Source of the DNA: Actibacterium ureilyticum
Lineage (GTDB): Bacteria > Pseudomonadota > Alphaproteobacteria > Rhodobacterales > Rhodobacteraceae
Reading direction: 5' to 3'
DNA: 64,000 bases
Assembly: GCF_002285435.1 (NCBI RefSeq)
Contig: NZ_NSBT01000026.1
Span: 62,001 to 126,000 of the forward strand
Position numbers and translations under genes: made by a program. This document shows positions 1-64,000 of the stretch, piece by piece (position 1 is the stretch's first letter; each line of letters opens with the position of its first letter). A model generated the notes under the pieces. The model made no database searches, was not told the DNA's origin, and worked only from the letters and a program-made list of their open reading frames with translations.

Positions 1-25
1 AAATGGGTGGATGAAAGAGGCAGCG

Positions 26-634
26 ATGAGCGAGAAACGCATCAATCCGATCCTGAAGATGGCGCTGGAACTGGGGCCGATCGCGGCGTTCTTCGCGGCC
101 TATGTCGCGATGAAGGACAAGAGCTTTGTCATCAGCGGCACGGAATATGACGGCTTCATCCTGGTGACGGCGGGGTTCATTCCGCTGATCCTTTTGACCA
201 CGGCGCTGTTGTGGAAGCTGTCGGGGCATATTTCCAAGATGCAGATCGCGACCGCGGTTCTGGTGGTGGTCTTCGGCGGGCTGACCGTGTGGCTGAACGA
301 CGACCGGTTCTTCAAGATGAAGCCCACGATGATCTATACGCTGTTTGCGGGGATTTTGGGCTTTGGGCTGCTGCGCGGGCAGAGCTATCTGAAGCTGGTG
401 ATGGAAGAGGCGATGCCGCTGCGCCACGAGGGGTGGATGATCCTGACCCGGCGGCTGGCGCTGTTCTTTGCCGGGCTGGCCGTGGCGAACGAGGTCGTCT
501 GGCGCACCATGTCGACCGACACCTGGGTGAATTTCAAGACCTTTGGCCTGACCGCGGCGGTGTTCCTGTTTTTCATGACCCAAAGCGGCGTGTTCCAGAA
601 ATACGCCGCCGAGGCGGATGAGGACAGTGCCTGA
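26..634 (+). CDS. yciB: Inner-membrane septation protein A / YciB family
   Basis: A 202-residue polytopic membrane protein of the YciB (IspZ, septation protein A) family, which is implicated in cell-envelope integrity and septation. The match is a general one: about five hydrophobic segments, an early LELGPIAAFF stretch, and the family-like ending with NEVVWRTMSTDTWVNFKTFG followed by a last helix. I chose the ATG at 26 over the in-frame ATG at 11 because AAGAGG (15-20) is well placed for 26 and the protein then begins MSEKRINPILK, the usual family start. Nothing upstream can be judged because the window begins here. Identification is strong; the precise biochemical role of the family is still poorly defined. 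Confidence 0.93.
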   Translation: MSEKRINPILKMALELGPIAAFFAAYVAMKDKSFVISGTEYDGFILVTAGFIPLILLTTALLWKLSGHISKMQIATAVLVVVFGGLTVWLNDDRFFKMKPTMIYTLFAGILGFGLLRGQSYLKLVMEEAMPLRHEGWMILTRRLALFFAGLAVANEVVWRTMSTDTWVNFKTFGLTAAVFLFFMTQSGVFQKYAAEADEDSA

Positions 635-688
635 TCCGATTGCGCGGGCTTGCGCCCGCACGACATTTTGTGGCGCGCTGACGCGCGC

Positions 689-714
689 GATGCCTCCGGC
701 GGGAGTATTTTTCG
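689..714. terminator. Short hairpin with T-run in the yciB/GST convergent gap
   Basis: Between the convergent yciB and GST genes, a CTCC-ggc-GGAG-type stem (near 694-704) is followed by TATTTTT. A second GC-rich stem, GCGGGC (644-649) with GCCCGC (654-659), lies closer to the yciB stop. Similar CTCCGGCGGGAG plus T-run elements are, to my knowledge, common between genes in Rhodobacterales. I read this as a transcription end; strength is uncertain because the stem is short. Confidence 0.45.
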
Positions 715-726
715 AACAATGAAGGG

Positions 727-1434
727 TCAGGCCTGTTTCTTGAACAGGATCTCTTGCGCCTTCTTGTCGGATTGCAGGTTGCTGCGTTTTTCGGCGGCCA
801 GGGCGCGGCCCTTTTGCACCGCGGGGCGTTCGCCGACCGTCTCCAGCCAGCGTTTCAGGTGCGGCTTGTCGTCGAGGGTCTGTTCCTGACCCTCCCACAG
901 GGATGCCCAGGGCCAGATCGCCATATCGGCGATGGAGTAGAAATCGCCGGCGACGAAGGCGTTCTGGGCCAGTTGCCGGTCCAGCACGCCGTAAAGCCGC
1001 GCGACCTCGTTGCGGTAGCGGTCCTTGGCATAGGGCAGGTCGTTGGGAGGCTCCATGCTGGGGGCGTATTTCAGGAAGTGATGCGCCTGGCCCGCCATCG
1101 GACCCACGCCGCCCATCTGCCACATCAGCCACTGGTCGACCGCGATGCGGCTGCGTTCGGTATCGCCGCAGAAGCGGCCGGTCTTGCGCGCCAGGTATTG
1201 CAGGATCGCGCCGGATTCGAAGATCGCGATCGGGGCGCCATCGGGGCCGTCGGGATCGACGATGGCGGGCATCCGGTTATTGGGCGCGATTTTCAGGAAA
1301 TCGGGGTCGAACTGGTCGCCCGCGCCGATATCGATCAGGTGCAGATCATAGGGCAGGCCCATTTCCTCGAGCGCGATCGAGATCTTCCAGCCGTTGGGCG
1401 TGGGCCAGTAATAGAGGTCAATGGGTGCGGTCAT
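727..1434 (-). CDS. Glutathione S-transferase family, YfcG/YghU-like
   Basis: A cytosolic GST-fold protein of 235 residues. The N-terminal thioredoxin-like domain (about 1-85) contains YYWPTPNGWKISIALEE, with the TPNG motif of the YfcG/YghU branch, then SPNNR-like APNNRMPAIVD with the cis-proline, and ESGAILQYLA for glutathione contact. The all-helical C-terminal domain has the DQWLMWQMGGVGPMAGQ segment characteristic of this branch. E. coli relatives are glutathione-dependent disulfide-bond reductases rather than classical conjugating enzymes, so disulfide reductase is the likelier activity here (inference). The ATG at 1434 gives the expected family length; the open frame continues upstream but only through the neighbouring gene. 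It lies 23 bp after the alpha/beta hydrolase and is probably cotranscribed with it. Confidence 0.9.
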   Translation of the reverse strand: MTAPIDLYYWPTPNGWKISIALEEMGLPYDLHLIDIGAGDQFDPDFLKIAPNNRMPAIVDPDGPDGAPIAIFESGAILQYLARKTGRFCGDTERSRIAVDQWLMWQMGGVGPMAGQAHHFLKYAPSMEPPNDLPYAKDRYRNEVARLYGVLDRQLAQNAFVAGDFYSIADMAIWPWASLWEGQEQTLDDKPHLKRWLETVGERPAVQKGRALAAEKRSNLQSDKKAQEILFKKQA

Positions 1435-1457
1435 GTCGGTTCTCCTGTTCGCTGGGA

Positions 1458-2393
1458 TCAGGATGGCGCTTTTCCGGCAAAGGGCAAGGGCAGGGGCAGG
1501 CGGGGCCGTGCAACTCGTCGTGACCGGCGGGGCTGGGGCGTGTCGGGCAGGCGCATGCGCAGGTGTTCCAGCGGGAAATCGGCCCGCAGGAGCGCGGTGT
1601 AGAGGCCGAACATGCCGGGGCGCAGATAGGGGCTCCAGTGACAGATCCGGCGTTCGGGGGCGGCGACGGGAAAGCCAAGGTCGCGCAGCGCCTGCAGGGT
1701 GGCGGTGCTGTCGATCCGTAGGGTCAGCCAATTGGCGCGGTCGGTGAAGCCCGCCTGGCCCAGGCTGCGGTCGCCGGGGCGGTGCGGGGCGACGAGCCAT
1801 TCCAGCAGCAGGTCATAAAGCGTGTTTTCCCCGCTGGCCACGGTCAGGAACGCCGCCGCGCGCCCGGCGGGGGTGTCGAGGGCCGCGCGCGCCTGGCTGC
1901 GTGTTTCGGCAGGCGCCATCAGGATCGCGTGGCGCAGCGCGCCCGCTTGCAAGTGGGGCAGGGCGGCCAGGGTGACCCGCGCGCCCAGCGAATGGGCCAG
2001 GATGTCGACCTGTCGGCCGGGGCTGTGATGCCGGATCGTGGCGATCAGCCGGGCCAGCGCGGCGCCGGTGCGCGCGGCCTGCCCATAGGCGCGCCAGATC
2101 GAGCCCGACGCCTCCCACCCGAAGGCGATGCAGAGCCCGTCGGCGGTGTCGTCGCCAAAGCCCAGAGCGCGCGGCCAGGACAGCGCCTTGCGGCAGCCGC
2201 TGGCGGGGTCCAGCGCCAGGATATGCCGGTGCGGGCTGCGGGCGGGGTGGCTGGGCGAGAATTTGAACCCGTGGATCAGGATCACCACCGGCGCGCCCTT
2301 GGGCAGCGCGTGCAGGGCGGTGCGCAGCCGGGTTTCGGCATCCGGGTCGGGCACAAGGCCCGCGGGGCCGGCATTGATCTGGACAAGTGGCAT
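1458..2393 (-). CDS. Alpha/beta hydrolase
   Basis: A 311-residue alpha/beta-hydrolase-fold protein. Visible elements are the oxyanion strand VVILIHGFKFSP, the nucleophile elbow DILAHSLGARV (a GHSLG variant with Ala before His) and a late CHWSPYLRPG that could supply the catalytic His. The tail is rich in Arg and Pro and looks disordered. There is no signal peptide, so it is probably cytosolic. Substrate unknown. The ATG at 2393 has GGGGG about seven bases upstream; an in-frame GTG at 2405 is the alternative. Its upstream region is shared with the divergent metZ leader. Confidence 0.72.
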   Translation of the reverse strand: MPLVQINAGPAGLVPDPDAETRLRTALHALPKGAPVVILIHGFKFSPSHPARSPHRHILALDPASGCRKALSWPRALGFGDDTADGLCIAFGWEASGSIWRAYGQAARTGAALARLIATIRHHSPGRQVDILAHSLGARVTLAALPHLQAGALRHAILMAPAETRSQARAALDTPAGRAAAFLTVASGENTLYDLLLEWLVAPHRPGDRSLGQAGFTDRANWLTLRIDSTATLQALRDLGFPVAAPERRICHWSPYLRPGMFGLYTALLRADFPLEHLRMRLPDTPQPRRSRRVARPRLPLPLPFAGKAPS

Positions 2394-2515
2394 GGGTGCC
2401 CCCACTACATCTTGGGTGCGGGAGTTAAACCGAGGATACGACAGGGGCGTGAACCGGGTGTTACAGCTGCGTGACGGTGCTTGACGGTCACGGCGCGTGG
2501 CGATATGTCACGGCC

Positions 2516-2572
2516 ATCGTGGCGATTTGTTCACCGGATTGCGGGCCACGTTAAACATGCCGCTAAAGAGGT
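2516..2572 (+). promoter_or_regulatory. SAM-II riboswitch (metA motif)
   Basis: The leader of metZ matches the SAM-II aptamer: P1 strand CGTGGC (2518-2523) followed by GATTTG, a loop ending GGATTGC, the complementary P1 strand GCCACG (2545-2550), the conserved TTAAACA joint and the pseudoknot-forming GCTAAAGAGG near 2562-2571. SAM-II binds S-adenosylmethionine and is known mainly from alphaproteobacterial methionine genes, which fits the downstream gene. High SAM is expected to lower metZ expression. Confidence 0.93.
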
Positions 2573-2584
2573 CAGGGACGGATT

Positions 2585-2619
2585 GCCCCCGACGCTCGTG
2601 ATGCGGTGGGGGCTTTTTT
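2585..2619 (+). terminator. Intrinsic terminator between SAM-II aptamer and metZ
   Basis: GCCCCC (2585-2590) pairs with GGGGGC (2608-2613) and is followed directly by six T residues (2614-2619). It lies 13 bases after the riboswitch and 26 bases before the metZ ATG, so it is an attenuator inside the metZ leader, not the end of another gene. Confidence 0.85.
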
Positions 2620-2645
2620 ATGCGTCGCGAAGGAGTGACCGACAG

Positions 2646-3827
2646 ATGACACAGGACTGGAACCCGCGCACCAAGGCGGTGCATGCCGGTATTCGTCGCA
2701 GCCAGTATGGCGAGCTGTCCGAGGGGCTGTTCGTGACCCAGGCCTTCGTCTATCCCACGGCCGAGGCCGCCGAGGCGCGGTTCCAGGGCGCGGGCGATGA
2801 CGAATTCATCTATGCCCGCTATGGCAACCCCACCAACCGCATGTTCGAGGACCGCATCGCCGCCCTTGAGGGGACAGAGGACGCGTTTGCCTGTACCTCG
2901 GGGATGGCGGCGGTCAGTGCGGCGCTGATGGCGCTGACCAAGGCGGGCGATCATGTGGTGTCTTCGCGCGCGCTCTTTGGGTCGTGCCTGTATGTGCTGG
3001 AGGAGGTTCTGGCGCGCTACGGGGTCGAGGTGACGCTGGTCGATGGCACCGACAATGCGGCCTGGGACGCGGCGATCCGGCCCGACACCACGCTGGTGTT
3101 CCTGGAATCGATCTCGAACCCCACGCTCGAGGTGGTGGATCTGGCGCATGTGGTCGATGTGGCGCATCGCAACGGCGCCCTGGTGGTGGTCGACAATGTG
3201 ATGGCGACGCCGGTCTTTTCCTATGCCACGCGGATGGGGGTGGATCTGGTCGTCTATTCCACCACCAAGCATGTGGACGGGCAGGGGCGGATGCTGGGCG
3301 GTGCGATCTGTGGGTCGCGCGCGCTGATCCGCGGCCCGATCGAGACCTATGTCAAGCACACTGGCGGGGCGATCAACCCCTTTGCCGCCTGGACCCATCT
3401 GAAGGCGCTGGAAACGCTGGAGCTGCGGGTGCGCGCCCAGGCTGAGAGCACGGCAAGGATCGCCGAGGCGCTGGTCGGCCATCCCAAGCTGAGCCAGATG
3501 CGCTATCCCACCCATCCCACGCATCCGCAATATGACGTGGCGATCGCACAGGCGCCGTCGGGCGGCACCGTTCTGGCGATCGAGGTGAAGGGCGGCAAGG
3601 ATGCCTGTTTCAAATTCCTCAACGCCTTGAACCTGTTCATCATTTCCAACAATTTCGCCGATGCGAAATCCATCGCGACCCATCCCGCCACGACGACGCA
3701 TCAGCGTCTGCCGCAGGATCAGAAGGACGCGCTGGGGATCAGCGACGGGTTGGTGCGCATCTCGGTCGGGCTGGAACATCCCGATGACCTGATTGCGGAC
3801 CTGATGCAGGCGCTTGATCTGATCTGA
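2646..3827 (+). CDS. metZ: O-succinylhomoserine sulfhydrylase
   Basis: A 393-residue PLP enzyme of the Cys/Met-metabolism family. It makes homocysteine directly from an activated homoserine (O-succinyl- or O-acetylhomoserine) and sulfide. Diagnostic segments are YARYGNPTNRMFEDRIAALEG, TSGMAAVSAAL, LESISNPTLEV, VDNVMATPVFS and the PLP lysine Lys208 in STTKHVDGQGR. The LFGS... and NNFADAKS regions and the overall length fit MetZ better than cystathionine synthase or lyase. The ATG at 2646 has AAGGAG (2630-2635) ten bases upstream; an in-frame upstream start would run through the riboswitch and is rejected. Regulated by the SAM-II riboswitch/terminator. Which acyl group is used cannot be read from the sequence. 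Confidence 0.94.
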   Translation: MTQDWNPRTKAVHAGIRRSQYGELSEGLFVTQAFVYPTAEAAEARFQGAGDDEFIYARYGNPTNRMFEDRIAALEGTEDAFACTSGMAAVSAALMALTKAGDHVVSSRALFGSCLYVLEEVLARYGVEVTLVDGTDNAAWDAAIRPDTTLVFLESISNPTLEVVDLAHVVDVAHRNGALVVVDNVMATPVFSYATRMGVDLVVYSTTKHVDGQGRMLGGAICGSRALIRGPIETYVKHTGGAINPFAAWTHLKALETLELRVRAQAESTARIAEALVGHPKLSQMRYPTHPTHPQYDVAIAQAPSGGTVLAIEVKGGKDACFKFLNALNLFIISNNFADAKSIATHPATTTHQRLPQDQKDALGISDGLVRISVGLEHPDDLIADLMQALDLI

Positions 3828-3879
3828 GCCGGGCGGGCCCACGTATTACCCTGTGAAATTGTGGAAATACGCCGTATAA

Positions 3880-3895
3880 CGCCCATCTATGGGCG
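3880..3895. promoter_or_regulatory. Perfect inverted repeat upstream of folE2
   Basis: CGCCCAT, a CT spacer and ATGGGCG form a perfect 7-bp inverted repeat 28 bp before the folE2 ATG. A looser CGTATT (3842-3847) / AATACG (3866-3871) repeat lies just upstream. It could be an operator or a short leader hairpin. It does not resemble a Zur box that I can recognise. Confidence 0.4.
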
Positions 3896-3923
3896 AGCAC
3901 GGCGTCACAAGGGAGTGCCTGCA

Positions 3924-5027
3924 ATGAACGTTCACGACCGCGATACCGACCGGGTGCCAAGCCGGGACGAGGCCAGGGCCGCGCTGAAACTGCTGCGGCG
4001 CTGGGCCGGTGCGTCATCGACGCTGGAGATCGAGACGCTCGATCCCGCCATCGAACGGCTGATGCCGGGGCGCGACCTGTCCAATGGACCCGCGCTCAGC
4101 CGGACCTATCCGTCGGATTTCACGGTCGATGCGGCGTACAAGGCGTCGATGCCCGATCTTCAGAACGGGCCGGCCAGCCTGATCCGGGGGCAGAAGCGGC
4201 TGATCCAGCATGTGGGGATTTCGAATTTCCGCCTGCCGATCCGCTTTCACACCCGCGACAATGGCGACCTGACGCTGGAAAGCTCGGTCACCGGCACGGT
4301 CAGCCTAGAGCCCGGCAAGAAGGGCATCAACATGTCGCGCATCATGCGCAGCTTCTATCGGCATGGCGAGCGGACCTTCAGCTTCGAGGTGATCGAGGCG
4401 GCCCTGGACGATTACAAGACCGATCTGGAAAGCCTGGATGCACGCATCCAGATGCAGTTCTCCTTCCCGATGAAGATCCGCTCGCTGCGGTCGGGTCTGG
4501 AAGGGTTTCAATATTACGACATCGCGCTTGAGGTGATCGAACAGAACGGGCAGCGGATGCGGATCCTGCATCTGGACTACGTCTATTCGTCGACCTGCCC
4601 CTGTTCGCTGGAACTGGCCGAACACGCGCGCAGCGCGCGCGGGCAGTTGGCCACGCCGCATTCGCAGCGCTCGGTCGCGCGGATCTCGGTCGTGGTGGAA
4701 CCCGGCGCGGGCTGTCTGTGGTTCGAGGACCTGATCGCGCTTTGCCGCAAGGCGGTCCCGACCGAGACCCAGGTGATGGTCAAGCGCGAGGATGAACAGG
4801 CCTTTGCCGAGCTGAACGCCGCGAACCCGATCTTTGTCGAGGATGCCGCGCGGCTGTTCAGCGAGGTGCTGCATGCCGACCCGCGGATCGGCGACTATCG
4901 CGTGGTGGCCAGCCATCAGGAAAGCCTGCACAGCCATGACGCGGTCAGCCTGCTGGTCGAGGGCGAGACCTTTGCCGGCAACAGCCTGGATCCCAAGCTG
5001 TTTTCGACGCTGATCCACCACGGCTAG
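3924..5027 (+). CDS. folE2: GTP cyclohydrolase FolE2
   Basis: A 367-residue type IB GTP cyclohydrolase (FolE2/MptA family, COG1469). It converts GTP to 7,8-dihydroneopterin triphosphate, the first step toward folate, and acts in the cytosol. The family signatures are the N-terminal VGISNFRLPIRF, INMSRIMRSFY, FSFPMKIRSLRSGLEGFQYYD and the metal-binding Cys region SSTCPCSLELAEHA, then TPHSQRS and the C-terminal VVASHQESLHSHDA. The ATG at 3924 follows GGGAG (3911-3915); the in-frame ATG at 3861 is too far upstream. Later folate steps (folB, folP) are at 19.5-21.5 kb. FolE2 is often induced under zinc shortage in other bacteria, but I see no clear Zur site here. Confidence 0.95.
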   Translation: MNVHDRDTDRVPSRDEARAALKLLRRWAGASSTLEIETLDPAIERLMPGRDLSNGPALSRTYPSDFTVDAAYKASMPDLQNGPASLIRGQKRLIQHVGISNFRLPIRFHTRDNGDLTLESSVTGTVSLEPGKKGINMSRIMRSFYRHGERTFSFEVIEAALDDYKTDLESLDARIQMQFSFPMKIRSLRSGLEGFQYYDIALEVIEQNGQRMRILHLDYVYSSTCPCSLELAEHARSARGQLATPHSQRSVARISVVVEPGAGCLWFEDLIALCRKAVPTETQVMVKREDEQAFAELNAANPIFVEDAARLFSEVLHADPRIGDYRVVASHQESLHSHDAVSLLVEGETFAGNSLDPKLFSTLIHHG

Positions 5028-5076
5028 GCCCCTTGCGGGCTTGACAGCGGGGGGCGGCAGGGCCAAGCCTGCGGTC

Positions 5077-6525
5077 ATGCTGGATCTGCGCCCCGTTGGA
5101 TATGTCGTCGGCCTGTTGGTTGCCGTTTTGGGCGCGACCATGCTGTTGCCCATGCTGCTGGACCTGTGGCACGGGAATGGCCATTGGCCCGTATTCCTCG
5201 AGGCCGCGATCCTGACTTGCCTGACCGGCGGCGTGCTGTCGCTGGCCTGTTCGAACGGGGTGCAGGCGGGGCTGACCCTGCAACAGACCTTTCTTCTGAC
5301 CACCGGCGTCTGGCTGATCCTGCCGGTCTTCGGCGGCATCCCTTTCGTGATCGGCGCGACCGAGGCGCGTGCCGTCGACGCGTTTTTCGAGGCGATGTCG
5401 GGCATGACCACCACCGGCTCGACCGTGTTTTCGGGGCTGGATGCGCTGCCGCAGGGGCTGCTGCTGTGGCGGTCGATGCTGCAATGGTTCGGCGGCGTGG
5501 GCATCATCGTCGTGGCGATGGTCTTCCTGCCCGAATTGCGGGTGGGCGGGATGCAGATCTTCCGGTCCGAGGCGTTCGAGACAGACGGCAAGGTGCTGCC
5601 GCGCGCGGCACAGATCGCGGCGCGGATCTCGGTCGCGTATCTGGTTCTGACGGTGGCCTGCGTGCTGTGCTATCTGGTTGTGGGGATGTCGTTCCTGGAC
5701 GCGGTCAACCACGCGCTGACCACGGTGTCCACGGGGGGATTTTCCAGCCATGACGCGTCGTTCGGGGCGTTTCAGGGGGCGCCGGAATATGTCGCGTCGG
5801 TGTTCATGGTGTTGGCCAGCCTGCCCTTCGTGCGCTACGTGCAACTGATGGCGGGCAACCTGCTGCCGCTGAAACGGGATTCGCAGGTGCGGGTCTTTCT
5901 GGTCCTGATTTTCTTCCTGACCGTGCTGATGACCATCTATCGCGTGTTCATCAATGACGACCATCTGGAACATGCCTTCCGCGAGGGGATCTTCAACGTC
6001 ACCTCGATCATCACCGGCACCGGCTATGCCAGCGTCGATTACCAGCTGTGGGGCGCGTTCCCGGTGGTGGTGTTCTTCTTCATCGGGCTGGTGGGGGGCT
6101 GCGCCGGGTCGACCTGCTGTTCGATCAAGATCTTCCGCTATCAGTTGCTGTTTGCCGCGATCCTGGCGCAGATCCGCAAGATCCACTCGCCCCACGGCGT
6201 CTTTCCGCCCCGGTACGAGGGGCGCACCGTGCCCGAGGATGCGCTGTCGTCGGTCATGGCGTTCTTCGTGATCTTCGTGGTGTCGCTGGGCGTGCTGTCG
6301 GTGATGCTGGGCCTGACGGGGCTGGATTTCGTGACCTCGGTCTCGGGTGCGGCGACGGCGCTGGCCAATATCGGCCCGGGGCTGGGCGACACGATCGGCC
6401 CGGCGGGCAACTTTTCCAGCCTGAACGACACCGCCAAATGGATGCTGACGGCGGGCATGCTGATCGGCCGGCTGGAGCTGTTTGCGGTCTATGCCATGCT
6501 GACGGTACAGTTCTGGCGCAGCTGA
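5077..6525 (+). CDS. trkH: TrkH-type potassium uptake membrane subunit
   Basis: A 482-residue integral membrane protein of the TrkH/KtrB superfamily, the K+-translocating subunit of the Trk system. The four pore-loop repeats are visible, each with the filter glycine: SGMTTTGST, TTVSTGGFS, SIITGTGYAS and TALANIGPGLG. Length and the N-terminal MLDLRPVGYVVGLL are typical. The ATG at 5077 was chosen; the longer frame opens at a TTG (5041) with no family support. The TrkA regulatory subunit is not in the window, and trkH starts 49 bp after folE2 with no obvious functional link. Confidence 0.94.
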   Translation: MLDLRPVGYVVGLLVAVLGATMLLPMLLDLWHGNGHWPVFLEAAILTCLTGGVLSLACSNGVQAGLTLQQTFLLTTGVWLILPVFGGIPFVIGATEARAVDAFFEAMSGMTTTGSTVFSGLDALPQGLLLWRSMLQWFGGVGIIVVAMVFLPELRVGGMQIFRSEAFETDGKVLPRAAQIAARISVAYLVLTVACVLCYLVVGMSFLDAVNHALTTVSTGGFSSHDASFGAFQGAPEYVASVFMVLASLPFVRYVQLMAGNLLPLKRDSQVRVFLVLIFFLTVLMTIYRVFINDDHLEHAFREGIFNVTSIITGTGYASVDYQLWGAFPVVVFFFIGLVGGCAGSTCCSIKIFRYQLLFAAILAQIRKIHSPHGVFPPRYEGRTVPEDALSSVMAFFVIFVVSLGVLSVMLGLTGLDFVTSVSGAATALANIGPGLGDTIGPAGNFSSLNDTAKWMLTAGMLIGRLELFAVYAMLTVQFWRS

Positions 6526-6588
6526 GCCGCCGCCAGGGCGCGGAAACGGGTTCTTCGCAACGGCGGGAATTTCGGCTAAGCCGGGGGC

Positions 6589-7188
6589 ATGTCCAATTTA
6601 TCTACAAAATCGGCGATCATCGCCGAGGCCTTGGCCGAAGAGATCATCCGTGGCGAGTTGGAGCCGGGGTCGCGCCTGGCGCAGGATCACATCGCTGAAC
6701 GGTTCCAGACCAGCCACGTGCCCGTGCGCGAGGCGTTGCAGCGGCTGGTGCAGATGGAGCTGGCAACCTCCGAGCCACGGCGCGGCGTGCGGGTGTTTTC
6801 TCTGTCGAATGCCGATCACGAAGACATTCAGGAAATGCGCCTGGCGCTGGAGCCGCTGGCGTTGCGCAAATCCATCGCGGCTCTCGACAGGGCTGCGCTG
6901 GCGGGGATCGAACGCGCGCGGGTGCAGTGTGACAATGCGACCGATCCGATCTCGTGGGAGAAGGCGAACCGGGCCTTTCACCTTGCGATCCTGGCGCCCT
7001 GCAACCGGCCGCTTTTGCTGAAGCGGATCGCGCCGTTGCAGCGTCTGTCGGCGCATCGCTTCCACGCGCGCTGGCGTGCGGGGTGGGTGCGGTCCTCGGA
7101 CCGGGACCATGGCGCGATTGTTCAGGCGATGCAGCGGCGCGATGCGGATGGCGCCTGTCAGATCCTGTCGCGGCACCTGATGCGATAG
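6589..7188 (+). CDS. bioR: GntR-family repressor of biotin genes, BioR
   Basis: A 199-residue regulator with an N-terminal GntR winged helix (about 8-75; IAEALAEEIIRGELEPGSRL, FQTSHVPVREALQRL) and a C-terminal FCD-type ligand domain. The call as BioR, the alphaproteobacterial biotin repressor, rests on its position directly before bioY and bioB and on BioR-type boxes (consensus TTATMKATAA) at both its own start and the bioY promoter. The start at 6589 has only a weak, close GGGGG as ribosome site, but the next possible starts would cut into the winged helix. A box at 6598-6607 overlaps codons 4-7, implying autoregulation. Confidence 0.88.
   Translation: MSNLSTKSAIIAEALAEEIIRGELEPGSRLAQDHIAERFQTSHVPVREALQRLVQMELATSEPRRGVRVFSLSNADHEDIQEMRLALEPLALRKSIAALDRAALAGIERARVQCDNATDPISWEKANRAFHLAILAPCNRPLLLKRIAPLQRLSAHRFHARWRAGWVRSSDRDHGAIVQAMQRRDADGACQILSRHLMR
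6598..6607. promoter_or_regulatory. BioR box over the bioR start
   Basis: TTATCTACAA matches the TTATCTATAA form of the BioR palindrome at 9 of 10 positions. It lies inside the first codons of bioR, where binding would block early transcription and give autorepression (inference). Confidence 0.6.
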
Positions 7189-7214
7189 GGCGGGGCAGGC
7201 GGCGCTTGAGCGTT

Positions 7215-7224
7215 AAATCTATAA
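7215..7224. promoter_or_regulatory. Weak second BioR-like box upstream of bioY
   Basis: AAATCTATAA matches the palindrome at 8 of 10 positions, centred 42 bp upstream of the perfect box at 7257-7266 (four helical turns). It may be a cooperative accessory site; weak on its own. Confidence 0.35.
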
Positions 7225-7256
7225 AGACTATAACCGAAAAGAATCTTCTGGTTATT

Positions 7257-7266
7257 TTATAGATAA
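7257..7266. promoter_or_regulatory. Perfect BioR box in the bioY leader
   Basis: TTATAGATAA is an exact BioR palindrome. It ends 13 bp before the bioY ATG, next to its GAGG ribosome site, so bound BioR would block transcription of bioYB when biotin is sufficient. Confidence 0.88.
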
Positions 7267-7279
7267 AAATGAGGACGCC

Positions 7280-7837
7280 ATGCAGAACGCCACCACCAGA
7301 TCGCTTCCCGTCGCGGGCGGTCAGATCCTGAAACTCTCCCTTGCCGTTTGCCTTCTGACGCTGTCGGCCAAGACCACGGTGCCGTTTTTCCCCGTGCCGA
7401 TGACGATGCATGTCATGGCCACGCTGCTGCTGGCGGGCTTGGGCGGGTTGCGCTTCGGCGCCTTGTCGCTGTTGTCCTATCTGGCCGTCGGCGCGGCGGG
7501 GATGCCGGTCTTTACCGGAACGCCGGAGAAAGGCATCGGGCTGGCCTATATGGTCGGGCCGACGGGCGGATATCTGGCGGGCTTTCTGGTCGCGGCCGTG
7601 CTGGTGGGCTGGGCCGTGGACCGGTTCGGCCGCCGCGCGGTGTGGTGGGCCATGCCCGTGGCGCTTGGGCTGGTCTATGCGCTTGGTCTGGCCTGGCTGT
7701 CGCGGTTCGTGCCGTCGGACAAGCTTCTGGCGCTGGGTCTGATGCCGTTCGTCCTGGGTGATCTGCTCAAGGTCGCGATGGCCGCGCTGTTGACCACGCT
7801 GGCGCCTGCACGACTGACGCGCTGGATCCGGGGCTGA
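7280..7837 (+). CDS. bioY: Biotin transporter S component BioY
   Basis: A 185-residue membrane protein of the BioY family, the biotin-binding S component of ECF transporters, which can also work alone in some bacteria. About six helices are visible. Family segments are [23 protein letters not shown] near the N-terminus, [12 protein letters not shown] and the [10 protein letters not shown] loop. No EcfA/T genes are nearby, so it either uses a shared module elsewhere or acts alone. The start follows GAGG at 7271-7274. bioB begins only 4 bp after its stop, so uptake and the last biosynthetic step are cotranscribed under the BioR box. Confidence 0.96.
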
Positions 7838-7841
7838 GCCC

Positions 7842-8801
7842 ATGCTGGATCTTGCCAAGCTGGGCGACTCGCCCGTCGCCGCCCGGGCCGAGGCGCTGTT
7901 GCGCAGCCCGTTGATGACGCTGCTGCATCAGGCCGCCGAAACGCATCGCGCCCATCACGATGTGGAATATATCCAGAAGGCCAGCCTGCTCAGCATCAAG
8001 ACGGGCGGCTGCCCGGAGGATTGCGCCTATTGCCCGCAATCGGCGCATCACAAGGAAGTCGGGCTGCAGAAAGAGCATTTCATGCACCCCGACCGGGTCA
8101 TCGAAATGGCCGCCCGCGCGCAACAGGCCGGGGCCGAGCGGTTCTGCATGGGCGCGGCCTGGCGCAAGGTGCGCGATGGCGCGGAATTCGACGCGGTGCT
8201 GCAGATGGTGCGCGGCGTGCGCGCCCTGGGGATGGAGGCCTGCGTGACCCTGGGCATGTTGCAGCCCCATCAGGCACAGGCGCTGGCCGATGCGGGGCTG
8301 ACAGCCTATAATCACAATCTGGATACCGGCCCCGAATTCTATGCCGAGATCATTGGCACGCGCACCTATCGCGACCGGCTGGAGACGCTGGACCATGTGC
8401 GCGCGGCGGGGATCACGATCTGTTGTGGGGGCATTATCGGCATGGGCGAAAGCCTGCGCGACCGGGCCGAGATGCTGGCCGTACTGGCCAGTTTCGATCC
8501 CCATCCCGAAAGCGTGCCGATCAATGCGCTGATCCCCGTGCCCGGCACACCGCTGGCGCATCTGCCGCGCATTCGCCCGATGGAAATGGTGCGGATGGTG
8601 GCCACGGCCCGCATCCTGATGCCGAAAACCCGGCTGCGGCTGTCGGCGGGGCGCGACGGGTTTTCGGTCAGCGACCAGATCCTGTGCTTTGTCGCGGGGG
8701 CGAATTCGATCTTTTACGGCGATGTGTTGCTGACGGCGCCAAACAGCGGCCTGTCGCTGGACGACGCGCTGTTCGAAACCCTGGCCCCCATCGCGGAATA
8801 A
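7842..8801 (+). CDS. bioB: Biotin synthase
   Basis: A 319-residue radical-SAM enzyme that inserts sulfur into dethiobiotin. The radical-SAM cluster is [12 protein letters not shown] (CxxxCxxC), and the second, sulfur-donating cluster residues are present in [18 protein letters not shown] and the [15 protein letters not shown] region. YNHNLDT and SAGRD are further BioB hallmarks. It is immediately downstream of bioY. The rest of the biotin pathway (bioF, D, A) is not in this window, so the strain either carries it elsewhere or relies on dethiobiotin or biotin salvage. Confidence 0.98.
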
Positions 8802-8856
8802 GCGCTCGGACGGGGGCGGCCAGGCGGGGCGGCACGCGCGTCCCGCCCGGCAATCA

Positions 8857-10593
8857 TCAATTCCAGCAGCTGACCAGAACCGTCATGTCGGCGGCCAGGC
8901 CGGTCAGATCCTCGGGCGCCAGCGCGGCGGCGCTTTCGGCGGCGGCGGGTGTCACGCCATGCGCCGACAGGAAATCGGCGATCGCGGGCACCTTGGCGGC
9001 AAAGCTGACATCGCCGGGCAGTTGCTGTGCGCCGGTGTCGGGGGCCAGCAGCACGCCCATCACCGCGCCCTGGGTGTCAAAGACCGGGCCGCCCGCATCG
9101 CCGGGGGTGGCCGCCAGCGCCAGGCGCTGCAGCTCGTCCTCGCCACGCAGACCGCGCAGGTCGGCCAGTTGCCCAAAGGTCAGCACCGGCAGATCCAGCG
9201 CCCCGCCATAGGGGAAACCCGCCACCGCCACATCGCTGTTCAGCCGCGGCACGCTGGCGCGGAACGCGGCATAGGCCGGCGGGGCCAACGGCTGTTTCGG
9301 GGTCAGAACCGCCAGGCCCAGCAGGTCGTCGCGCGCGGCGACCTCGGCCTCGTATTCGTCGGCGATGGTGACGCGGGTGCATTGGCCCAGAACCTCGGTC
9401 GTGGTCAGCACCGCGCCGTTTCCGTTCACGTAAAAGCCCGAGCCGGTGACCGTGGGCCGCCGCACCTGCAACCCCGAGACCAGATCGACCGCCTGGCTTT
9501 CGGTGGTGTGGCCGACGGAATCGCCCAGCACGACGCCCGCGACGGGGGCAAAGCTGTCGCGCATCACCTTGACCGCGTGTTGCATCAGCTTTTCGTCACC
9601 CGGCGGCCAGGCAAGGGTGAAGCCCTTGATCTCGTCCCCGTCCAGCCGCGCGAAGGTATAGGAATGCAGCGCCGCGCTTTGCCCGGTCAGTTCGAAACTG
9701 TTGCGGCCGCGTTCGCGCGCGCCGTCGACCGGAACGATTTCCAGCGTCTGCATGATGTCATAAAGGCCGTAAAGCGTGTCCTGGTTGCCCGCCTGGCTGA
9801 TCAGCAGGACCTGAACGCCGCTGCCATCCTTGGCGGTGTAATGGGCAAAGGGCGCCTCGTACCGGTCGAACGCCACCATCGCGGCAGGCATGGACAGCGA
9901 TACGCCGGCGGTCGTGTCCTCGACCACCCGCATGCCCAGCTGCGCCAGCGCATCGTCCATCCCCTTCAGCAGGGCGGCGCGCTGTTTCGTGGTCAGGATG
10001 CCGGTCGGCTCCAGCCCCATGGCGGTCTGATAGGCGGCCATCGCCCGGCGGGTGCCGGGACCGAAGGCGCCGTCGATGGCCGCGTCATAGAACCCTTCCC
10101 ATTGCAGCGCCTCTTGCAGGCGCATCCGTGCCTCACGCGGAAGATCGCGTTCGCTGCGCCGCGCCTCGGCCGGGGTTTCATCGGGCAGCGGCGCGGGGTT
10201 GGCGGGCATGGCTACCTGCGGCACCGCCGGTGTCGGGTCGACCTGCGGCGTCACCGGGCGCAGGTTGGCACCCACGGGCCAGAATTGCTGGCCGTAATCC
10301 CGGCTGAAGGCCACGAAACTGTCGCGCGGGATCAGCAGCTCGCGCTTCAGCTCGCCCATCTGCGCCAGCGCGTCCTCGCGGGTGTAGGGGCCCAGGGCAA
10401 TCGCGTACCAGCCCGTGCTCATCCGGAACCCGTTCACCTGCGGGAACGCCCCGGCATAGGCGCGCGCGCGGTCCTGAGCCTCGCGCAGGGTGGAATGCGC
10501 CTCGATCTGGACCCAGGCGGTGGATTGCGCCTGTCCCATTGTGCCCGCAAGCACGCCGAACAAAAGGCAGAAGATGCCGATCGTTTTTCTCAT
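8857..10593 (-). CDS. Secreted SPOR / peptidoglycan-binding protein with degenerate trypsin-like domain
   Basis: A 578-residue exported protein. A signal peptide (about 1-23, ending TMGQAQ) is followed by a SPOR-like repeat (about 25-105), a proline-rich linker, a peptidoglycan-binding helical domain (about 160-215; GFYDAAIDGAFGPGTRRAMAAYQ) and a C-terminal trypsin/HtrA-like fold (about 385-560). All three catalytic positions are changed: the TNAHVV histidine position is Glu400 (VLTTTEVL), the DLALL aspartate position is Gly (LLGLAVL) and the GNSGGP serine is Ala500 (GDAGGPV). It should bind septal or denuded peptidoglycan in the periplasm but not cleave peptide bonds. The ATG at 10593 begins the signal peptide; the upstream frame has no support. 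Confidence 0.82.
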   Translation of the reverse strand: MRKTIGIFCLLFGVLAGTMGQAQSTAWVQIEAHSTLREAQDRARAYAGAFPQVNGFRMSTGWYAIALGPYTREDALAQMGELKRELLIPRDSFVAFSRDYGQQFWPVGANLRPVTPQVDPTPAVPQVAMPANPAPLPDETPAEARRSERDLPREARMRLQEALQWEGFYDAAIDGAFGPGTRRAMAAYQTAMGLEPTGILTTKQRAALLKGMDDALAQLGMRVVEDTTAGVSLSMPAAMVAFDRYEAPFAHYTAKDGSGVQVLLISQAGNQDTLYGLYDIMQTLEIVPVDGARERGRNSFELTGQSAALHSYTFARLDGDEIKGFTLAWPPGDEKLMQHAVKVMRDSFAPVAGVVLGDSVGHTTESQAVDLVSGLQVRRPTVTGSGFYVNGNGAVLTTTEVLGQCTRVTIADEYEAEVAARDDLLGLAVLTPKQPLAPPAYAAFRASVPRLNSDVAVAGFPYGGALDLPVLTFGQLADLRGLRGEDELQRLALAATPGDAGGPVFDTQGAVMGVLLAPDTGAQQLPGDVSFAAKVPAIADFLSAHGVTPAAAESAAALAPEDLTGLAADMTVLVSCWN

Positions 10594-10742
10594 TTCTGCC
10601 CTATCCCCGGTGGTCTGCAGCATTTGTCGTCCGACAGAACCTAGCTTTCCGCCGCGTGATTTGCACGCCTGTATTTCCATACTGACGATGATATGAACGC
10701 AGAAATCCCCGCGGGTGAGGCCTGCGCACATCAGGAGCCCGG

Positions 10743-12167
10743 ATGCCGGACCGTTTCAAATCGCTCGACCCTGACAATTGGCGGGATTTCCGCGCCACGG
10801 CGCACCGGATGCTGGATGCCGCGCTCGACCGGATGCAGGGGGCGGGCGACGGCCGGGTCTGGACGCCCTTGCCGCCGGACGCCAAGGCGCGCCTGACCGC
10901 GCCGGTGCCGGTGGACGGGCAGGGCGCCGATGCGGTGGCCGACCAGATCGCCGCGCTGCTGCCCTTTGGCGTGGGCAACACCCATCCGCGCTTTTTCGGC
11001 TGGGTCCACGGGGCGGGCACGCCCGGCGCGGTGCTGCCCGCGGTGGCGGCGGCGGCGATGAACGCCAATCTGGGCGGGCGCGATCACGGCGGGATCTATG
11101 TCGAACGACAGGTGCTGGACTGGTGCCGCGCGCTGATGGGGTTCCCGGCGGACAGCGGCGGGCTGATCGTGTCGGGCACCTCCATGGCCACGATCATCGC
11201 GCTGAAGGCCGCGCGCGACCGGCGGACGGATTTCGCCAGCCGCCGCGACGGGGTGGGCGGGCTGCGGCTGGTCGGCTATGCCTCGGCCCAGGCGCATTCG
11301 TGCAACGCGCGGGCTTTCGACATGCTGGGGCTGGGCAGCGACGCGCTGCGCGCCATCCCCTGCAATGACGCGTTCGAAATGGATCTGGACGCGCTGCGCG
11401 CTTCCATTGCCGCCGACCGGGCCGCCGGGCTGACCCCTTTCGCGGTGATCGGCACGGCGGGGGCGGTGAACATGGGCGCCATCGACGATCTGGACGGCAT
11501 CGCCGATATCTGTGCCGAACAGGGTATGTGGTTCCATGTCGACGGCGCCATCGGCGCGGCGGGGCGGCTTTCCGACCGGCTGCGCCCGCGCCTGAGCGGG
11601 TTCGACCGCGCCGATTCTCTGGCCTTCGATTTTCACAAATGGCTGCATGTCGCCTATGACGCGGGCTGCGTTCTGGTGCGGGACGAAGGCGCGCTGCGCC
11701 GTGCATTCTCTGACCGGCCCGATTATCTGGCCCAGAACGAGCGCGGGCTGGCGGCGGGGGGCTTCTGGCCGGTGGATTACGGCCCCGAGCTGTCGCGGGG
11801 CTTTCGGGCGCTGAAGATCTGGGCGCATTTTCTGGAACATGGCACCGATGCCTTGGGCGCGGCCATCGACCGCAATTGCGATCAGGCGCAGTATCTGGCC
11901 GCGCGGATCGCCCGCGAACCGGCGCTGGAGCTGCTGGCGCCCGTGCCCTTGCAGATCGTCTGCTTCCGTTATGGCGAAGACGACGCGCTGAACGACGCCA
12001 TTGTAGTCGCCTTGCAGGAAAGCGGTGTCGCCGCGCCCTCGACGACCAAAATCAACGGCAAGCTGGCCATTCGCGTGAACCTGACCAACCACCGCACCCG
12101 GGCCAGCGATCTGGATCTGCTGGTGGATGAGGTGCTGCGCTTGGGCGAAAGCCTGACCCGCGATTGA
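10743..12167 (+). CDS. PLP-dependent group II amino-acid decarboxylase
   Basis: A 474-residue pyridoxal-phosphate enzyme of the aromatic-amino-acid/histidine/glutamate decarboxylase group. Evidence: N-terminal THPRFFGWVHGAGTPGAVL, the substrate region, IVSGTSMATIIAL for phosphate binding, SAQAHSCNARAFDMLGL, the cofactor Asp in WFHVDGAIGA and the Schiff-base lysine in LAFDFHKWLHV. Such enzymes remove the carboxyl group of an amino acid to give an amine; some relatives are amine-producing and some are aldehyde synthases. Substrate cannot be told from the sequence. It is divergent from the SPOR protein and 51 bp upstream of glyQ, and probably has its own promoter. Confidence 0.85.
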   Translation: MPDRFKSLDPDNWRDFRATAHRMLDAALDRMQGAGDGRVWTPLPPDAKARLTAPVPVDGQGADAVADQIAALLPFGVGNTHPRFFGWVHGAGTPGAVLPAVAAAAMNANLGGRDHGGIYVERQVLDWCRALMGFPADSGGLIVSGTSMATIIALKAARDRRTDFASRRDGVGGLRLVGYASAQAHSCNARAFDMLGLGSDALRAIPCNDAFEMDLDALRASIAADRAAGLTPFAVIGTAGAVNMGAIDDLDGIADICAEQGMWFHVDGAIGAAGRLSDRLRPRLSGFDRADSLAFDFHKWLHVAYDAGCVLVRDEGALRRAFSDRPDYLAQNERGLAAGGFWPVDYGPELSRGFRALKIWAHFLEHGTDALGAAIDRNCDQAQYLAARIAREPALELLAPVPLQIVCFRYGEDDALNDAIVVALQESGVAAPSTTKINGKLAIRVNLTNHRTRASDLDLLVDEVLRLGESLTRD

Positions 12168-12218
12168 CCCCGCCCGCGCGGTTGCCTATTCAGGCGCTGA
12201 TTTTGCAAAGGTGTCCCC

Positions 12219-13139
12219 ATGGCCGACAAACCCCGTTCCTTTCAGGAGATCATCCTGCGGCTTCAGACCTACTGGGCCGAGAAGGGCTGCGCGATCCTGC
12301 AACCCTATGACATGGAGGTGGGCGCCGGCACCTTTCACCCCGCCACCACCTTGCGCGCGCTGGGGTCCAAATCCTGGGCGGCGGCCTATGTCCAGCCCTC
12401 GCGCCGCCCGACCGACGGGCGTTATGGCGAGAACCCCAACCGCTTGCAGCACTATTACCAGTATCAGGTGCTGATCAAACCCAGCCCGCCCGATCTGCAG
12501 GACCTGTATCTGGGCAGCCTGGAGGCCATCGGCATCGACATGGATCTGCACGATATCCGCTTTGTCGAGGATGACTGGGAATCCCCCACGCTGGGCGCCT
12601 GGGGCCTGGGGTGGGAGGTCTGGTGCGATGGGATGGAGGTCAGCCAGTTCACCTATTTCCAGCAGGTCGGCGGGCATGACTGCAAGCCCGTGTCGGGCGA
12701 GCTGACCTATGGTCTGGAACGGCTGGCAATGTATGTTCTGGGCGTCGATCACGTGATGGACATGCCCTATAACGACCCGCAGACGCCCATCGCGCTCAGC
12801 TATGGCGACGTCTTCCGCCAGACCGAGGGTGAATACAGCCGCTGGAACTTCGACGTGGCCAACACCGACGTGCTGCTGAAGCAGTTCGAAGAGGCCGAGG
12901 CCGAATGCGAGGCGATCCTGAGCCACCCGTACGAGGACCCGAAAACCGGCAAACGCATCGTCATGGCGCACCCGGCCTATGACCAGTGCATCAAGGCCAG
13001 CCATCTGTTCAACCTGCTGGACGCGCGCGGCGTGATCTCGGTCACCGAACGCCAAGCCTATATCGGGCGTGTGCGGGCGCTGGCCAAGAAATGCGCCGAT
13101 GCGTTCGTCCAGACCGAAGCCGGGGGCTGGCAGGCGTGA
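12219..13139 (+). CDS. glyQ: Glycyl-tRNA synthetase alpha subunit
   Basis: A 306-residue class II aminoacyl-tRNA synthetase subunit, the catalytic half of the bacterial alpha2beta2 glycyl-tRNA synthetase. It is highly conserved: [43 protein letters not shown], then [28 protein letters not shown] and [20 protein letters not shown]-like text. Its stop overlaps the GTG of the next small gene (13136), which in turn overlaps glyS, so the three are translationally coupled. Confidence 0.98.
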
Positions 13140-13666
13140 CCGGTAAACTTCTTGCAGGTGGCATCGTGCTTTTCGCGCTGATCTTCGGCATCGGGGTCTA
13201 TTACACCCAGGTCTATGCCTATTACGAACGTGTGTCGGACACCGCGCCGCAGGCGCATGTCATGCTGACCTCGGTCGTCAGCGGCGCGCCGGAGGAGGTG
13301 ATCGCCGACGGGTTCGAAGGCATCGACGCCGAAAGCTCGCCCATCCGGTTCCGGGCCTGTTTCACCACGCCTATGTCGCTGGCGATGCTGTCGGAAACCT
13401 ATGTCATCCATGACGACCCGGTGCCGCTGATCGCGCCCGGCTGGTTCGACTGTTTCGACGCCAAGACCATCGGCGCCGCGCTGGAAAGCGGCGAGGCGCT
13501 GGGGTTCCTGGGGCAGGAAAACATCACCTATGGCGTGGACCGTGTCGTCGCCGTCTTTCCCGATGGGCGTGGCTATGCCTGGAACCAACTCAATCATTGC
13601 GGCGAGGTCGTCTTTGACGGCAAGCCCGCGCCCGAGGGCTGCCCGCCCGCGCCGGAGAATTATTGA
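13136..13666 (+). CDS. Membrane-anchored DUF6446-type protein between glyQ and glyS
   Basis: A 176-residue protein starting at a GTG that overlaps the glyQ stop (GTGA) and ending with a TGA that overlaps the glyS ATG. One N-terminal hydrophobic segment (about 6-26; [19 protein letters not shown]) anchors it, leaving a soluble periplasm-facing domain with Cys residues ([27 protein letters not shown]). I recognise it as the Rhodobacterales family DUF6446. No function is known and its fixed position inside an aminoacyl-tRNA synthetase operon is unexplained. The track of upstream in-frame sequence is glyQ out of frame, so the GTG is the only sensible start. Confidence 0.8.
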
Positions 13667-15918
13667 TGCCTGATCTGCTGATCGAACTCTTTTCCGAGGA
13701 AATCCCCGCCCGCATGCAGGCGCGCGCCCGCGCGGATCTGAAAAAGCGCGTGACCGACGGGCTGGTCGAGGCCGGCCTGACCTATGCAGGGGCAGAGGCG
13801 TTTTCGACCCCGCGCCGGCTGGCGCTGGCGATCGAAGGCCTGACCGAGGAAAGCCCGACCCTGCGCGAGGAACGCAAGGGGCCCCGCAACGACGCGCCCG
13901 AAAAGGCAATCGAAGGGTTCCTGCGATCCACCGGCCTGAGCAAGGATCAGTTGCAGGTGCGCGACGACAAGAAGGGCCAGGTTTATTTCGCGGTGATCGA
14001 AAAGCCGGGCCGCCCCGCTGCGGCCATCGTGGCGGATGTGCTGGAGGATGTGATCCGCAACTTCCCCTGGCCGAAATCCATGCGCTGGGGCGCGGGCAGC
14101 TTGCGCTGGGTGCGGCCGCTGCATTCGATCCTGTGTATCCTCAGCCGCGAGGACGGGTCCGAGGTCGTGACGCTGGATGTCGACGGGATCGTGGCCGGCA
14201 ACACCACCGAAGGCCACCGGTTCATGGGCAGCCAGCGCTTTGCCGTCACCGGGTTCGAGGATTACGCCGCCAAGCTGAAGAAAGCCCGGGTCGAGCTGGA
14301 CCAGGACGCGCGCGCCGATCACATCTGGCACGAGGCGACCAACATGGCCTTTGCCCAGGGGCTGGAGGTGGTCGAGGATCCCGGCCTGCTGACCGAAGTC
14401 GCAGGGCTGGTCGAATGGCCCGTGGTCCTGATGGGCGAGATCGGCGCCGATTTCCTGGAGCTTCCGGCCGAGGTCTTGCAGACCTCGATGAAGGAACATC
14501 AAAAGTTCTTCTCGGTTCGCGACCCGAAAACCGGGAAAATCGTGCGTTTCGTGACGGTCGCCAACCGCGAGACCGCCGATAATGGCGCGACGATCCTGGC
14601 GGGCAACCAGAAGGTCCTGTCGGCCCGGCTGTCGGATGCGAAATTCTTCTGGGAAAACGACCTGCGTGTGGCCCATAGCGGGATCGAGGCCTGGACCGAC
14701 CGGCTGTCGGCGGTGACCTTCCACAACCAGCTGGGCAGCCAGAAGGCCCGGATCGACCGGATCGCCACGCTGGCGGGGGACATTGCCCCCATCTTCGGGG
14801 CGGATGCCGATCTGGCGGTGCAGGCGGCGCAGGTGGCCAAGGCGGATCTGAGCTCGGAAATGGTCTATGAATTCCCGGAACTTCAGGGGCTGATGGGCCG
14901 CTATTACGCCCAGGCCGCAGGCCTGCCCGAAGCGGTGGCCGCCGCGTGCCAGGAACATTACGCTCCGCTGGGCCCGTCCGACGATGTGCCGACCGCGCCG
15001 GTGTCGGTCGCCGTGGCGCTGGCCGACAAGCTGGACACGCTGACAGGCTTCTGGGCGATTGACGAGAAACCCACAGGGTCCAAGGACCCGTTCGCCCTGC
15101 GCCGGGCGGCGCTTGGGATCATCCGGATCGTGCTGGGCAACGACCTGCGCCTGCCGCTGGAACGGCTGATCGACACCCAGCTTCTGGCGCATACCATCGC
15201 GCTGTCGACCGACACCGCCGAAGAGCGCGAGGTCTATTTCCTGCACGAGCTGGTCGACATGATCGCCCAGCACGGCGTGTTCGGCGCCGCGTTCCACGCG
15301 CTGATCGAGGCGTTCGACGGCAAGGACGAACCGTTCGAGGTCGAAGAGGGCAGCTTTCTGTCCGGCCTGCGCCAGAGCCTGCCAGAGAAAAGCGACGATC
15401 TGCTGGGGTTCTTCCATGACCGGCTGAAGGTGCACCTGCGCGACGAGGGCGTGCGCCATGACGTGATCGACGCCTGTCTGGCGATGCCGGGCAGCGACGA
15501 CCTGTCGCTGCTGGTGACACGCGCGCAGGCGCTGCAGGCCTTTCTGGGCACCGATGACGGCGAGAACCTGCTGCAGGGGTTCAAGCGCGCCCACAACATC
15601 CTGACCAAGGAAGAGGAAAAGGATGGCGTGGAATACCGGTTCGGCCCGGATGTGAAATTCGCCGAAGCGGCCGAGGAAAAGGCGCTGTTTGCGGCGTTGG
15701 ACCAGGCGGAGGGGGCGATCTCCTCGGCCATCGAGGCCGAGGATTTCGCCGCGGCCATGTCGCACATGGCCGCGCTGCGCGGCCCCATCGACGCGTTCTT
15801 CGAAGCCGTTCAGGTCAACACCGACAATCAGGCCGTTCGGCGCAACCGGCTGAACCTGCTCTATCGGATCAGCGCGATCTGCCTGTCGGCGGCCGACCTG
15901 ACCCGGATCGAGGGCTGA
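13666..15918 (+). CDS. glyS: Glycyl-tRNA synthetase beta subunit
   Basis: A 750-residue partner of GlyQ that carries the tRNA-recognition and anticodon-binding parts. Signatures: [17 protein letters not shown] at the N-terminus, FPWPKSMRWG, HRFMGSQRF, VLQTSMKEHQKFFSV, LSARLSDAKFFWENDL, SEMVYEFPELQGLMGRYYA, and the C-terminal helical KEEEKDGVEYRFGPDVKF part. It is longer than E. coli GlyS (about 690), as is normal in alphaproteobacteria. The true start is the ATG at 13666, one base into the previous stop; the TTG just before it is in-frame but unneeded. Confidence 0.97.
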   Translation: MPDLLIELFSEEIPARMQARARADLKKRVTDGLVEAGLTYAGAEAFSTPRRLALAIEGLTEESPTLREERKGPRNDAPEKAIEGFLRSTGLSKDQLQVRDDKKGQVYFAVIEKPGRPAAAIVADVLEDVIRNFPWPKSMRWGAGSLRWVRPLHSILCILSREDGSEVVTLDVDGIVAGNTTEGHRFMGSQRFAVTGFEDYAAKLKKARVELDQDARADHIWHEATNMAFAQGLEVVEDPGLLTEVAGLVEWPVVLMGEIGADFLELPAEVLQTSMKEHQKFFSVRDPKTGKIVRFVTVANRETADNGATILAGNQKVLSARLSDAKFFWENDLRVAHSGIEAWTDRLSAVTFHNQLGSQKARIDRIATLAGDIAPIFGADADLAVQAAQVAKADLSSEMVYEFPELQGLMGRYYAQAAGLPEAVAAACQEHYAPLGPSDDVPTAPVSVAVALADKLDTLTGFWAIDEKPTGSKDPFALRRAALGIIRIVLGNDLRLPLERLIDTQLLAHTIALSTDTAEEREVYFLHELVDMIAQHGVFGAAFHALIEAFDGKDEPFEVEEGSFLSGLRQSLPEKSDDLLGFFHDRLKVHLRDEGVRHDVIDACLAMPGSDDLSLLVTRAQALQAFLGTDDGENLLQGFKRAHNILTKEEEKDGVEYRFGPDVKFAEAAEEKALFAALDQAEGAISSAIEAEDFAAAMSHMAALRGPIDAFFEAVQVNTDNQAVRRNRLNLLYRISAICLSAADLTRIEG

Positions 15919-16003
15919 CGCCCGAAGCCACGGAAATCGCGCCTTCCCTTCTTGCCTCAAGCGGGGAAGGGCGTATGCTTCGCCGCCAGACGGAGGCGCC
16001 GCG

Positions 16004-18556
16004 GTGCAGAAACATTCCGAATTGTCCGAGTTCATCGAGATCACGCCAACCGCGCCGGTCGCGGTCAATCGCCATGGCGGGCGGGCGAAATGCCTGCAGC
16101 GTCTGATCCGGCTGGATCTGCCGGTGCCCACGACCGTTGCGCTGCCGTTCGAAACCGTGCATCGCATCGCTGCCGGTCAGATGGTGGATTATGCCCGCAT
16201 CCTGCAGGGGTTCGGCCCCGCGCCGCTGTTGTCGGTGCGGCCCAGCTCCGAGGATCCCGATTGGGGCGGGCCGGGGGCGATCCTGAATATCGGCATGAAT
16301 GCCGAACGCCACGCCGCGCTGACCAAAAAGATCGGGACCGAGGCCGCCGACCGGCTGTATCTGCGGTTCATTCAGGCCTATTCGGTCCATGTCGCGCGGC
16401 TGGACCCCGATGCGTTCGAGGCCGCGGCGAGCCTGGAGGGGGCGCTTCAGGCCTATGAGGACGAGACCGACGAGCCGTTCCCGCAGGATGTCGAACGGCA
16501 ACTGGCCGAGGTTCTGCGGTCGATGGCCCGCGCGTGGGAGGGCACGACCGCCCGCCTGTTGCGCCAGGCCAAGGGCGCGCCGGCGGATGCCGGGCTGGGG
16601 CTGGTGGTGCAGCGCATGGCGCTGGGCGTCGGGCCGACCGAAAGCGGGGCGGGCGTGATCCAGTTCGCCGACGATGTGACCGGCGCGCCGCTGATCAAGG
16701 GCCGCTATCTGAGCCAGAGCCAGGGGCGCGCCGCGCTGACCCATGGCGAGGGCGCGCTTTACCTGACCCGCGACCCCCGTGGCCGGTCGCTGGAAGAACA
16801 CGAGCCCGAGATCTTCGAGGCGCTGAAACACTGGGGCGCGCTTTGCCGGGCGCGCCTGCGCGAGGAAATGCAGATCGAGTTCGTGATCGAACACGGGCAC
16901 CTGCATATCCTGGATGCGGTGCGGCTGACGCGCAGCTCGCGCGCGGCGGTGCGGATCGCCGTCGACATGGCCGAGGCGGGCATCATCCCCCAGGACGAGG
17001 CCGTGCTGCGGATCGCCCCGCGCGCGCTGACCGAGCTGATGCACAGCCAAATCGACCCGCGTGGCAAGCGGGACCGGTTCGCGCAAGGCATCGCCGCCAG
17101 CCCCGGCGCGGCGACGGGCCGGATCGTCTTTGGCTCGGCTGCGGCGCAGGCCAGCGCGGCGCGCGGGGAACCCTGCATCCTGGTGCGGCGCGAAACTTCG
17201 CCCGAGGACATTCGCGGCATGCACGCGGCCAGCGCGGTGCTGACCGAACGCGGCGGCATGACCAGCCACGCGGCGGTGATCGCGCGGGGGCTTGGCCTGC
17301 CTTGTGTGGTGGGGGTGTCGGACATGTCGCTGAAAACCCGCGACGGCACGCTGACATCGGCCGATGGCCGCGTCCTGCGCGAGGGCGACATCATCACCAT
17401 CGATGGTAGCACGGGCCAAGCACTGATCGGCGCGGTCGACATGCTGGAGCCGGCGCTGGACGACCGGTTCCTGAAGCTCTTGCGCTGGGCCGAGGATGCC
17501 TGTGATATCGGGATCCGCGCCAATGCCGACACGCCCGCCGACGCGCGCACCGCGCTGCGGTTCGGGGCCGACGGGATCGGGCTGTGCCGGACCGAACACA
17601 TGTTCTTCGAAGACGACCGCATGACCGTCATGCGCGAAATGATCTTTGCCGACAGCGATGGCGACCGCCGTGCGGCGCTGGACCAGTTGCTGCCGATGCA
17701 GCGCGACGATCTGGTGCATCTGTTCGAGATCATGCAGGGCAAGCCGGTCTGCGTGCGCCTGTTCGACCCGCCGCTGCACGAATTCCTGCCCCATGACCGC
17801 CACGGCATGCGCGCCCTGGCCGAGGCGCTGGACATGCCGCTGTCGAAGGTCACCCGCCGGGTCGAGGCGCTGACAGAGTTCAACCCGATGCTGGGCATGC
17901 GCGGTGTGCGGTTGGGCGTGACCATGCCCGTCATCTATGAAAGCCAGGCCCGCGCGATTTTCGAGGCCACCGTCGATGTGGCCCTGCGCGGCATCACAGT
18001 GGTGCCCGAGATCATGATCCCGCTGGTGTCCGCCATGCGCGAGGTCGAGCTGGTCAAGACCAGCGTCGATGGCGTGGCGGCGGCGGTGCGCAACGAACGC
18101 GGGGTGGATTTCGAATACAAGCTGGGCGTGATGGTCGAAACCCCGCGCGCCGCGCTTCGGGCCGACGATATCGCCCAGCATGCGGCGTTCCTCAGCTTCG
18201 GGACCAATGACCTGACGCAGATGGCCTATGGGCTCAGCCGCGACGATGCGGGGCGGTTCATGGCGTCCTATGTGCAAAAGGGTGTCTTCCCCGAGGATCC
18301 GTTCCACACGCTGGATGTCGAAGGGGTGGGCGAGCTGCTGCTGATCGGGGCTGAGCGCGGACGCAGCGCGCGGCCGGGCGTGGTGCTGTCGGTTTGCGGC
18401 GAACATGGGGGCAATCCCGAATCCATCGGCTTCTGCCGGAATGCGGGATTCGACTATGTTTCCTGCTCGCCATTCCGGGTGCCGGTGGCCCGTCTGGCGG
18501 CGGCCCATCACGCGTTGGCGGAAAATCGCCGACCAGACGGGGAACAATCCCGATAA
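16004..18556 (+). CDS. PPDK-like PEP-utilising protein with atypical N-terminal domain
   Basis: An 850-residue protein of the pyruvate,phosphate dikinase/PEP-utilising family. The central swivelling domain has the phosphohistidine motif RGGMTSHAAVIARG (His422) and the C-terminal PEP/pyruvate barrel has GIGLCRTEHMFF, FNPMLGMRGVRL and the catalytic cysteine in SVCGEHGG (Cys798). The N-terminal nucleotide-binding part is much less canonical: the usual KGANL, TRDP/TRNP and NAQGED signatures are replaced by RAKCLQRL, FADDVTG and SQSQGRAALTHG. It may not use ATP/pyrophosphate like true PPDK. Start is GTG with ACGGAGG (15989-15995) as ribosome site. It lies 85 bp after glyS, a recurrent neighbour in the group as far as I know. 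Confidence 0.8.
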   Translation: MQKHSELSEFIEITPTAPVAVNRHGGRAKCLQRLIRLDLPVPTTVALPFETVHRIAAGQMVDYARILQGFGPAPLLSVRPSSEDPDWGGPGAILNIGMNAERHAALTKKIGTEAADRLYLRFIQAYSVHVARLDPDAFEAAASLEGALQAYEDETDEPFPQDVERQLAEVLRSMARAWEGTTARLLRQAKGAPADAGLGLVVQRMALGVGPTESGAGVIQFADDVTGAPLIKGRYLSQSQGRAALTHGEGALYLTRDPRGRSLEEHEPEIFEALKHWGALCRARLREEMQIEFVIEHGHLHILDAVRLTRSSRAAVRIAVDMAEAGIIPQDEAVLRIAPRALTELMHSQIDPRGKRDRFAQGIAASPGAATGRIVFGSAAAQASAARGEPCILVRRETSPEDIRGMHAASAVLTERGGMTSHAAVIARGLGLPCVVGVSDMSLKTRDGTLTSADGRVLREGDIITIDGSTGQALIGAVDMLEPALDDRFLKLLRWAEDACDIGIRANADTPADARTALRFGADGIGLCRTEHMFFEDDRMTVMREMIFADSDGDRRAALDQLLPMQRDDLVHLFEIMQGKPVCVRLFDPPLHEFLPHDRHGMRALAEALDMPLSKVTRRVEALTEFNPMLGMRGVRLGVTMPVIYESQARAIFEATVDVALRGITVVPEIMIPLVSAMREVELVKTSVDGVAAAVRNERGVDFEYKLGVMVETPRAALRADDIAQHAAFLSFGTNDLTQMAYGLSRDDAGRFMASYVQKGVFPEDPFHTLDVEGVGELLLIGAERGRSARPGVVLSVCGEHGGNPESIGFCRNAGFDYVSCSPFRVPVARLAAAHHALAENRRPDGEQSR

Positions 18557-18610
18557 CAAAGGCTTGGCTGTCCATGGCCCGGCACCAACGCGCCGGATGG
18601 GCGTCAAACA

Positions 18611-18628
18611 TGTTTCAAATTTGAAACA
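18611..18628. promoter_or_regulatory. Perfect 18-bp palindrome upstream of the cell-wall hydrolase
   Basis: TGTTTCAAATTTGAAACA is perfectly self-complementary over 18 bp, in a gap of low GC. It sits 105 bp before the SleB-type gene. Such a site is typical of a dimeric repressor operator; the cognate protein is unknown. Confidence 0.55.
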
Positions 18629-18732
18629 AGACCGTGTTGCGCTTTCGCCACAGGGGGTGGACCTCTGGAATCCTTTGATCTATGGAACAGCCGCTGCTGG
18701 CCCGTTGGCCAAGACTATCTGGGGGCACTTCG

Positions 18733-19422
18733 ATGGTGCGTATATGGAATTCGGCGTTAAGCGCCTTGGCGCTTGTGTGCTTTTTTGCGCCTGCAACTCT
18801 GGCTGATGTGAGTCTTTCACAGGCCAACGATCCGACCGCGTCGCTGGACACACACCTGACGACCCTTCTGGGGGCCGAGAAAAAGGCGATGCGTTCGGTG
18901 AAAGGTCGGCAACTGGAAAAGCTGGTCGCGCCGGGCCGGGCCAAACCCGCCGGGACTGTGGCCACTGTCCGCTATGACCGGTCCTGGCTGTCGGGCCTAC
19001 CTGCGGCCTCGGGCGGGGCGGAATGGGAATGCCTGTCCGAAGCGCTCTACTTCGAGGCGCGCGGCGAAAGCGTCAAAGGCCAGTTCGGCGTGGCCGAGGT
19101 GATCCTGAACCGGGTCGATTCCCCCAATTATCCCAACAGCGTATGCGGCGTTGTTAATCAAGGGACAGGGCGCAAGTTCCAGTGCCAGTTCACTTATACC
19201 TGCGACGGCAAGAAAGAAGTGATCAACGAACCCGCCGCCTATCGGCGCATGGGCAAGATCGCGCGCCTGGCGCTGGATGGCGCGGGCGGCAACCTGACCG
19301 CTGGTGCCACGCATTACCACACCAAGGCCGTGAGCCCGCGCTGGTCGCGCACGTTCCAGCGCACCGCCACGATCGGTGTGCACCATTTCTATCGTCAGCC
19401 CACCCGCCTGTCGAAGCGCTGA
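18733..19422 (+). CDS. Exported SleB/CwlJ-type cell-wall hydrolase
   Basis: A 229-residue protein with signal peptide (about 1-24, cleaved near TLA-DV) and a C-terminal Hydrolase_2 domain (about 110-220) like SleB/CwlJ lytic enzymes. The domain begins with WECLSEALYFEARGES, containing the catalytic-type Glu, and contains GQFGVAEVILNRVDSPNYPNSVCGVV, FQCQFTYTCDG and ATHYHTKAVSPRWSRT. It should cut glycan strands in periplasmic peptidoglycan. In non-sporulating proteobacteria this family is used for general wall remodelling. I chose 18733 because the signal peptide begins there and GGGGG (18721-18725) precedes it; an ATG at 18682 is in frame. Confidence 0.87.
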   Translation: MVRIWNSALSALALVCFFAPATLADVSLSQANDPTASLDTHLTTLLGAEKKAMRSVKGRQLEKLVAPGRAKPAGTVATVRYDRSWLSGLPAASGGAEWECLSEALYFEARGESVKGQFGVAEVILNRVDSPNYPNSVCGVVNQGTGRKFQCQFTYTCDGKKEVINEPAAYRRMGKIARLALDGAGGNLTAGATHYHTKAVSPRWSRTFQRTATIGVHHFYRQPTRLSKR

Positions 19423-19527
19423 GCGCGGCGCAGGTCGCATCCCGTCGGACAAATGCCGCTTGCGGGGCGGTGGATCTGTGGGCGGGGGCTAGTCTGTGTG
19501 GCGGAAACCTGCGATATGGGGCGCTCG

Positions 19528-20472
19528 ATGAGTGATGAAATCCGCCTTGCCTTTGCGCACCCCGCGGCCCGGGCCGAGGCCAGCGCGCCAGACACGCAAC
19601 CGCGTGACCGGATTTCCCTGCGCGATCACGTGATCGCGGTCGAAATCGGCGCCTTTCAATCCGAACGTGGCACCACCCAGCGCGTGCGTTTCAACGTGGT
19701 GGTCGAGGTGCGCCCGCATGGCGACGATCTGGGCGACGATGTGGATCGCATCCTGTCCTATGACAAGATCACCGACGCGATCGAGGCCGAGCTGTCGCTG
19801 GAACGCCTGAACCTGTTGGAGACCCTGGCAGACCGGGTTGCCGAGCATATCCTGACCGACCCGCTGGCGATGCGCGTTTTCGTCCGGATCGAAAAGCTGG
19901 ATCGCGGCCCCGGTGCGCTGGGGGTGGAAATCGTGCGCAGCCGCCCGAACGAGGGGCCGCGCGTGGTGCAACCCGCACCCGATGCCGAAACCGCGCTGCA
20001 TCCGCGGGTGGTGTACCTGTCGAACGCGGCCATCGCCTCGCCCGATCTGTCGGTCTGGCTGGACCGTCTGGCCGCCGGGACGGTGCCCGCGGTGCTGTGC
20101 GTGGGCCCCGCCGATGCGCCCGCGCCGCAATCGCAGGCCGCGCTGGCGCAACGGCGCATCGACCTGCTGGCCATCGAACAGAATGCCTGGGTGCTGGCCG
20201 GGCGCGATCCGCGCTGCATCGTGACGGGAACGCGGACCGAGATCGACTGGGCCATGCATCACGGCCAGATGCTGGTCTGGGCGCCGTCCAAGATCGTGCT
20301 GGATGCGGTCGATGGCCCCTCGGCCTCGCCCCGCGACGCGCTGGCGCTGGTGGCATGGTTTGCCGATCACCTGGCCGCGTCCGAGCTGGTTCTGATCGGG
20401 GCGGGGGAAACGGTCCGGACCGACCTGCCGCTGCGGCATCTTTCCCCGGAGCAGGCGACAAGCGCGCTTTAG
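19528..20472 (+). CDS. folB: Dihydroneopterin aldolase fused to an extra C-terminal domain
   Basis: A 314-residue protein. The FolB domain (about 30-140) is clear: ISLRDHVIAVEIGAFQSERGTTQRVRFNVVVEV, then VDRILSYDKITDAIEAELSLERLNLLETLADRVAEHIL and the VRIEKLDR segment. It converts dihydroneopterin to hydroxymethyldihydropterin and glycolaldehyde. The remaining 170 residues (VVYLSNAAIASPDLSVWLDRLAAGTVPAVLCVG... to the end) are not part of ordinary FolB (about 120 residues), and I do not recognise the fold; it looks like an alpha/beta nucleotide-binding-type domain. The start at 19528 follows GGGGCG; an ATG at 19516 is also possible. It is followed 40 bp later by folP. Confidence 0.88.
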   Translation: MSDEIRLAFAHPAARAEASAPDTQPRDRISLRDHVIAVEIGAFQSERGTTQRVRFNVVVEVRPHGDDLGDDVDRILSYDKITDAIEAELSLERLNLLETLADRVAEHILTDPLAMRVFVRIEKLDRGPGALGVEIVRSRPNEGPRVVQPAPDAETALHPRVVYLSNAAIASPDLSVWLDRLAAGTVPAVLCVGPADAPAPQSQAALAQRRIDLLAIEQNAWVLAGRDPRCIVTGTRTEIDWAMHHGQMLVWAPSKIVLDAVDGPSASPRDALALVAWFADHLAASELVLIGAGETVRTDLPLRHLSPEQATSAL

Positions 20473-20512
20473 CCCGCTTGCCATTCCCGGCCAGATCGCC
20501 AAAACAACTCTC

Positions 20513-21532
20513 ATGCGTGTCTATTATCGCCCGCTGGTCCAGACCGGCCCCGACCGTCCCATTGATGCCCTGCCGCTGGCGGGCGGGACGCTGTGGTTCA
20601 CCCATGCCGAGCGGTTGGAGCGGGGGGCGCCGGCCCGGTTCTGCCCCGCCAGCGAGCTTCCCGACGACATACGCGCCGCGCTGATGGCCCCGCGCGCGCC
20701 GGTTTGCGGTCTGGCCATGGACCGCCCGCGCCTGATGGGGATCCTGAACGTGACGCCGGACAGTTTCTCGGACGGGGGGCTGTTCGACGACCCCGAGGCC
20801 GCGCTGGCGCAGGGGCAGACACTGATCGCGGACGGGGCAGAGATCCTGGATATCGGGGGCGAGTCCACCCGGCCCGGCGCCGAACTCGTGCCCGCCGATC
20901 TGGAAACCCGCCGCACCGCGCCGGTCATCGCCGCGCTGCGGGCGGGGGGCATCACGACGCCCATATCCATCGACACCCGCAAATCCGACGTGGCGCGCGC
21001 CGCGCTGGAGGCCGGGGCGGACCTGATCAACGATGTGGCGGCCTTTACCTTTGATCCGAACATCGCCCGGCTGGCCGCTGACAGCGGCACGCCGGTCTGC
21101 GTGATGCATGCGCAGGGCGATCCGAAAACCATGCAGGACGCGCCGGACTACGCGAATGTCCTGCTGGATGTGTATGATTTTCTTGAGGAACGTGTCGATG
21201 CGGCGGTGGCTTCGGGTATCCCGCGCGACCGGGTGATTGTCGATCCCGGGATCGGTTTCGGCAAGACGCTGGATCACAATCTGGCGCTGATCCGGGGGCT
21301 GTCGCTGTTTCACGGGCTGGGCTGTCCGGTGCTGCTGGGCGCGTCGCGCAAGCGGTTCATCGGCACGCTGGGCGATGCGCCGCAGGCCCGCGACCGGATG
21401 CCGGGATCTGTGGCAATCGCGCTGGAAGGCGCGCGGCAGGGCGTGCAGATCCTGCGCGTTCATGATATTTCTGAGACCCGCCAGGCGCTGCGCCTGGCAC
21501 AGGCAGTGTGGGGCAGTTCAACCGATGCGTGA
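20513..21532 (+). CDS. folP: Dihydropteroate synthase
   Basis: A 339-residue TIM-barrel enzyme joining hydroxymethyldihydropterin diphosphate and p-aminobenzoate. The two family signatures are [17 protein letters not shown] and [15 protein letters not shown]; further matches are [52 protein letters not shown] and GASRKRFIG. It carries about 65 extra N-terminal residues before the barrel, usual in this order. Its stop overlaps the glmM start by 8 bp, so folB, folP and glmM form one operon, the standard FolP-GlmM pairing of proteobacteria. Confidence 0.97.
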
Positions 21533-22871
21533 CAAGCTTTTTGGCACCGATGGCGTGCGGGGCCGCGCCAATACCGAACCGATGACCGCCGAGATGGCGT
21601 TGCGTCTGGGCGCGGCGGCGGGTCGGTATTTCCGGCGCAAGGATGGGGGCACCGAACACCGGGTGGTGATTGGCAAGGACACGCGCCTGTCGGGCTATAT
21701 GTTCGAAAACGCACTGACGGCGGGCTTCACCTCGACCGGTATGAACGTGCTGCTGCTGTCGCCGGTGCCGACGCCCGCGGTGGGGATGCTCACGACCTCG
21801 ATGCGGGCGGATGTGGGGGTCATGATCTCGGCCAGTCACAACGCGGCCGAGGATAACGGGATCAAGTTCTTTGGCCCCGACGGGTTCAAGCTGTCGGACG
21901 AGGTCGAGATCGAGATCGAGCGCATGATGCACGAAGGTGTCGAACTGGCACAGGCGCGCAATATCGGCCGGGCCAAGCACATCTATGACGGGCGCTATCG
22001 GTACAACGAACGGGTCAAGGGCAGCCTGCCGCGCGGCATGACGCTGGCCGGGCTGAAGGTCGTGGTGGATTGCGCCAATGGCGCCGCCTATCGCACCGCG
22101 CCCGAGGTGTTGTGGGAGCTTGGCGCCGATGTGGTGCCGATCGGAACGTCGCCCAACGGGTTCAACATCAACGAGAAATGCGGCTCGACCAGCCCCGACG
22201 CGGCGGCGGCGGCCGTGGTGGCGCATGGCGCGGATATGGGCATCTGTCTGGATGGCGATGCCGACCGGGTGATGATCATCGACGAAACCGGCCGGGTGGC
22301 CGATGGCGACCAGATCATGGCGCTGTTCGCCAGCCGCTGGGCCGAAGCCGGGCGGCTGAACGATGGCACGCTGGTGGCCACGGTCATGTCGAACCTGGGG
22401 CTGGAACGGTTCCTGCAGGAGCGCGGCTTGCGGCTGGAACGCACGGCGGTCGGCGACCGCTATGTGGTCGAGGCGATGCGCCGTGGCGGCTGGAACCTGG
22501 GTGGCGAGCAGTCGGGCCATATCGTGATGACCGACTATGCCACCACCGGCGACGGGCTGTTGGCCGGGGTGCAGTTCCTGGCGGCGATGGTGGAGACCGG
22601 TTTACCCGCCTCCAGCCTGGCGCAACAGTTCAAGACCGTGCCGCAACGGCTTGAAAACGTGCGCTATTCGCCAGAGATGGCGCCGCTGGACAACGCCGAT
22701 GTTCAGGCCGCGATTGCCGCGTCCGAGGCCGAGTTGAACGGCAATGGCCGGCTGCTGATCCGCAAGTCGGGGACCGAGCCGCTGATCCGTGTCATGGGCG
22801 AAAGCGAGGATGCGGCGCGGCTGGATTCGGCCATTGCGCGGGTTGTGGCGGCGGTTCAGGGCGCGGTCTGA
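21525..22871 (+). CDS. glmM: Phosphoglucosamine mutase
   Basis: A 448-residue alpha-phosphohexomutase that interconverts glucosamine-6-phosphate and glucosamine-1-phosphate for UDP-GlcNAc synthesis. Signatures: [13 protein letters not shown] at the N-terminus, the phosphoserine loop [18 protein letters not shown], the metal loop [13 protein letters not shown] and GGEQSGHIV, and the phosphate-binding [12 protein letters not shown]. The ATG at 21525 overlaps the folP end; the longer upstream frame is folP read out of frame. Product feeds MurA (52.5 kb) and lipopolysaccharide. Confidence 0.98.
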
Positions 22872-22875
22872 TGCC

Positions 22876-23811
22876 TTAGCCCGCTGGTCGGAACACCGAC
22901 CGCGCCAGCGCCCGCAGCGCCGCCCCCTGGCTGAGCGCGACGCCGAACAGGATCAGCGCCAGCGCGGCAAACAGGCTGGGCGGCAGTGCCTCGTTCAGGA
23001 CCAGCGCGCCCAGCACCACCGACCAGACCGGCACCTGGTAATTGACCAGCGTCAGGAATGTCGGCCCGGCCGAGCGGATGACCAGCACCCGCAACAGGTT
23101 CATCGCCGCCGTCGACACCACGCCCATGAACAGCATCGCGGCGATGGGGGTGGCGCCGGGCAGGGGCGGGATGCCTTCATAGGCCAGCGAAAACGGCAGG
23201 GTGATCAGTCCGCCAAAGACCAGCATCAGCGTGGTCAGGCCGATGGGATCGACCGGCGGCAGGCGGCGGATGGTGATCGAATTCAGCGCATAGCACGCCG
23301 CAACGCCCAGACAGGCCAGCCGCCCCCACAGCTCCAGATCCGCGCCGCTGCTGGCCAGCGCGTCCGGCCCGATCAGCAGCCAGACCCCCGCCACGCCCAG
23401 CATGACACCCAAAACGGCCCGGGGCCGCATCCGTTCGCCCGCGACCATGAAATGCGCCAGCGGCAGCACGAAGATCGGCACGGCCGCCATCGCGGTGCCC
23501 GCAAAGCCCGAGGTTACATGCTGCTGCCCCCAGTTGAGCAGCAGGAACGGGATCCCCGAACTGACCGCCCCGGCCCAGATCAGCGCGATCCAGGTCGGGC
23601 GGCGGTTGGCATCCAGCGCCAGCCGGAACCCGGTCGCGGCCCAGGCCACCGCCATCACGGCCGCCCCCACAAAGAGCCGCAGGCTGGCCAGCCAGAACGG
23701 CGGAAAGCCCCGTAGCGCGATTTCGATCACCATGAAGGTCGAGCCCCAGACAAAGCCCAGGATCGCGACCATCAGCCAGCTTTTGGGGGTGATCTGGGGC
23801 AGCGGGGTCAT
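22876..23811 (-). CDS. EamA/DMT-family permease
   Basis: A 311-residue membrane protein with ten predicted helices in two EamA repeats. The first starts LMVAILGFVWGSTFMVIEIALRGFPPFWLASLRL, the typical WGSTF...R pattern, and the second begins WGRLACLGVAACYALNSITIRRL. Members export metabolites such as amino acids or nucleosides; substrate unknown. The ATG at 23811 starts just before the first helix; the longer reading frame adds 39 Arg-rich residues without support. Convergent with glmM (4 bp between stops). Confidence 0.86.
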   Translation of the reverse strand: MTPLPQITPKSWLMVAILGFVWGSTFMVIEIALRGFPPFWLASLRLFVGAAVMAVAWAATGFRLALDANRRPTWIALIWAGAVSSGIPFLLLNWGQQHVTSGFAGTAMAAVPIFVLPLAHFMVAGERMRPRAVLGVMLGVAGVWLLIGPDALASSGADLELWGRLACLGVAACYALNSITIRRLPPVDPIGLTTLMLVFGGLITLPFSLAYEGIPPLPGATPIAAMLFMGVVSTAAMNLLRVLVIRSAGPTFLTLVNYQVPVWSVVLGALVLNEALPPSLFAALALILFGVALSQGAALRALARSVFRPAG

Positions 23812-23981
23812 TCGCGTGTCACATGTCGTTGGGTCAAGGCTCGGCCCGACAAGACGGGTTTCGCGGGCCAAGGTCAAACGGTTTCGGTTCGGTCGGGACC
23901 GAAGCAGCCTTGGGTTGATCTGGCGCAACGTCAGGCGCGGCGCTGGCTGTCAGGCTGGGCGCGAAACAAAGGATGCGCGCA

Positions 23982-26561
23982 ATGACCCTTCGGACGGATC
24001 AAACGGGCCTGAGCGATACCGATGTCGCCCGGCTGCAGGCGGAACACGGCCGCAACGTGCTGCCCCAGGGCAAGCAGGTGACGCCGCTGGAGGTTCTGGC
24101 GCGCCAGTTCAAGAGCGTGCTGATCCTGCTGCTGGTGCTGGCCGGGGCAGTGGCGTTGTTCCAGGGCGAGCGGATCGACGCCTTTGTCATCGCGCTGGTG
24201 GTGGTGCTGAACGCGGTGCTGGGCTTCGTTCAGGAATGGCGGGCGGAAACCGCGCTGGGGGCGTTGCAGGCCATGCTGACCCCGCATGCGGTGGTGCTGC
24301 GCAACGGGCGCGAGGTGGTGATCGACGCGCGCGATCTGGTGCCGGGCGATCTGGTGATCCTGCAGGCGGGCGATCGGGTGCCCGCCGATATCACGCTGCA
24401 TTCCGTGCAGGCGTTGCAGGTGGATGAAAGCGTGCTGACCGGGGAATCGGTGCCCGTGCACAAGACCGAAGACCCCGAGGCGGCCGCGCTGTTCATGGGC
24501 ACCACCGTCGTGCATGGCCGGGGCGAGGGGGTCGTGACCGCCATCGGGGCCAAGACCGCCTTTGGCCATATTGCCGATCTGACCGGCTCTGTCGGGCCCA
24601 AGATCACCAGCCTGCAACGCAAGCTGGGTGTGCTGGCGCAACAGCTGGGGCTGGCGGCGGTTCTGATCGGCGCGCTGGTGGTGGGGGTCGGCATGGCCGC
24701 GGGGCGGTCGCTGTCCGACATGTTCATGACCGGCGTGTCACTGGCCGTCGCCATGGTGCCCGAGGGGCTGCCGGCGGTGGTGACGATCACGCTGGCGCTG
24801 GGGGCGGCGGCGATGGCGCGCAAGAACGCGCTGGCCCGGCGGTTGCAGGCGGTCGAAACCCTGGGCGCGGCCTCGGTCATCTGCACCGACAAGACCGGCA
24901 CGCTGACGGAAAACAAGATGACGGTCGCGGCGATCTGGACCCCGGCCGGGGAGTATACGGTCACCGGCACCGGCTATGACCCTGCGGGCCATATCGAACG
25001 GGACGGCCAGCGGGTGCGCGCGGCCGACGATGCGCGGCTGGCGGCGCTGCTGCGGGCCGGTGTGGTGTGCAACCATGCCACCCTGCGCCGGGTGGGCGAA
25101 GACTGGCACATGGTCGGTGCCCCCACCGAAGGCGCGCTGATCACCCTAGCGGCCAAGGGCTGGTCCGAGGCCGCCGAGCACCGCCACTTGATCGCCGAGG
25201 CGCCGTTTTCCAGCGACCGCAAGCGCATGGCGGTGCTGGCCGATCATGGCGACGGGCCGGTCGTTTACATGAAAGGCGCGCCCGAGGCGGTTCTGGCGGC
25301 CTGCACCCAGGCGGATGGCCCGGACGGCCCGCGCCCGCTGACCGATGCCGACCGCGCGGCGATCCTGGCCGCGTATGAGGGGTTGGCCGCACAGGGCTAT
25401 CGGGTGATCGCGCTGGCCATGCGCGCGGTGGCCGAGCCCGTGCTGCATGAGGGGGAACTGACCTTTCTGGGCCATGTCGGGCTGATCGACCCGCTGCGCC
25501 CCGAGGTGCGCGATGCGGTTGCCGCCGCGCGCGGGGCGGGCATTCGCGTGGTCGTCATCACCGGCGACAGCAGCGCCACGGCCACCGCGATTGCGCGCGA
25601 TCTGGGGTTGGCGCCCGATCTGGTGCTGAACGGGGCGGATGTGGATGCCGCCGACGATGCCGCGCTGTCCCGCGCGGTGGCGGGCAACGTGCTGTTTGCG
25701 CGCACCCGGCCCGATCACAAGATGCGGATCGTGCAGGCGTTGCAGGCCCAGGACCAGATCGTCGCAATGACCGGCGACGGCGTGAATGACGCGCCCGCGC
25801 TGAAACAGGCCGATATCGGCGTGGCCATGGGCGTGCGCGGCACCGATGTGGCAAAGGGCGCCGCCGATCTGGTTCTGCTGGACGACAATTTCGCCACCAT
25901 CGTTGCGGCCATTTCCGAGGGCCGCCGCCAGTTCGACAATGTGCGCAAATTCGTCCGCTATCTGCTGAGTTCCAACGCGGGCGAGGTGGTGGCGATCCTG
26001 CTGTCGATCCTGATGGGCGGGCCGCTGATCTTTCTGGCGACGCAGATCCTGTGGATGAACCTTGTGACCGACGGGGTGACGGCCGTGGCGCTGGGGATGG
26101 AGAAATCCGAAACCGGCCAGATGCGCGATCCGCCCCGGCAAAAGAACCAGCGCATCCTGGGCGGGCGCGGCTTGGTGGTGATCGGGCTGTTCGGTCTGTA
26201 CACCGGGCTGGCCAGCCTGTGGCTGTTCCAGCACCTGCTGCCGCTGGGGGTCGATCTGGCGCGCACCGCTGCGTTCACGGCAATCGTGGTGTTCGAAAAG
26301 CTCAGCGTCTTTGCCTTCCGGTCGCTGCGCGCGCCCTGCTGGCATATCGGCTGGTTGTCGAACCCGTTCCTGCTGCTGGCGTTGACGCTGACCATCGGGG
26401 CGCAGGTGGCGGCGGTCTATTGGCCGCCCTTGCAGCTGTTGCTGCACACGGTACCCATCGGGATGGAACACTGGCAGATCATCGCCGCGTTGGCCGCGCC
26501 GCTTGTGATCGTTCCCGAGCTGGTGAAATCGGTGCGGATGCTGCGGGCGGGGCGGACGTGA
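23982..26561 (+). CDS. P2-type cation-transporting ATPase (Ca2+-ATPase-like)
   Basis: An 859-residue ten-helix pump of the P-type ATPase superfamily. Motifs in order: cation_ATPase_N, the actuator loop DESVLTGESVPV (TGES), the M4 motif AMVPEGLPAVVT, the phosphorylation site ICTDKTGTLTENKM, the nucleotide-site APFSSDRKRMAVL and KGAPEAVL, the hinge AMTGDGVNDAPALKQADIGVAMG, M5 LLSSNAGEVVAIL and M6 ILWMNLVTDGVTAVALGME. The Glu in PEGL, Asn and Glu in SSNAGE and Asn/Asp in NLVTDG are the ligands of SERCA-type Ca pumps, so Ca2+ export is the best guess, with Mn2+ or Na+ possible. ATG 23982 follows AAAGGA; ATG 23973 also in frame. Confidence 0.9.
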   Translation: MTLRTDQTGLSDTDVARLQAEHGRNVLPQGKQVTPLEVLARQFKSVLILLLVLAGAVALFQGERIDAFVIALVVVLNAVLGFVQEWRAETALGALQAMLTPHAVVLRNGREVVIDARDLVPGDLVILQAGDRVPADITLHSVQALQVDESVLTGESVPVHKTEDPEAAALFMGTTVVHGRGEGVVTAIGAKTAFGHIADLTGSVGPKITSLQRKLGVLAQQLGLAAVLIGALVVGVGMAAGRSLSDMFMTGVSLAVAMVPEGLPAVVTITLALGAAAMARKNALARRLQAVETLGAASVICTDKTGTLTENKMTVAAIWTPAGEYTVTGTGYDPAGHIERDGQRVRAADDARLAALLRAGVVCNHATLRRVGEDWHMVGAPTEGALITLAAKGWSEAAEHRHLIAEAPFSSDRKRMAVLADHGDGPVVYMKGAPEAVLAACTQADGPDGPRPLTDADRAAILAAYEGLAAQGYRVIALAMRAVAEPVLHEGELTFLGHVGLIDPLRPEVRDAVAAARGAGIRVVVITGDSSATATAIARDLGLAPDLVLNGADVDAADDAALSRAVAGNVLFARTRPDHKMRIVQALQAQDQIVAMTGDGVNDAPALKQADIGVAMGVRGTDVAKGAADLVLLDDNFATIVAAISEGRRQFDNVRKFVRYLLSSNAGEVVAILLSILMGGPLIFLATQILWMNLVTDGVTAVALGMEKSETGQMRDPPRQKNQRILGGRGLVVIGLFGLYTGLASLWLFQHLLPLGVDLARTAAFTAIVVFEKLSVFAFRSLRAPCWHIGWLSNPFLLLALTLTIGAQVAAVYWPPLQLLLHTVPIGMEHWQIIAALAAPLVIVPELVKSVRMLRAGRT

Positions 26562-26564
26562 AAA

Positions 26565-26587
26565 GGGCGGGCCGCTGTGGCCCGCCC
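26565..26587 (-). terminator. Intrinsic terminator of ilvC
   Basis: GGGCGGGCC (26565-26573) and GGCCCGCCC (26579-26587) form a perfect 9-bp stem with a 5-base loop. On the minus strand it is followed by TTTT, fitting the end of ilvC. It can also stop readthrough from the ATPase gene. Confidence 0.85.
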
Positions 26588-26594
26588 CAAGGTC

Positions 26595-27710
<1,116 letters not shown>

Positions 27711-27721
27711 TTAAAAATATA

Positions 27722-27747
27722 TTCGCCATTTTGATATTCGGTGAATA
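27722..27747. promoter_or_regulatory. Candidate Lrp-type site between ilvC and lrp genes
   Basis: ATTCGCC and GGTGAAT flank an AT-rich core just before the first lrp start, giving a near-dyad with one mismatch. The surrounding 27700-27750 stretch is AT-rich in a GC-rich genome. This suits a Lrp/AsnC operator shared by ilvC and the regulator operon; no experiment supports it. Confidence 0.35.
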
Positions 27748-27751
27748 ATCC

Positions 27752-28210
27752 ATGCAAGTCGACGATACGGACCGCCGCCTGCTGCGCTATCTGCAATCCG
27801 ATCCGGCCCTGCCCACGGCGGAGTTGGCCGAACGCGCGGGCCTGACACAGGCGACCTGCTGGCGGCGGCTGGAACGGCTCCGGGCCGAGGGCGTGTTGCG
27901 CGCCACCCGCGCGGTCATCAACTGGCGCGCGCTGGGCTATGCGGTCGAGGTCAGCCTGCGCTTCACGCTCGACAAGACCGACCCGCGGGCGTTCGACACC
28001 TTTCTGGCCGCCGCGCGCGAGGTGCCCGAGGTGACCGAGATCCAGACATTTCTGGGCCGGGTCGACGTGCGGCTGAATATCCTGGCCCGCGACATGGCGG
28101 ATTATCAGCGCATCTATCGGGACCGGGTGCTGAAACTGCCCCATATCGCCGAGATCGAGGCGCTGATGCTGGTGGCCGACATCAAGATGGAAGAGAGCCT
28201 GCCGATATGA
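27752..28210 (+). CDS. Lrp/AsnC-family regulator (first of tandem pair)
   Basis: A 152-residue feast/famine regulator. An N-terminal winged helix (about 1-60; DDTDRRLLRYLQSDPALPTAELAERAGLTQATCWRRLERLRAEGVL) is followed by a RAM ligand-binding domain (about 65-145; AAREVPEVTEIQTFLGRVDVRLNILARD). Such proteins form dimers to octamers and sense amino acids. Divergent from ilvC, with its stop overlapping the start of the next regulator (ATGA), so the two are coupled. Confidence 0.9.
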   Translation: MQVDDTDRRLLRYLQSDPALPTAELAERAGLTQATCWRRLERLRAEGVLRATRAVINWRALGYAVEVSLRFTLDKTDPRAFDTFLAAAREVPEVTEIQTFLGRVDVRLNILARDMADYQRIYRDRVLKLPHIAEIEALMLVADIKMEESLPI

Positions 28211-28671
28211 TCGATCTGGACGACACCGACCGGGCGCTGTTACAGGCGCTGGCGCAGGATGCCACCCAAAGCGCGGGCGCGCTGGGCCGCCGCATGGGGC
28301 TGAGCCAACCCGCGACCTGGCGGCGCATCCAGCGGCTGGAACAGGCGGGCATCATCGCCCGGCGGCAGGTCGTGCTGGACCCACAGGCGATGGGGTTCGG
28401 CGTGACCGTGTTCCTGGGGGTGAAGCTGGCGACCAAGGGCCGCATCAGCCTGGAGGATTTCGAACGCGCGGTGTCCGCCATCCCCGAGGTGCAGACGGTG
28501 CAGCATGTGCTGGGCCTGTTCGATTACCGCCTGCGGGTGGTGGCGCGCGACATTGCCGATTTCGAACGCGTGTTGCGCCGCCGGATCATGACGCTGCCCG
28601 GAGTGGGCGATGTCGAGGCGAATGTGCTGCTGAGCGAAGAGCGCCGTCCAGGCCCGCTGGCGACGCCATGA
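28207..28671 (+). CDS. Lrp/AsnC-family regulator (second of tandem pair)
   Basis: A 154-residue Lrp-type regulator: winged helix (DDTDRALLQALAQDATQSAGALGRRMGLSQPATWRRIQRLEQAGII) and RAM domain (SAIPEVQTVQHVLGLFDYRLRVVARDIADFERVLRRRI). It has the same order and spacing as its upstream neighbour but has diverged clearly, so the pair is an old duplication and may form hetero-oligomers. Its last 86 bp overlap the convergent Hint-domain gene. Confidence 0.9.
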   Translation: MIDLDDTDRALLQALAQDATQSAGALGRRMGLSQPATWRRIQRLEQAGIIARRQVVLDPQAMGFGVTVFLGVKLATKGRISLEDFERAVSAIPEVQTVQHVLGLFDYRLRVVARDIADFERVLRRRIMTLPGVGDVEANVLLSEERRPGPLATP

Positions 28672-29794
28672 GCACCGCCGCCTCGGGCTTGCGCAGGCAC
28701 AGCCGCGCGGCCTGGGCGGTTTCCGCCTGATGGACCAGGCCCGGGAACAGCGCCTGCAGCTCGGCCTGGGCGGCCCGGTCGTTCAGGCTGGCGGGCCCGG
28801 ACAGCAGGCTTTCGCTGGCCAGACCGTCGACAAAGATGATCTCGTGCCGGTCGAACATCAGGTGATAGTAATCGACCGTGCCGCCCTGCCGCAGCCGGAT
28901 GGTGTCGCCATTCACCAGATGCTTGGCCGCAACCAGCACCTGGGGTTCATCGAACAGAAACTCGACATGGGCGCCGCTGAACAGGATGCGGTGATTGCGC
29001 GACAGCTCGAACGGGCGGTCATTGCCAATGGCGCCCGCGGCGAAATGCACCGGCGCAAAGGCGTCGCGGGCGGGCACCCGGCGATGCGCGACCCAGCGCA
29101 CGGGGCGGGGGCCGTGATCCAGCGTGTTCACCAGATCGCCGACCGCCAGCGTTTCGATGGGGCGCAGCCCGGCGGGGGTGTCCACCCGCGCGCCACGGGT
29201 CCAGCACAGCGGCCCGCCATTCAGGATCTCGACATAGTCGCCGATATAGAAATTCGAGTTGCCGACCTCGATCGTACCGGAATCGATGGTTTCATCGTAA
29301 TCCAGGTCGAAATCGCGCACCCGGTCCAGCGTGACCGAGGCGCCGCCATTGGTGGCCAGATTGGTGCCCGGCGCGATGGTCAGGGTGTTGTTCAGCGTCG
29401 GGCCGCCATCGGTTGGGATCAGCACATTCGCGTTGAACCGGACATAGCTGTCGCCCAGCCCCGAGATGTCGGATTGCACGGTCGCGGTCTGGCCGGGGTT
29501 CTGCGGCTGGTAATTGTACTTGATCAGCGTGCCGTCGGTGCTGCCGCTGTCCAGCCACGCCTGATAATCGGCATAGCTGTCGAAAACCGTCAGATCGGAA
29601 ATCGCGCTGCCATTGACGATCTCGCCATCGGCGCTGGCATTCACGACCTCGATCAGGATGATGTCATCGGGTTCGAAAACCGCGGTGCCGCTGGAAAACG
29701 TCACCTCGCCCAGGCCGTTCGAACCGCCGGTCGAATTGGTGTTGATGTTGCCGCCCTGGATGACATCCGCACCGGAAACCGCAAAACTCACCAT
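28586..29794 (-). CDS. Hint (hedgehog/intein)-domain protein
   Basis: A 402-residue protein. The N-terminal half is Asn/Gly/Asp-rich with beta-type repeats (GGNINTNSTGGSNGLGEVTF), like proteins secreted by type I systems. The C-terminal half (about 210-375) is a Hint_2-type domain beginning at Cys in GGPLCWTRGARVDTPAGLRPIETLAVGDLV, with VRWVAHRRV, FELSRNHRILFSG and VDYYHLMFDRHEIIFVDGLASESL. Hint domains self-process or are thought to aid secretion; a cleavage role here is untested. The family normally ends near the LCLRKPEAAVL segment, but here the frame continues about 24 Arg/Pro-rich residues into the convergent lrp gene. Start is the ATG at 29794. Confidence 0.8.
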   Translation of the reverse strand: MVSFAVSGADVIQGGNINTNSTGGSNGLGEVTFSSGTAVFEPDDIILIEVVNASADGEIVNGSAISDLTVFDSYADYQAWLDSGSTDGTLIKYNYQPQNPGQTATVQSDISGLGDSYVRFNANVLIPTDGGPTLNNTLTIAPGTNLATNGGASVTLDRVRDFDLDYDETIDSGTIEVGNSNFYIGDYVEILNGGPLCWTRGARVDTPAGLRPIETLAVGDLVNTLDHGPRPVRWVAHRRVPARDAFAPVHFAAGAIGNDRPFELSRNHRILFSGAHVEFLFDEPQVLVAAKHLVNGDTIRLRQGGTVDYYHLMFDRHEIIFVDGLASESLLSGPASLNDRAAQAELQALFPGLVHQAETAQAARLCLRKPEAAVLMASPAGLDGALRSAAHSPRHRPLRAAS

Positions 29795-30048
29795 TCTGGA
29801 CACATCCCTGATACTGAGAACCGACAATTCGCGGGGCGGTGGGCGCACCCCGCCGACATCTTTATGGTCGCAGATCGCCCCGCAAGGTGAAATGTCCCAA
29901 AAGGATAGCCCGGAAACTCTTAAGCAACTTTTTACCGCTCTGAACAGCCCCGCTCGCGCGTTTATGATCCATCTTGAAGAAACAGTGTTTTTTGCCGACG
30001 ATGGGGTCGAGGACCGGGGAAAGCCCCCGCGTCGCATGGGAGGATATG

Positions 30049-31182
30049 ATGAACGACCTGAAACCGCTTGGCGCGGTCGATCCCGATGGGCTGCTGGAAT
30101 ATTCGGTGGTCTTCACCGACCGGTCGCTGAACCACATGAGCGCCGCGTTTCAGCAGGTGATGCGCGACATCTCGGACATGCTGAAACAGGTCTATAACGC
30201 CAAGGCGGTGGCGCTGATCCCCGGCGGCGGCACCTATGCGATGGAGGCCGTGGCGCGCCAGTTCGCGCGCGACCGGTCGGTTCTGGTGGTGCGCAATGGC
30301 TGGTTCTCCTATCGCTGGAGCCAGATCATCGAAACCGGTGGCCTGACATCCGAGGCGACGGTGATGAAGGCCCGGCGCACCGGCAACGGGCCACAGGCGC
30401 CTTTTGCACCCGCCCCGATCGACGAGGTCGTGGCCAAGATCCACGAGTTGCGCCCGGCGGTGGTGTTTGCACCCCATGTGGAAACATCGGCCGGCGTGAT
30501 CCTGCCCGATGACTATATCGCCACGCTGGCGGCTGCCGCGCATGAGGTCGGCGCGCTGATGGTGCTGGATTGCATCGCCTCGGGCTGTGTCTGGGTCGAT
30601 ATGGAAAAGACCGGGGTCGATGTGCTGATCTCGGCCCCGCAAAAGGGCTGGTCGGCGTCGCCTTCGGCCGGGTTGGTGATGATGTCGGATCGCGCGCTGG
30701 CGCGGTTGGACGAAACAACCTCCGACAGTTTCGCCATCGATCTGAAGAAATGGCATCAGATCATGCAGGCCTATGAAAACGGCGGCCATGCCTATCACGC
30801 CACCATGCCCACCGATGCGCTGCGCGCGTTCCGCGACACGATGCTGGAAACCCGCGATTACGGGTTCGACAAGCTGCGCGAGGCGCAGTGGGATCAGGGC
30901 AACCGCGTCCGCGCGCTGTTGGCGGCAAAGGGCGTGCAATCGGTTGCCGCCGACGGGTTCGGCGCGCCGGGGGTTGTTGTCAGCTATACCGACGATCCGG
31001 GTATTCAGAACGGCAGCAAATTCGCGGCCCAGGGCATGCAGATCGCCGCCGGCGTGCCACTGGCCTGTGACGAGGGCGACGGGTTCATGACCTTTCGCCT
31101 CGGCCTTTTCGGGCTGGACAAGCTGTACGACGTGGATGCCAGCATCGCGCGGCTGGAATCGGTGTTGAACCAGGTGCTTTAG
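30049..31182 (+). CDS. Class V aminotransferase (alanine/serine-glyoxylate type)
   Basis: A 377-residue PLP aminotransferase of class V. Visible: IPGGGTYAMEAVARQF and VVRNGWFSYRW in the N-terminal half, PHVETSAGVILPDDYIATLAA, the cofactor Asp in MVLDCIASG and the Schiff-base lysine in LISAPQKGWSASPSAGLVMMS. The class includes alanine:glyoxylate, serine:glyoxylate and related transaminases; which substrate pair is used is not evident. Of the adjacent ATGs at 30046 and 30049, the second has better spacing to GGGAGG (30038-30043). Upstream it shares a 254-bp gap with the divergent Hint gene; at its end it overlaps the convergent monooxygenase by 4 bp. Confidence 0.85.
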   Translation: MNDLKPLGAVDPDGLLEYSVVFTDRSLNHMSAAFQQVMRDISDMLKQVYNAKAVALIPGGGTYAMEAVARQFARDRSVLVVRNGWFSYRWSQIIETGGLTSEATVMKARRTGNGPQAPFAPAPIDEVVAKIHELRPAVVFAPHVETSAGVILPDDYIATLAAAAHEVGALMVLDCIASGCVWVDMEKTGVDVLISAPQKGWSASPSAGLVMMSDRALARLDETTSDSFAIDLKKWHQIMQAYENGGHAYHATMPTDALRAFRDTMLETRDYGFDKLREAQWDQGNRVRALLAAKGVQSVAADGFGAPGVVVSYTDDPGIQNGSKFAAQGMQIAAGVPLACDEGDGFMTFRLGLFGLDKLYDVDASIARLESVLNQVL

Positions 31183-32378
31183 CGCACACCCAGCCCCGCG
31201 CGCATCAGTGTCTTGCGCACCGGCGCCAGGGAATACAGCGTATTGAGCGCCCCGGCGCGCAGGTCGCGCAGCCCCGGCGCGCCGAGCATGGACGCGCGGT
31301 TCAGCGCGTCGATGCCCATGACGCGGGCCTTGGCCTCGCGCCAGCGGCGGCGGTGATAGGTCTGCAGCATCCGCGCGTCGCCCAGCCCCTCGGGCCGGTC
31401 CTGTGCCAGTTCCAGCAGCACGCGCATATCGGCCAGGCTCATGTTCAGCCCCTGTGCGCCAATGGGGGGCACGACATGGGCGGCCTCTGCCACCAGCGCG
31501 GTGCGCTCGGCGCTGTAACGTTCGGCAATCTGGCTGATGATCGGCCAGACCGTCCGGCGCGAGGCCAGCGTCAGCGGCCCGTAAAGCCCGGCGGAACGGT
31601 CGTTCATCGCGGCCTCGAATTCGGCCACGGGCAGGGCGGCCAGGCGCAAGACCTCGGGGCCCCGCTCCATCCAGACGATGGCCGAACAGGGTTTGCCATC
31701 ACGGTCGGGCAGGGGGACCAGCGTGAACGGCCCGCCGGAACGGTGCACCTCGGTCGAGATTTTGTTGTGCGGCTGCGGGTGGGTGACGGCAAAGGCCAGC
31801 GCCTTTTGCCCATAGCGGATGGTGTTCGCGCCAATACCCACGGCCTGACGCACCGGCGAATTGCGGCCATCGGCGGCGATCAGCAACCGCGCGGCCACTT
31901 GGGCGCCATCGTCCAGCATCACCAGCGCCTGGCTTTCGCGGGTCAGCACGCTGTGCGTACCGGTGCCGGGGCGGAAATCGACATTGGGCAGGGCGTCCAG
32001 CCGCGCCAGCATCTCGCGCCGCAACAGCCAGTTGGGCAGGTTCCAGCCAAAGGGCTGGTCGGAAATGTCGGCGGCATCGAAATCCTTGATCAGGCGCGGC
32101 TCGGGCGTGTCGCCGCCCGCATCGACGATGCGCATGACCTGCAGCGCGGTGGCGTGGGGCGCAAGAAGGTCCCACAAGCCGGCGGCCTGCAAGACCGGGA
32201 TCGACGGTTGCAGAAATGCGGTGGTGCGCAGGTCGGCGGCGACATCCCCCTCGTCCGTGACGGGGGGCGCCGGATCGACGCAGATCACCGAAAACCCCGC
32301 GCTGCCGAATGCGGCCGCGGCGGTCAGCCCGGCGATCCCGCCGCCAGAGATCAGAATGTCGGTTTCGGTGCGGTCCAT
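31179..32378 (-). CDS. UbiH/UbiF-family FAD monooxygenase
   Basis: A 399-residue flavin hydroxylase of the UbiH/UbiF/Coq6 family, which hydroxylates the ubiquinone ring. N-terminal Rossmann motif DILISGGGIAGLTAAAAFGSAG, the DG motif LLIAADGRNSPVRQAVGI, and the FAD-binding VAEAAHVVPPIGAQGLNMSLADMRVLLE (family form GDAAH.. with Glu in place of Asp). Length and order match ubiquinone hydroxylases, but which ring position it modifies cannot be read. The ATG at 32378 follows AAAGG; an ATG at 32402 (MSDPKG) is in frame. Confidence 0.88.
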   Translation of the reverse strand: MDRTETDILISGGGIAGLTAAAAFGSAGFSVICVDPAPPVTDEGDVAADLRTTAFLQPSIPVLQAAGLWDLLAPHATALQVMRIVDAGGDTPEPRLIKDFDAADISDQPFGWNLPNWLLRREMLARLDALPNVDFRPGTGTHSVLTRESQALVMLDDGAQVAARLLIAADGRNSPVRQAVGIGANTIRYGQKALAFAVTHPQPHNKISTEVHRSGGPFTLVPLPDRDGKPCSAIVWMERGPEVLRLAALPVAEFEAAMNDRSAGLYGPLTLASRRTVWPIISQIAERYSAERTALVAEAAHVVPPIGAQGLNMSLADMRVLLELAQDRPEGLGDARMLQTYHRRRWREAKARVMGIDALNRASMLGAPGLRDLRAGALNTLYSLAPVRKTLMRAGLGVR

Positions 32379-32437
32379 GGCGATGCCTTTCGGATCAGAC
32401 ATAGGCCGAAACCCATCCCCGTCCAAGCGGCATCTGG

Positions 32438-32689
32438 TCACCCGCGGGTGATCCACAACAGCATCAGGAAAATCACCGGCACCGCCGCCAGCGCGGGCAG
32501 GTACAGGGCGGGTACACCCCAGGTCATCACGGCCATGGCCCACAGGCTCAGCACCGCGACCAGCAGGTACCAGATGTTGTCCTTGTCGCCATGGATCAGG
32601 TCGCGGGCGATCCAGCCCAGAACCGGAATGGCGAACAGAATGCGGCGGGACCGCGGCGGGGCCGCGGGGGTGATGGTTTCGGTGGTCAT
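32438..32689 (-). CDS. Small two-helix membrane protein
   Basis: An 83-residue protein beginning MTTETITPAAPPRSRR, with one helix around 18-32 (ILFAIPVLGWIARDLI) and a long hydrophobic region at about 40-80 that may form two short helices. Ribosome site GGAGCG precedes the ATG at 32689; an upstream in-frame ATG at 32770 has no support and would overlap a palindrome. I recognise no named family; similar small proteins are common next to UbiH-type genes in Rhodobacterales. Function unknown. Confidence 0.68.
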   Translation of the reverse strand: MTTETITPAAPPRSRRILFAIPVLGWIARDLIHGDKDNIWYLLVAVLSLWAMAVMTWGVPALYLPALAAVPVIFLMLLWITRG

Positions 32690-32750
32690 TACGCGCTCCG
32701 TTATCTCTGCCTGCGGATATCGGCAATCGGGGCGCACTTTGCGATGCGCA

Positions 32751-32773
32751 ATCTTGACGCGCTGCGTCAAGAT
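32751..32773. promoter_or_regulatory. Perfect 10-bp inverted repeat between HAD gene and small membrane protein
   Basis: ATCTTGACGC, spacer GCT and GCGTCAAGAT form a perfect dyad. A third copy of the half-site, TGCGTCAA, lies at 32785-32792, 22 bp (two turns) further. There is no T-run on either side, so an operator is more likely than a terminator. Confidence 0.55.
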
Positions 32774-32780
32774 GCCTGAC

Positions 32781-33428
32781 CTATTGCGTCAATTTGTCCA
32801 GAAAACCGGTCAGGTCGTCGGTGTGGTGGTGGATGTGATCGGCCGGGTGCGGATCGGGCGCCACATGGACCGTGCGCATGCCCATCGCATGCGGGGCCTG
32901 CAGGTTGCGCGGGTCGTCCTCGAACATCGCGCCGGCGGCGGGGTCGATCCCGGCGGCGTCGAACACACGCTCGAACGCGCTGCGCTCGGGCTTGGGGCGG
33001 AAATTGGCATGCTCCACCCCATAGATCGCGTCAAAGATCCCCGACAGCCCGCGCGCCGCCAGCACCCGTTCGGCATAGGGCGCCGAGCCGTTGGTATAGA
33101 CAATGCGCTTGCCCGGCAGGTCCTTGATATTGCGCCGCAAATCCGGGGCGGGTTGCAGATGCGACAGATCGATCTCGTGCACATGGGTCAGATAGGGGGC
33201 CGGGTCCACCCCGTGCAGATCCATCAGCCCGGCCAAGGTGGTGCCGTATTCCGCCCAGTAATGCCGCCGCAGCTCGTTCGCGCGCGGCTCGGGGACGTTC
33301 AGCGCGTCCATGACATAGGCGGTCATGCGCTTTTCGATCTGGTCGAAAAGCCGCGCCTCGGGCGGGTAAAGCGTGTTGTCCAGGTCGAAGACCCAGGCCC
33401 GGACATGGGCGAATTGATCGGCGGTCAT
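32781..33428 (-). CDS. HAD-family pyrimidine 5'-nucleotidase
   Basis: A 215-residue haloacid-dehalogenase phosphatase. Motif I is WVFDLDNTLYPPEARLFDQ (the DLDNTLYPP form of the SDT1/pyrimidine 5'-nucleotidase group), motif II is VYTNGSAPYAERVL, motif III KPERSAF and motif IV MFEDDPRNLQAPHAMGM. It dephosphorylates nucleoside monophosphates or similar small substrates in the cytosol. The C-terminus is His-rich (ADHIHHHTDD). Start at 33428 is the first Met of the family match. Confidence 0.86.
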   Translation of the reverse strand: MTADQFAHVRAWVFDLDNTLYPPEARLFDQIEKRMTAYVMDALNVPEPRANELRRHYWAEYGTTLAGLMDLHGVDPAPYLTHVHEIDLSHLQPAPDLRRNIKDLPGKRIVYTNGSAPYAERVLAARGLSGIFDAIYGVEHANFRPKPERSAFERVFDAAGIDPAAGAMFEDDPRNLQAPHAMGMRTVHVAPDPHPADHIHHHTDDLTGFLDKLTQ

Positions 33429-33528
33429 GCCCCTGACCTAGCCCCCTGCGCGCGTCGCGGCAAGCCTGCGGGGTTGATCAGCCCCACCCGCAACAGGTAG
33501 CGTGGCGCGGGGCCGGGCGGAGAACACG

Positions 33529-34182
33529 ATGGGCGAAACGAAAACGGCACAGATCGACGCATATGCGTTGATCCTGGATGCGATCGATGTGGGCGTCTAC
33601 AAGCCCGGCGACCGGTTGGTCGAAAGCGAGCTGGCCGAGCGGTTCGGCGTGTCGCGCACCCCGGTGCGCGAGGCGTTGCAGCGGCTTGAGACACAGTCGC
33701 TTCTGGCGCGGGACGGGCGCAGCCTGATCGTGGCCTCGCTGAACCACAACCAGCTGGCCGAGCTTTACGTCGTGCGCTGCGAGCTGGAGGGGCTGGCCGC
33801 GCGGCTGGCCGCCCGCCACGCCACCGCCGAAGAGATCCGCGTACTGCGCGCGATGGTGGCCGAGGATCAGAAATATCTGGGCGATCACAAGGCCTTGGCG
33901 CGGGCCAACCGACGGTTCCATAAGCAGGTTCACCTGGCCTCGCACAACCAGTTCCTGGTGCAGCAGCTGGATCTGGTGCACCGGTCGATGGCGCTGATGG
34001 CGACGACATCGCTGGCGATCGAGGGGCGGGGCGAAACCGCGTTGCAGGAACATGACGCCATCGTCAGCGCGATTGCCGCGCGGGACGAGGATGCGGCCTA
34101 TGAGGCGCTCAAGGCGCATATCTCGACCGCGTTCGAAACCCGGTTGCGGCTGGATGCCGAAGGCTACGGGGCCGAGATCTAG
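33529..34182 (+). CDS. GntR/FadR-family regulator with FCD domain
   Basis: A 217-residue regulator: GntR winged helix (about 8-72; DRLVESELAERFGVSRTPVREALQRLE) and an all-helical FCD domain (about 80-205) with the metal-type residues in HNQLAELYVVRCELEG, RFHKQVH and EHDAIVSAIAARD. Effectors of this class are small organic acids. Regulon unknown; no neighbouring catabolic operon points to one. Start ATG 33529 follows a GGAG element. Its stop shares a CTAG with the convergent glycosyltransferase. Confidence 0.88.
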   Translation: MGETKTAQIDAYALILDAIDVGVYKPGDRLVESELAERFGVSRTPVREALQRLETQSLLARDGRSLIVASLNHNQLAELYVVRCELEGLAARLAARHATAEEIRVLRAMVAEDQKYLGDHKALARANRRFHKQVHLASHNQFLVQQLDLVHRSMALMATTSLAIEGRGETALQEHDAIVSAIAARDEDAAYEALKAHISTAFETRLRLDAEGYGAEI

Positions 34183-36092
34183 GCCGCCTCGCGCAGCGGC
34201 GCGGGTTCGGCTTCGGGCGACGACTGGCTGACGCCATGCTGGGTCTTGTCCCAGTAAAACGGTTTCGAGACCATTTCGAACACCGCCTTATAGGTCGCAA
34301 GCGCCGCCAGCGGGAAATAGAAATGCGTCGTCGGCACCCAGGCCCACAGATACCGTTTGCCCGCCAGCGCGGTGCCCGCCATCCCGATGGCGATGTTCAG
34401 CACCTCGGCACCGACGAACAGGCCCGACATCACCTGCATCGCCAGCGGGCTGAGCACGCCGGTCAGCGGGTGTGGCAGGCCCAGCATCACCAGCCACAGC
34501 GACCACAGAAGCGGCACCAGCAGGAATTGTGACAGGGTGCCCAGGAACATGATCTGGAACCCGATGAACCGCCACGCGCCCAGCTGCCGCCACAGCAGGC
34601 CAGGCCGCCGCATATGGGTCGACCAGGTCATGGCATAGCCTTTCAGCCAGCGCGAGCGTTGCTTGACCCAGGGCCAAAGGCGGCAATTCGCCTCTTCCTC
34701 GGTCACGCTGTCGATCAGTTCGGTGCGATAGCCGCGCCGGGCCAGGCGGACACCCAGATCGGCGTCTTCGGTCACGTTGTGGGCGTCCCAGCCGCCCAGT
34801 TCCTCAAGCACGTCGCGGCGGAAAAACAGCGTTGTGCCGCCCAGTGGCACCACCAGCCCCAGCGCCGCGATCCCGGGCAGCATCAGCCGGAACCAGCTGT
34901 TGTATTCGATGGTGAAACAGCGGGCGAACCAGTTGGCGCGGCTGTTATAGTAATCCAGCACCCCCTGGATACAGGCCACATCCGGCCCACGTTCGTGGAA
35001 CCGGCGCACGATGCGGTGGATCTGGTCGGGGGCGGGGGCGTCTTCGGCGTCATAGACGCCCACGATCGTGCCCCGGCAGAAATCCAGCGCGAAGTTCAGC
35101 GCCCGCGGCTTGGTCTTCAGCGGCCCGCGCGGCACGGTGATGACGCGCATCCAGTGGGGCAGGTCGGCCTTGTCCAGCATGGCGCGGGTGACGGTGTCGT
35201 CCTCCTCTGTCACCAGGCAGATATCCAGCAATTCCTTGGGATAGGTCAGGCGCGACAGGCGCGGGATCAGGCGGCTGACGATGTCCTCTTCCCGGAAGAG
35301 CGGCACCAGAACCGACACCACCGGCAGGCTGGCGATTTCGGGTTTCGGCAGGTCCGGTTCCCGCGCCGCGCGGCGTCTTTCGCGCCAGACTGCCCCGGCG
35401 GCAAGCGCCTTGAGCCCCGTGGCCGCGGCCAGGGTAAAGACCGCCCAAGCCGTCAGCAGCGCCACACACAGCACCGGCGACAGGACGAACAGCGCCAGCA
35501 GCGCGGCGGCGAAGGTCAGCATGATGTTGCGCGGCCCCGACTGGTACCAGAAGCGGCAGCTTTCATCCTCGGCCACGCGGGTTTCGGCGGCACGCGCCAG
35601 GGTGATGTTGCGGCTGTCGATCACCGCGCGGTGCAGGTCACGCTCGTTACAGAGCGCCATAATCGGATCGCCGAAATCGGCGGGCAGGCGGCGGCGCTGG
35701 GCGATGAAATGCTCGGGCCGCGAAGTGGCGATGATCGTGGCCCCGCCCAGTCGGCGCACCGGCAGGATCCCGTCGCCGAGGCAGCGCTGTATTCCCACAG
35801 CGTCGATCAGCCGGGGATCGGGCGGGCTGGCGCGCAGGTCGATGGGCTGGGCGTTGTATTGTCGCGACAGCGCCGCCAGCAGATCGCCCTCGGACACCAT
35901 ACCGTGGGCCAGAAGGATATCGCCCAGCCGCAGGTTCTGCCGCCCCTGCAACGCCAGCGCCTTGAGCAGGTCGCCGGGATCCAGCGCGCCCATTTCGACC
36001 AGGATATCGCCCAGCGGCCGACGCAGCCGATGGACACGCGCCTTGCCGGGGGCGTCGTTGGTGCGGGCAAGGCGCAAGGCGGGAGGGGACAT
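34179..36092 (-). CDS. MshEN-like domain fused to membrane glycosyltransferase family 2
   Basis: A 637-residue protein. The N-terminal part has two 24-residue motifs, 26-49 (PLGDIL...LKALALQ) and 55-78 (RLGDIL...LAALSRQ), separated by exactly five residues. This is the arrangement of the MshEN c-di-GMP-binding domain of type II secretion/MshE ATPases. Two helices follow (about 190-235), then a processive GT2 domain (about 255-500) with VVSVLVPLFREED, the YDAEDAPAP metal site, NVTEDADLGVRL and KQRSRWLKGYAMTW (QxxRW). Four more helices follow. It should polymerise or transfer sugars at the inner membrane, perhaps controlled by c-di-GMP (inference). The motif-1 Arg is Pro26. A CtrA-type site lies 49 bp upstream. 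Confidence 0.87.
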   Translation of the reverse strand: MSPPALRLARTNDAPGKARVHRLRRPLGDILVEMGALDPGDLLKALALQGRQNLRLGDILLAHGMVSEGDLLAALSRQYNAQPIDLRASPPDPRLIDAVGIQRCLGDGILPVRRLGGATIIATSRPEHFIAQRRRLPADFGDPIMALCNERDLHRAVIDSRNITLARAAETRVAEDESCRFWYQSGPRNIMLTFAAALLALFVLSPVLCVALLTAWAVFTLAAATGLKALAAGAVWRERRRAAREPDLPKPEIASLPVVSVLVPLFREEDIVSRLIPRLSRLTYPKELLDICLVTEEDDTVTRAMLDKADLPHWMRVITVPRGPLKTKPRALNFALDFCRGTIVGVYDAEDAPAPDQIHRIVRRFHERGPDVACIQGVLDYYNSRANWFARCFTIEYNSWFRLMLPGIAALGLVVPLGGTTLFFRRDVLEELGGWDAHNVTEDADLGVRLARRGYRTELIDSVTEEEANCRLWPWVKQRSRWLKGYAMTWSTHMRRPGLLWRQLGAWRFIGFQIMFLGTLSQFLLVPLLWSLWLVMLGLPHPLTGVLSPLAMQVMSGLFVGAEVLNIAIGMAGTALAGKRYLWAWVPTTHFYFPLAALATYKAVFEMVSKPFYWDKTQHGVSQSSPEAEPAPLREAA

Positions 36093-36140
36093 GGAAAACG
36101 GGCCGGGACTAGTGTTTTCCCGAGCCTGCGAGACAGATGG

Positions 36141-36156
36141 TTAATGCAAGGTTAAC
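36141..36156 (-). promoter_or_regulatory. CtrA-type binding site upstream of the glycosyltransferase
   Basis: On the minus strand the site reads TTAA, seven bases, TTAACCAT: an exact TTAA-N7-TTAA CtrA consensus extended by the CCAT of the alphaproteobacterial half-site. It lies 49-64 bp upstream of the glycosyltransferase ATG, where CtrA would act on its promoter. carA ends 18 bp away on the same strand. Confidence 0.7.
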
Positions 36157-36174
36157 CAAACCGGCGGAACCGGT

Positions 36175-37341
<1,167 letters not shown>

Positions 37342-37529
37342 CTGAGGCTCCGGGTTCGGTGAATTTGCGCGAACCTAGGGCCAGTGCCCGAAAGGGTCAA
37401 GGGCGGGCGGACCGCGCACCCGCGGAATCGCGCGAATTTCCGTTGTGTCACGGGAATTCCAAGCCGGTTGCCCTTCGGTTTGCGAAAGAGTAAGTTCGCA
37501 GGCTCGGACTGATTGGGGATGATGACCGT

Positions 37530-37988
37530 ATGGATATGCGCACGCAGATCAATTCCGCGCTGAAAGATGCGATGAAGAACAAAGAGGCCGGGCGTCTATC
37601 GACCCTGCGCCTGATCAACGCTGCGATCAAGGACAAGGATATCGACGCACGCGGCAAGGGCAATGACGACGGCGTGTCCGACACCGAGGTGCTGGGCATT
37701 CTGGGCAGCATGGTCAAGCAGCGCAAGGAAAGCGCCCGCGCCTATGAGGAAGGCGGGCGGCTGGACCTGGCGGAACGCGAATTGTCCGAGATTTCGGTGA
37801 TCGAGGAATTCCTGCCCAAGCAGCTGGACGAGGCCGAGGTCGAAGCCGCGATTGCCAAGGCCATCGAAGCGGTCGGCGCAGCGTCGATCCGCGACATGGG
37901 CAAGGTCATGGGCGTGCTTAAGACCAAATATACCGGCCAGATGGATTTCGGCGCGGTGGGCCCGATGGTCAAGGACCGGCTGGGCTGA
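37530..37988 (+). CDS. yqeY: GatB/YqeY-domain protein
   Basis: A 152-residue soluble, mostly helical protein of the YqeY family, related to the tRNA-binding tail domain of GatB. Signatures: LKDAMKNKEAGRLSTLRLINAAIKDKDIDARGKG, VSDTEVLGILGSMVKQRKESARAYEEGGR, LAERELSEISVIEEFLPKQL and GKVMGVLKTKYTGQMDFGAVGPMVKDRL. It is thought to interact with tRNA or amidotransferase complexes, but its role is not established. An ATG at 37536 is a possible alternative start. Confidence 0.93.
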   Translation: MDMRTQINSALKDAMKNKEAGRLSTLRLINAAIKDKDIDARGKGNDDGVSDTEVLGILGSMVKQRKESARAYEEGGRLDLAERELSEISVIEEFLPKQLDEAEVEAAIAKAIEAVGAASIRDMGKVMGVLKTKYTGQMDFGAVGPMVKDRLG

Positions 37989-37995
37989 GCGCTGC

Positions 37996-38550
37996 TCAGG
38001 CGCTTGGTCTGTCCGTGGTGTTGTCGAACGGTGTGGCTGCGATCTGTTCGAGGTCGCAACGTACCGCATAGAGCAGGCGCGCTATTTCTGGCATCCGCGA
38101 GGCATCGAGACGTAGCAACTGCCGTTTCCCGAGGCGGCGGTCGAGCATGCCGATCGCGCATATCAATGGGTTGTCGGACGAAGCGATTTGCGTGATCGAT
38201 AGGTTCAGATATTCAAAGAGCGCGGCATTGAAATCCCATTGCGCGAAGCTCCCGGCTTTGTGCAAGTCTTCTTCGACCTGCTTCCAGGTTCGATAGTAAA
38301 GCGATGCCCTTTCAGGGTCTCGGAAATCTGGGTTGCCGCGTTTCGCCAGCAGATCCCGGCCGCTATCCATTAGTTGCTTATAATAGGTCAACGTGGCCGC
38401 GCTATAGAGGCGCTCGCCATCCAAGGTGATCCAACCTTCGCCCGCTTGGTCATGGGCGTTGCGATAGCTGGTACTCCACACTTCGACGCGGCCCCGCACC
38501 TTGTCTGCAAACCCTTCTTCAATTCTCTGCTTGAGCTTGCTCCACTTCAT
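37996..38550 (-). CDS. MKWSKLK-type conserved hypothetical (SF0329-like)
   Basis: A 184-residue soluble protein starting MKWSKLKQRIEEGFADKVRGRVEVWSTSYRNAHDQAGEGWITLDGERL. I recognise this opening as that of a sporadic hypothetical family annotated SF0329-like in enterobacteria; no function is known. There is no signal peptide or membrane segment. Its codon choice and base composition are less GC-rich than its neighbours (for example TTAGTTGCTTATAATAGG-like stretches near 38370), suggesting later acquisition. Its ATG overlaps the stop of the DUF2244 gene (ATGA), and its own stop faces yqeY, so it is read as the last gene of the DUF2244 transcript. Confidence 0.72.
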   Translation of the reverse strand: MKWSKLKQRIEEGFADKVRGRVEVWSTSYRNAHDQAGEGWITLDGERLYSAATLTYYKQLMDSGRDLLAKRGNPDFRDPERASLYYRTWKQVEEDLHKAGSFAQWDFNAALFEYLNLSITQIASSDNPLICAIGMLDRRLGKRQLLRLDASRMPEIARLLYAVRCDLEQIAATPFDNTTDRPSA

Positions 38551-39053
38551 GGTCGCCGCCCGGCGTTCTGCGCCTCGGCCAGCGCGCGCATCAGCTCGCC
38601 CTGCAGCGCCAGCCGTTCCTCGGGGCTGAGAAAGGCGCCGATCTCGACCTCGCGGTCGCCGCCTTTCAGCGTCAGGTAGTTTTCGACCGGGCCGCCGGTG
38701 CGGTGCATCTCGACCCGCACCCAATAGGGGTTCGCCTGCCAGTCCTGCCGGGGCGCGCGCGGGTTGTGGCGCGTCAGCTCGATCCGGTCATGTGACAGCC
38801 GCAGCTCTTCCAGGATCTCGCCATCCTTGTAGGAGCGTTCCAGGAAATACCACATCAGCCCGACTGCCCCCAGGACAAAGGGCAAAAGCCCCCACAGCAC
38901 CATCGACCCGATCACCGCCAGCAGCGGCACCAGCACCAGCAGACAGGTGATGGCGATGAACGTCACCATGCCGCGCCGGGGCAGGGACCGATAGGGCCAC
39001 AGATCCAGCTGGGCCGGACCATCGGGCGTGCGGGGGTGCCATTCATAGGGCAT
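38547..39053 (-). CDS. DUF2244-domain integral membrane protein
   Basis: A 168-residue protein with two close helices (about 27-70; MVTFIAITCLLVLVPLLAVIGSMVLWGLLPFVLGAVGLMWYFL) and a soluble C-terminal domain containing EELRLSHDRIELTRHNPRAPRQDWQANPYWVRVEMHRTGG and VEIGAFLSPEERLALQGELMRAL. This is the DUF2244 family, frequent near cytochrome oxidase genes in alphaproteobacteria; ctaD is next upstream here. Role unknown. The ATG at 39053 (MPYEWHPRT) matches the family start; the longer frame runs into the ctaD terminator. Confidence 0.88.
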   Translation of the reverse strand: MPYEWHPRTPDGPAQLDLWPYRSLPRRGMVTFIAITCLLVLVPLLAVIGSMVLWGLLPFVLGAVGLMWYFLERSYKDGEILEELRLSHDRIELTRHNPRAPRQDWQANPYWVRVEMHRTGGPVENYLTLKGGDREVEIGAFLSPEERLALQGELMRALAEAQNAGRRP

Positions 39054-39126
39054 GGGGCGGGCGCTCCGGGCAAGTGGTGTGGGGTTGGGTCCGGCGGTGA
39101 ATATCGCATGGGCCCGTGGCAAAGAA

Positions 39127-39157
39127 AAAGGCCCCGGAGGGATGCTCCGGGGCCTTT
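39127..39157 (-). terminator. Intrinsic terminator of ctaD
   Basis: A perfect 13-bp stem, AAAGGCCCCGGAG with CTCCGGGGCCTTT, with a 5-base loop. On the minus strand it runs into TTTTTCTTT, immediately after the ctaD stop. Confidence 0.92.
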
Positions 39158-39177
39158 GCATTCGGGTCAGGCCGCCC

Positions 39178-40851
39178 TTAGTGGGCGTGGCCCTTGTCCC
39201 AGTCCTCTTGCTTGGGGAGCGTCTCGAACGTGTGCTCCGGCGGCGGCGAGGGCAGGGTCCATTCCAGCGTATCGGCGTATTCGTTCCAATAGTTGGCCTC
39301 GGTCACTCGCTTGCCGGCGCGCAGCGAATAGATCACCACGCCGATGAAGAACACGAACGAGGCAAAGGACAGCAGCGCACCGATCGACGACCAGTAGTTC
39401 CAGTAGGCGAACGCCTCGGGATAGTCGATGTAACGGCGCGGCATGCCCTGGCGACCCAGGAAGTGCTGCGGGAAGAAGGTCAGGTTGGCACCGATGAACA
39501 TCGCCCAGAAGTGCAGCTTGCCCGCCCATTCCGGGTATGCCCGGCCGGTCATCTTGCCGAAGTAGAAGTAGATCCCGGCAAAGATCGCAAAGACCGCACC
39601 CAGCGACATCACATAGTGGAAGTGTGCCACCACGTAATAGGTGTCGTGATACATCCGGTCCATCGGGGCCTGGCTGAGCACGATGCCGGTCACGCCGCCA
39701 ACGGTGAACAGGAACAGGAAGCCGAAGGCCCACAGCATGGGCGTCTTGAACTCGATCGAGCCGCCCCACATCGTGGCGATCCAGCTGAACACCTTCACGC
39801 CGGTGGGCACCGCGATGACCATGGTGGCCAGCATGAAGTAGCTTTGCTGGGTCAGCGACATGCCGACGGTGTACATGTGGTGCGCCCAGACGACGAAGCC
39901 CAGAACACCGATCGCCACCATCGCATAGACCATCGGCAGGTAACCGAAGATCGGCTTGCGCGAGAAGGTCGCGATCACGTGGCTGATGATGCCGAAGCCG
40001 GGCAGGATGATGATATACACTTCCGGGTGGCCGAAGAACCACAGGATGTGCTGGTACAGGATCGGGTCACCGCCGCCTTCGGGCTGGAAGAAGGTGGTGC
40101 CGAAGTTCCGGTCGGTCAGCAGCATGGTGATGGCGCCCGCCAGAACCGGCAGCGACAGCAGGATCAGCCATGCGGTCACGAAGATCGACCAGGCGAACAG
40201 CGGAACCTTGTGCAGGGTCATGCCCGGCGTCCGCATGTTCAGAAAGGTGGTGATCATGTTGATCGCGCCCAGGATCGAGCTGGCGCCCGACACGTGCACG
40301 GCAAAGATCGCCAGATCCATCGAATAGCCGCCCTCGTTCGTGGACAGCGGCGGGTACAGGACCCAGCCCACGCCCGAGCCCAGCTGGCCGTTGCCGCCCG
40401 GGCTGAGAACCGAGGCCACCGCCAGCGACGTACCGGCCACATACAGCCAGAAGGACAGGTTGTTCATACGCGGGAACGCCATGTCCGGCGCGCCGATCTG
40501 CAGCGGCATGAAATAGTTGCCGAACCCCCCGAAAAGCGCGGGAATCACCACGAAGAACATCATCAGAATGCCGTGGCCGGTGATCAGAACGTTCCACAGG
40601 TGGCCGTTCGGCGTACATTCCGAGGCGGCGTCGGCAAACAGACGCGCGCCTTCGGCACACATCAGCTGGACGCCGGGCTCCATCAGTTCCAGCCGCATAT
40701 AAACGGTGAAGGCGACCGAGATCAGACCGACAAGTGCCGATACGATCAGGTAAAGGATACCGATATCCTTGTGGTTGGTGGACATGAACCAACGGGTGAA
40801 GAACCCCCGGTTGTCCTCGTGCTCATGGCCGTGGATGGCTGCGTCTGCCAT
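39178..40851 (-). CDS. ctaD: Cytochrome c oxidase subunit I, aa3 type
   Basis: A 557-residue, twelve-helix heme-copper oxidase core subunit. It carries heme a, heme a3 and CuB and reduces O2 while pumping protons. Hallmarks: [15 protein letters not shown], the heme a ligand region [26 protein letters not shown], the D-channel Asn-rich [11 protein letters not shown], CuB/His-Tyr [23 protein letters not shown], the CuB pair [10 protein letters not shown]-channel [10 protein letters not shown], and the heme ligands in [14 protein letters not shown]. The ATG at 40851 follows GGGAGA; the upstream extension is not family-like. Subunits II/III are elsewhere, as is common in this order. Confidence 0.98.
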
Positions 40852-41032
40852 GTGGCTCTCCCTGTTGGCGTCATTCAATGACCGGGGACGAGTCATGCTC
40901 TGTCCCCAATGCGTCACCCCGGTTTTAGGGGCTGACCGCGCAAGGGGCAATATTCAACGGCCCAATTAGGATGGGAAAAATTGGCGCACCCCCCTGTCCA
41001 TACCGACCAAAGGACAGGGTTTTGCCGGGTTG

Positions 41033-41938
41033 CTACAGCAACATGCGCGCAACCATCAGCGTCAGGGGCAGTGTCAGGAAGCTGATCAGGGTCTGTACGG
41101 TGATGATCGCGGCCATCAATAGCGCGTCGCCGCCAAGCTCGCGGGCCAGCGTATAGGTCGCCACGCCGGTGGGAAGCGCGGCGAAGATGACCGCCACCTG
41201 CGCCACCATCGGATCGGGCCCCAGGATCAGCGCGGCCAGAATCACCATGCCGGGGTTCACCACGAATTTGCCCAGCATCGACAATGCGATGATCCGCTTC
41301 GATCCGCTGAGGCCGCGCAGCTTCAGATTGGCGCCCACGCACAGCAGCATGATGGGCAATGCCGCGTTTCCAAGGATCTGTGCCATGTCGTGCAGGACGG
41401 GCAGGGCGCCAATACCCGCGATGTTGAACAGGGCGCCCGCACCGATGCTGAGGATCAGCGGATTGCGGATCAATCCGCGCAGCACCGATCGGTTGCTGCC
41501 GCCCAGTCGCCATGTCATCACCGTCACGATGACCACGTTGACCACGGGCACCAGAACGGCCGATCCCAGAACCGCCACCTGAAGCCCGGGCGCGCCGAAA
41601 AGCGCCTCGGCGATGGCCAGCGCGACGAAGGTGTTGAACCGCGACGACCCTTGCATCAACGATGTCGCCGTCGGCGCCGACAGGCTGAGCCCCAACGCCC
41701 AACCCACGGCGGTTGCAGCAAAAAATCCCACATACAGAATGGCGGCATAGCTGCCCAACCCGCCGCTCAGGTCTGCGGTCGAGATCTTGGCAAAGAACAG
41801 CGCGGGCATCAGCACCCAATAGACCAGCCGGTCGTTCAGGTTCCAGAACTCGGTCGACGGGATGCCGCCCCGGCGCAACCCATAGCCGAGCATGATCAGC
41901 CCGAAGACTGGGGCAATTGCCAGAAAGATGGTGAACAT
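41033..41938 (-). CDS. AEC-family transporter (auxin efflux carrier type)
   Basis: A 301-residue membrane protein with about ten helices of the auxin-efflux-carrier/malate-permease-like family. Typical parts are the start FLAIAPVFGLIMLGYGLRR, DRLVYWVLMPALFFAKIS, SSRFNTFVALAIAEALFG, GNAALPIMLLCVGANL and ALPTGVATYTLARELGGD. Substrates in bacteria are organic acids or amino-acid derivatives; here unknown. Next gene on the same strand is lipB (52 bp upstream), with no obvious functional link. Confidence 0.88.
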   Translation of the reverse strand: MFTIFLAIAPVFGLIMLGYGLRRGGIPSTEFWNLNDRLVYWVLMPALFFAKISTADLSGGLGSYAAILYVGFFAATAVGWALGLSLSAPTATSLMQGSSRFNTFVALAIAEALFGAPGLQVAVLGSAVLVPVVNVVIVTVMTWRLGGSNRSVLRGLIRNPLILSIGAGALFNIAGIGALPVLHDMAQILGNAALPIMLLCVGANLKLRGLSGSKRIIALSMLGKFVVNPGMVILAALILGPDPMVAQVAVIFAALPTGVATYTLARELGGDALLMAAIITVQTLISFLTLPLTLMVARMLL

Positions 41939-41990
41939 GTCGCGCTGGTCCGTGCTTGTCCCTATGGACTAGGCGATCGTCAGCGGGGCT

Positions 41991-42650
41991 TCAATGGGAT
42001 CCGTCGCCGAAAACCTGCTGGAACGTGGTTTTCAGCGCCACGTCCAGATCGGTCATCGTGACCGGCAGCCCCAGATCAACCAGGCTGGTCACACCATGTT
42101 CGGTGATGCCGCAGGGCACGATCCCGTCGAAATGCGACAGGTCGGGGTCCACATTGATCGAAATGCCATGAAAGCTGATCCATTTGCGCAGCCGGATGCC
42201 GATGGCGGCGATCTTGTCCTCGGGCGGGGTGCCGGTGGCGGTTAGGGGCTTGTCGTCGCGCACAACCCAGACGCCGACACGGCCATCGCGGATCTGGCCC
42301 CGGACGTTGAATTCGGCCAGGGTCGCGATCACCCATTCCTCGAGCTGCTGGACGAACCGGCGCACATCGCGGCCGCGCCGGCCCACGTCCAGCATGACAT
42401 AGATCACCCGCTGCCCCGGCCCGTGATAGGTATATTGCCCCCCGCGCCGCGCCTCATAGACCGGGAATCGGTCGGGGTCGGTCAGGTCCTGGGGCCGCGC
42501 CGATGTGCCGGCGGTGTAAAGCGGCGGGTGCTCCAGCAGCCACACGGCCTCGGGCGCGGTTCCCGCTGCGATTGCAGCGGCGCGTGCCTCCATTTCGCGC
42601 AAGGCGACCTCGTACGGCACAAGGCCGTCGGAAATTATCCATTCCACCAT
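41991..42650 (-). CDS. lipB: Octanoyl-[ACP]:protein octanoyltransferase
   Basis: A 219-residue LipB, which moves octanoate from acyl carrier protein to lipoyl domains in the first lipoate-assembly step. Signatures: [37 protein letters not shown], the catalytic Lys in [23 protein letters not shown] and the Cys in [17 protein letters not shown]. Start at 42650 gives the normal family length. Divergent from the peptidoglycan-binding protein. Confidence 0.96.
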
Positions 42651-42760
42651 GTTTTGCAGGGATATCGTGACTTGACAGGATGTGCCAGCGCTTGTGACAC
42701 TTCGTGCAGGGTGTCATTGCGGCCTTGGGCCGTGTGGAATTTATTTCGGGAGATTTAAAC

Positions 42761-44272
42761 ATGTTTCATAAACACATGCTGACGGCTGCCGTGGCGGCAA
42801 GCCTGACGCTGGTGCCCGCGACGCGGGTCAGCGCCGACGCGGGCGATGCGCTGGTCGGGGGGATCATCGGCGGGGTGATCGGCGGGGCCATCGCCAACAA
42901 CGCCAAGAAGAAGCCGCAGAAAAAGGTCTATTACAAAAGCGCGCCGAAGAAGTCGTCGGGCATTTCCGCTGCGACCCGCGCGCAGAACCGCGAGGTTCAG
43001 ACCTCGTTGAACTATTTCGGCTTTCCCGCCGGGTCGCCGGACGGGGTGCTGGGGCGGAATTCCCGCTCTGCGATCAGCCAGTATCAGGTGTTCATGGGCT
43101 ATCCCGCCAGCGGCTATCTGACGGTGTACGAGCGTGACTTTCTGGTCAATTCCTATCACCGCGCGATTGCGGGCGGACCCGCGACGACGCAGCTGGTCGC
43201 CACAAACCCGATGGGCACCAAGGGGCTGCTGAAAACCTATCAGCAGAATGCGGCGGGCGGGATCGTTACCGCCGCCCCTGGCATGGCGCAGCCGATGCCG
43301 GGGCAGGGCATGGTCGCCGTCGCGCCCGCGCCCGGTCTGCAACAGCCGCAACCGGCCCAGCCCGGCGTGCTGGCCGCGGCCCCGGTGCCCGGCGTGATGG
43401 CGGTGGCGCCGGTCACGGGCGGTGTGCCGAACCTGCAGGCCGCACCGGCGGCGCCCGCGGCCACCATGGCCGCTGCGCCCGTCGCACCGGCCCCGACCGC
43501 GCCGGTGCTGAGCGCCCCGCAACCGGCCCCCGTGGTCGAAGCCGTGGCAACACCGGCGCTGCCCAGCTTCATGGGCGAGACCGAGAGTGTCTCGCTCGCC
43601 TCGCATTGCAACGAGATCAACCTGCTGACCACCGGCAATGGCGGTTTCGCGACCGAGGCGAACCTGACCAACCCGGAATTCGCGCTGAACGAACAGTTCT
43701 GCCTGGCGCGCACCTATTCCATGACCAAGGGCGAAGAGATGGCGTCCAAGGTCAAGGGCTTCAGCGCCGAGCAGATCGCACAGCAATGCGCGGGCCTGGG
43801 CGCGGCGGTGAAATCGCATGTGACCGCGTTGTCGCAGAAGCCGATGGCGCAGGTCGTGTCGGACGTGAAGGGCTTCGTCGGCGGCTCGGGCATGTCGGCG
43901 GGCCAGCTTTCGGGCACATCGAAGATCTGCCTGTCGGTCGGCTATCGCACCGATGACATGGACCTGGCCATTGGCTCGGCCCTGTTGCTGGTGGCGGTGG
44001 ACGAGCCCATCTATGCCGAGCTTCTGGGCCATCACCTGACCCAGGGCTTCGGCGCCGCCAAGCGCCCCGATCTGGGCACCGCCTGGTACGAGGCCGCGCT
44101 GACCGCGCTGGACAATGGTGCGGCCCCGGCATTCGCCCCCGGCCAGCCCGAGCGCAAGAGCCTGATCCGCAAGGCCGCGCTGATGGCGGGCGGGACGGAA
44201 ATGGCCACCGGCGCGGCGGATGAAACCGCCCCGCAACCGGCGGCGCTGCCGGTCTTTACCGTGACCGAATAA
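42761..44272 (+). CDS. Exported peptidoglycan-binding protein with glycine-zipper and Ala/Pro-rich linker
   Basis: A 503-residue secreted protein. Signal peptide about 1-28, a glycine-zipper (GDALVGGIIGGVIGGAIANN), a peptidoglycan-binding-type helical domain (about 70-130; TSLNYFGFPAGSPDGVLGRNSRSAISQYQVFMGY), a long Ala/Pro/Val/Gln linker (about 170-290) and a C-terminal domain with conserved Cys residues (SLASHCNEINLL, NEQFCLARTY, AQQCAGLGAAV, SKICLSVGY). I do not recognise a named family for the whole. It is likely a periplasmic or outer-envelope structural protein. The ATG at 42761 starts the signal peptide and follows GGGAG. Confidence 0.74.
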   Translation: MFHKHMLTAAVAASLTLVPATRVSADAGDALVGGIIGGVIGGAIANNAKKKPQKKVYYKSAPKKSSGISAATRAQNREVQTSLNYFGFPAGSPDGVLGRNSRSAISQYQVFMGYPASGYLTVYERDFLVNSYHRAIAGGPATTQLVATNPMGTKGLLKTYQQNAAGGIVTAAPGMAQPMPGQGMVAVAPAPGLQQPQPAQPGVLAAAPVPGVMAVAPVTGGVPNLQAAPAAPAATMAAAPVAPAPTAPVLSAPQPAPVVEAVATPALPSFMGETESVSLASHCNEINLLTTGNGGFATEANLTNPEFALNEQFCLARTYSMTKGEEMASKVKGFSAEQIAQQCAGLGAAVKSHVTALSQKPMAQVVSDVKGFVGGSGMSAGQLSGTSKICLSVGYRTDDMDLAIGSALLLVAVDEPIYAELLGHHLTQGFGAAKRPDLGTAWYEAALTALDNGAAPAFAPGQPERKSLIRKAALMAGGTEMATGAADETAPQPAALPVFTVTE

Positions 44273-44282
44273 CACCGGTTCC

Positions 44283-44303
44283 GGGGGGCGTTCGGCGCCC
44301 CCC
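44283..44303 (+). terminator. GC-rich hairpin after the peptidoglycan-binding gene
   Basis: GGGGGGCG (44283-44290) and CGCCCCCC (44296-44303) form a perfect 8-bp stem with loop TTCGG, 11 bp after the stop. No T-run follows, so it may stop polymerase only partly or protect the mRNA end. Confidence 0.55.
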
Positions 44304-44386
44304 GATCCCCTGCGCGGCGACGCGCGTTTTCCCCCTTCACATCGGCAGGCCAAATCGGTATGTAACCGCGCACTACCTGCTCACGT

Positions 44387-44473
44387 GCGGCCGTGGCGGA
44401 ATTGGTAGACGCGCAGCGTTGAGGTCGCTGTGGGGTAACTCCCGTGGAAGTTCGAGTCTTCTCGGCCGCACCA
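44387..44473 (+). tRNA. tRNA-Leu (anticodon GAG)
   Basis: An 87-base class II tRNA with encoded CCA. The acceptor stem GCGGCCG pairs with CGGCCGC, the D-arm is GGCGGAATTGGTAGACGC, the anticodon arm CAGCG-TTGAGGT-CGCTG has anticodon GAG, and a long variable arm GTGGGGTAACTCCCGT marks Leu; the T arm contains GTTCGAGTC. It reads CTC and CTT codons. Confidence 0.97.
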
Positions 44474-44565
44474 CTCTTCCCAGTCATCCATCGACGTTTC
44501 GCCGCCCGCTGGCATGGCCCGGCCCGTGTCTTATGATGATCCGAACCGATGGACGGGGGATATAA

Positions 44566-44997
44566 ATGGACAAGACCGATCAAGCGCTGATTGCGGCCCT
44601 GCGACAGGACGGGCGGCGGTCGGTATCGGACCTGGCGCTGGATCTGGGCGTGTCGCGGGCCACGGTGCGCAGCCGGCTGGACCGGCTGACCGCCACGGGC
44701 GAGATCCAGGGCTTTACCGTCGTCCTGCGGTCCGAGACGCGCGAGATGCCGGTGCGGGCGATCATGCTGATCGCGATCGAGGGCAAGAACACCCAACCCG
44801 TCATCCGGCAGCTGTCAGGCATCGCGCAGGTGCGGTCGGTTCACACGACCAACGGGCGCTGGGATCTGGTGATCGAGCTGGCCACGCATGATCTGGACAC
44901 GTTCGACGCGGTGCTGGACCGAATCCGTCAGATCGGCGGAATCGCGGCGTCCGAGACGAATCTGCTGCTGGCGACTCGGAAATCCACCACCAAATAA
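44566..44997 (+). CDS. Lrp/AsnC-family regulator
   Basis: A 143-residue Lrp-type regulator: winged helix (DKTDQALIAALRQDGRRSVSDLALDLGVSRATVRSRLDRLTATGEIQGF) and RAM domain (REMPVRAIMLIAIEGKNTQPVIRQLSGIAQVRSVHTTNGRWDLVIELATHDLDTFDAVLDRIRQIGGIAASETNLLL). It stands alone between tRNA-Leu and the long leader of the SARP operon. The third Lrp paralogue of the window; target unknown, possibly itself. Confidence 0.9.
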   Translation: MDKTDQALIAALRQDGRRSVSDLALDLGVSRATVRSRLDRLTATGEIQGFTVVLRSETREMPVRAIMLIAIEGKNTQPVIRQLSGIAQVRSVHTTNGRWDLVIELATHDLDTFDAVLDRIRQIGGIAASETNLLLATRKSTTK

Positions 44998-45129
44998 CGT
45001 TGCGTCATTAACGGCATTCAACTTCAGCGTGAAAATCCGTTTAACGCAGCCCGCTTTGGCGGCCTGTTTTTCCGTCCAAGGGGAAAAGATTCGAAAAAAT
45101 ATCATTTAAAATCAGATATTTGAGAAGTT

Positions 45130-45154
45130 TTAACTTTGGTTTCGCGAAAGTTAA
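45130..45154. repeat. Inverted repeat in SARP leader
   Basis: TTAACTTT (45130-45137) and AAAGTTAA (45147-45154) are perfectly complementary across a 9-base GC-containing centre. A likely operator or stem in the leader; no protein assigned. Confidence 0.45.
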
Positions 45155-45445
45155 CGCTGGTCTAACGCCCGGTTGCTTCACTAGGGGCAAGATGCAGACA
45201 TGTTCGGTTCACAGCGATTTTGGCAATTACGCCAAGCCAGTACTCCCCAAGCCTGTCCCCGCTGTGGACCGGACGCATCTCTCCCCGTGTTTTGGGGAAG
45301 GGTCAATTGCAGATAGCTCCAGGGGGCTGGGGGCAGAGACCCGGTTGGTACGTAACGAGTTTCATAACGTAACCCTTTTCGGAAGGTACCCTTTTTTTGA
45401 GCGCGTAGTTATTTCCTTTGACGACTTGGGACTTTCCAGTACGCT

Positions 45446-45476
45446 CCGGGACACAGTTAACGGTTCTGTGTCCCGG
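45446..45476 (+). terminator. Strong leader hairpin 58 bp before the SARP start
   Basis: CCGGGACACAG (45446-45456) and CTGTGTCCCGG (45466-45476) form a perfect 11-bp stem over a 9-base loop TTAACGGTT. A T-rich TCTGTTTT follows after a few bases. It may be an attenuator or an operator; as a classical terminator it is weak because the T-run is displaced. Confidence 0.45.
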
Positions 45477-45533
45477 GGCGATCTGTTTTCACCCCCGCAA
45501 GAAGTCTTTACCAGTCGGGGCAATACATTGGGC

Positions 45534-47273
45534 ATGGACCCAGGTTCAGAAGCCGGTCGGCCGCCAATTGCGCGGCTTTATCTTTTGGGGCCCGTCCGGC
45601 TGACCGACCAGGAGGGCTATGACCGCACGCCCAAAGGGGGTGTGCGGCGCGCGTTATTGGCCGTTCTGGCGCTGTCGCAGCATGGTACGAAATCCCGTCT
45701 TTCCCTTCAGGACATGTTCTGGGGCGACCGCGATCCGGCGCGCGGCGCGTCCAGCCTGCGCAATGCGCTGTCGGTGCTGAAAAAGGACCTGGCCGATCTG
45801 GGCGACGAGCTGATCACCAGCGATGCCCAGGACGTGCGGCTGAACATCGACCGGCTCTGGATCGACGTGGTGCACTACGCCAGCCCGACCGGGGCCGAGC
45901 AGCTGCGCCATACCCATGGCCAGCGCCTGCCGGACCTGATCGAGGGGCTGAATGTCCGCGCCACCGGAGACGACACGTTCGAGGATTGGCTGCGTATCGA
46001 GCGGCAGCACTGGATCGACGTGCTGGAACCGAAGCTGACCCCGCCGCAGGAACGCGAACGCATCGACCCGCCGCTGCGCGATCCCGCGCAGATGGCGCTG
46101 TCGGATCTGCAAAGCCATTTCGGCATCGGCCTGTTGCCTACGATCTCGCGCGCGAATGCGCTGCATGCGGAGCTGTTCGGCGATTCCATCATGGATTCTA
46201 TCGCCGACAACCTGCGGGCGGTGCATCTGGCCGAGATCTATGATTATCGCGGCGACAACACCGCGCGGTTCGATATCGGCGCGGGGGTGGGGCCGTCGAT
46301 CCTGTTGCAGCTGAAGCTGTTCCAGGACGCCAACCGCATCAACATGACGCTTCTGGTCTATCGCACCAGCCAACAGCGGCTGCTGTGGACCTGGCAGATG
46401 CCCGCGCGCTATGCCGACGGGATGAATTTCGACAATCTGGCGGTTTCGAATTTCATCAACCGGGGCAGTGACCGGGTGTCCAAGACGCTGCACGATCTGG
46501 CCATGAAGGCGGGCGGGGCCTATCTGAACACGCCCTATCACGCGCTGAACACCATGTTCCGGCTTGAAGGGCAGGCGCTGGGCGATACCCGCCAGATGCT
46601 GATCAACGCCCATAGCGAGACCGGGGAATCGGTCCACCGCGCGCTGCTGGCGTATCTGAACACCTTTCACGTGGGCGAGCATTGGGGCCGGTATGACGGG
46701 GCGGTCATCGATGACACGCGCGAGCATGTCTATAATGTGCTGAACGACGATCCGTTCAACACGGTGACGCTGACCATGGCGGGGCATGCGGCGGGCTATA
46801 TCCTGCACGATCCGGTCCTGTCGGGCGAGATGCTGGAGCGCGCGGTCGAGCTGAACCCGACCCTGGCGCTGGCCTGGGATCACCTGGCGCTGCACCACAT
46901 GTATAACGGGCGCTATGACGATGCGCTGAAAGCCTCGGAAACCGCGATCCGGCTGGGTGTCTACAGCCCGCTGCGGTTCACCTATGACACCACGATGTGC
47001 ATGATTTCGACCCTGCGCGGGGAACATGCCCGCGCCGTCGAATTCGGCAGCCGCGCGCTGGCGCACCGGCCCAATTACGGGGCCGCGCTGCGCTATATGT
47101 CGGTGGCTCTGGCGCATCTGGGACAGGACGAGGAAGCGCACCGTCTGGTGGGCCGCATCCGCCAGATGGAGCCCGATTTCTCGGGCGACTGGGTGATGAA
47201 CGACCGCCTGGCGGTCAGTGACGATGGGGCGCGCAAATTGTTGTTGACGGGATTCGAGAAGGCTGGGGCCTGA
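45534..47273 (+). CDS. SARP/BTAD-type transcriptional regulator with TPR tail
   Basis: A 579-residue cytosolic regulator. The N-terminus (about 10-90; ARLYLLGPVRLTDQEGYDRTPKGGVRRALLAVLALSQHGTKSRLSLQDMFWGDRDPARGASSLRNALSVLKKDL) is a winged-helix DNA-binding domain of the SARP/OmpR type, followed by a BTAD-like helical part. A central alpha/beta part (about 190-330) resembles TolB-like segments of CadC-type regulators, and the C-terminal part has TPR-like repeats (AVELNPTLALAWDHLALHHMYNGRYDDALKASETAIRL). No ATPase domain or membrane segment. The ATG at 45534 has weak ribosome signals; a TTG at 45528 or a longer frame from 45120 are alternatives. Only 28 bp separate it from the PAP2-like gene, so it heads the operon. 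Confidence 0.74.
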   Translation: MDPGSEAGRPPIARLYLLGPVRLTDQEGYDRTPKGGVRRALLAVLALSQHGTKSRLSLQDMFWGDRDPARGASSLRNALSVLKKDLADLGDELITSDAQDVRLNIDRLWIDVVHYASPTGAEQLRHTHGQRLPDLIEGLNVRATGDDTFEDWLRIERQHWIDVLEPKLTPPQERERIDPPLRDPAQMALSDLQSHFGIGLLPTISRANALHAELFGDSIMDSIADNLRAVHLAEIYDYRGDNTARFDIGAGVGPSILLQLKLFQDANRINMTLLVYRTSQQRLLWTWQMPARYADGMNFDNLAVSNFINRGSDRVSKTLHDLAMKAGGAYLNTPYHALNTMFRLEGQALGDTRQMLINAHSETGESVHRALLAYLNTFHVGEHWGRYDGAVIDDTREHVYNVLNDDPFNTVTLTMAGHAAGYILHDPVLSGEMLERAVELNPTLALAWDHLALHHMYNGRYDDALKASETAIRLGVYSPLRFTYDTTMCMISTLRGEHARAVEFGSRALAHRPNYGAALRYMSVALAHLGQDEEAHRLVGRIRQMEPDFSGDWVMNDRLAVSDDGARKLLLTGFEKAGA

Positions 47274-47301
47274 CCATATTTTTTGCAAAGGGGGTGCAAG
47301 G

Positions 47302-48219
47302 ATGCCATTGAACAGGGATGTATTGAAAGCCGACTGGCTGATGACGGATGGCGAGACATTCGAGCTGGTCAACGCCAAGACACAGGAAGGCGACGGTGCG
47401 GGCGGCGGCGAGGCGACCGTGGTGCTGCATGCGATGGTGGCGGCCGGCGGCGGGGCCTCGGCCGTGTTCAACCGCAACCGCAATCGCAACAGGAACCGAA
47501 ATCGCAACCGGAACCGCAATCGCAACCGCAACAGGAACCGCAACCGGTTCAACAGTTTCGAGGATTTCGACACCAGCGGCGACATCCTGGCGCCCTGGCG
47601 CGAGATCGCCTGGCTGCACGAGGTGTTCGTAGCCTGGGTCGACCTGCCGCTGGAACTGCCGCCTACACCGGATGAATTCAAGCTTCAGACGCTGGCGCTG
47701 TTCGACAAGCTGCACAGGCTGAAGACCGACCCGGCCGAACGCCTGCGGCAGGAGGAAATCCTGTCCGAACGCTCGCTGGATCTGACCGGCTATCTGCGCC
47801 CCTTGGGGGTTGCGGGGCTGGGCGGCTATGACGAAACCCGGGCGCTGATGCTGATGGTGGCGCGGATCTGCGAAGAGGTCGGCCTGCGGTACAAGGCGCG
47901 CTATGGCGTGTCGCGCCCATCGGTGCAGGAACCGCGCCTGCGGACCTTTCTGAGCAACCCGCCTTACGAATCCTATCCGTCGAACCATTCGTTCCAGTCC
48001 TTCGCGATTTCCTTCGTGATGTCGCGGGTGATCCCGGAACATCCCGGCATTCCGGGGCTGTTCCGATCCTCGCGCCGGATCGCCGAGAACCGGGAATGGG
48101 CGGGCATTCATTTTGCCGCCGACACCCGCGCGGGCCATGACCTGGCGCGGATGTTCACACCGATTTTGGAACTGGTGCTGCGCGAACAGATGATCGCCGC
48201 ACGCGCCGAATGGATTTGA
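47302..48219 (+). CDS. Cytosolic PAP2 / vanadium-haloperoxidase-like protein with (Asn-Arg)13 repeat
   Basis: A 305-residue protein with no signal peptide. An N-terminal 55-residue region is followed by 13 Asn-Arg pairs (57-82) and a catalytic part carrying all three PAP2 motifs: K198-x6-R205-P (KARYGVSRP), PSNH with His229 (PSGH has become PSNH), and R264-x5-H270-x3-D274 (NREWAGIHFAAD). This signature is shared by type 2 phosphatidic-acid phosphatases, class A acid phosphatases and vanadium haloperoxidases; without membrane helices the last two are likelier. Metal and substrate unknown. Starts at 47302 after a GGGGG element; 12 bp before the subtilase. Confidence 0.78.
   Translation: MPLNRDVLKADWLMTDGETFELVNAKTQEGDGAGGGEATVVLHAMVAAGGGASAVFNRNRNRNRNRNRNRNRNRNRNRNRNRFNSFEDFDTSGDILAPWREIAWLHEVFVAWVDLPLELPPTPDEFKLQTLALFDKLHRLKTDPAERLRQEEILSERSLDLTGYLRPLGVAGLGGYDETRALMLMVARICEEVGLRYKARYGVSRPSVQEPRLRTFLSNPPYESYPSNHSFQSFAISFVMSRVIPEHPGIPGLFRSSRRIAENREWAGIHFAADTRAGHDLARMFTPILELVLREQMIAARAEWI
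47470..47547 (+). repeat. 13-copy hexanucleotide repeat encoding Asn-Arg pairs
   Basis: Thirteen consecutive 6-bp units (AAC or AAT followed by CGC, CGG, CGA or AGG). The varied third bases and mixed Arg codons show that the dipeptide, not the DNA, is conserved or that the repeat is old. Length variation by whole units would keep the frame. Confidence 0.93.
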
Positions 48220-48231
48220 GCGGAGGGTATT

Positions 48232-49812
48232 ATGACTGAACTGAATTACACACCGCCCGGATCGGTCCGGGGCGATGCCAACTATGCCGATTACCTGGCG
48301 CTGTGGCACCTGTTCGAAATCGGCGTCGTGACCGATCTGGATTTCAACTCCGAAGGCTGGGATCTGGCCGAAAAGCGCGAGGGCGAAAGCTATCCGCCGA
48401 CCCGCGTGGCGCTGATCGACGTATCGGTCGCCTATCACCACCCGAACCTGGTGGGGGCGATCAACACCGATCTGATGATCGACTTCTTCTCGGCCCGGCT
48501 GGGCACCTTCCCCAAGCCCAGCCAGACCGATCCCTTCACCCCGGGCGCGGCCCAGAACATGGCCGCGCCGCTGGGCCTGGGGCCGATCGGCGAGCTGTTC
48601 CTGGAGCTGACCGCGCATCTGCCGGACGAATACATCGCCGCGCGCGGTCCGTGGGACCAGCGCCAGCGCGTCCTGCCCACCACCAGCGCCGATTTCTCGG
48701 CCCATGGCACCGCGATGGCGGGGCTGATCGGCGCGCGGCCCAAGGGCAAGGACGAGGTCGAATTCGTCGTGCCGTCGCGCATTCCCCTGTCGGAAGAGGA
48801 CGGCACCGATATCGACCTGCCGCCCGCGAAACTGCCCGCCGGGCCAAGCCTGCCCTTTGCGGGGGTCGATCCGTTTTGCGAGATCGTGCCGATTTCCACC
48901 AGCTTCGATCCCGACCCCGAACAGCTGATCCTGACGCTGCTTTATGCCTGGATCATCGGGGCCGACATCATCGTGCTGGCGCGTGATTTCCCCGATCCGC
49001 TGCGCAGCGCGATCACCGGCCGGCGCGACAATGGCAAGGTGCTGCCCGAAGAGCGCGAGGCGCTGCTGAAGGCCTATCCCTGCGAGCTGACCGAGCGCGA
49101 GCTGGAGCTTTGGGATGCGCTGCACGATCTGGTTCTGAAGATCTCGGAAACCATCCCGGTCGTCTGTGCGGCGGGCAATGGCTATGACGATTCGATGATA
49201 TACCCTGCGTCGCTGGCCGCGCCGCCGGTCTCGGCGGCCGAGGCTCAGAACGGCAAAGGCAACGGCATCATCGCCGTCGGTGCCCGCGCCGCCACGCGCC
49301 AGCGCGCGGCCTATTCCACCACCTCGACCCAGTCGGCGCCGATCTCGATCTATGCGCCCAGCGGCGATGGCGAGCGGCTGGATGTGGGGATGCAACGGCT
49401 GGATACGCTGGACCCCGAATTCCGGCCCTTCGATCAGGCGGATTCCTATGCCGGGCAGCTGAATGTCGAATATACCGGCGCCAGCACGATGCCGCATCCG
49501 ATTGATGAGAGCACCTATTCCACGCAGCCGGTGATTTCCACCGATGTGCCGGGGGCGGCGGGCTATAACAACAGCCCGTTCCCCTATGCTACCAACGATG
49601 TCGGCGCGATCTTCGACTACCGGTCCTATTACTGCGATTTCAGCGGCACGTCGGCGGCCTGTGCGATGACGGCGGGGATGCTGTCGCTGGCCTATAGCGC
49701 GGGCAAGATCCCCAAGGGCAACGGCTCGCTTGCCAAGACGCTGCTGCGGGGCGGAACGGCGCCGGTCGACGATACGGCAGGCACCCCGGTGCTGCGCTGG
49801 TCGGTTCTCTGA
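48232..49812 (+). CDS. Subtilisin-like S8 peptidase without signal peptide
   Basis: A 526-residue subtilase. Catalytic residues are all present: Asp63 in VALIDVSV, His158 in FSAHGTAMAGLIGA, Asn316 of the oxyanion hole in VCAAGNGYD and Ser474 in FSGTSAACAMTAGMLSLAYS. There is an unusually long insertion between His and Asn with a helical and acidic segment (DPEQLILTLLYAWIIGADIIVLARDF...) and no propeptide or export signal, so it is probably cytosolic, like effector or maturation subtilases. Start follows GGAGGG. Its operon partners are a PAP2-like protein and a membrane protein. Substrate unknown. Confidence 0.85.
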   Translation: MTELNYTPPGSVRGDANYADYLALWHLFEIGVVTDLDFNSEGWDLAEKREGESYPPTRVALIDVSVAYHHPNLVGAINTDLMIDFFSARLGTFPKPSQTDPFTPGAAQNMAAPLGLGPIGELFLELTAHLPDEYIAARGPWDQRQRVLPTTSADFSAHGTAMAGLIGARPKGKDEVEFVVPSRIPLSEEDGTDIDLPPAKLPAGPSLPFAGVDPFCEIVPISTSFDPDPEQLILTLLYAWIIGADIIVLARDFPDPLRSAITGRRDNGKVLPEEREALLKAYPCELTERELELWDALHDLVLKISETIPVVCAAGNGYDDSMIYPASLAAPPVSAAEAQNGKGNGIIAVGARAATRQRAAYSTTSTQSAPISIYAPSGDGERLDVGMQRLDTLDPEFRPFDQADSYAGQLNVEYTGASTMPHPIDESTYSTQPVISTDVPGAAGYNNSPFPYATNDVGAIFDYRSYYCDFSGTSAACAMTAGMLSLAYSAGKIPKGNGSLAKTLLRGGTAPVDDTAGTPVLRWSVL

Positions 49813-49836
49813 CGCGACAGGTTTGGGGTAGGCGAC

Positions 49837-50565
49837 ATGGTGATGACCGGTACCGGAAAAGGTCCGGGGCTGAAACGACGAACCGGGCGGGTTGCACGCA
49901 TCGCGCTTGTCCTGTTCGTTCTGATCGGCCTGTGTGCATTCTGGCTGTTGTCGGGTCCGAAAGCCGGGCTGGACACCGGTACGGTCCGGCTCAGCGCGCT
50001 TGGCTCGACCTTGTTGGTGCTGCTGTTCTTTTCGGTGCTGACCGAGCGGCTGGTCGATGTGGGGCTGACCCTGTTGCACGGGCCGGAACGCATATCGCTG
50101 CTGGCCCCGCTGGAGGAAGAGATCGCCCATAACGTCGCCATGGCCGACATGCTGCGGCGGGACCTGGACATGCTGTCGCATCCCCAGGAACGCATTGCGC
50201 TGTTCACCGAGGAACTGGCGGGCGAGGCCGCGATGGCGCGCTCGGCCACGGCCAAGGCGGTGGCCAAGGCGCGGCGGGCGCTGGCCTTTCTGCGGCTCAA
50301 GCGCCAGCGCCGGGCGGTCGCGTTGAGCGTGATGGTGGGGCTTCTGATCAGCGCGGCGGGTTTCCATGTGCTGGGCGGGATCGTCGCCACGATCCCCGAC
50401 CTGCAACCGCTGTCGCGGGCGCAGGCGGCCTATCTGACGACGCTGGATCTGGCGGTGACGGCGGTCGCGATCGCCGGCGGATCGGAACTGGTCCACCGGG
50501 TCCTGCACGATTTCCTGGCCCTGCGCGACAAATCCCCCGAAGAGATGCTGCACGACGTGTGCTGA
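49837..50565 (+). CDS. Four-helix membrane protein with cytosolic helical loop
   Basis: A 242-residue protein, last in the operon (24 bp after the subtilase). Helices at about 21-43 (ARIALVLFVLIGLCAFWLLSG), 52-80, 165-190 (AVALSVMVGLLISAAGFHVLGG) and 205-228 (LTTLDLAVTAVAIAGGSELVHRVL). Between helices 2 and 3 lies a charged, helical, Ala-rich loop (about 85-160; EEEIAHNVAMADMLRRDLDML, RSATAKAVAKARRALAFLRLKRQRR) that could form a coiled coil. I recognise no family. It may anchor the two soluble enzymes or act as a membrane effector (inference). Confidence 0.7.
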   Translation: MVMTGTGKGPGLKRRTGRVARIALVLFVLIGLCAFWLLSGPKAGLDTGTVRLSALGSTLLVLLFFSVLTERLVDVGLTLLHGPERISLLAPLEEEIAHNVAMADMLRRDLDMLSHPQERIALFTEELAGEAAMARSATAKAVAKARRALAFLRLKRQRRAVALSVMVGLLISAAGFHVLGGIVATIPDLQPLSRAQAAYLTTLDLAVTAVAIAGGSELVHRVLHDFLALRDKSPEEMLHDVC

Positions 50566-50583
50566 GCCGGGCATCGGCCACCC

Positions 50584-51477
50584 CTATGCCATTGCAGACC
50601 GGACAAGCTCGGCCACATGGCGGATGCCGGGGTCCTGGGATCGGCGGCGGTGCCAGGCCAGGTGCAGCGGAAATCCATCGACGGCAATGGGCGGCGCATG
50701 GGTGGTCAGATCCGTGCGTCCCGTAGCCCACAGGCCCTGGCGGGGCAGCATCGCGACGAAATCGGTCGCCCTGAGGATCGGCGGCACCAGGTGGAACGAC
50801 GGCACCACCAGCGCCACGCGCCGTTTGCGCCCGATCCGGGCCAGTTGCGCGTCCAGCGGGGTGCGTTGCGCGCCCTGGCCCGACACGATCACATGCGGCC
50901 AGCGCAACCAGCCGTCCAGATCGAGCGACGTGCCCGCCGGGTGATCATGGCGCATCGCCACCACATAATCTGCGCGCAAAAGCGTAACGGTTTCGATCTG
51001 CTCGGCGGTCCGGTCAAAGACCGAGATCGCCAGATCCGTGTCGCCGTCGCGTAAGGCCCGCAAGGCCCTTTGCGGTCCTTGCCAGGGGCGAAAGACAACG
51101 GTGATCCCGGGGGCGGTTTCGGACAGACGCGCGGCCAGCACCGGCGCCAGCAGGGCGGTGGGATCGTCCGCGGCGGTGATCCGGACGACCTGTTGCATCG
51201 TGGCCAGATCCGGCGCGGGCGGGTCGACCAGCGTGGCGATATCGGACAGGACCGCACGCAGCGGCAGGCGCAGCGCCTCGGCCCGCGGGGTGCGCACCAT
51301 ACCGCCACGTCCCCGTTCCAGTAGCGGATCGCCCAGCAGATCGCGACAGCGTTGCAACGCGTTGGACACCGCCGGTTGCGACAGGTTCAGCCGTACTGCG
51401 GCGCGGCTGACATGGCCTTCGTCCAGCAGCGCGTCGAGGATCACCAGAAGGTTCAGATCAAGCGCCCGTAAATTCAT
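50584..51477 (-). CDS. LysR-family regulator
   Basis: A 297-residue LysR-type regulator: N-terminal winged helix (LDLNLLVILDALLDEGHVSRAAVRLNLSQPAVSNALQRCRDLLGDPLLERG) and a periplasmic-binding-like effector domain with LRADYVVAMRHDHPAG and the FHLVPPILRATDFVAMLPRQ region, close to the NodD/nitro-aromatic-type branch. Divergent from the flavodoxin-fold oxidoreductase at 51568 across a 90-bp AT-rich gap, the standard arrangement of a LysR regulator with its target. Ends 18 bp after the convergent membrane gene. Confidence 0.9.
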   Translation of the reverse strand: MNLRALDLNLLVILDALLDEGHVSRAAVRLNLSQPAVSNALQRCRDLLGDPLLERGRGGMVRTPRAEALRLPLRAVLSDIATLVDPPAPDLATMQQVVRITAADDPTALLAPVLAARLSETAPGITVVFRPWQGPQRALRALRDGDTDLAISVFDRTAEQIETVTLLRADYVVAMRHDHPAGTSLDLDGWLRWPHVIVSGQGAQRTPLDAQLARIGRKRRVALVVPSFHLVPPILRATDFVAMLPRQGLWATGRTDLTTHAPPIAVDGFPLHLAWHRRRSQDPGIRHVAELVRSAMA

Positions 51478-51567
51478 GAAATCAATATAGCATCATATAA
51501 AATATCTGTTGGAATTATTTCAGTGCGCGCCGCACCTTTCGGGCATCCCAACCGATAGGAGGCCCCG
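51478..51567. promoter_or_regulatory. AT-rich divergent promoter with possible LysR site
   Basis: The 51482-51510 stretch (ATCAATATAGCATCATATAAA) is strongly AT-rich and contains a partial ATAT-N6-ATAT dyad compatible with a T-N11-A LysR box. GATAGGAGG just before 51568 is the ribosome site of the oxidoreductase. Confidence 0.45.
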
Positions 51568-52149
51568 ATGCCCAAGACCCTGATCCTGCTGTTTCACCGC
51601 GATCTGTCGAAATCGCACGCCAACGCCGCGCTGTCCCGCGCCGCCGCCCATGTGCCGGGGGTCGAGGTCGTGGATATGCAGGCCCGCTATCCCGATGGCG
51701 TGATCGATATGGCGACCGATGCCGCGCACGAGGCCCAGGCACTGTTGTCGGCCGACCGGATCGTGCTGCAATTCCCGATCCAGTGGTATTCGACGCCCGC
51801 ACTTCTGAAGGCATGGCAAGACGCTGTGCTGACACGGATGTTCTATATGTGCGCCGAGGCCGAGGGCGACCGCCTTGCCGGTACGCCGCTGATGATCTGT
51901 GCGACGGCGGGGAATGTGCCCGGCGCCTATCGGCGGGGCGGGGTGAATCACTTCACCATCGACGAGATCCTGACCCCGCTCAGGGCGACCGCGCATCGCT
52001 GCGGGCTGCTGTGGCAGGCCCCGTTCATTGTCTTCGCGGCGGACAGGCTGGACGATGCCGCGCTGGCTGCGGCCTGCGACGGCTATGCCGCGGCGCTGAC
52101 GGGGGGTGTTCAGGCCGTATCCGAACCGCAGGGCATCGGGGCGGGGTGA
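51568..52149 (+). CDS. Flavodoxin-fold NAD(P)H-dependent oxidoreductase
   Basis: A 193-residue FMN/FAD-binding flavodoxin-like protein of the NQO2/MdaB/KefF family, which reduces quinones by two electrons. Evidence: KTLILLFHRDLSKSHANAALSRAAAHVPGVEVVDMQARYPD at the flavin phosphate loop, ADRIVLQFPIQWYSTPALLKAWQDAVLTRMF (the FPIQWYS.PA..K.W motif) and MICATAGNVPGAYRRGG. Cytosolic; probably controlled by the divergent LysR, perhaps in response to quinones or electrophiles (inference). Confidence 0.9.
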   Translation: MPKTLILLFHRDLSKSHANAALSRAAAHVPGVEVVDMQARYPDGVIDMATDAAHEAQALLSADRIVLQFPIQWYSTPALLKAWQDAVLTRMFYMCAEAEGDRLAGTPLMICATAGNVPGAYRRGGVNHFTIDEILTPLRATAHRCGLLWQAPFIVFAADRLDDAALAAACDGYAAALTGGVQAVSEPQGIGAG

Positions 52150-52212
52150 CGCGGATTGGGGTCCGGTAAGGCTCGGACAATCTTCACGGGTTTATCGGGG
52201 GGAAATCCGGGA

Positions 52213-52287
52213 TGGTGCCGCAGGGGAGGATTGAACTCCCGACCTCACCCTTACCAAGGGTGCGCTCTACCACTGAGCTACTGCGGC
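52213..52287 (-). tRNA. tRNA-Thr (anticodon GGT)
   Basis: A 75-base tRNA with encoded CCA on the minus strand. Acceptor GCCGCAG pairs with CTGCGGC, D-arm AGCTCAGTGGTAGAGC, anticodon arm CACCC-TTGGTAA-GGGTG with anticodon GGT, T arm with GTTCAATCC. It reads ACC and ACT codons. Confidence 0.97.
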
Positions 52288-52371
52288 CCGGTGGAGGGCT
52301 GATTAGACCCATTCGCCAATCGACGCAAGCGCTATCTGGACGGTTTTTTCCCCCTGCTGTAGACAGGCGCC

Positions 52372-52512
52372 ATGAACGATAAACCCCGCAAGGCAAAGGC
52401 CACCAAAGGCGATGCAGGACGCGAGGCGCGGCTGAAGGCGGCGTTGAAGGCGAACCTGGCGCGGCGCAAGGCGCAGGCGCGCGCCCGCAAGGCCGATGCG
52501 GACGGGTCATAA
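52372..52512 (+). CDS. Small basic protein upstream of murA
   Basis: A 46-codon open frame starting MNDKPRKAKATKGDAGREARLK and ending RKADADGS, very rich in Lys, Arg and Ala and predicted to be one long helix. It ends 12 bp before the murA ATG and is in a tight position between tRNA-Thr and murA, and similar short basic frames occur in front of murA in related genomes to my knowledge. Function unknown; nucleic-acid binding is possible. Its ribosome site is weak. Confidence 0.6.
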   Translation: MNDKPRKAKATKGDAGREARLKAALKANLARRKAQARARKADADGS

Positions 52513-52524
52513 GGGGCAGAGCAG

Positions 52525-53796
52525 ATGGATTCGATTTTGGTACGCGGCAATGGCCCGCTGAACGGGGAAATCCCGATTGCGGGGGCCAAGAATGCCTGTT
52601 TGACGCTGATGCCGGCGACGTTGCTCAGCGACGCGCCGCTGACGCTGACCAATGCGCCGCGCCTGTCGGATATCCGCACCATGACCGCGTTGCTGCAATC
52701 GCTGGGGGCCGAGGTCGCCAGCCTGCAGGACGGTCAGGTGCTGGCGCTGTCCAGCCACGACCTGAACAACCACCGCGCGGATTACGAGATCGTGCGCAAG
52801 ATGCGCGCCTCGATCCTGGTGCTGGGGCCGATGCTGGCGCGGCACGGCCATGCCGAGGTTTCGTTGCCCGGCGGCTGCGCAATCGGCGCGCGGCCCGTCG
52901 ATCTGCACCTGAAGGCGCTGGAGGCGATGGGGGCCGAGCTGGACCTGCGCGACGGCTATGTCCACGCCAAGGCGCCCTTGGGCGGGCTGAAGGGCGGGAT
53001 CGTCGATTTCCCCTTCGTGTCTGTGGGCGCCACGGAAAACGCGCTGATGGCGGCGACGCTGGCCAAGGGCACGACGGTTTTGAAAAACGCCGCGCGCGAG
53101 CCCGAGATTGTCGATCTGGCCCAGTGCCTGCGCCGCATGGGCGCGCAGATCGAGGGCGAGGGGACATCCGAGATCACCATCCAGGGCGTCGATTCGCTGG
53201 GCGGGGCGACCCATCCGGTGGTGACCGACCGGATCGAACTGGGCACCTATATGCTGGCGCCCGCGATTGCGGGGGGCGAGGTCGAATGCTTGGGCGGTCG
53301 GATGGAGCTGGTCGCGGCCTTTGCCGAAAAGCTCGATGCCGCCGGGGTCAGCGTGACCGAAACCGCGCGGGGGCTGAAAGTGGCGCGCCGCAATGGCCGG
53401 GTCGATGCGGTGGATGTGGTGACCGAACCCTTCCCGGGCTTCCCCACCGACCTTCAGGCGCAGATGATGGCGCTGATGTGCACCGCCGCGGGCAAGAGCG
53501 TGTTGGAAGAAAAGATCTTCGAGAACCGCTTCATGCACGCGCCCGAGCTGATCCGCATGGGCGCGCAGATCGACGTGCATGGCGGCACCGCCACCGTGAC
53601 CGGGGTTGAGCGGCTGAAGGGCGCGCCGGTGATGGCGACCGACCTGCGGGCCAGCGTGTCGCTGATCCTGGCGGGACTTGCGGCCGAGGGCGAGACCATC
53701 GTCAGCCGGGTCTATCATCTGGATCGCGGCTATGAGCGGGTCGAGGAGAAACTGGGCGCCTGTGGCGCGCATATCGAACGGGTGAAAACGGAATGA
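52525..53796 (+). CDS. murA: UDP-N-acetylglucosamine 1-carboxyvinyltransferase
   Basis: A 423-residue EPSP-synthase-fold enzyme, first committed step of peptidoglycan synthesis and target of fosfomycin. Signatures: [34 protein letters not shown], then [38 protein letters not shown], in which the [10 protein letters not shown] loop holds the catalytic Cys, [25 protein letters not shown] and [19 protein letters not shown]. Downstream DUF2948 overlaps its stop by 4 bp. Confidence 0.98.
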
Positions 53797-54272
53797 GCGA
53801 AGACGCACGGTTCGAAGACGCAGGCGACCGCCCGCTTTATCTGGGCGCGGTGACGCCCGAGGATCTGCAGGTGATCTCGTCGCTGGTGCAGGACGCGGTG
53901 TTTCCCGTGACCGAGATCAGCTGGCGCGGGGCCGAGCGCCGGTTTTCGATCCTGCTGAACCGCTTCCGTTGGGAGGACGCCGATGCCGCCACCCAACGCG
54001 GCCGCCCCTATGAACGGGTGCAGGCGGTGCTGTCCTTCGGCGACGTGCTGAAAACCCGCGCCCAGGGCGTCGATCGCAGCGACGCCGATATGATCCTGTC
54101 GCTGCTGTCGGTCGATTTCGAACCGGGCGCGGACGGGGCAGGGCGTGTTCTGTTGACCCTGGCCGGGGATGGGCTGATCGCGCTGGAGGTGGAGTGCCTG
54201 AACGCCACGCTGCGCGATGTGACCCGGCCCTATGTCGCGCCCTCGCGCCATCAGCCCAAACACGACGGGTAA
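53793..54272 (+). CDS. DUF2948 family protein
   Basis: A 159-residue soluble protein: [77 protein letters not shown] and [38 protein letters not shown]. This is DUF2948, found in many alphaproteobacteria between murA and hisD. Function unknown; its synteny suggests a link to envelope or growth control but nothing more can be said. Confidence 0.9.
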
Positions 54273-54356
54273 ACCGCCCGATCCGCGAACCGATTCCATG
54301 GTTCAATTCGGTTCCGAAACCGACTAGACGAAACAGGACCGAGTAGGAGCAGCCCG

Positions 54357-55670
54357 ATGCCCGTGTTTCTGGACAGCGCAGACCGCGATTTCGAAACCCA
54401 GTTCACCGCCTTGCTGAATGCCAAGCGCGAGGACAGCCCCGATGTGGACGCGGTCGTGGCGGGAATCATTGCCGATGTGCGCGACCGTGGCGATGCGGCG
54501 GTGATCGAGCTGACGCAGAAATTCGACCGGGTCACACTGACGCCCGAGACTTTGGCGATCTCCAAAGCCGAGATCGACGCCGCCTGCGACAGCGTGCCCG
54601 CGGCCGAACGCGCAGCACTTGAACTGGCCGCCGAGCGCATCCGCGCCTATCACGCGCGCCAGATGCCCGCCGATGACAGCTGGACCGATGCCAGCGGGGC
54701 GACGCTGGGCTGGCGCTGGACGCCGGTCTCGGCGGCGGGGCTTTACGTGCCGGGCGGGCTGGCCAGCTATCCCTCATCCGTTCTGATGAACGCGATCCCG
54801 GCACAGGTTGCGGGGGTCGAACGGCTGGTGATCTGTGTGCCCACGCCCGATGGCGAGGTGAACCCGCTGGTCCTGCTGGCGGCGCGGCTGTCCGGCGTTG
54901 ACACGATCTATCGCATCGGGGGCGCGCAGGCGATTGCGGCTTTGGCCTATGGCACCGACACGATCCAGCCGGTGGACAAGATCACAGGGCCGGGCAACGC
55001 CTTTGTCGCGGCGGCCAAACGGCGGGTCTTTGGCAAGGTGGGGATCGACATGATCGCCGGCCCGTCCGAGATCCTGGTGATCGCCGATGCCGATAACGAC
55101 CCCGACTGGATCGCGGTCGATCTGCTGAGCCAGGCCGAACATGACGAAAGCGCGCAGTCGATCCTGATCACCGATGATGCCGCGTTCGGGCAGGCGGTTG
55201 CCGCCGCCGTGGAAAAGCGGCTGGAAACGCTGGACCGCCGGGCGATTGCCGGGCCCAGCTGGCGCGATTTCGGCGCGGTCATCACCGTGCCCGACCTGGC
55301 GCAGGCCGCCGCGCTGTCGAACCGCATCGCGCCCGAGCACCTGGAGCTGTGCGTGGCCGACCCCGACGCGCTGTCGGCACAGATCACCCACGCGGGCGCG
55401 ATCTTTCTGGGCAAATGGACGCCCGAGGCGATCGGCGACTATATCGGCGGGCCGAACCATGTGCTGCCCACCGCCCGGTCGGCGCGGTTTTCCAGCGGGC
55501 TCAGCGTGCTGGATTTCGTGAAACGCACCACGCTTGCACAAATGACACCGCAGGCGCTGGCCGCCATCGGCCCGGCGGCGGAAACGCTTGCACAATCCGA
55601 AAGCCTTCAGGCGCACGGCCTGTCGGTGCGGGCGCGGTTGAACCAGCTGAACAGCGAGGTGGCGGAATGA
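54357..55670 (+). CDS. hisD: Histidinol dehydrogenase
   Basis: A 437-residue Zn2+/NAD+ enzyme catalysing the last two oxidations of histidine synthesis. Signatures: GLYVPGGLASYPSSVLMNAIPAQVAGVERLVICVPTP, YRIGGAQAIAALAYGT, KITGPGNAFVAAAKRRVFGKVGIDMIAGPSEILVIAD, LLSQAEHDESAQSILIT, NRIAPEHLELCV and DYIGGPNHVLPT. The start follows TAGGAGC. It is a lone his gene here; the rest of the pathway is elsewhere. Its stop overlaps the start of UPF0262. A 7-bp GAACCGA/TCGGTTC repeat lies upstream (54288-54315). Confidence 0.98.
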   Translation: MPVFLDSADRDFETQFTALLNAKREDSPDVDAVVAGIIADVRDRGDAAVIELTQKFDRVTLTPETLAISKAEIDAACDSVPAAERAALELAAERIRAYHARQMPADDSWTDASGATLGWRWTPVSAAGLYVPGGLASYPSSVLMNAIPAQVAGVERLVICVPTPDGEVNPLVLLAARLSGVDTIYRIGGAQAIAALAYGTDTIQPVDKITGPGNAFVAAAKRRVFGKVGIDMIAGPSEILVIADADNDPDWIAVDLLSQAEHDESAQSILITDDAAFGQAVAAAVEKRLETLDRRAIAGPSWRDFGAVITVPDLAQAAALSNRIAPEHLELCVADPDALSAQITHAGAIFLGKWTPEAIGDYIGGPNHVLPTARSARFSSGLSVLDFVKRTTLAQMTPQALAAIGPAAETLAQSESLQAHGLSVRARLNQLNSEVAE

Positions 55671-56155
55671 GCGGCACCCACAGGCTTTGCCATGTCGAGA
55701 TCGACGAAAGCGGCATGCCCGCCCCCACGCCCGAGATCGAACAGGAACGCCGCGTGGCGATCTTCGATCTGCTGGAAGATAACAGCTTCACCCTGATCCC
55801 GCGCGAGGATCGGCCGGTGCCCGATGGCCCCTATCGCCTGCTGCTGGCGATCCGCGAAAAGCGGCTGGTCTTCGACCTGCAGACCGAGGCCGAAGAGCCC
55901 ATTGGCGCGTTCCACCTGTCGCTCAGCCCGTTCCGGCAGGTGGTCAAGGATTACTGGCAGATCTGCGGCAGCTATTTCGAGGCGGTCAAGACCCTGCCGC
56001 CCGCCCAGATCGAGGCGATCGACATGGCCCGGCGCGGCATCCACAACGAAGGCGCGAGGGTGCTGCAGGAACGGCTTGAGGGGAAGGCAGATGTCGATAT
56101 CGACACCGCGCGGCGGCTGTTCACCCTGATCAGCGTGCTGCATTTCGGGGGATAG
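55667..56155 (+). CDS. UPF0262 family protein
   Basis: A 162-residue protein of UPF0262: CHVEIDESGMPAPTPEIEQERRVAIFDLLEDNSFTLI, GPYRLLLAIREKRLVFDLQTEAEEPIGAFHLSLSPFRQVVKDYWQICGSYFEAV and IEAIDMARRGIHNEGARVLQERLEGKADVDIDTARRLFTLISVLHFG. The family occurs between hisD and the LMW phosphatase gene in alphaproteobacteria. No function is known. ATGA overlap with hisD indicates coupled translation. Confidence 0.92.
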   Translation: MSGTHRLCHVEIDESGMPAPTPEIEQERRVAIFDLLEDNSFTLIPREDRPVPDGPYRLLLAIREKRLVFDLQTEAEEPIGAFHLSLSPFRQVVKDYWQICGSYFEAVKTLPPAQIEAIDMARRGIHNEGARVLQERLEGKADVDIDTARRLFTLISVLHFGG

Positions 56156-56160
56156 GCGCG

Positions 56161-56628
56161 GTGGGGGGCAAGATACCGTCTTCGGTTCTGTTTTGCTGCG
56201 ATCACAACGCGGTCCGCTCTCCCATGGCCGAGGGGCTGATGAAAAAGCTCTATGGTCAGCGCGCCTATGTGCAATCGGTGGGCGTGCATAACGACCTGGA
56301 GATCGACGGCTTCGCCATTGCCGTCTGCAAGGAGATCGGCATCGACCTGCACCGGCACCGGTCGCGGTCCTTCAACGAGATGCAGGAATGGGGCGACGAC
56401 CTGTCGAGCTTCGATCTGGTGATCGCCCTGACCCCGGCCAGCCAGCGACAGGCGCTGGAACTGACCCGGCTGTTTCACCTGGATGTCGAATACTGGCCGA
56501 TCCTGGACCCCACGGGGCTGGGTGAAACCCGCGAGACCAAACTAAACGCTTTCCGCCAGACCCGCGATCAGCTGCGCGCGGGCCTGATCGACCGGTTCGG
56601 CCCCCCGACCGAGGTACAGACCCCATGA
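56161..56628 (+). CDS. Low-molecular-weight protein-tyrosine-phosphatase-like protein
   Basis: A 155-residue protein of the LMW phosphatase superfamily (also arsenate reductases). The P-loop is LFCCDHNAVRSPMAEG, C13-x5-R19-S, with a DHNAV filler unlike the usual xGNxCR, and the general acid is in WPILDPTG. With this N-terminal half and the EIGIDLHRHRSRSFNEM segment it is probably a tyrosine-phosphatase-like enzyme. It begins at a GTG five bases after UPF0262. Three genes downstream overlap or abut it. Confidence 0.83.
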   Translation: MGGKIPSSVLFCCDHNAVRSPMAEGLMKKLYGQRAYVQSVGVHNDLEIDGFAIAVCKEIGIDLHRHRSRSFNEMQEWGDDLSSFDLVIALTPASQRQALELTRLFHLDVEYWPILDPTGLGETRETKLNAFRQTRDQLRAGLIDRFGPPTEVQTP

Positions 56629-57023
56629 ATCGCGATGTGATCGAACGCTATTTCGCCGCCTTCAACGCGGGCGACACCGACGCCATGCTGGCCGAACTGT
56701 CCGATGACGTGGCCCACCACGTGAACGAGGGGCAGATCCGGACCGGCAAGGCGCTGTTCGCCGAATTCTGCGCGCATATGAGCCGCTGTTACCGCGAGAA
56801 CCTGACCGACATGGTGATCTTCACCACCCATGACGGCACCCGAGCGGCGGCGGAATATGTGGTGAACGGCACCTATCTGGAAACCGACGATGGGTTGCCG
56901 GCGGCCAAGGGGCAGACCTATCGCCTGCCAGCGGGGTCGTTTTTCGACCTGAAGGGCGACAAGATCACCCGCGTCACCACCTATTACAATCTGGCCGACT
57001 GGATGCGCCAGGTCTCGGGATGA
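56625..57023 (+). CDS. NTF2-like (SnoaL/ketosteroid-isomerase-fold) protein
   Basis: A 132-residue protein of the NTF2-like fold: VIERYFAAFNAGDTDAMLAELSDDVAHHVNEGQIRTGKALFAEFCAHMSRCYRENL and the strand-rich TRAAAEYVVNGTYLETDDG...GDKITRVTTYYN. The fold is used for small-molecule binding or simple isomerases; no activity can be assigned. Overlaps both neighbours by 4 bp. Confidence 0.85.
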   Translation: MNRDVIERYFAAFNAGDTDAMLAELSDDVAHHVNEGQIRTGKALFAEFCAHMSRCYRENLTDMVIFTTHDGTRAAAEYVVNGTYLETDDGLPAAKGQTYRLPAGSFFDLKGDKITRVTTYYNLADWMRQVSG

Positions 57024-57607
57024 GCCTGACGTTCCGCACGCTGACGGGCGCGGATATCGCCGCGGCGCTGGACGATCTGGCGCGGCTGCGCATCGCCGTT
57101 TTCCGCGACTGGCCCTACCTTTACGATGGCGATCTGGAGTACGAGCGGCGCTATCTGGAAACCTATCGCGACAGTGCCGATGCGATCCTTGTGGCGGCGT
57201 TCGATGGCGACCGGATCGTGGGCATGGCGACCGGCACGCGCATGAAGGACCATGACGAGGATTTCGCCGCCGCCTTTGCCGGAACCGATTACCCGCTGGA
57301 CCAGATCTTCTATTGCGCCGAAAGCGTGCTCATGCCCGATTATCGCGGTCAGGGCGCGGGGCACGCGTTTTTCGACGCGCGCGAGGGGCAGGGCCGCGCG
57401 CTGGGCTGCCGTTTTGCCGCGTTCTGCGGCGTGGTGCGGCCCGACGGCCACCCGCTGCGGCCCGCACACTATCGCCCGCTGGACGCGTTCTGGCAGAAGC
57501 GCGGCTATCGCAAGCTGGAGGGCGTGATCGCGCATTTCCGGTGGAAGGATATCGACCAAACTGGCGAGACCGATCACCCGCTGCAATTCTGGATCAAGCC
57601 GCTATGA
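57020..57607 (+). CDS. GNAT-family N-acetyltransferase
   Basis: A 195-residue acetyltransferase-fold protein: LTGADIAAALDDLARLRIAVFRDWPYLYDGDLEYERRYLETY, AAFDGDRIVGMATGTRM and the acetyl-CoA loop ESVLMPDYRGQGAGHAFFDAREGQGRALGC. It transfers acetyl from acetyl-CoA to an amine of unknown identity. Translationally coupled to the NTF2-like gene and to the downstream amidohydrolase. Confidence 0.86.
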   Translation: MSLTFRTLTGADIAAALDDLARLRIAVFRDWPYLYDGDLEYERRYLETYRDSADAILVAAFDGDRIVGMATGTRMKDHDEDFAAAFAGTDYPLDQIFYCAESVLMPDYRGQGAGHAFFDAREGQGRALGCRFAAFCGVVRPDGHPLRPAHYRPLDAFWQKRGYRKLEGVIAHFRWKDIDQTGETDHPLQFWIKPL

Positions 57608-58467
57608 AAATCGCCGCCGCCGCCTATCCCGTCGAATGGCATGACAGCTGGGCCGATTATGCCGCCAAGGTCACGGATTGGGTCGTCGAGGCCGCCGGGC
57701 AGGGCGCCGATCTGTTGGTTTTCCCCGAATATGCGGGGATGGAAGCTGCGTTGATCGGCCCGCCCGCCGCGCCGCCCGATTGGCTGGCTGCGTGCGAGGG
57801 CGCGCGCGGGGATGCGTGGGACCTGTGGGCCGGGCTGGCCCAGCAGCATGGCGTGCATATTCTGGGGGGCAGCGCCCCGGCGGAAACCCCGCGCGGCTTC
57901 GTCAACCGCGCGCCGTTCTTCGCGCCGAACGGGCAGGCGGGCTATCAGGACAAGCAGATCCTGACCAAGTGGGAGCGCGCCCATACCGCGTTGGTCGCGG
58001 GCGACGGGCAGACGGTGTTCGACACCGATCTGGGGCGCATCGGCGTGGCCATCTGCTATGATTGCGAATTCCCGTTGCTGGGGCGCGATCTGGCGGCGGA
58101 TCTGTGGTTGTTCCCGTCCTGCACCGATGCGGCCACGGGCGCGGCGCGGGTGCGGATCGGCGCGCAGGCCCGCGCGTTGGAGCGGCAATGCCATACCGTC
58201 CTGGCGTCCACCGTGGGCGCAACGCCGGACTGCGATTTCCTGGATGAAAACAGGGGGTTGGCGGGCGTCTATGCGCCGCCCGACACCGGGTTTCCCGATG
58301 ACGGGATCGTGGCGCAGGGCGCGATGGACGCGCCCGGATGGACCTTTGCCGATGTGGATCTGGCGGGGCTGGCCGCCAAGCGCGCGGCCGCGGCGGTTTC
58401 GATCCCCGACCATTGGGACGAACAGGCCCGCACGCCCGCGCGCCCGATGACCGTGCTGCGCGGTTAA
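57604..58467 (+). CDS. Carbon-nitrogen hydrolase (nitrilase superfamily)
   Basis: A 287-residue nitrilase-fold hydrolase with the Glu-Lys-Cys triad: Glu42 in LLVFPEYAGME, the lysine in YQDKQILTKWER and the cysteine in VAICYDCEFPLLGRD. Members hydrolyse nitriles, amides or omega-amides; the omega-amidase/amidase branch is likely, substrate not determinable. Its ATG sits within the GNAT stop. Its own stop overlaps the convergent metF end by 4 bp. Confidence 0.9.
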   Translation: MKIAAAAYPVEWHDSWADYAAKVTDWVVEAAGQGADLLVFPEYAGMEAALIGPPAAPPDWLAACEGARGDAWDLWAGLAQQHGVHILGGSAPAETPRGFVNRAPFFAPNGQAGYQDKQILTKWERAHTALVAGDGQTVFDTDLGRIGVAICYDCEFPLLGRDLAADLWLFPSCTDAATGAARVRIGAQARALERQCHTVLASTVGATPDCDFLDENRGLAGVYAPPDTGFPDDGIVAQGAMDAPGWTFADVDLAGLAAKRAAAAVSIPDHWDEQARTPARPMTVLRG

Positions 58468-59333
58468 GCGACCTTTTCCAGCGTCGCTTTCGGCTGCACC
58501 CCCAGCGCGTGACAGATGTCGCGGCTCAGATGCGGCTTGTTCAGCGTATAGAAATGCAGGTCCTCGACCCCGCCTTCCAGCAGCTCGGTGCACAGCTCGG
58601 TCGCCAGCGCGGTGGCCAGCAGATCGGCCCGCCCGTCGCGTTCGGCGGTGGCGAAGGCCTCGTCGATCCACGCGGGCACATGGGTGCCGCAGCGCTGGGC
58701 GAATTTGCGCACGCCCTTCCAGTTTTCAATGGGCAGGATGCCGGGGATGATCGGCACGTCGATCCCGGCCTTTTCGCAGCGGTCGCGGAAGCGGAAGAAG
58801 GTCTCGGCCTCGAAGAAGAACTGGGTGATGGCCGAGCCCGCGCCGGCTTCGACCTTGCGCTTCAGCCAATCGACATCGGCAGTGCTGTCGGCGGCTTCGG
58901 GGTGCGGGTCGGGATAGGCGCCAACGCGCAGGTGGAACTGCCCCGTTTCGGCCAGCGCCTCGATCAGCTCACAGGCATTGGCGAACCCCTCGGGATGCGC
59001 GGAAAACGCGCCCTGGCCCTTGGGCGGGTCGCCGCGCAGCGCCACGATCTCGGTCACGCCCGCCTTGGCATAGGCATCGGCGATCTCCAGCGTTTCCGCG
59101 CGCGAGGCGTTGACGCAGGTCAGATGCGCCGCCACGTTCAGCCCGTAATGGCGGTGGATGGTTTCGACCGCCTCGTGGGTCAGCGCCCGGGTCGTGCCGC
59201 CCGCGCCATAGGTGACGGACACAAAGCCCGGATTCAGCGGCGCCAGCGTCTGCACCGTGTCCCACAGCCGGAACGAGGCATCGAGCGATTGCGGCGGAAA
59301 GAACTCGAAAGAGATGCGGGGCGCGGCGGTCAT
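58464..59333 (-). CDS. metF: Methylenetetrahydrofolate reductase
   Basis: A 289-residue FAD-dependent TIM barrel that makes 5-methyl-THF for homocysteine methylation. Signatures: ISFEFFPPQSLDASFRLWDTVQTLAPLNPGFVSVTYGAGGTTRALTHE, VAAHLTCVNASRAETLEIADAYAKAGVTEIVALRGDPPKGQG, GAYPDPHPEA, AITQFFFEAETFFRF, PGILPIENW and LHFYTLNKP. The ATG at 59333 fits family length. It is divergent from metR, with a MetR box in between, which fits the classical MetR-activated metF. Confidence 0.97.
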   Translation of the reverse strand: MTAAPRISFEFFPPQSLDASFRLWDTVQTLAPLNPGFVSVTYGAGGTTRALTHEAVETIHRHYGLNVAAHLTCVNASRAETLEIADAYAKAGVTEIVALRGDPPKGQGAFSAHPEGFANACELIEALAETGQFHLRVGAYPDPHPEAADSTADVDWLKRKVEAGAGSAITQFFFEAETFFRFRDRCEKAGIDVPIIPGILPIENWKGVRKFAQRCGTHVPAWIDEAFATAERDGRADLLATALATELCTELLEGGVEDLHFYTLNKPHLSRDICHALGVQPKATLEKVA

Positions 59334-59388
59334 GGTGGCAATCCGGGTCAGGTTTCGTGGTTTCCCCCTTGTCGCATGCGGGGCTATG

Positions 59389-59401
59389 TGAAACAAATTC
59401 A
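59389..59401. promoter_or_regulatory. MetR box between metF and metR
   Basis: TGAA-ACAAA-TTCA is an exact match to the MetR consensus TGAA-N5-TTCA. It lies 56 bp upstream of metF and 33 bp upstream of the chosen metR start, and could activate metF and autoregulate metR. Confidence 0.85.
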
Positions 59402-59433
59402 TAGTTCTCAAGAAGAATATGAAATCGGCGCAT

Positions 59434-60339
59434 ATGTATATCGAGCTGAAGCACCTGCGGACGGTCCGCGCGATCCACGATGCCGGCGGGTTGGCCCGCG
59501 CGGCCGACCAGTTGCACATGACGCAATCGGCGCTCAGCCATCAGGTCAAGGCGCTGGAGGATCAGGTGGGGATGGAGCTGTTCGTGCGCCGCTCGAAACC
59601 GCTGAAGCTGTCGGCGGCGGGGCAGCGGCTGTTGCGGCTGGCCAACAAGGTCCTGCCCGAGGTCGCCGCGACCGAGGAGGAATTCCACGCCCTGCACGCG
59701 GGCAAATCGGGTCGGCTGCACATCACGCTGGAATGCCATGCCTGCTATGACTGGCTGCTGCCCGTGCTCGAGGCGTTTCGCCATTCCTGGCCCGAGGTCG
59801 ATGTCGATATCCGCCCCGGCCTGTCCTTCGACGCGCTGCCCGCGCTGGCCCGCGAGGAGGTCGATCTGGTGATCTCGTCCGACCCCGAACCGGTCGAGGG
59901 GGTGCAGTTCGCGCCGCTTTTCGACTACGCCCCGGTTTTCGTAGCATCCTCGCGTAACCCGTTGGCGCAAAAGGATTTCGTGGTGGCCGAGGATTTCGCC
60001 GACCAGATGCTGTTTCACTATCCGGTGGAACGCGCCAAGCTGGATATCTTCAAGGAGCTGCTGACGCCCGAACGGGTCGAACCGCGTGCGATGCGGGGGG
60101 TCGAACTGACGGCGGTGATCCTGATGCTGGTGGGCTCGAACCGGGGGGTCACGGTGCTGCCCGATTGGGTGGTGCGCGACGTGGCCGACAACCCCGACTA
60201 TGCCGTCCGCCCGATCACCGAAACCGGTCTGACCCGCCGCATGTACGCCGCCACACGAGACGAGGACGCCGCCAAGCCATACATGGCGCATTTCATCCGC
60301 CTGGCCCGCACGGTGCCGGTCAAGTTGCAGCGGGATTAG
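59434..60339 (+). CDS. metR: LysR-family methionine regulator MetR
   Basis: A 301-residue LysR regulator that senses homocysteine. It matches E. coli MetR through most of its length: IELKHLRTVRAIHDAGGLARAADQLHMTQSALSHQVKALEDQVGMELFVRRSKPLKLS, LHITLECHACYDWLLPVLEAFRHSWPEVDVDI and VFVASSRNPLA then YPVERAKLDIFKELL. The start at 59434 (MYIELKHL) aligns with other MetR proteins; an in-frame ATG at 59419 has AGAAG close before it and cannot be excluded. Divergent from metF. Confidence 0.9.
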   Translation: MYIELKHLRTVRAIHDAGGLARAADQLHMTQSALSHQVKALEDQVGMELFVRRSKPLKLSAAGQRLLRLANKVLPEVAATEEEFHALHAGKSGRLHITLECHACYDWLLPVLEAFRHSWPEVDVDIRPGLSFDALPALAREEVDLVISSDPEPVEGVQFAPLFDYAPVFVASSRNPLAQKDFVVAEDFADQMLFHYPVERAKLDIFKELLTPERVEPRAMRGVELTAVILMLVGSNRGVTVLPDWVVRDVADNPDYAVRPITETGLTRRMYAATRDEDAAKPYMAHFIRLARTVPVKLQRD

Positions 60340-61061
60340 GCGTCGGCAAAGCCTTCGGGCAGAAAGCGGACTTTGGCCTCTGGGCCGCGCGGTTCAAGCG
60401 CATATAGCGCCGGTCGCTTCGAGAGATAGGCGCGCCAGGTGCGTTCCGGCAATTTGCTGATCTTCACCCCGTGTTGTTGGTGCATCTGCGGTGCCAACTC
60501 GCTTATTCTGATGCCCTTCCCGGCTTTGCTGCCGATGGCGATGATGGTGCGGATCTTCAGGTCCAGTTCGCTTACGCATGGCAGGGCGTCGTTGACCGTG
60601 GGGTCATTGGCCGCTTGCCGGGCGGCAAGGCTCTGGTTGACCGAAACCTCAACCCGGCAGGCTGGCGCCGTGACCTCGACAAACCGGGAGCAGGCGGCGC
60701 GGAAATTGTCGGGCGCCTTGGCCTCGCCCAGCCCGGTGACCTGGGCGCCCCATTCGCGCAACCGCAGCGCCAGATGGGTGAAATCCCCGTCCGAGGTGGC
60801 GATCACGAAATCGGTGACTTCGCCGGCCACCGCCAGCTCGATCGCGTCAATGGACAACAGGACATCGGCTGCGTTCTTGCCAACCCCCGCATGCATCACG
60901 CGATAGCCCGGCGCGGTCAGCCAGCCGGAATTGACCTGTGCATTCAGATAAACGCGCGCGACATCGGCGCGGCCGTTCTGTTCAGCGGTTTTCAGAATGC
61001 GGTCGGCGTGGCTGGCGCTGATATTATCGCCATCCACAAGAACGGCGAGCCGTTCGGTCAT
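60336..61061 (-). CDS. NYN-domain ribonuclease-like protein with C-terminal OST-HTH/LOTUS domain
   Basis: A 241-residue protein. The N-terminal NYN (PIN-like) domain has LAVLVDGDNISASHADRIL, MHAGVGKNAADVLLSIDAIELA and DFVIATSDGDFTHLALRLREWG, with the metal-binding Asp residues of this nuclease fold. The C-terminal 75 residues (LDLKIRTIIAIGSKAGKGIRISELAPQMHQQHGVKISKLPERTWRAYLSKRPALYALEPRGPEAKVRFL) form an OST-HTH/LOTUS RNA-binding domain. This LabA/DUF88-like architecture suggests RNA cleavage or processing. Overlaps metR by 4 bp at its 3' end. Biological role unknown. Confidence 0.88.
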   Translation of the reverse strand: MTERLAVLVDGDNISASHADRILKTAEQNGRADVARVYLNAQVNSGWLTAPGYRVMHAGVGKNAADVLLSIDAIELAVAGEVTDFVIATSDGDFTHLALRLREWGAQVTGLGEAKAPDNFRAACSRFVEVTAPACRVEVSVNQSLAARQAANDPTVNDALPCVSELDLKIRTIIAIGSKAGKGIRISELAPQMHQQHGVKISKLPERTWRAYLSKRPALYALEPRGPEAKVRFLPEGFADA

Positions 61062-61301
61062 GGTCGAACCTCAAAAGTCATTTCAGTTTCAAAGCGCGTT
61101 TGCCCGTTTCTGGTAAATGAATGTGTCGGTTTGAGGGCGTCTTGGGCTGCGCGTTCTGCACGCGCGACGGGCTGTGCCGGATGGTGCTTTTCTGGCGCAG
61201 CCGGGCGGATGAAGGCCCTTGCCCGCGCGCAAACCCGCGCTTCCCCCTTGGCAACCCACCCCGCCCGGCGTATACGCGCGACCTGACTCAAGGAGACCGC
61301 T

Positions 61302-62090
61302 ATGATCGGCAGCGCCAATCTCAACATCATGCTCAAGGCCGCCCGCAAGGCCGGTCGCAGCCTCGTGAAGGATTTCCGCGAGGTCGAGAACCTGCAGGTG
61401 TCGGTAAAGGCGGCGGGCGATTTCGTGTCGCGCGCGGATGTCGCGGCGGAAAACATCCTGAAGGAAGAGCTGCTGGGCGCGCGGCCCAATTACGGCTGGC
61501 TGGGCGAGGAAACCGGCGGCCAGGACGGGGCCGACCCGACCCGGCGCTGGATCGTCGATCCGCTGGACGGGACCACCAATTTCCTGCACGGGCTGCCGCA
61601 TTGGGCGATCTCGATCGCGCTGGAGCAGAAGGGCGAGATCGTGGCCGGTGTGGTTTTCGACGCCGCCAAGGACGAGATGTTCTTTGCCGAAAAGGGCGCG
61701 GGCGCGTGGATGAACGACACCCGCATTCGGGTTTCGGGGCGGCACCGGATGATCGAATCCATCTTTGCCACCGGGGTGCCGTTCGCGGCCAAGAAGACCC
61801 TGCCGGCGACGTTGCATGATTTCAGCCGTCTGCTGCCGAAATGCGCGGGTGTGCGGCGTTGGGGCGCGGCGGCGCTGGACATGGCCTATGTCGCGGCGGG
61901 CCGCTATGACGGCTATTGGGAGCGCGAGGTGAACGCCTGGGACATCGCCGCGGGGCTGATCATCGTCAAGGAAGCGGGCGGGTTGGTCGATGCCGTGCGC
62001 GAGGGGCACAAGCCGCTGGAAGATGGCGATGTGATCGTGGCCAATGACGCGATCTTCAATGAATTCGTGCGCACGATCCGCGACCGCTAG
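61302..62090 (+). CDS. suhB: Inositol-monophosphatase-family phosphatase
   Basis: A 262-residue Mg2+-dependent phosphatase. Signatures: GDFVSRADVAAENILKEELLGARPNYGWLGEETGGQDG, the metal site IVDPLDGTTNFLHGLPHWAISIALEQKGEIVAGVVFD, GVRRWGAAALDMAYVAAGRYDGYWEREVNAWDIAAG. Like SuhB it can hydrolyse inositol-1-phosphate and has non-catalytic RNA-polymerase roles in E. coli. Ribosome site AAGGAGA (61289-61295). Upstream 240 bp hold no visible gene. Its stop overlaps the GFA gene by 4 bp. Confidence 0.93.
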   Translation: MIGSANLNIMLKAARKAGRSLVKDFREVENLQVSVKAAGDFVSRADVAAENILKEELLGARPNYGWLGEETGGQDGADPTRRWIVDPLDGTTNFLHGLPHWAISIALEQKGEIVAGVVFDAAKDEMFFAEKGAGAWMNDTRIRVSGRHRMIESIFATGVPFAAKKTLPATLHDFSRLLPKCAGVRRWGAAALDMAYVAAGRYDGYWEREVNAWDIAAGLIIVKEAGGLVDAVREGHKPLEDGDVIVANDAIFNEFVRTIRDR

Positions 62091-62455
62091 GTGCTGCGGT
62101 CGCTGGGGTGGTTGACCCCGTCGGCCCAGGGCACCGGATCCAGATCGCGCGGGTTCACACCGTCGATCCCGCCCACATTCACACCGTATTCGTTCGGGTT
62201 CGACCGCCGTTGGTGGTGGGTATAGATCCCGCAGGTCTTGCAGAAGAAATGCCGCGCCGTGCCGGTCCCGAACTGGTAGAGCGTCAGGTTCTCCGCCCCC
62301 TTCACGATCCGCAGCCCGTCCAGCGCGACCGAGGCCGCCATCGCCCCGCGCCGCCGGCAGAACGAACAGTCGCAGCGCCGGGCGCTGGCCAGATCGTCGG
62401 TGATATCGACCTCCAGCTCGACGGCACCGCAATGACAGGTCAGGCGTTTCTTCAT
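62087..62455 (-). CDS. GFA-family zinc-binding protein
   Basis: A 122-residue small protein of the GFA/CENP-V family (glutathione-dependent formaldehyde-activating fold). Zinc-binding cysteines are in TCHCGAVELEV, RRCDCSFCRRRG and FFCKTCGIYTHHQ. Members were proposed to form S-hydroxymethylglutathione, but most bacterial relatives are not proven. Its ATG overlaps the rhomboid stop (ATGA), so the two are cotranscribed. Confidence 0.9.
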   Translation of the reverse strand: MKKRLTCHCGAVELEVDITDDLASARRCDCSFCRRRGAMAASVALDGLRIVKGAENLTLYQFGTGTARHFFCKTCGIYTHHQRRSNPNEYGVNVGGIDGVNPRDLDPVPWADGVNHPSDRST

Positions 62456-63189
62456 TTGCGCCGCACCACGGGGATCGAGCTGCGCTGATACCGTGCCTCG
62501 GGGTGGGGCGGGTGGCCGTGGGTGCGGTTCCAATAGCGCGGCCCGCCGCGGCGCAGCCAGACCGGTGCCATCAGTGCAAGCCCCGCCAGGAATCCGCCCG
62601 CATGGGCCCAATAGGCGACACCGCCCTCTTGCGCGGCGCTGCCGATCCCGCCGAAGAGCTGCAGCGCGAACCAAAGCCCCAGCATGATCCAGGCGGGGAT
62701 CGGAAAGATGCGGAAGATGATGATGAAGATGAACAGCACATCCACCCGCGCCTTGGGAAACAGCAGCATATAGCCCCCCATCACCCCCGCGATCGCGCCC
62801 GAAGCCCCCACCATCGGCACGCGCGAGCCGGTATCGGCGGCATATTGCAGGAACGCGGCGGCAAACCCGCAGGCCAGATAGAAGCCCAGATAGGGCACAT
62901 GGCCCAGCTCGTCTTCCAGGTTGTCGCCGAAGATCCACAGGAAAAGCATGTTGCCGCCCAGATGCATCAGCCCGCCATGCAGGAACATCGAGGTCAGGAA
63001 GCCCTGAAAGCCGCCGCCATTCGACACCGCCGCCGGGACCAGCGCCCAATTGGCAAAGAACTGGTTCAGCCGCGCGGGTTCGGAAAACAGCGGCCAATAG
63101 GACAGGAACACCAGTACATTCACTGCGATCAGCGCATAGGTGACATAGGGCGTGCGTTGGGACGGGTTATGGTCGCGGATCGGAAACAT
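62452..63189 (-). CDS. Rhomboid-family intramembrane serine protease
   Basis: A 245-residue membrane protein with six to seven helices. Catalytic dyad: serine in PMVGASGAIAGVMGGYML and histidine in VAYWAHAGGFLAG; HGGLMHLGGNMLFLWIFGDNLEDELG is the conserved loop/helix 2. It cleaves transmembrane segments within the membrane; substrate unknown. Unusual for bacteria only in its long hydrophilic tail (WLRRGGPRYWNRTHGHPPHPEARYQRS). Start at 63189 gives the family start. Confidence 0.93.
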   Translation of the reverse strand: MFPIRDHNPSQRTPYVTYALIAVNVLVFLSYWPLFSEPARLNQFFANWALVPAAVSNGGGFQGFLTSMFLHGGLMHLGGNMLFLWIFGDNLEDELGHVPYLGFYLACGFAAAFLQYAADTGSRVPMVGASGAIAGVMGGYMLLFPKARVDVLFIFIIIFRIFPIPAWIMLGLWFALQLFGGIGSAAQEGGVAYWAHAGGFLAGLALMAPVWLRRGGPRYWNRTHGHPPHPEARYQRSSIPVVRRK

Positions 63190-63336
63190 GGCGCCACGCT
63201 AGCGGTCTGGCGGAACAGGTCAAGCGGCCATTCCGCGGGGCGTTTCGGGAATGACGTTGCCTGTGTTTTAAGCAGATGCCGCGTTTGTGGGTCATCAAGC
63301 CGGCTGATCGGGCGCGTTTATGCTGCGGCGCGGCGT

Positions 63337-63353
63337 AATATCTGCGCGATATT
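63337..63353. promoter_or_regulatory. Dyad upstream of the TPR protein
   Basis: AATATC (63337-63342), five bases, GATATT (63348-63353) is a perfect 6-bp dyad 25 bp upstream of the TPR gene start. A possible operator; short. Confidence 0.35.
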
Positions 63354-63377
63354 GCTGCGATGCGGCATTATCGGGAC

Positions 63378-63923
63378 ATGCGACATTTCATATTCCTTCT
63401 GATGATGGCGGGTGCGCCGTCCGCATGGGCGAGTGACTGTCCCGTACCCCTTGAAAAGAACCCTCGGCAGGCCGAGCTGCTGGACGAGATCCGGTCGGCC
63501 TCTGATTCGCTCAGCGCGCTGCATCTGACCAACCGCATGTGGGAGATCTGGGCCACCGCCCCCGACGACCACGCGCAAGAGCTGCTGAACACGGGAATCG
63601 AACGGCGCGCGATGTATGACCTGAGCGGCGCGCGCAAGGCGTTCGATGCGCTGATCGCGTATTGCCCGGATTACGCCGAAGGCTATAATCAGCGCGCTTT
63701 CGTGTCGGTGATCGAGGGCGACCCGACCCGCGCGCTGCCGGACCTGAACCGCGCCGTGCGCCTGTCGCCGGAACATTTCGCCGCCCGCACCGGGCAGGCG
63801 ATGGTCCTGATGCAGCTTGGCCGCACGCCCGAGGCCGCAACCGCGCTGAAATCGGCGCTGGCGCTGAACCCCTGGCTGCCCGAGCGAATCTTCCTGCAGG
63901 AGCTGGCAGGCCAGGCCACCTGA
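63378..63923 (+). CDS. Exported TPR protein
   Basis: A 181-residue protein with signal peptide (MRHFIFLLMMAGAPSAWAS, cleaved near WAS-DC) and TPR-like repeats (about 80-160; LLNTGIERRAMYDLSGARKAFDALIAYCPDYAEGYNQRAFVSVIEGDPTRALPDLNRAVRLSPEHFAARTGQAMVLMQLGRTPEAATALKSALALNP). Cys just after the cleavage site (SDCPVP) is not a lipobox. It is probably a periplasmic protein-interaction module. Start at 63378 rather than 63360 because the signal peptide begins there. The remaining 77 bp to the window edge hold no gene I can support. Confidence 0.8.
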   Translation: MRHFIFLLMMAGAPSAWASDCPVPLEKNPRQAELLDEIRSASDSLSALHLTNRMWEIWATAPDDHAQELLNTGIERRAMYDLSGARKAFDALIAYCPDYAEGYNQRAFVSVIEGDPTRALPDLNRAVRLSPEHFAARTGQAMVLMQLGRTPEAATALKSALALNPWLPERIFLQELAGQAT

Positions 63924-64000
63924 CACGGCGCCTGTTGTGCGCCGCGCCCCGTCGCGCTAGGACTGGTTCCGGCCCAATCGGCTTGGGCGGGCGTGATGGA

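Follow-up and report, generated by a model that had tools for sequence, protein, structure and literature searches.

To our knowledge, the role of a bacterial trypsin-fold pseudoprotease has been worked out in few cases. For the HtrA (Do) family the criterion is a C-terminal PDZ domain, and FtsN and DamX are SPOR-domain proteins of the division site. The nearest precedent that we found for the 578-aa protein described here is MamO, the magnetosome pseudoprotease, which in the available part of its description binds metal and promotes MamE-dependent proteolysis (PLoS Biol 2016, PMC4794232). As far as that part goes, the two proteins share an alphaproteobacterial Trypsin_2 domain with a degenerate triad, an apparent descent from active proteases and, likely for the protein described here, a non-catalytic role that has been kept; MamO differs by its transporter domain, by two surface His residues that bind metal and by its tie to active MamE (PMC4794232), whereas the present protein has wall-binding domains, and no active partner of its sub-family was found in its genome. 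The best sequence and fold matches were to the MarP family (Rv3671c) and to HtrA, DegS and DegP, which have the same trypsin fold but retain the catalytic triad that is missing here; the 578-aa protein also lacks a PDZ domain among its seven Pfam matches up to E 1 and scored 35.6 bits against the MarP family profile (NF033740), below the cut-off of 250. FtsN and DamX would share with it a SPOR-like fold, whose first strand here carries an invariant Gln, the remainder of the protein being different.

The gene lies on the minus strand of the window, by which we mean the whole 64,000-nucleotide stretch of DNA that was analysed, with an ATG at 10593 and a stop codon at 8857-8859 (codons checked). 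The encoded protein consists of a signal peptide, a SPOR-like domain, a PG_binding_1 domain, a PsbP/Mog1-like domain, a trypsin-fold domain and a C-terminal tail:

8857..10593, minus strand: whole gene, four domains and signal peptide, 578 aa (ORF with codons checked)
10528..10593, minus strand: signal peptide, residues 1-22 (read by eye: Arg/Lys, hydrophobic stretch, small residues before Gln23)
10306..10527, minus strand: SPOR-like domain, residues 23-96 (sub-threshold Pfam match, predicted model, orthologue matches)
9970..10134, minus strand: PG_binding_1 domain, residues 154-208 (Pfam; 44 of 44 aligned orthologues)
9544..9939, minus strand: PsbP/Mog1/DcrB-like domain, residues about 219-350 (fold match, best Z 12.3, PsbP)
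8953..9462, minus strand: trypsin/HtrA-fold pseudoprotease domain, residues 378-547 (Pfam, MarP-type chains, predicted model)
9394..9396, minus strand: Glu400 codon, catalytic His position (alignments)
9379..9381, minus strand: Cys405, which probably pairs with Cys576 in a disulfide (154 of 154 full-length rows have both)
9316..9318, minus strand: Gly426 codon, catalytic Asp position (alignments)
9094..9096, minus strand: Ala500 codon, catalytic Ser position, in GDAGGP (alignments)
8860..8952, minus strand: C-terminal tail, residues 548-578, helix and strand, with Cys576 at 8866-8868 (predicted model, alignment)

The preliminary description of this DNA had read the gene as a trypsin/HtrA-like frame combined with SPOR and peptidoglycan-binding domains, and our analysis bears out most of this layout. 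Pfam Trypsin_2 (PF13365) matched residues 384-514 over the whole profile (1-144 of 144) with 64.3 bits against a cut-off of 27.6 (E 2.7e-17), and in the predicted model the trypsin-fold domain superimposed on DegS over 160 residues (Z 20.3, rmsd 2.2), so the frame is predicted to be kept. The peptidoglycan-binding assignment also stood, PG_binding_1 (PF01471) matching residues 154-208 with 51.1 bits against a cut-off of 23 (E 1.5e-13). The SPOR assignment had to be softened to ‘SPOR-like’, because the match to PF05036 (residues 23-83) reached 18.7 bits, under the gathering cut-off of 21, and was recovered at E<0.01 in 17 of 44 aligned orthologues, as against 44 of 44 for both PG_binding_1 and Trypsin_2; the region was nevertheless modelled as strand-helix-strand-strand-helix-strand, and its Gln29 and Gly68-Pro69 are invariant in 44 of 44 rows. 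To the earlier layout we add the PsbP/Mog1-like domain as a fourth domain. Modelled alone with 44 sequences, residues 212-358 gave a pLDDT of 94.3 and matched Mog1 as well as PsbP from cyanobacteria (Foldseek E 3.6e-6) and from spinach (Z 12.3, rmsd 3.4, 131 of 147 residues, 8% identity); the region had no Pfam match up to E 1, and the likeness, at about 10% identity, is one of fold, not of sequence family. The full-length model had a mean pLDDT of 88.7, with 418 of 578 residues at pLDDT ≥90, and a pTM of 0.60, at which the relative placement of the domains is unsure; the structure matches listed for it cover residues 378-547 only. The signal peptide suggests that the protein would be exported, and PG_binding_1 and the SPOR-like domain likely attach it to the cell wall.

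Alignment to solved MarP-type chains and to intact relatives placed E400, G426 and A500 at the positions of the catalytic His, Asp and Ser, as the preliminary description had proposed; the two residue numbers that it gave, 400 and 500, are right. That description had also suggested that orthologues be checked for the same three substitutions. In an alignment to the family profile we read 154 full-length rows (144 distinct, some genomes being represented twice), a set made up of the best matches listed and of hand-picked divergent members, which leans to close orthologues; none of them has His-Asp-Ser, and the three catalytic residues never occur even two at a time. An acidic residue stands at position 400 in 122 of the 154 rows (E 75, D 47, Q 9, A 9, S 5, K 3, T 2, N 2, H 1, gap 1); Gly is found almost always at position 426 (G 148, gap 2, and N, D, K and P once each), and Ala prevails at position 500 (A 108, V 14, T 14, S 6, others 12). 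With several residue types at 400 and 500, nothing points to a specific new chemistry in the former active site. A triad elsewhere in the domain, the counter-case that the preliminary description had considered, was not seen, as the trypsin-fold domain holds no conserved His: no column has His in 15 or more of 44 rows, and the only His residues after residue 339 are H362 and H545, at which His occurs in one and two of the 44 rows, respectively. The same lack of a conserved His, judged by conservation and not by alignment to MamO, indicates that a surface di-His metal site of the MamO type is missing. The 578-aa protein would thus not be expected to cleave proteins.

The frame around the lost triad is itself highly conserved. 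Within the loop G-D-x-G-G-P, the rounded frequencies among the 144 distinct rows are 98% for G498, 100% for D499, 100% for G501, 99% for G502 and 98% for P503. At three positions the 144 distinct inactive rows are fixed differently from the active relatives (Asp426 to Gly, Gln490 to Arg and Asn499 to Asp), the active relatives having mostly Q at 490 and N at 499. All 154 full-length rows have both Cys405 and Cys576, which in 44 of 44 rows are the only Cys past residue 15 and hence the sole Cys of the mature protein; they probably form a disulfide that ties the tail back to the domain.

Upstream of the pseudoprotease gene and in the opposite sense lie glyQ and glyS, an arrangement seen for each of them in 73 of the 81 loci compared (80 besides that of the window), with a small protein gene between them that was clustered in 66 of the 81. 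The neighbouring genes, including the decarboxylase-like gene, were named by reading their sequences:

10743-12167, plus strand: pyridoxal-dependent decarboxylase-like gene, between the pseudoprotease gene and glyQ (sequence reading)
13136-13666, plus strand: small protein gene with a GTG start, overlapping the end of glyQ and preceding glyS (sequence reading)

The position beside glyQ-glyS is conserved, yet these genes do not form one transcription unit with the pseudoprotease gene; they give no functional lead and suggest no wall function. The 25 commonest clusters of neighbours in the 81 loci do not include the decarboxylase-like gene; in these loci glyQ lies at a median distance of 130 bases. 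The small protein gene occurs in two copies at loci L280 and L285.

Among 198 genomes of the same bacterial family, the window's own genome included, 165 matched the query at E<1e-45, some of these with partial or divergent proteins, and 33 gave only weaker matches (both counted by eye). The search of gene order drew 149 genomes, all of them from this family, and the named orthologues belong to Roseobacteraceae and Paracoccaceae. A class-wide draw of 289 genomes gave some match in 238, with the full-length protein only in the four genomes of the draw that belong to the same family; outside the family the best matches had E values of 3.5e-31 and weaker and covered chiefly the trypsin fold and tail, or PG_binding. 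Variant copies were found in several lineages. At the glyQ locus of six genomes of genus g24 and of genome G244, a gene divergent from glyQ keeps the N-terminal domains, and the locus has no trypsin-fold match; the g24 proteins (L258-L262 and L284) consist of two SPOR-like repeats, PG_binding and the Mog1-like part. The dead domain is therefore dispensable in these seven genomes. Genome G023, which has such a protease-less copy, carries an active relative elsewhere. Conversely, an ORF of genome G094 matches the profile only from position 203 on and thus keeps the trypsin domain without the first two domains. Seven further genomes that lack a strong match were all read; each has glyQ, and the 9-14 kb taken around it hold no homologue beside it. 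One copy in a draft genome (L196, G157:C40:1464-2831) has two stops and may represent a sequencing fault or a broken gene.

To compare constraint between the domains, we pooled Nei-Gojobori counts over 17 non-overlapping pairs of 80-98% identity, some of them near saturation, and obtained dN/dS values of 0.087 for the SPOR-like domain, 0.113 for PG_binding, 0.097 for the Mog1-like domain, 0.117 for the trypsin fold and 0.162 for the tail. The tail thus changes fastest, followed by the dead trypsin domain, which is slightly ahead of the three N-terminal domains. The domain is under purifying selection and nearly as constrained as the others, in agreement with the selection that the preliminary description had envisaged.

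The closest active proteins are alphaproteobacterial Trypsin_2 proteins with a C-terminal Cys tail (such as L148-L160, L174-L178, L207 and L228-L236), for which we found no family name. They share the same domain from end to end and, in most rows, the same Cys pair, and the inactive clade sits among them in the tree; they differ by an intact triad in 38 of 46 rows and by N-terminal parts that often differ. The 46 rows in which the trypsin domain was the main match comprise these 38 His-Asp-Ser rows, one His-Asp-Thr row, one fragment and six partial members of the inactive clade; both Cys, the second in the tail, are present in 37 of the 46. The 38 rows include one DegP-like protein and one gene fetched twice, and 36 of them are distinct when the DegP-like row is set aside. 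A tree of 86 rows united the 43 inactive ones in one group with 100% support (triad columns included), on a long stem of 1.5 changes per column, nested with 98% support in a set with eight active proteins from the same bacterial family. When nine triad-region columns and six rows were removed, 39 inactive rows remained on one side of a 99% branch. Both trees come from quick searches, take their root from two DegP-like rows and carry SH-aLRT support only, and in them the loss of the triad appears to map to one long branch among the active relatives.

One active relative has the layout of the pseudoprotease itself. L207, from genome G162, has an intact His-Asp-Ser triad and, by the full profile, the same domain order, with 56 bits for the SPOR-like part, 71 bits for PG_binding and the Mog1-like part together and 151 bits for the protease domain; against the Mog1-like profile alone it scored 14 bits. 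L207 does not lie beside glyQ, as its 11-kb contig has no glyQ match, and the 9 kb around glyQ of G162 hold no homologue. Since L207 could be a paralogue or have been acquired by transfer, it does not prove that an active ancestor stood at the glyQ locus. Among ten other active proteins of the sister type, the PG_binding stretch was matched in nine, two of which also matched the SPOR stretch (L175 with 18 bits, and L235 with one 55-bit stretch from SPOR on), and neither stretch was matched well in L233, whose locus is cut; the Mog1-like part was not detectable by profile in any of the ten.

We consider it fairly probable that the gene encodes a conserved, exported, peptidoglycan-anchored periplasmic pseudoprotease of one bacterial family, in which the dead fold is used as a binding module. 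Retention of the fold for binding and not for cleavage, as the preliminary description had suggested, is likely. In the mechanism that we propose, the SPOR-like and PG_binding_1 domains would keep the protein attached to the cell wall, where they may bind denuded septal glycan; a septal position is suggested by analogy with SPOR domains elsewhere, whose septal location is stated in the available part of a paper on Dinoroseobacter vesicles that names the SPOR-domain lipoprotein Dshi_0924 (PMC7901474). The PsbP/Mog1-like and dead trypsin-fold domains would serve as binding modules by which a periplasmic partner is recruited or held, the C-terminal tail of the trypsin fold being tied back by the putative Cys405-Cys576 disulfide. 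More tentatively, the protein might be a family-wide, wall-anchored periplasmic sensor or adaptor derived from an ancient dead HtrA-like protease: a peptidoglycan-bound active ancestor with the layout of L207 would have lost catalysis once, on the long branch, and its former peptide-binding cleft, steadied by the tail disulfide, would now capture a partner at sites of wall remodelling, with the dead form common and the active form rare in this bacterial family.

Whether the trypsin-fold domain itself contributes to binding bears on a competing reading, in which it is a mere structural cap or spacer and the SPOR-like, PG_binding and PsbP/Mog1-like parts do the work. The survival of the N-terminal domains alone at the same locus in seven genomes speaks for this reading, but we regard it as unlikely, given that its constraint (dN/dS 0.117) comes close to that of the other domains, that R490 and D499 are fixed in it at positions where active relatives mostly have Q and N, and that in G094 it is retained in the absence of the first two domains. 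It is rather improbable that the 578-aa protein serves to regulate one specific active protease from its own sub-family, in the way that MamO is tied to MamE. The precedent for active and inactive pairs set by MamO, in the available part of its description (PMC4794232), would favour such regulation, and at least 21 of the 198 same-family genomes (counted by eye) carry an active sub-family member at E<1e-38, at least 15 of them alongside a strong query match. Against this, no intact member of the sub-family was found in the window's genome, and among the best 15 candidates per genome, 150 of the 165 strong-match genomes showed no active member at E<1e-38. The lack of an intact member in the window's genome makes a fixed active partner of that kind unlikely, and together with the 150 genomes it led us to reject a fixed pairing with an active copy of the sub-family. 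The three other trypsin-fold ORFs that we found in this genome (L225-L227) all have His-Asp-Ser and, named by reading, comprise two DegP-like ORFs and one apparent fusion of reverse transcriptase and protease; a general DegP-type protease might still be the partner of the pseudoprotease.

Catalysis kept or regained through other residues has very little probability in our judgement. Single catalytic residues do occur among the 154 rows (Ser at 500 in six, His at 400 in one and Asp at 426 in one), but no row combines two of them, the domain has no conserved His, and the two Cys are shared with active relatives and probably disulfide-bonded. We find it equally hard to believe that the gene is decaying and heading for loss: the domain or the gene has been lost in some lineages and the draft genome G157 has the copy with two stops, but strong matches occur in 165 of 198 genomes, the locus is conserved in 73 of 81 and dN/dS is near 0.1. 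The preliminary description had taken the decay of the active site to be recent. This view has to be given up, since the loss of the triad is common to all 154 full-length rows read, maps to one long branch with 99% support, and since the dead domain is under purifying selection.

Relative to MamO, the probable wall-anchored pseudoprotease would combine a repurposed trypsin fold with wall-binding domains. In the titles and abstract openings covered, which take in few subscription journals, we recognised no description of this family. The Trypsin_2 match alone would invite annotation as a ‘serine protease’, which is very probably wrong here. The pseudoprotease has a strong match in 165 of 198 genomes of its family and is under strong selection, and an active relative of the same layout, L207, makes the change from cutter to binder directly testable. 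Separately, the apparent fusion in the window's genome (L227, G000:C18:605112-605534) lies in a 538-residue frame that combines an apparent reverse transcriptase with a trypsin-like domain, the latter with an intact His-Asp-Ser triad.
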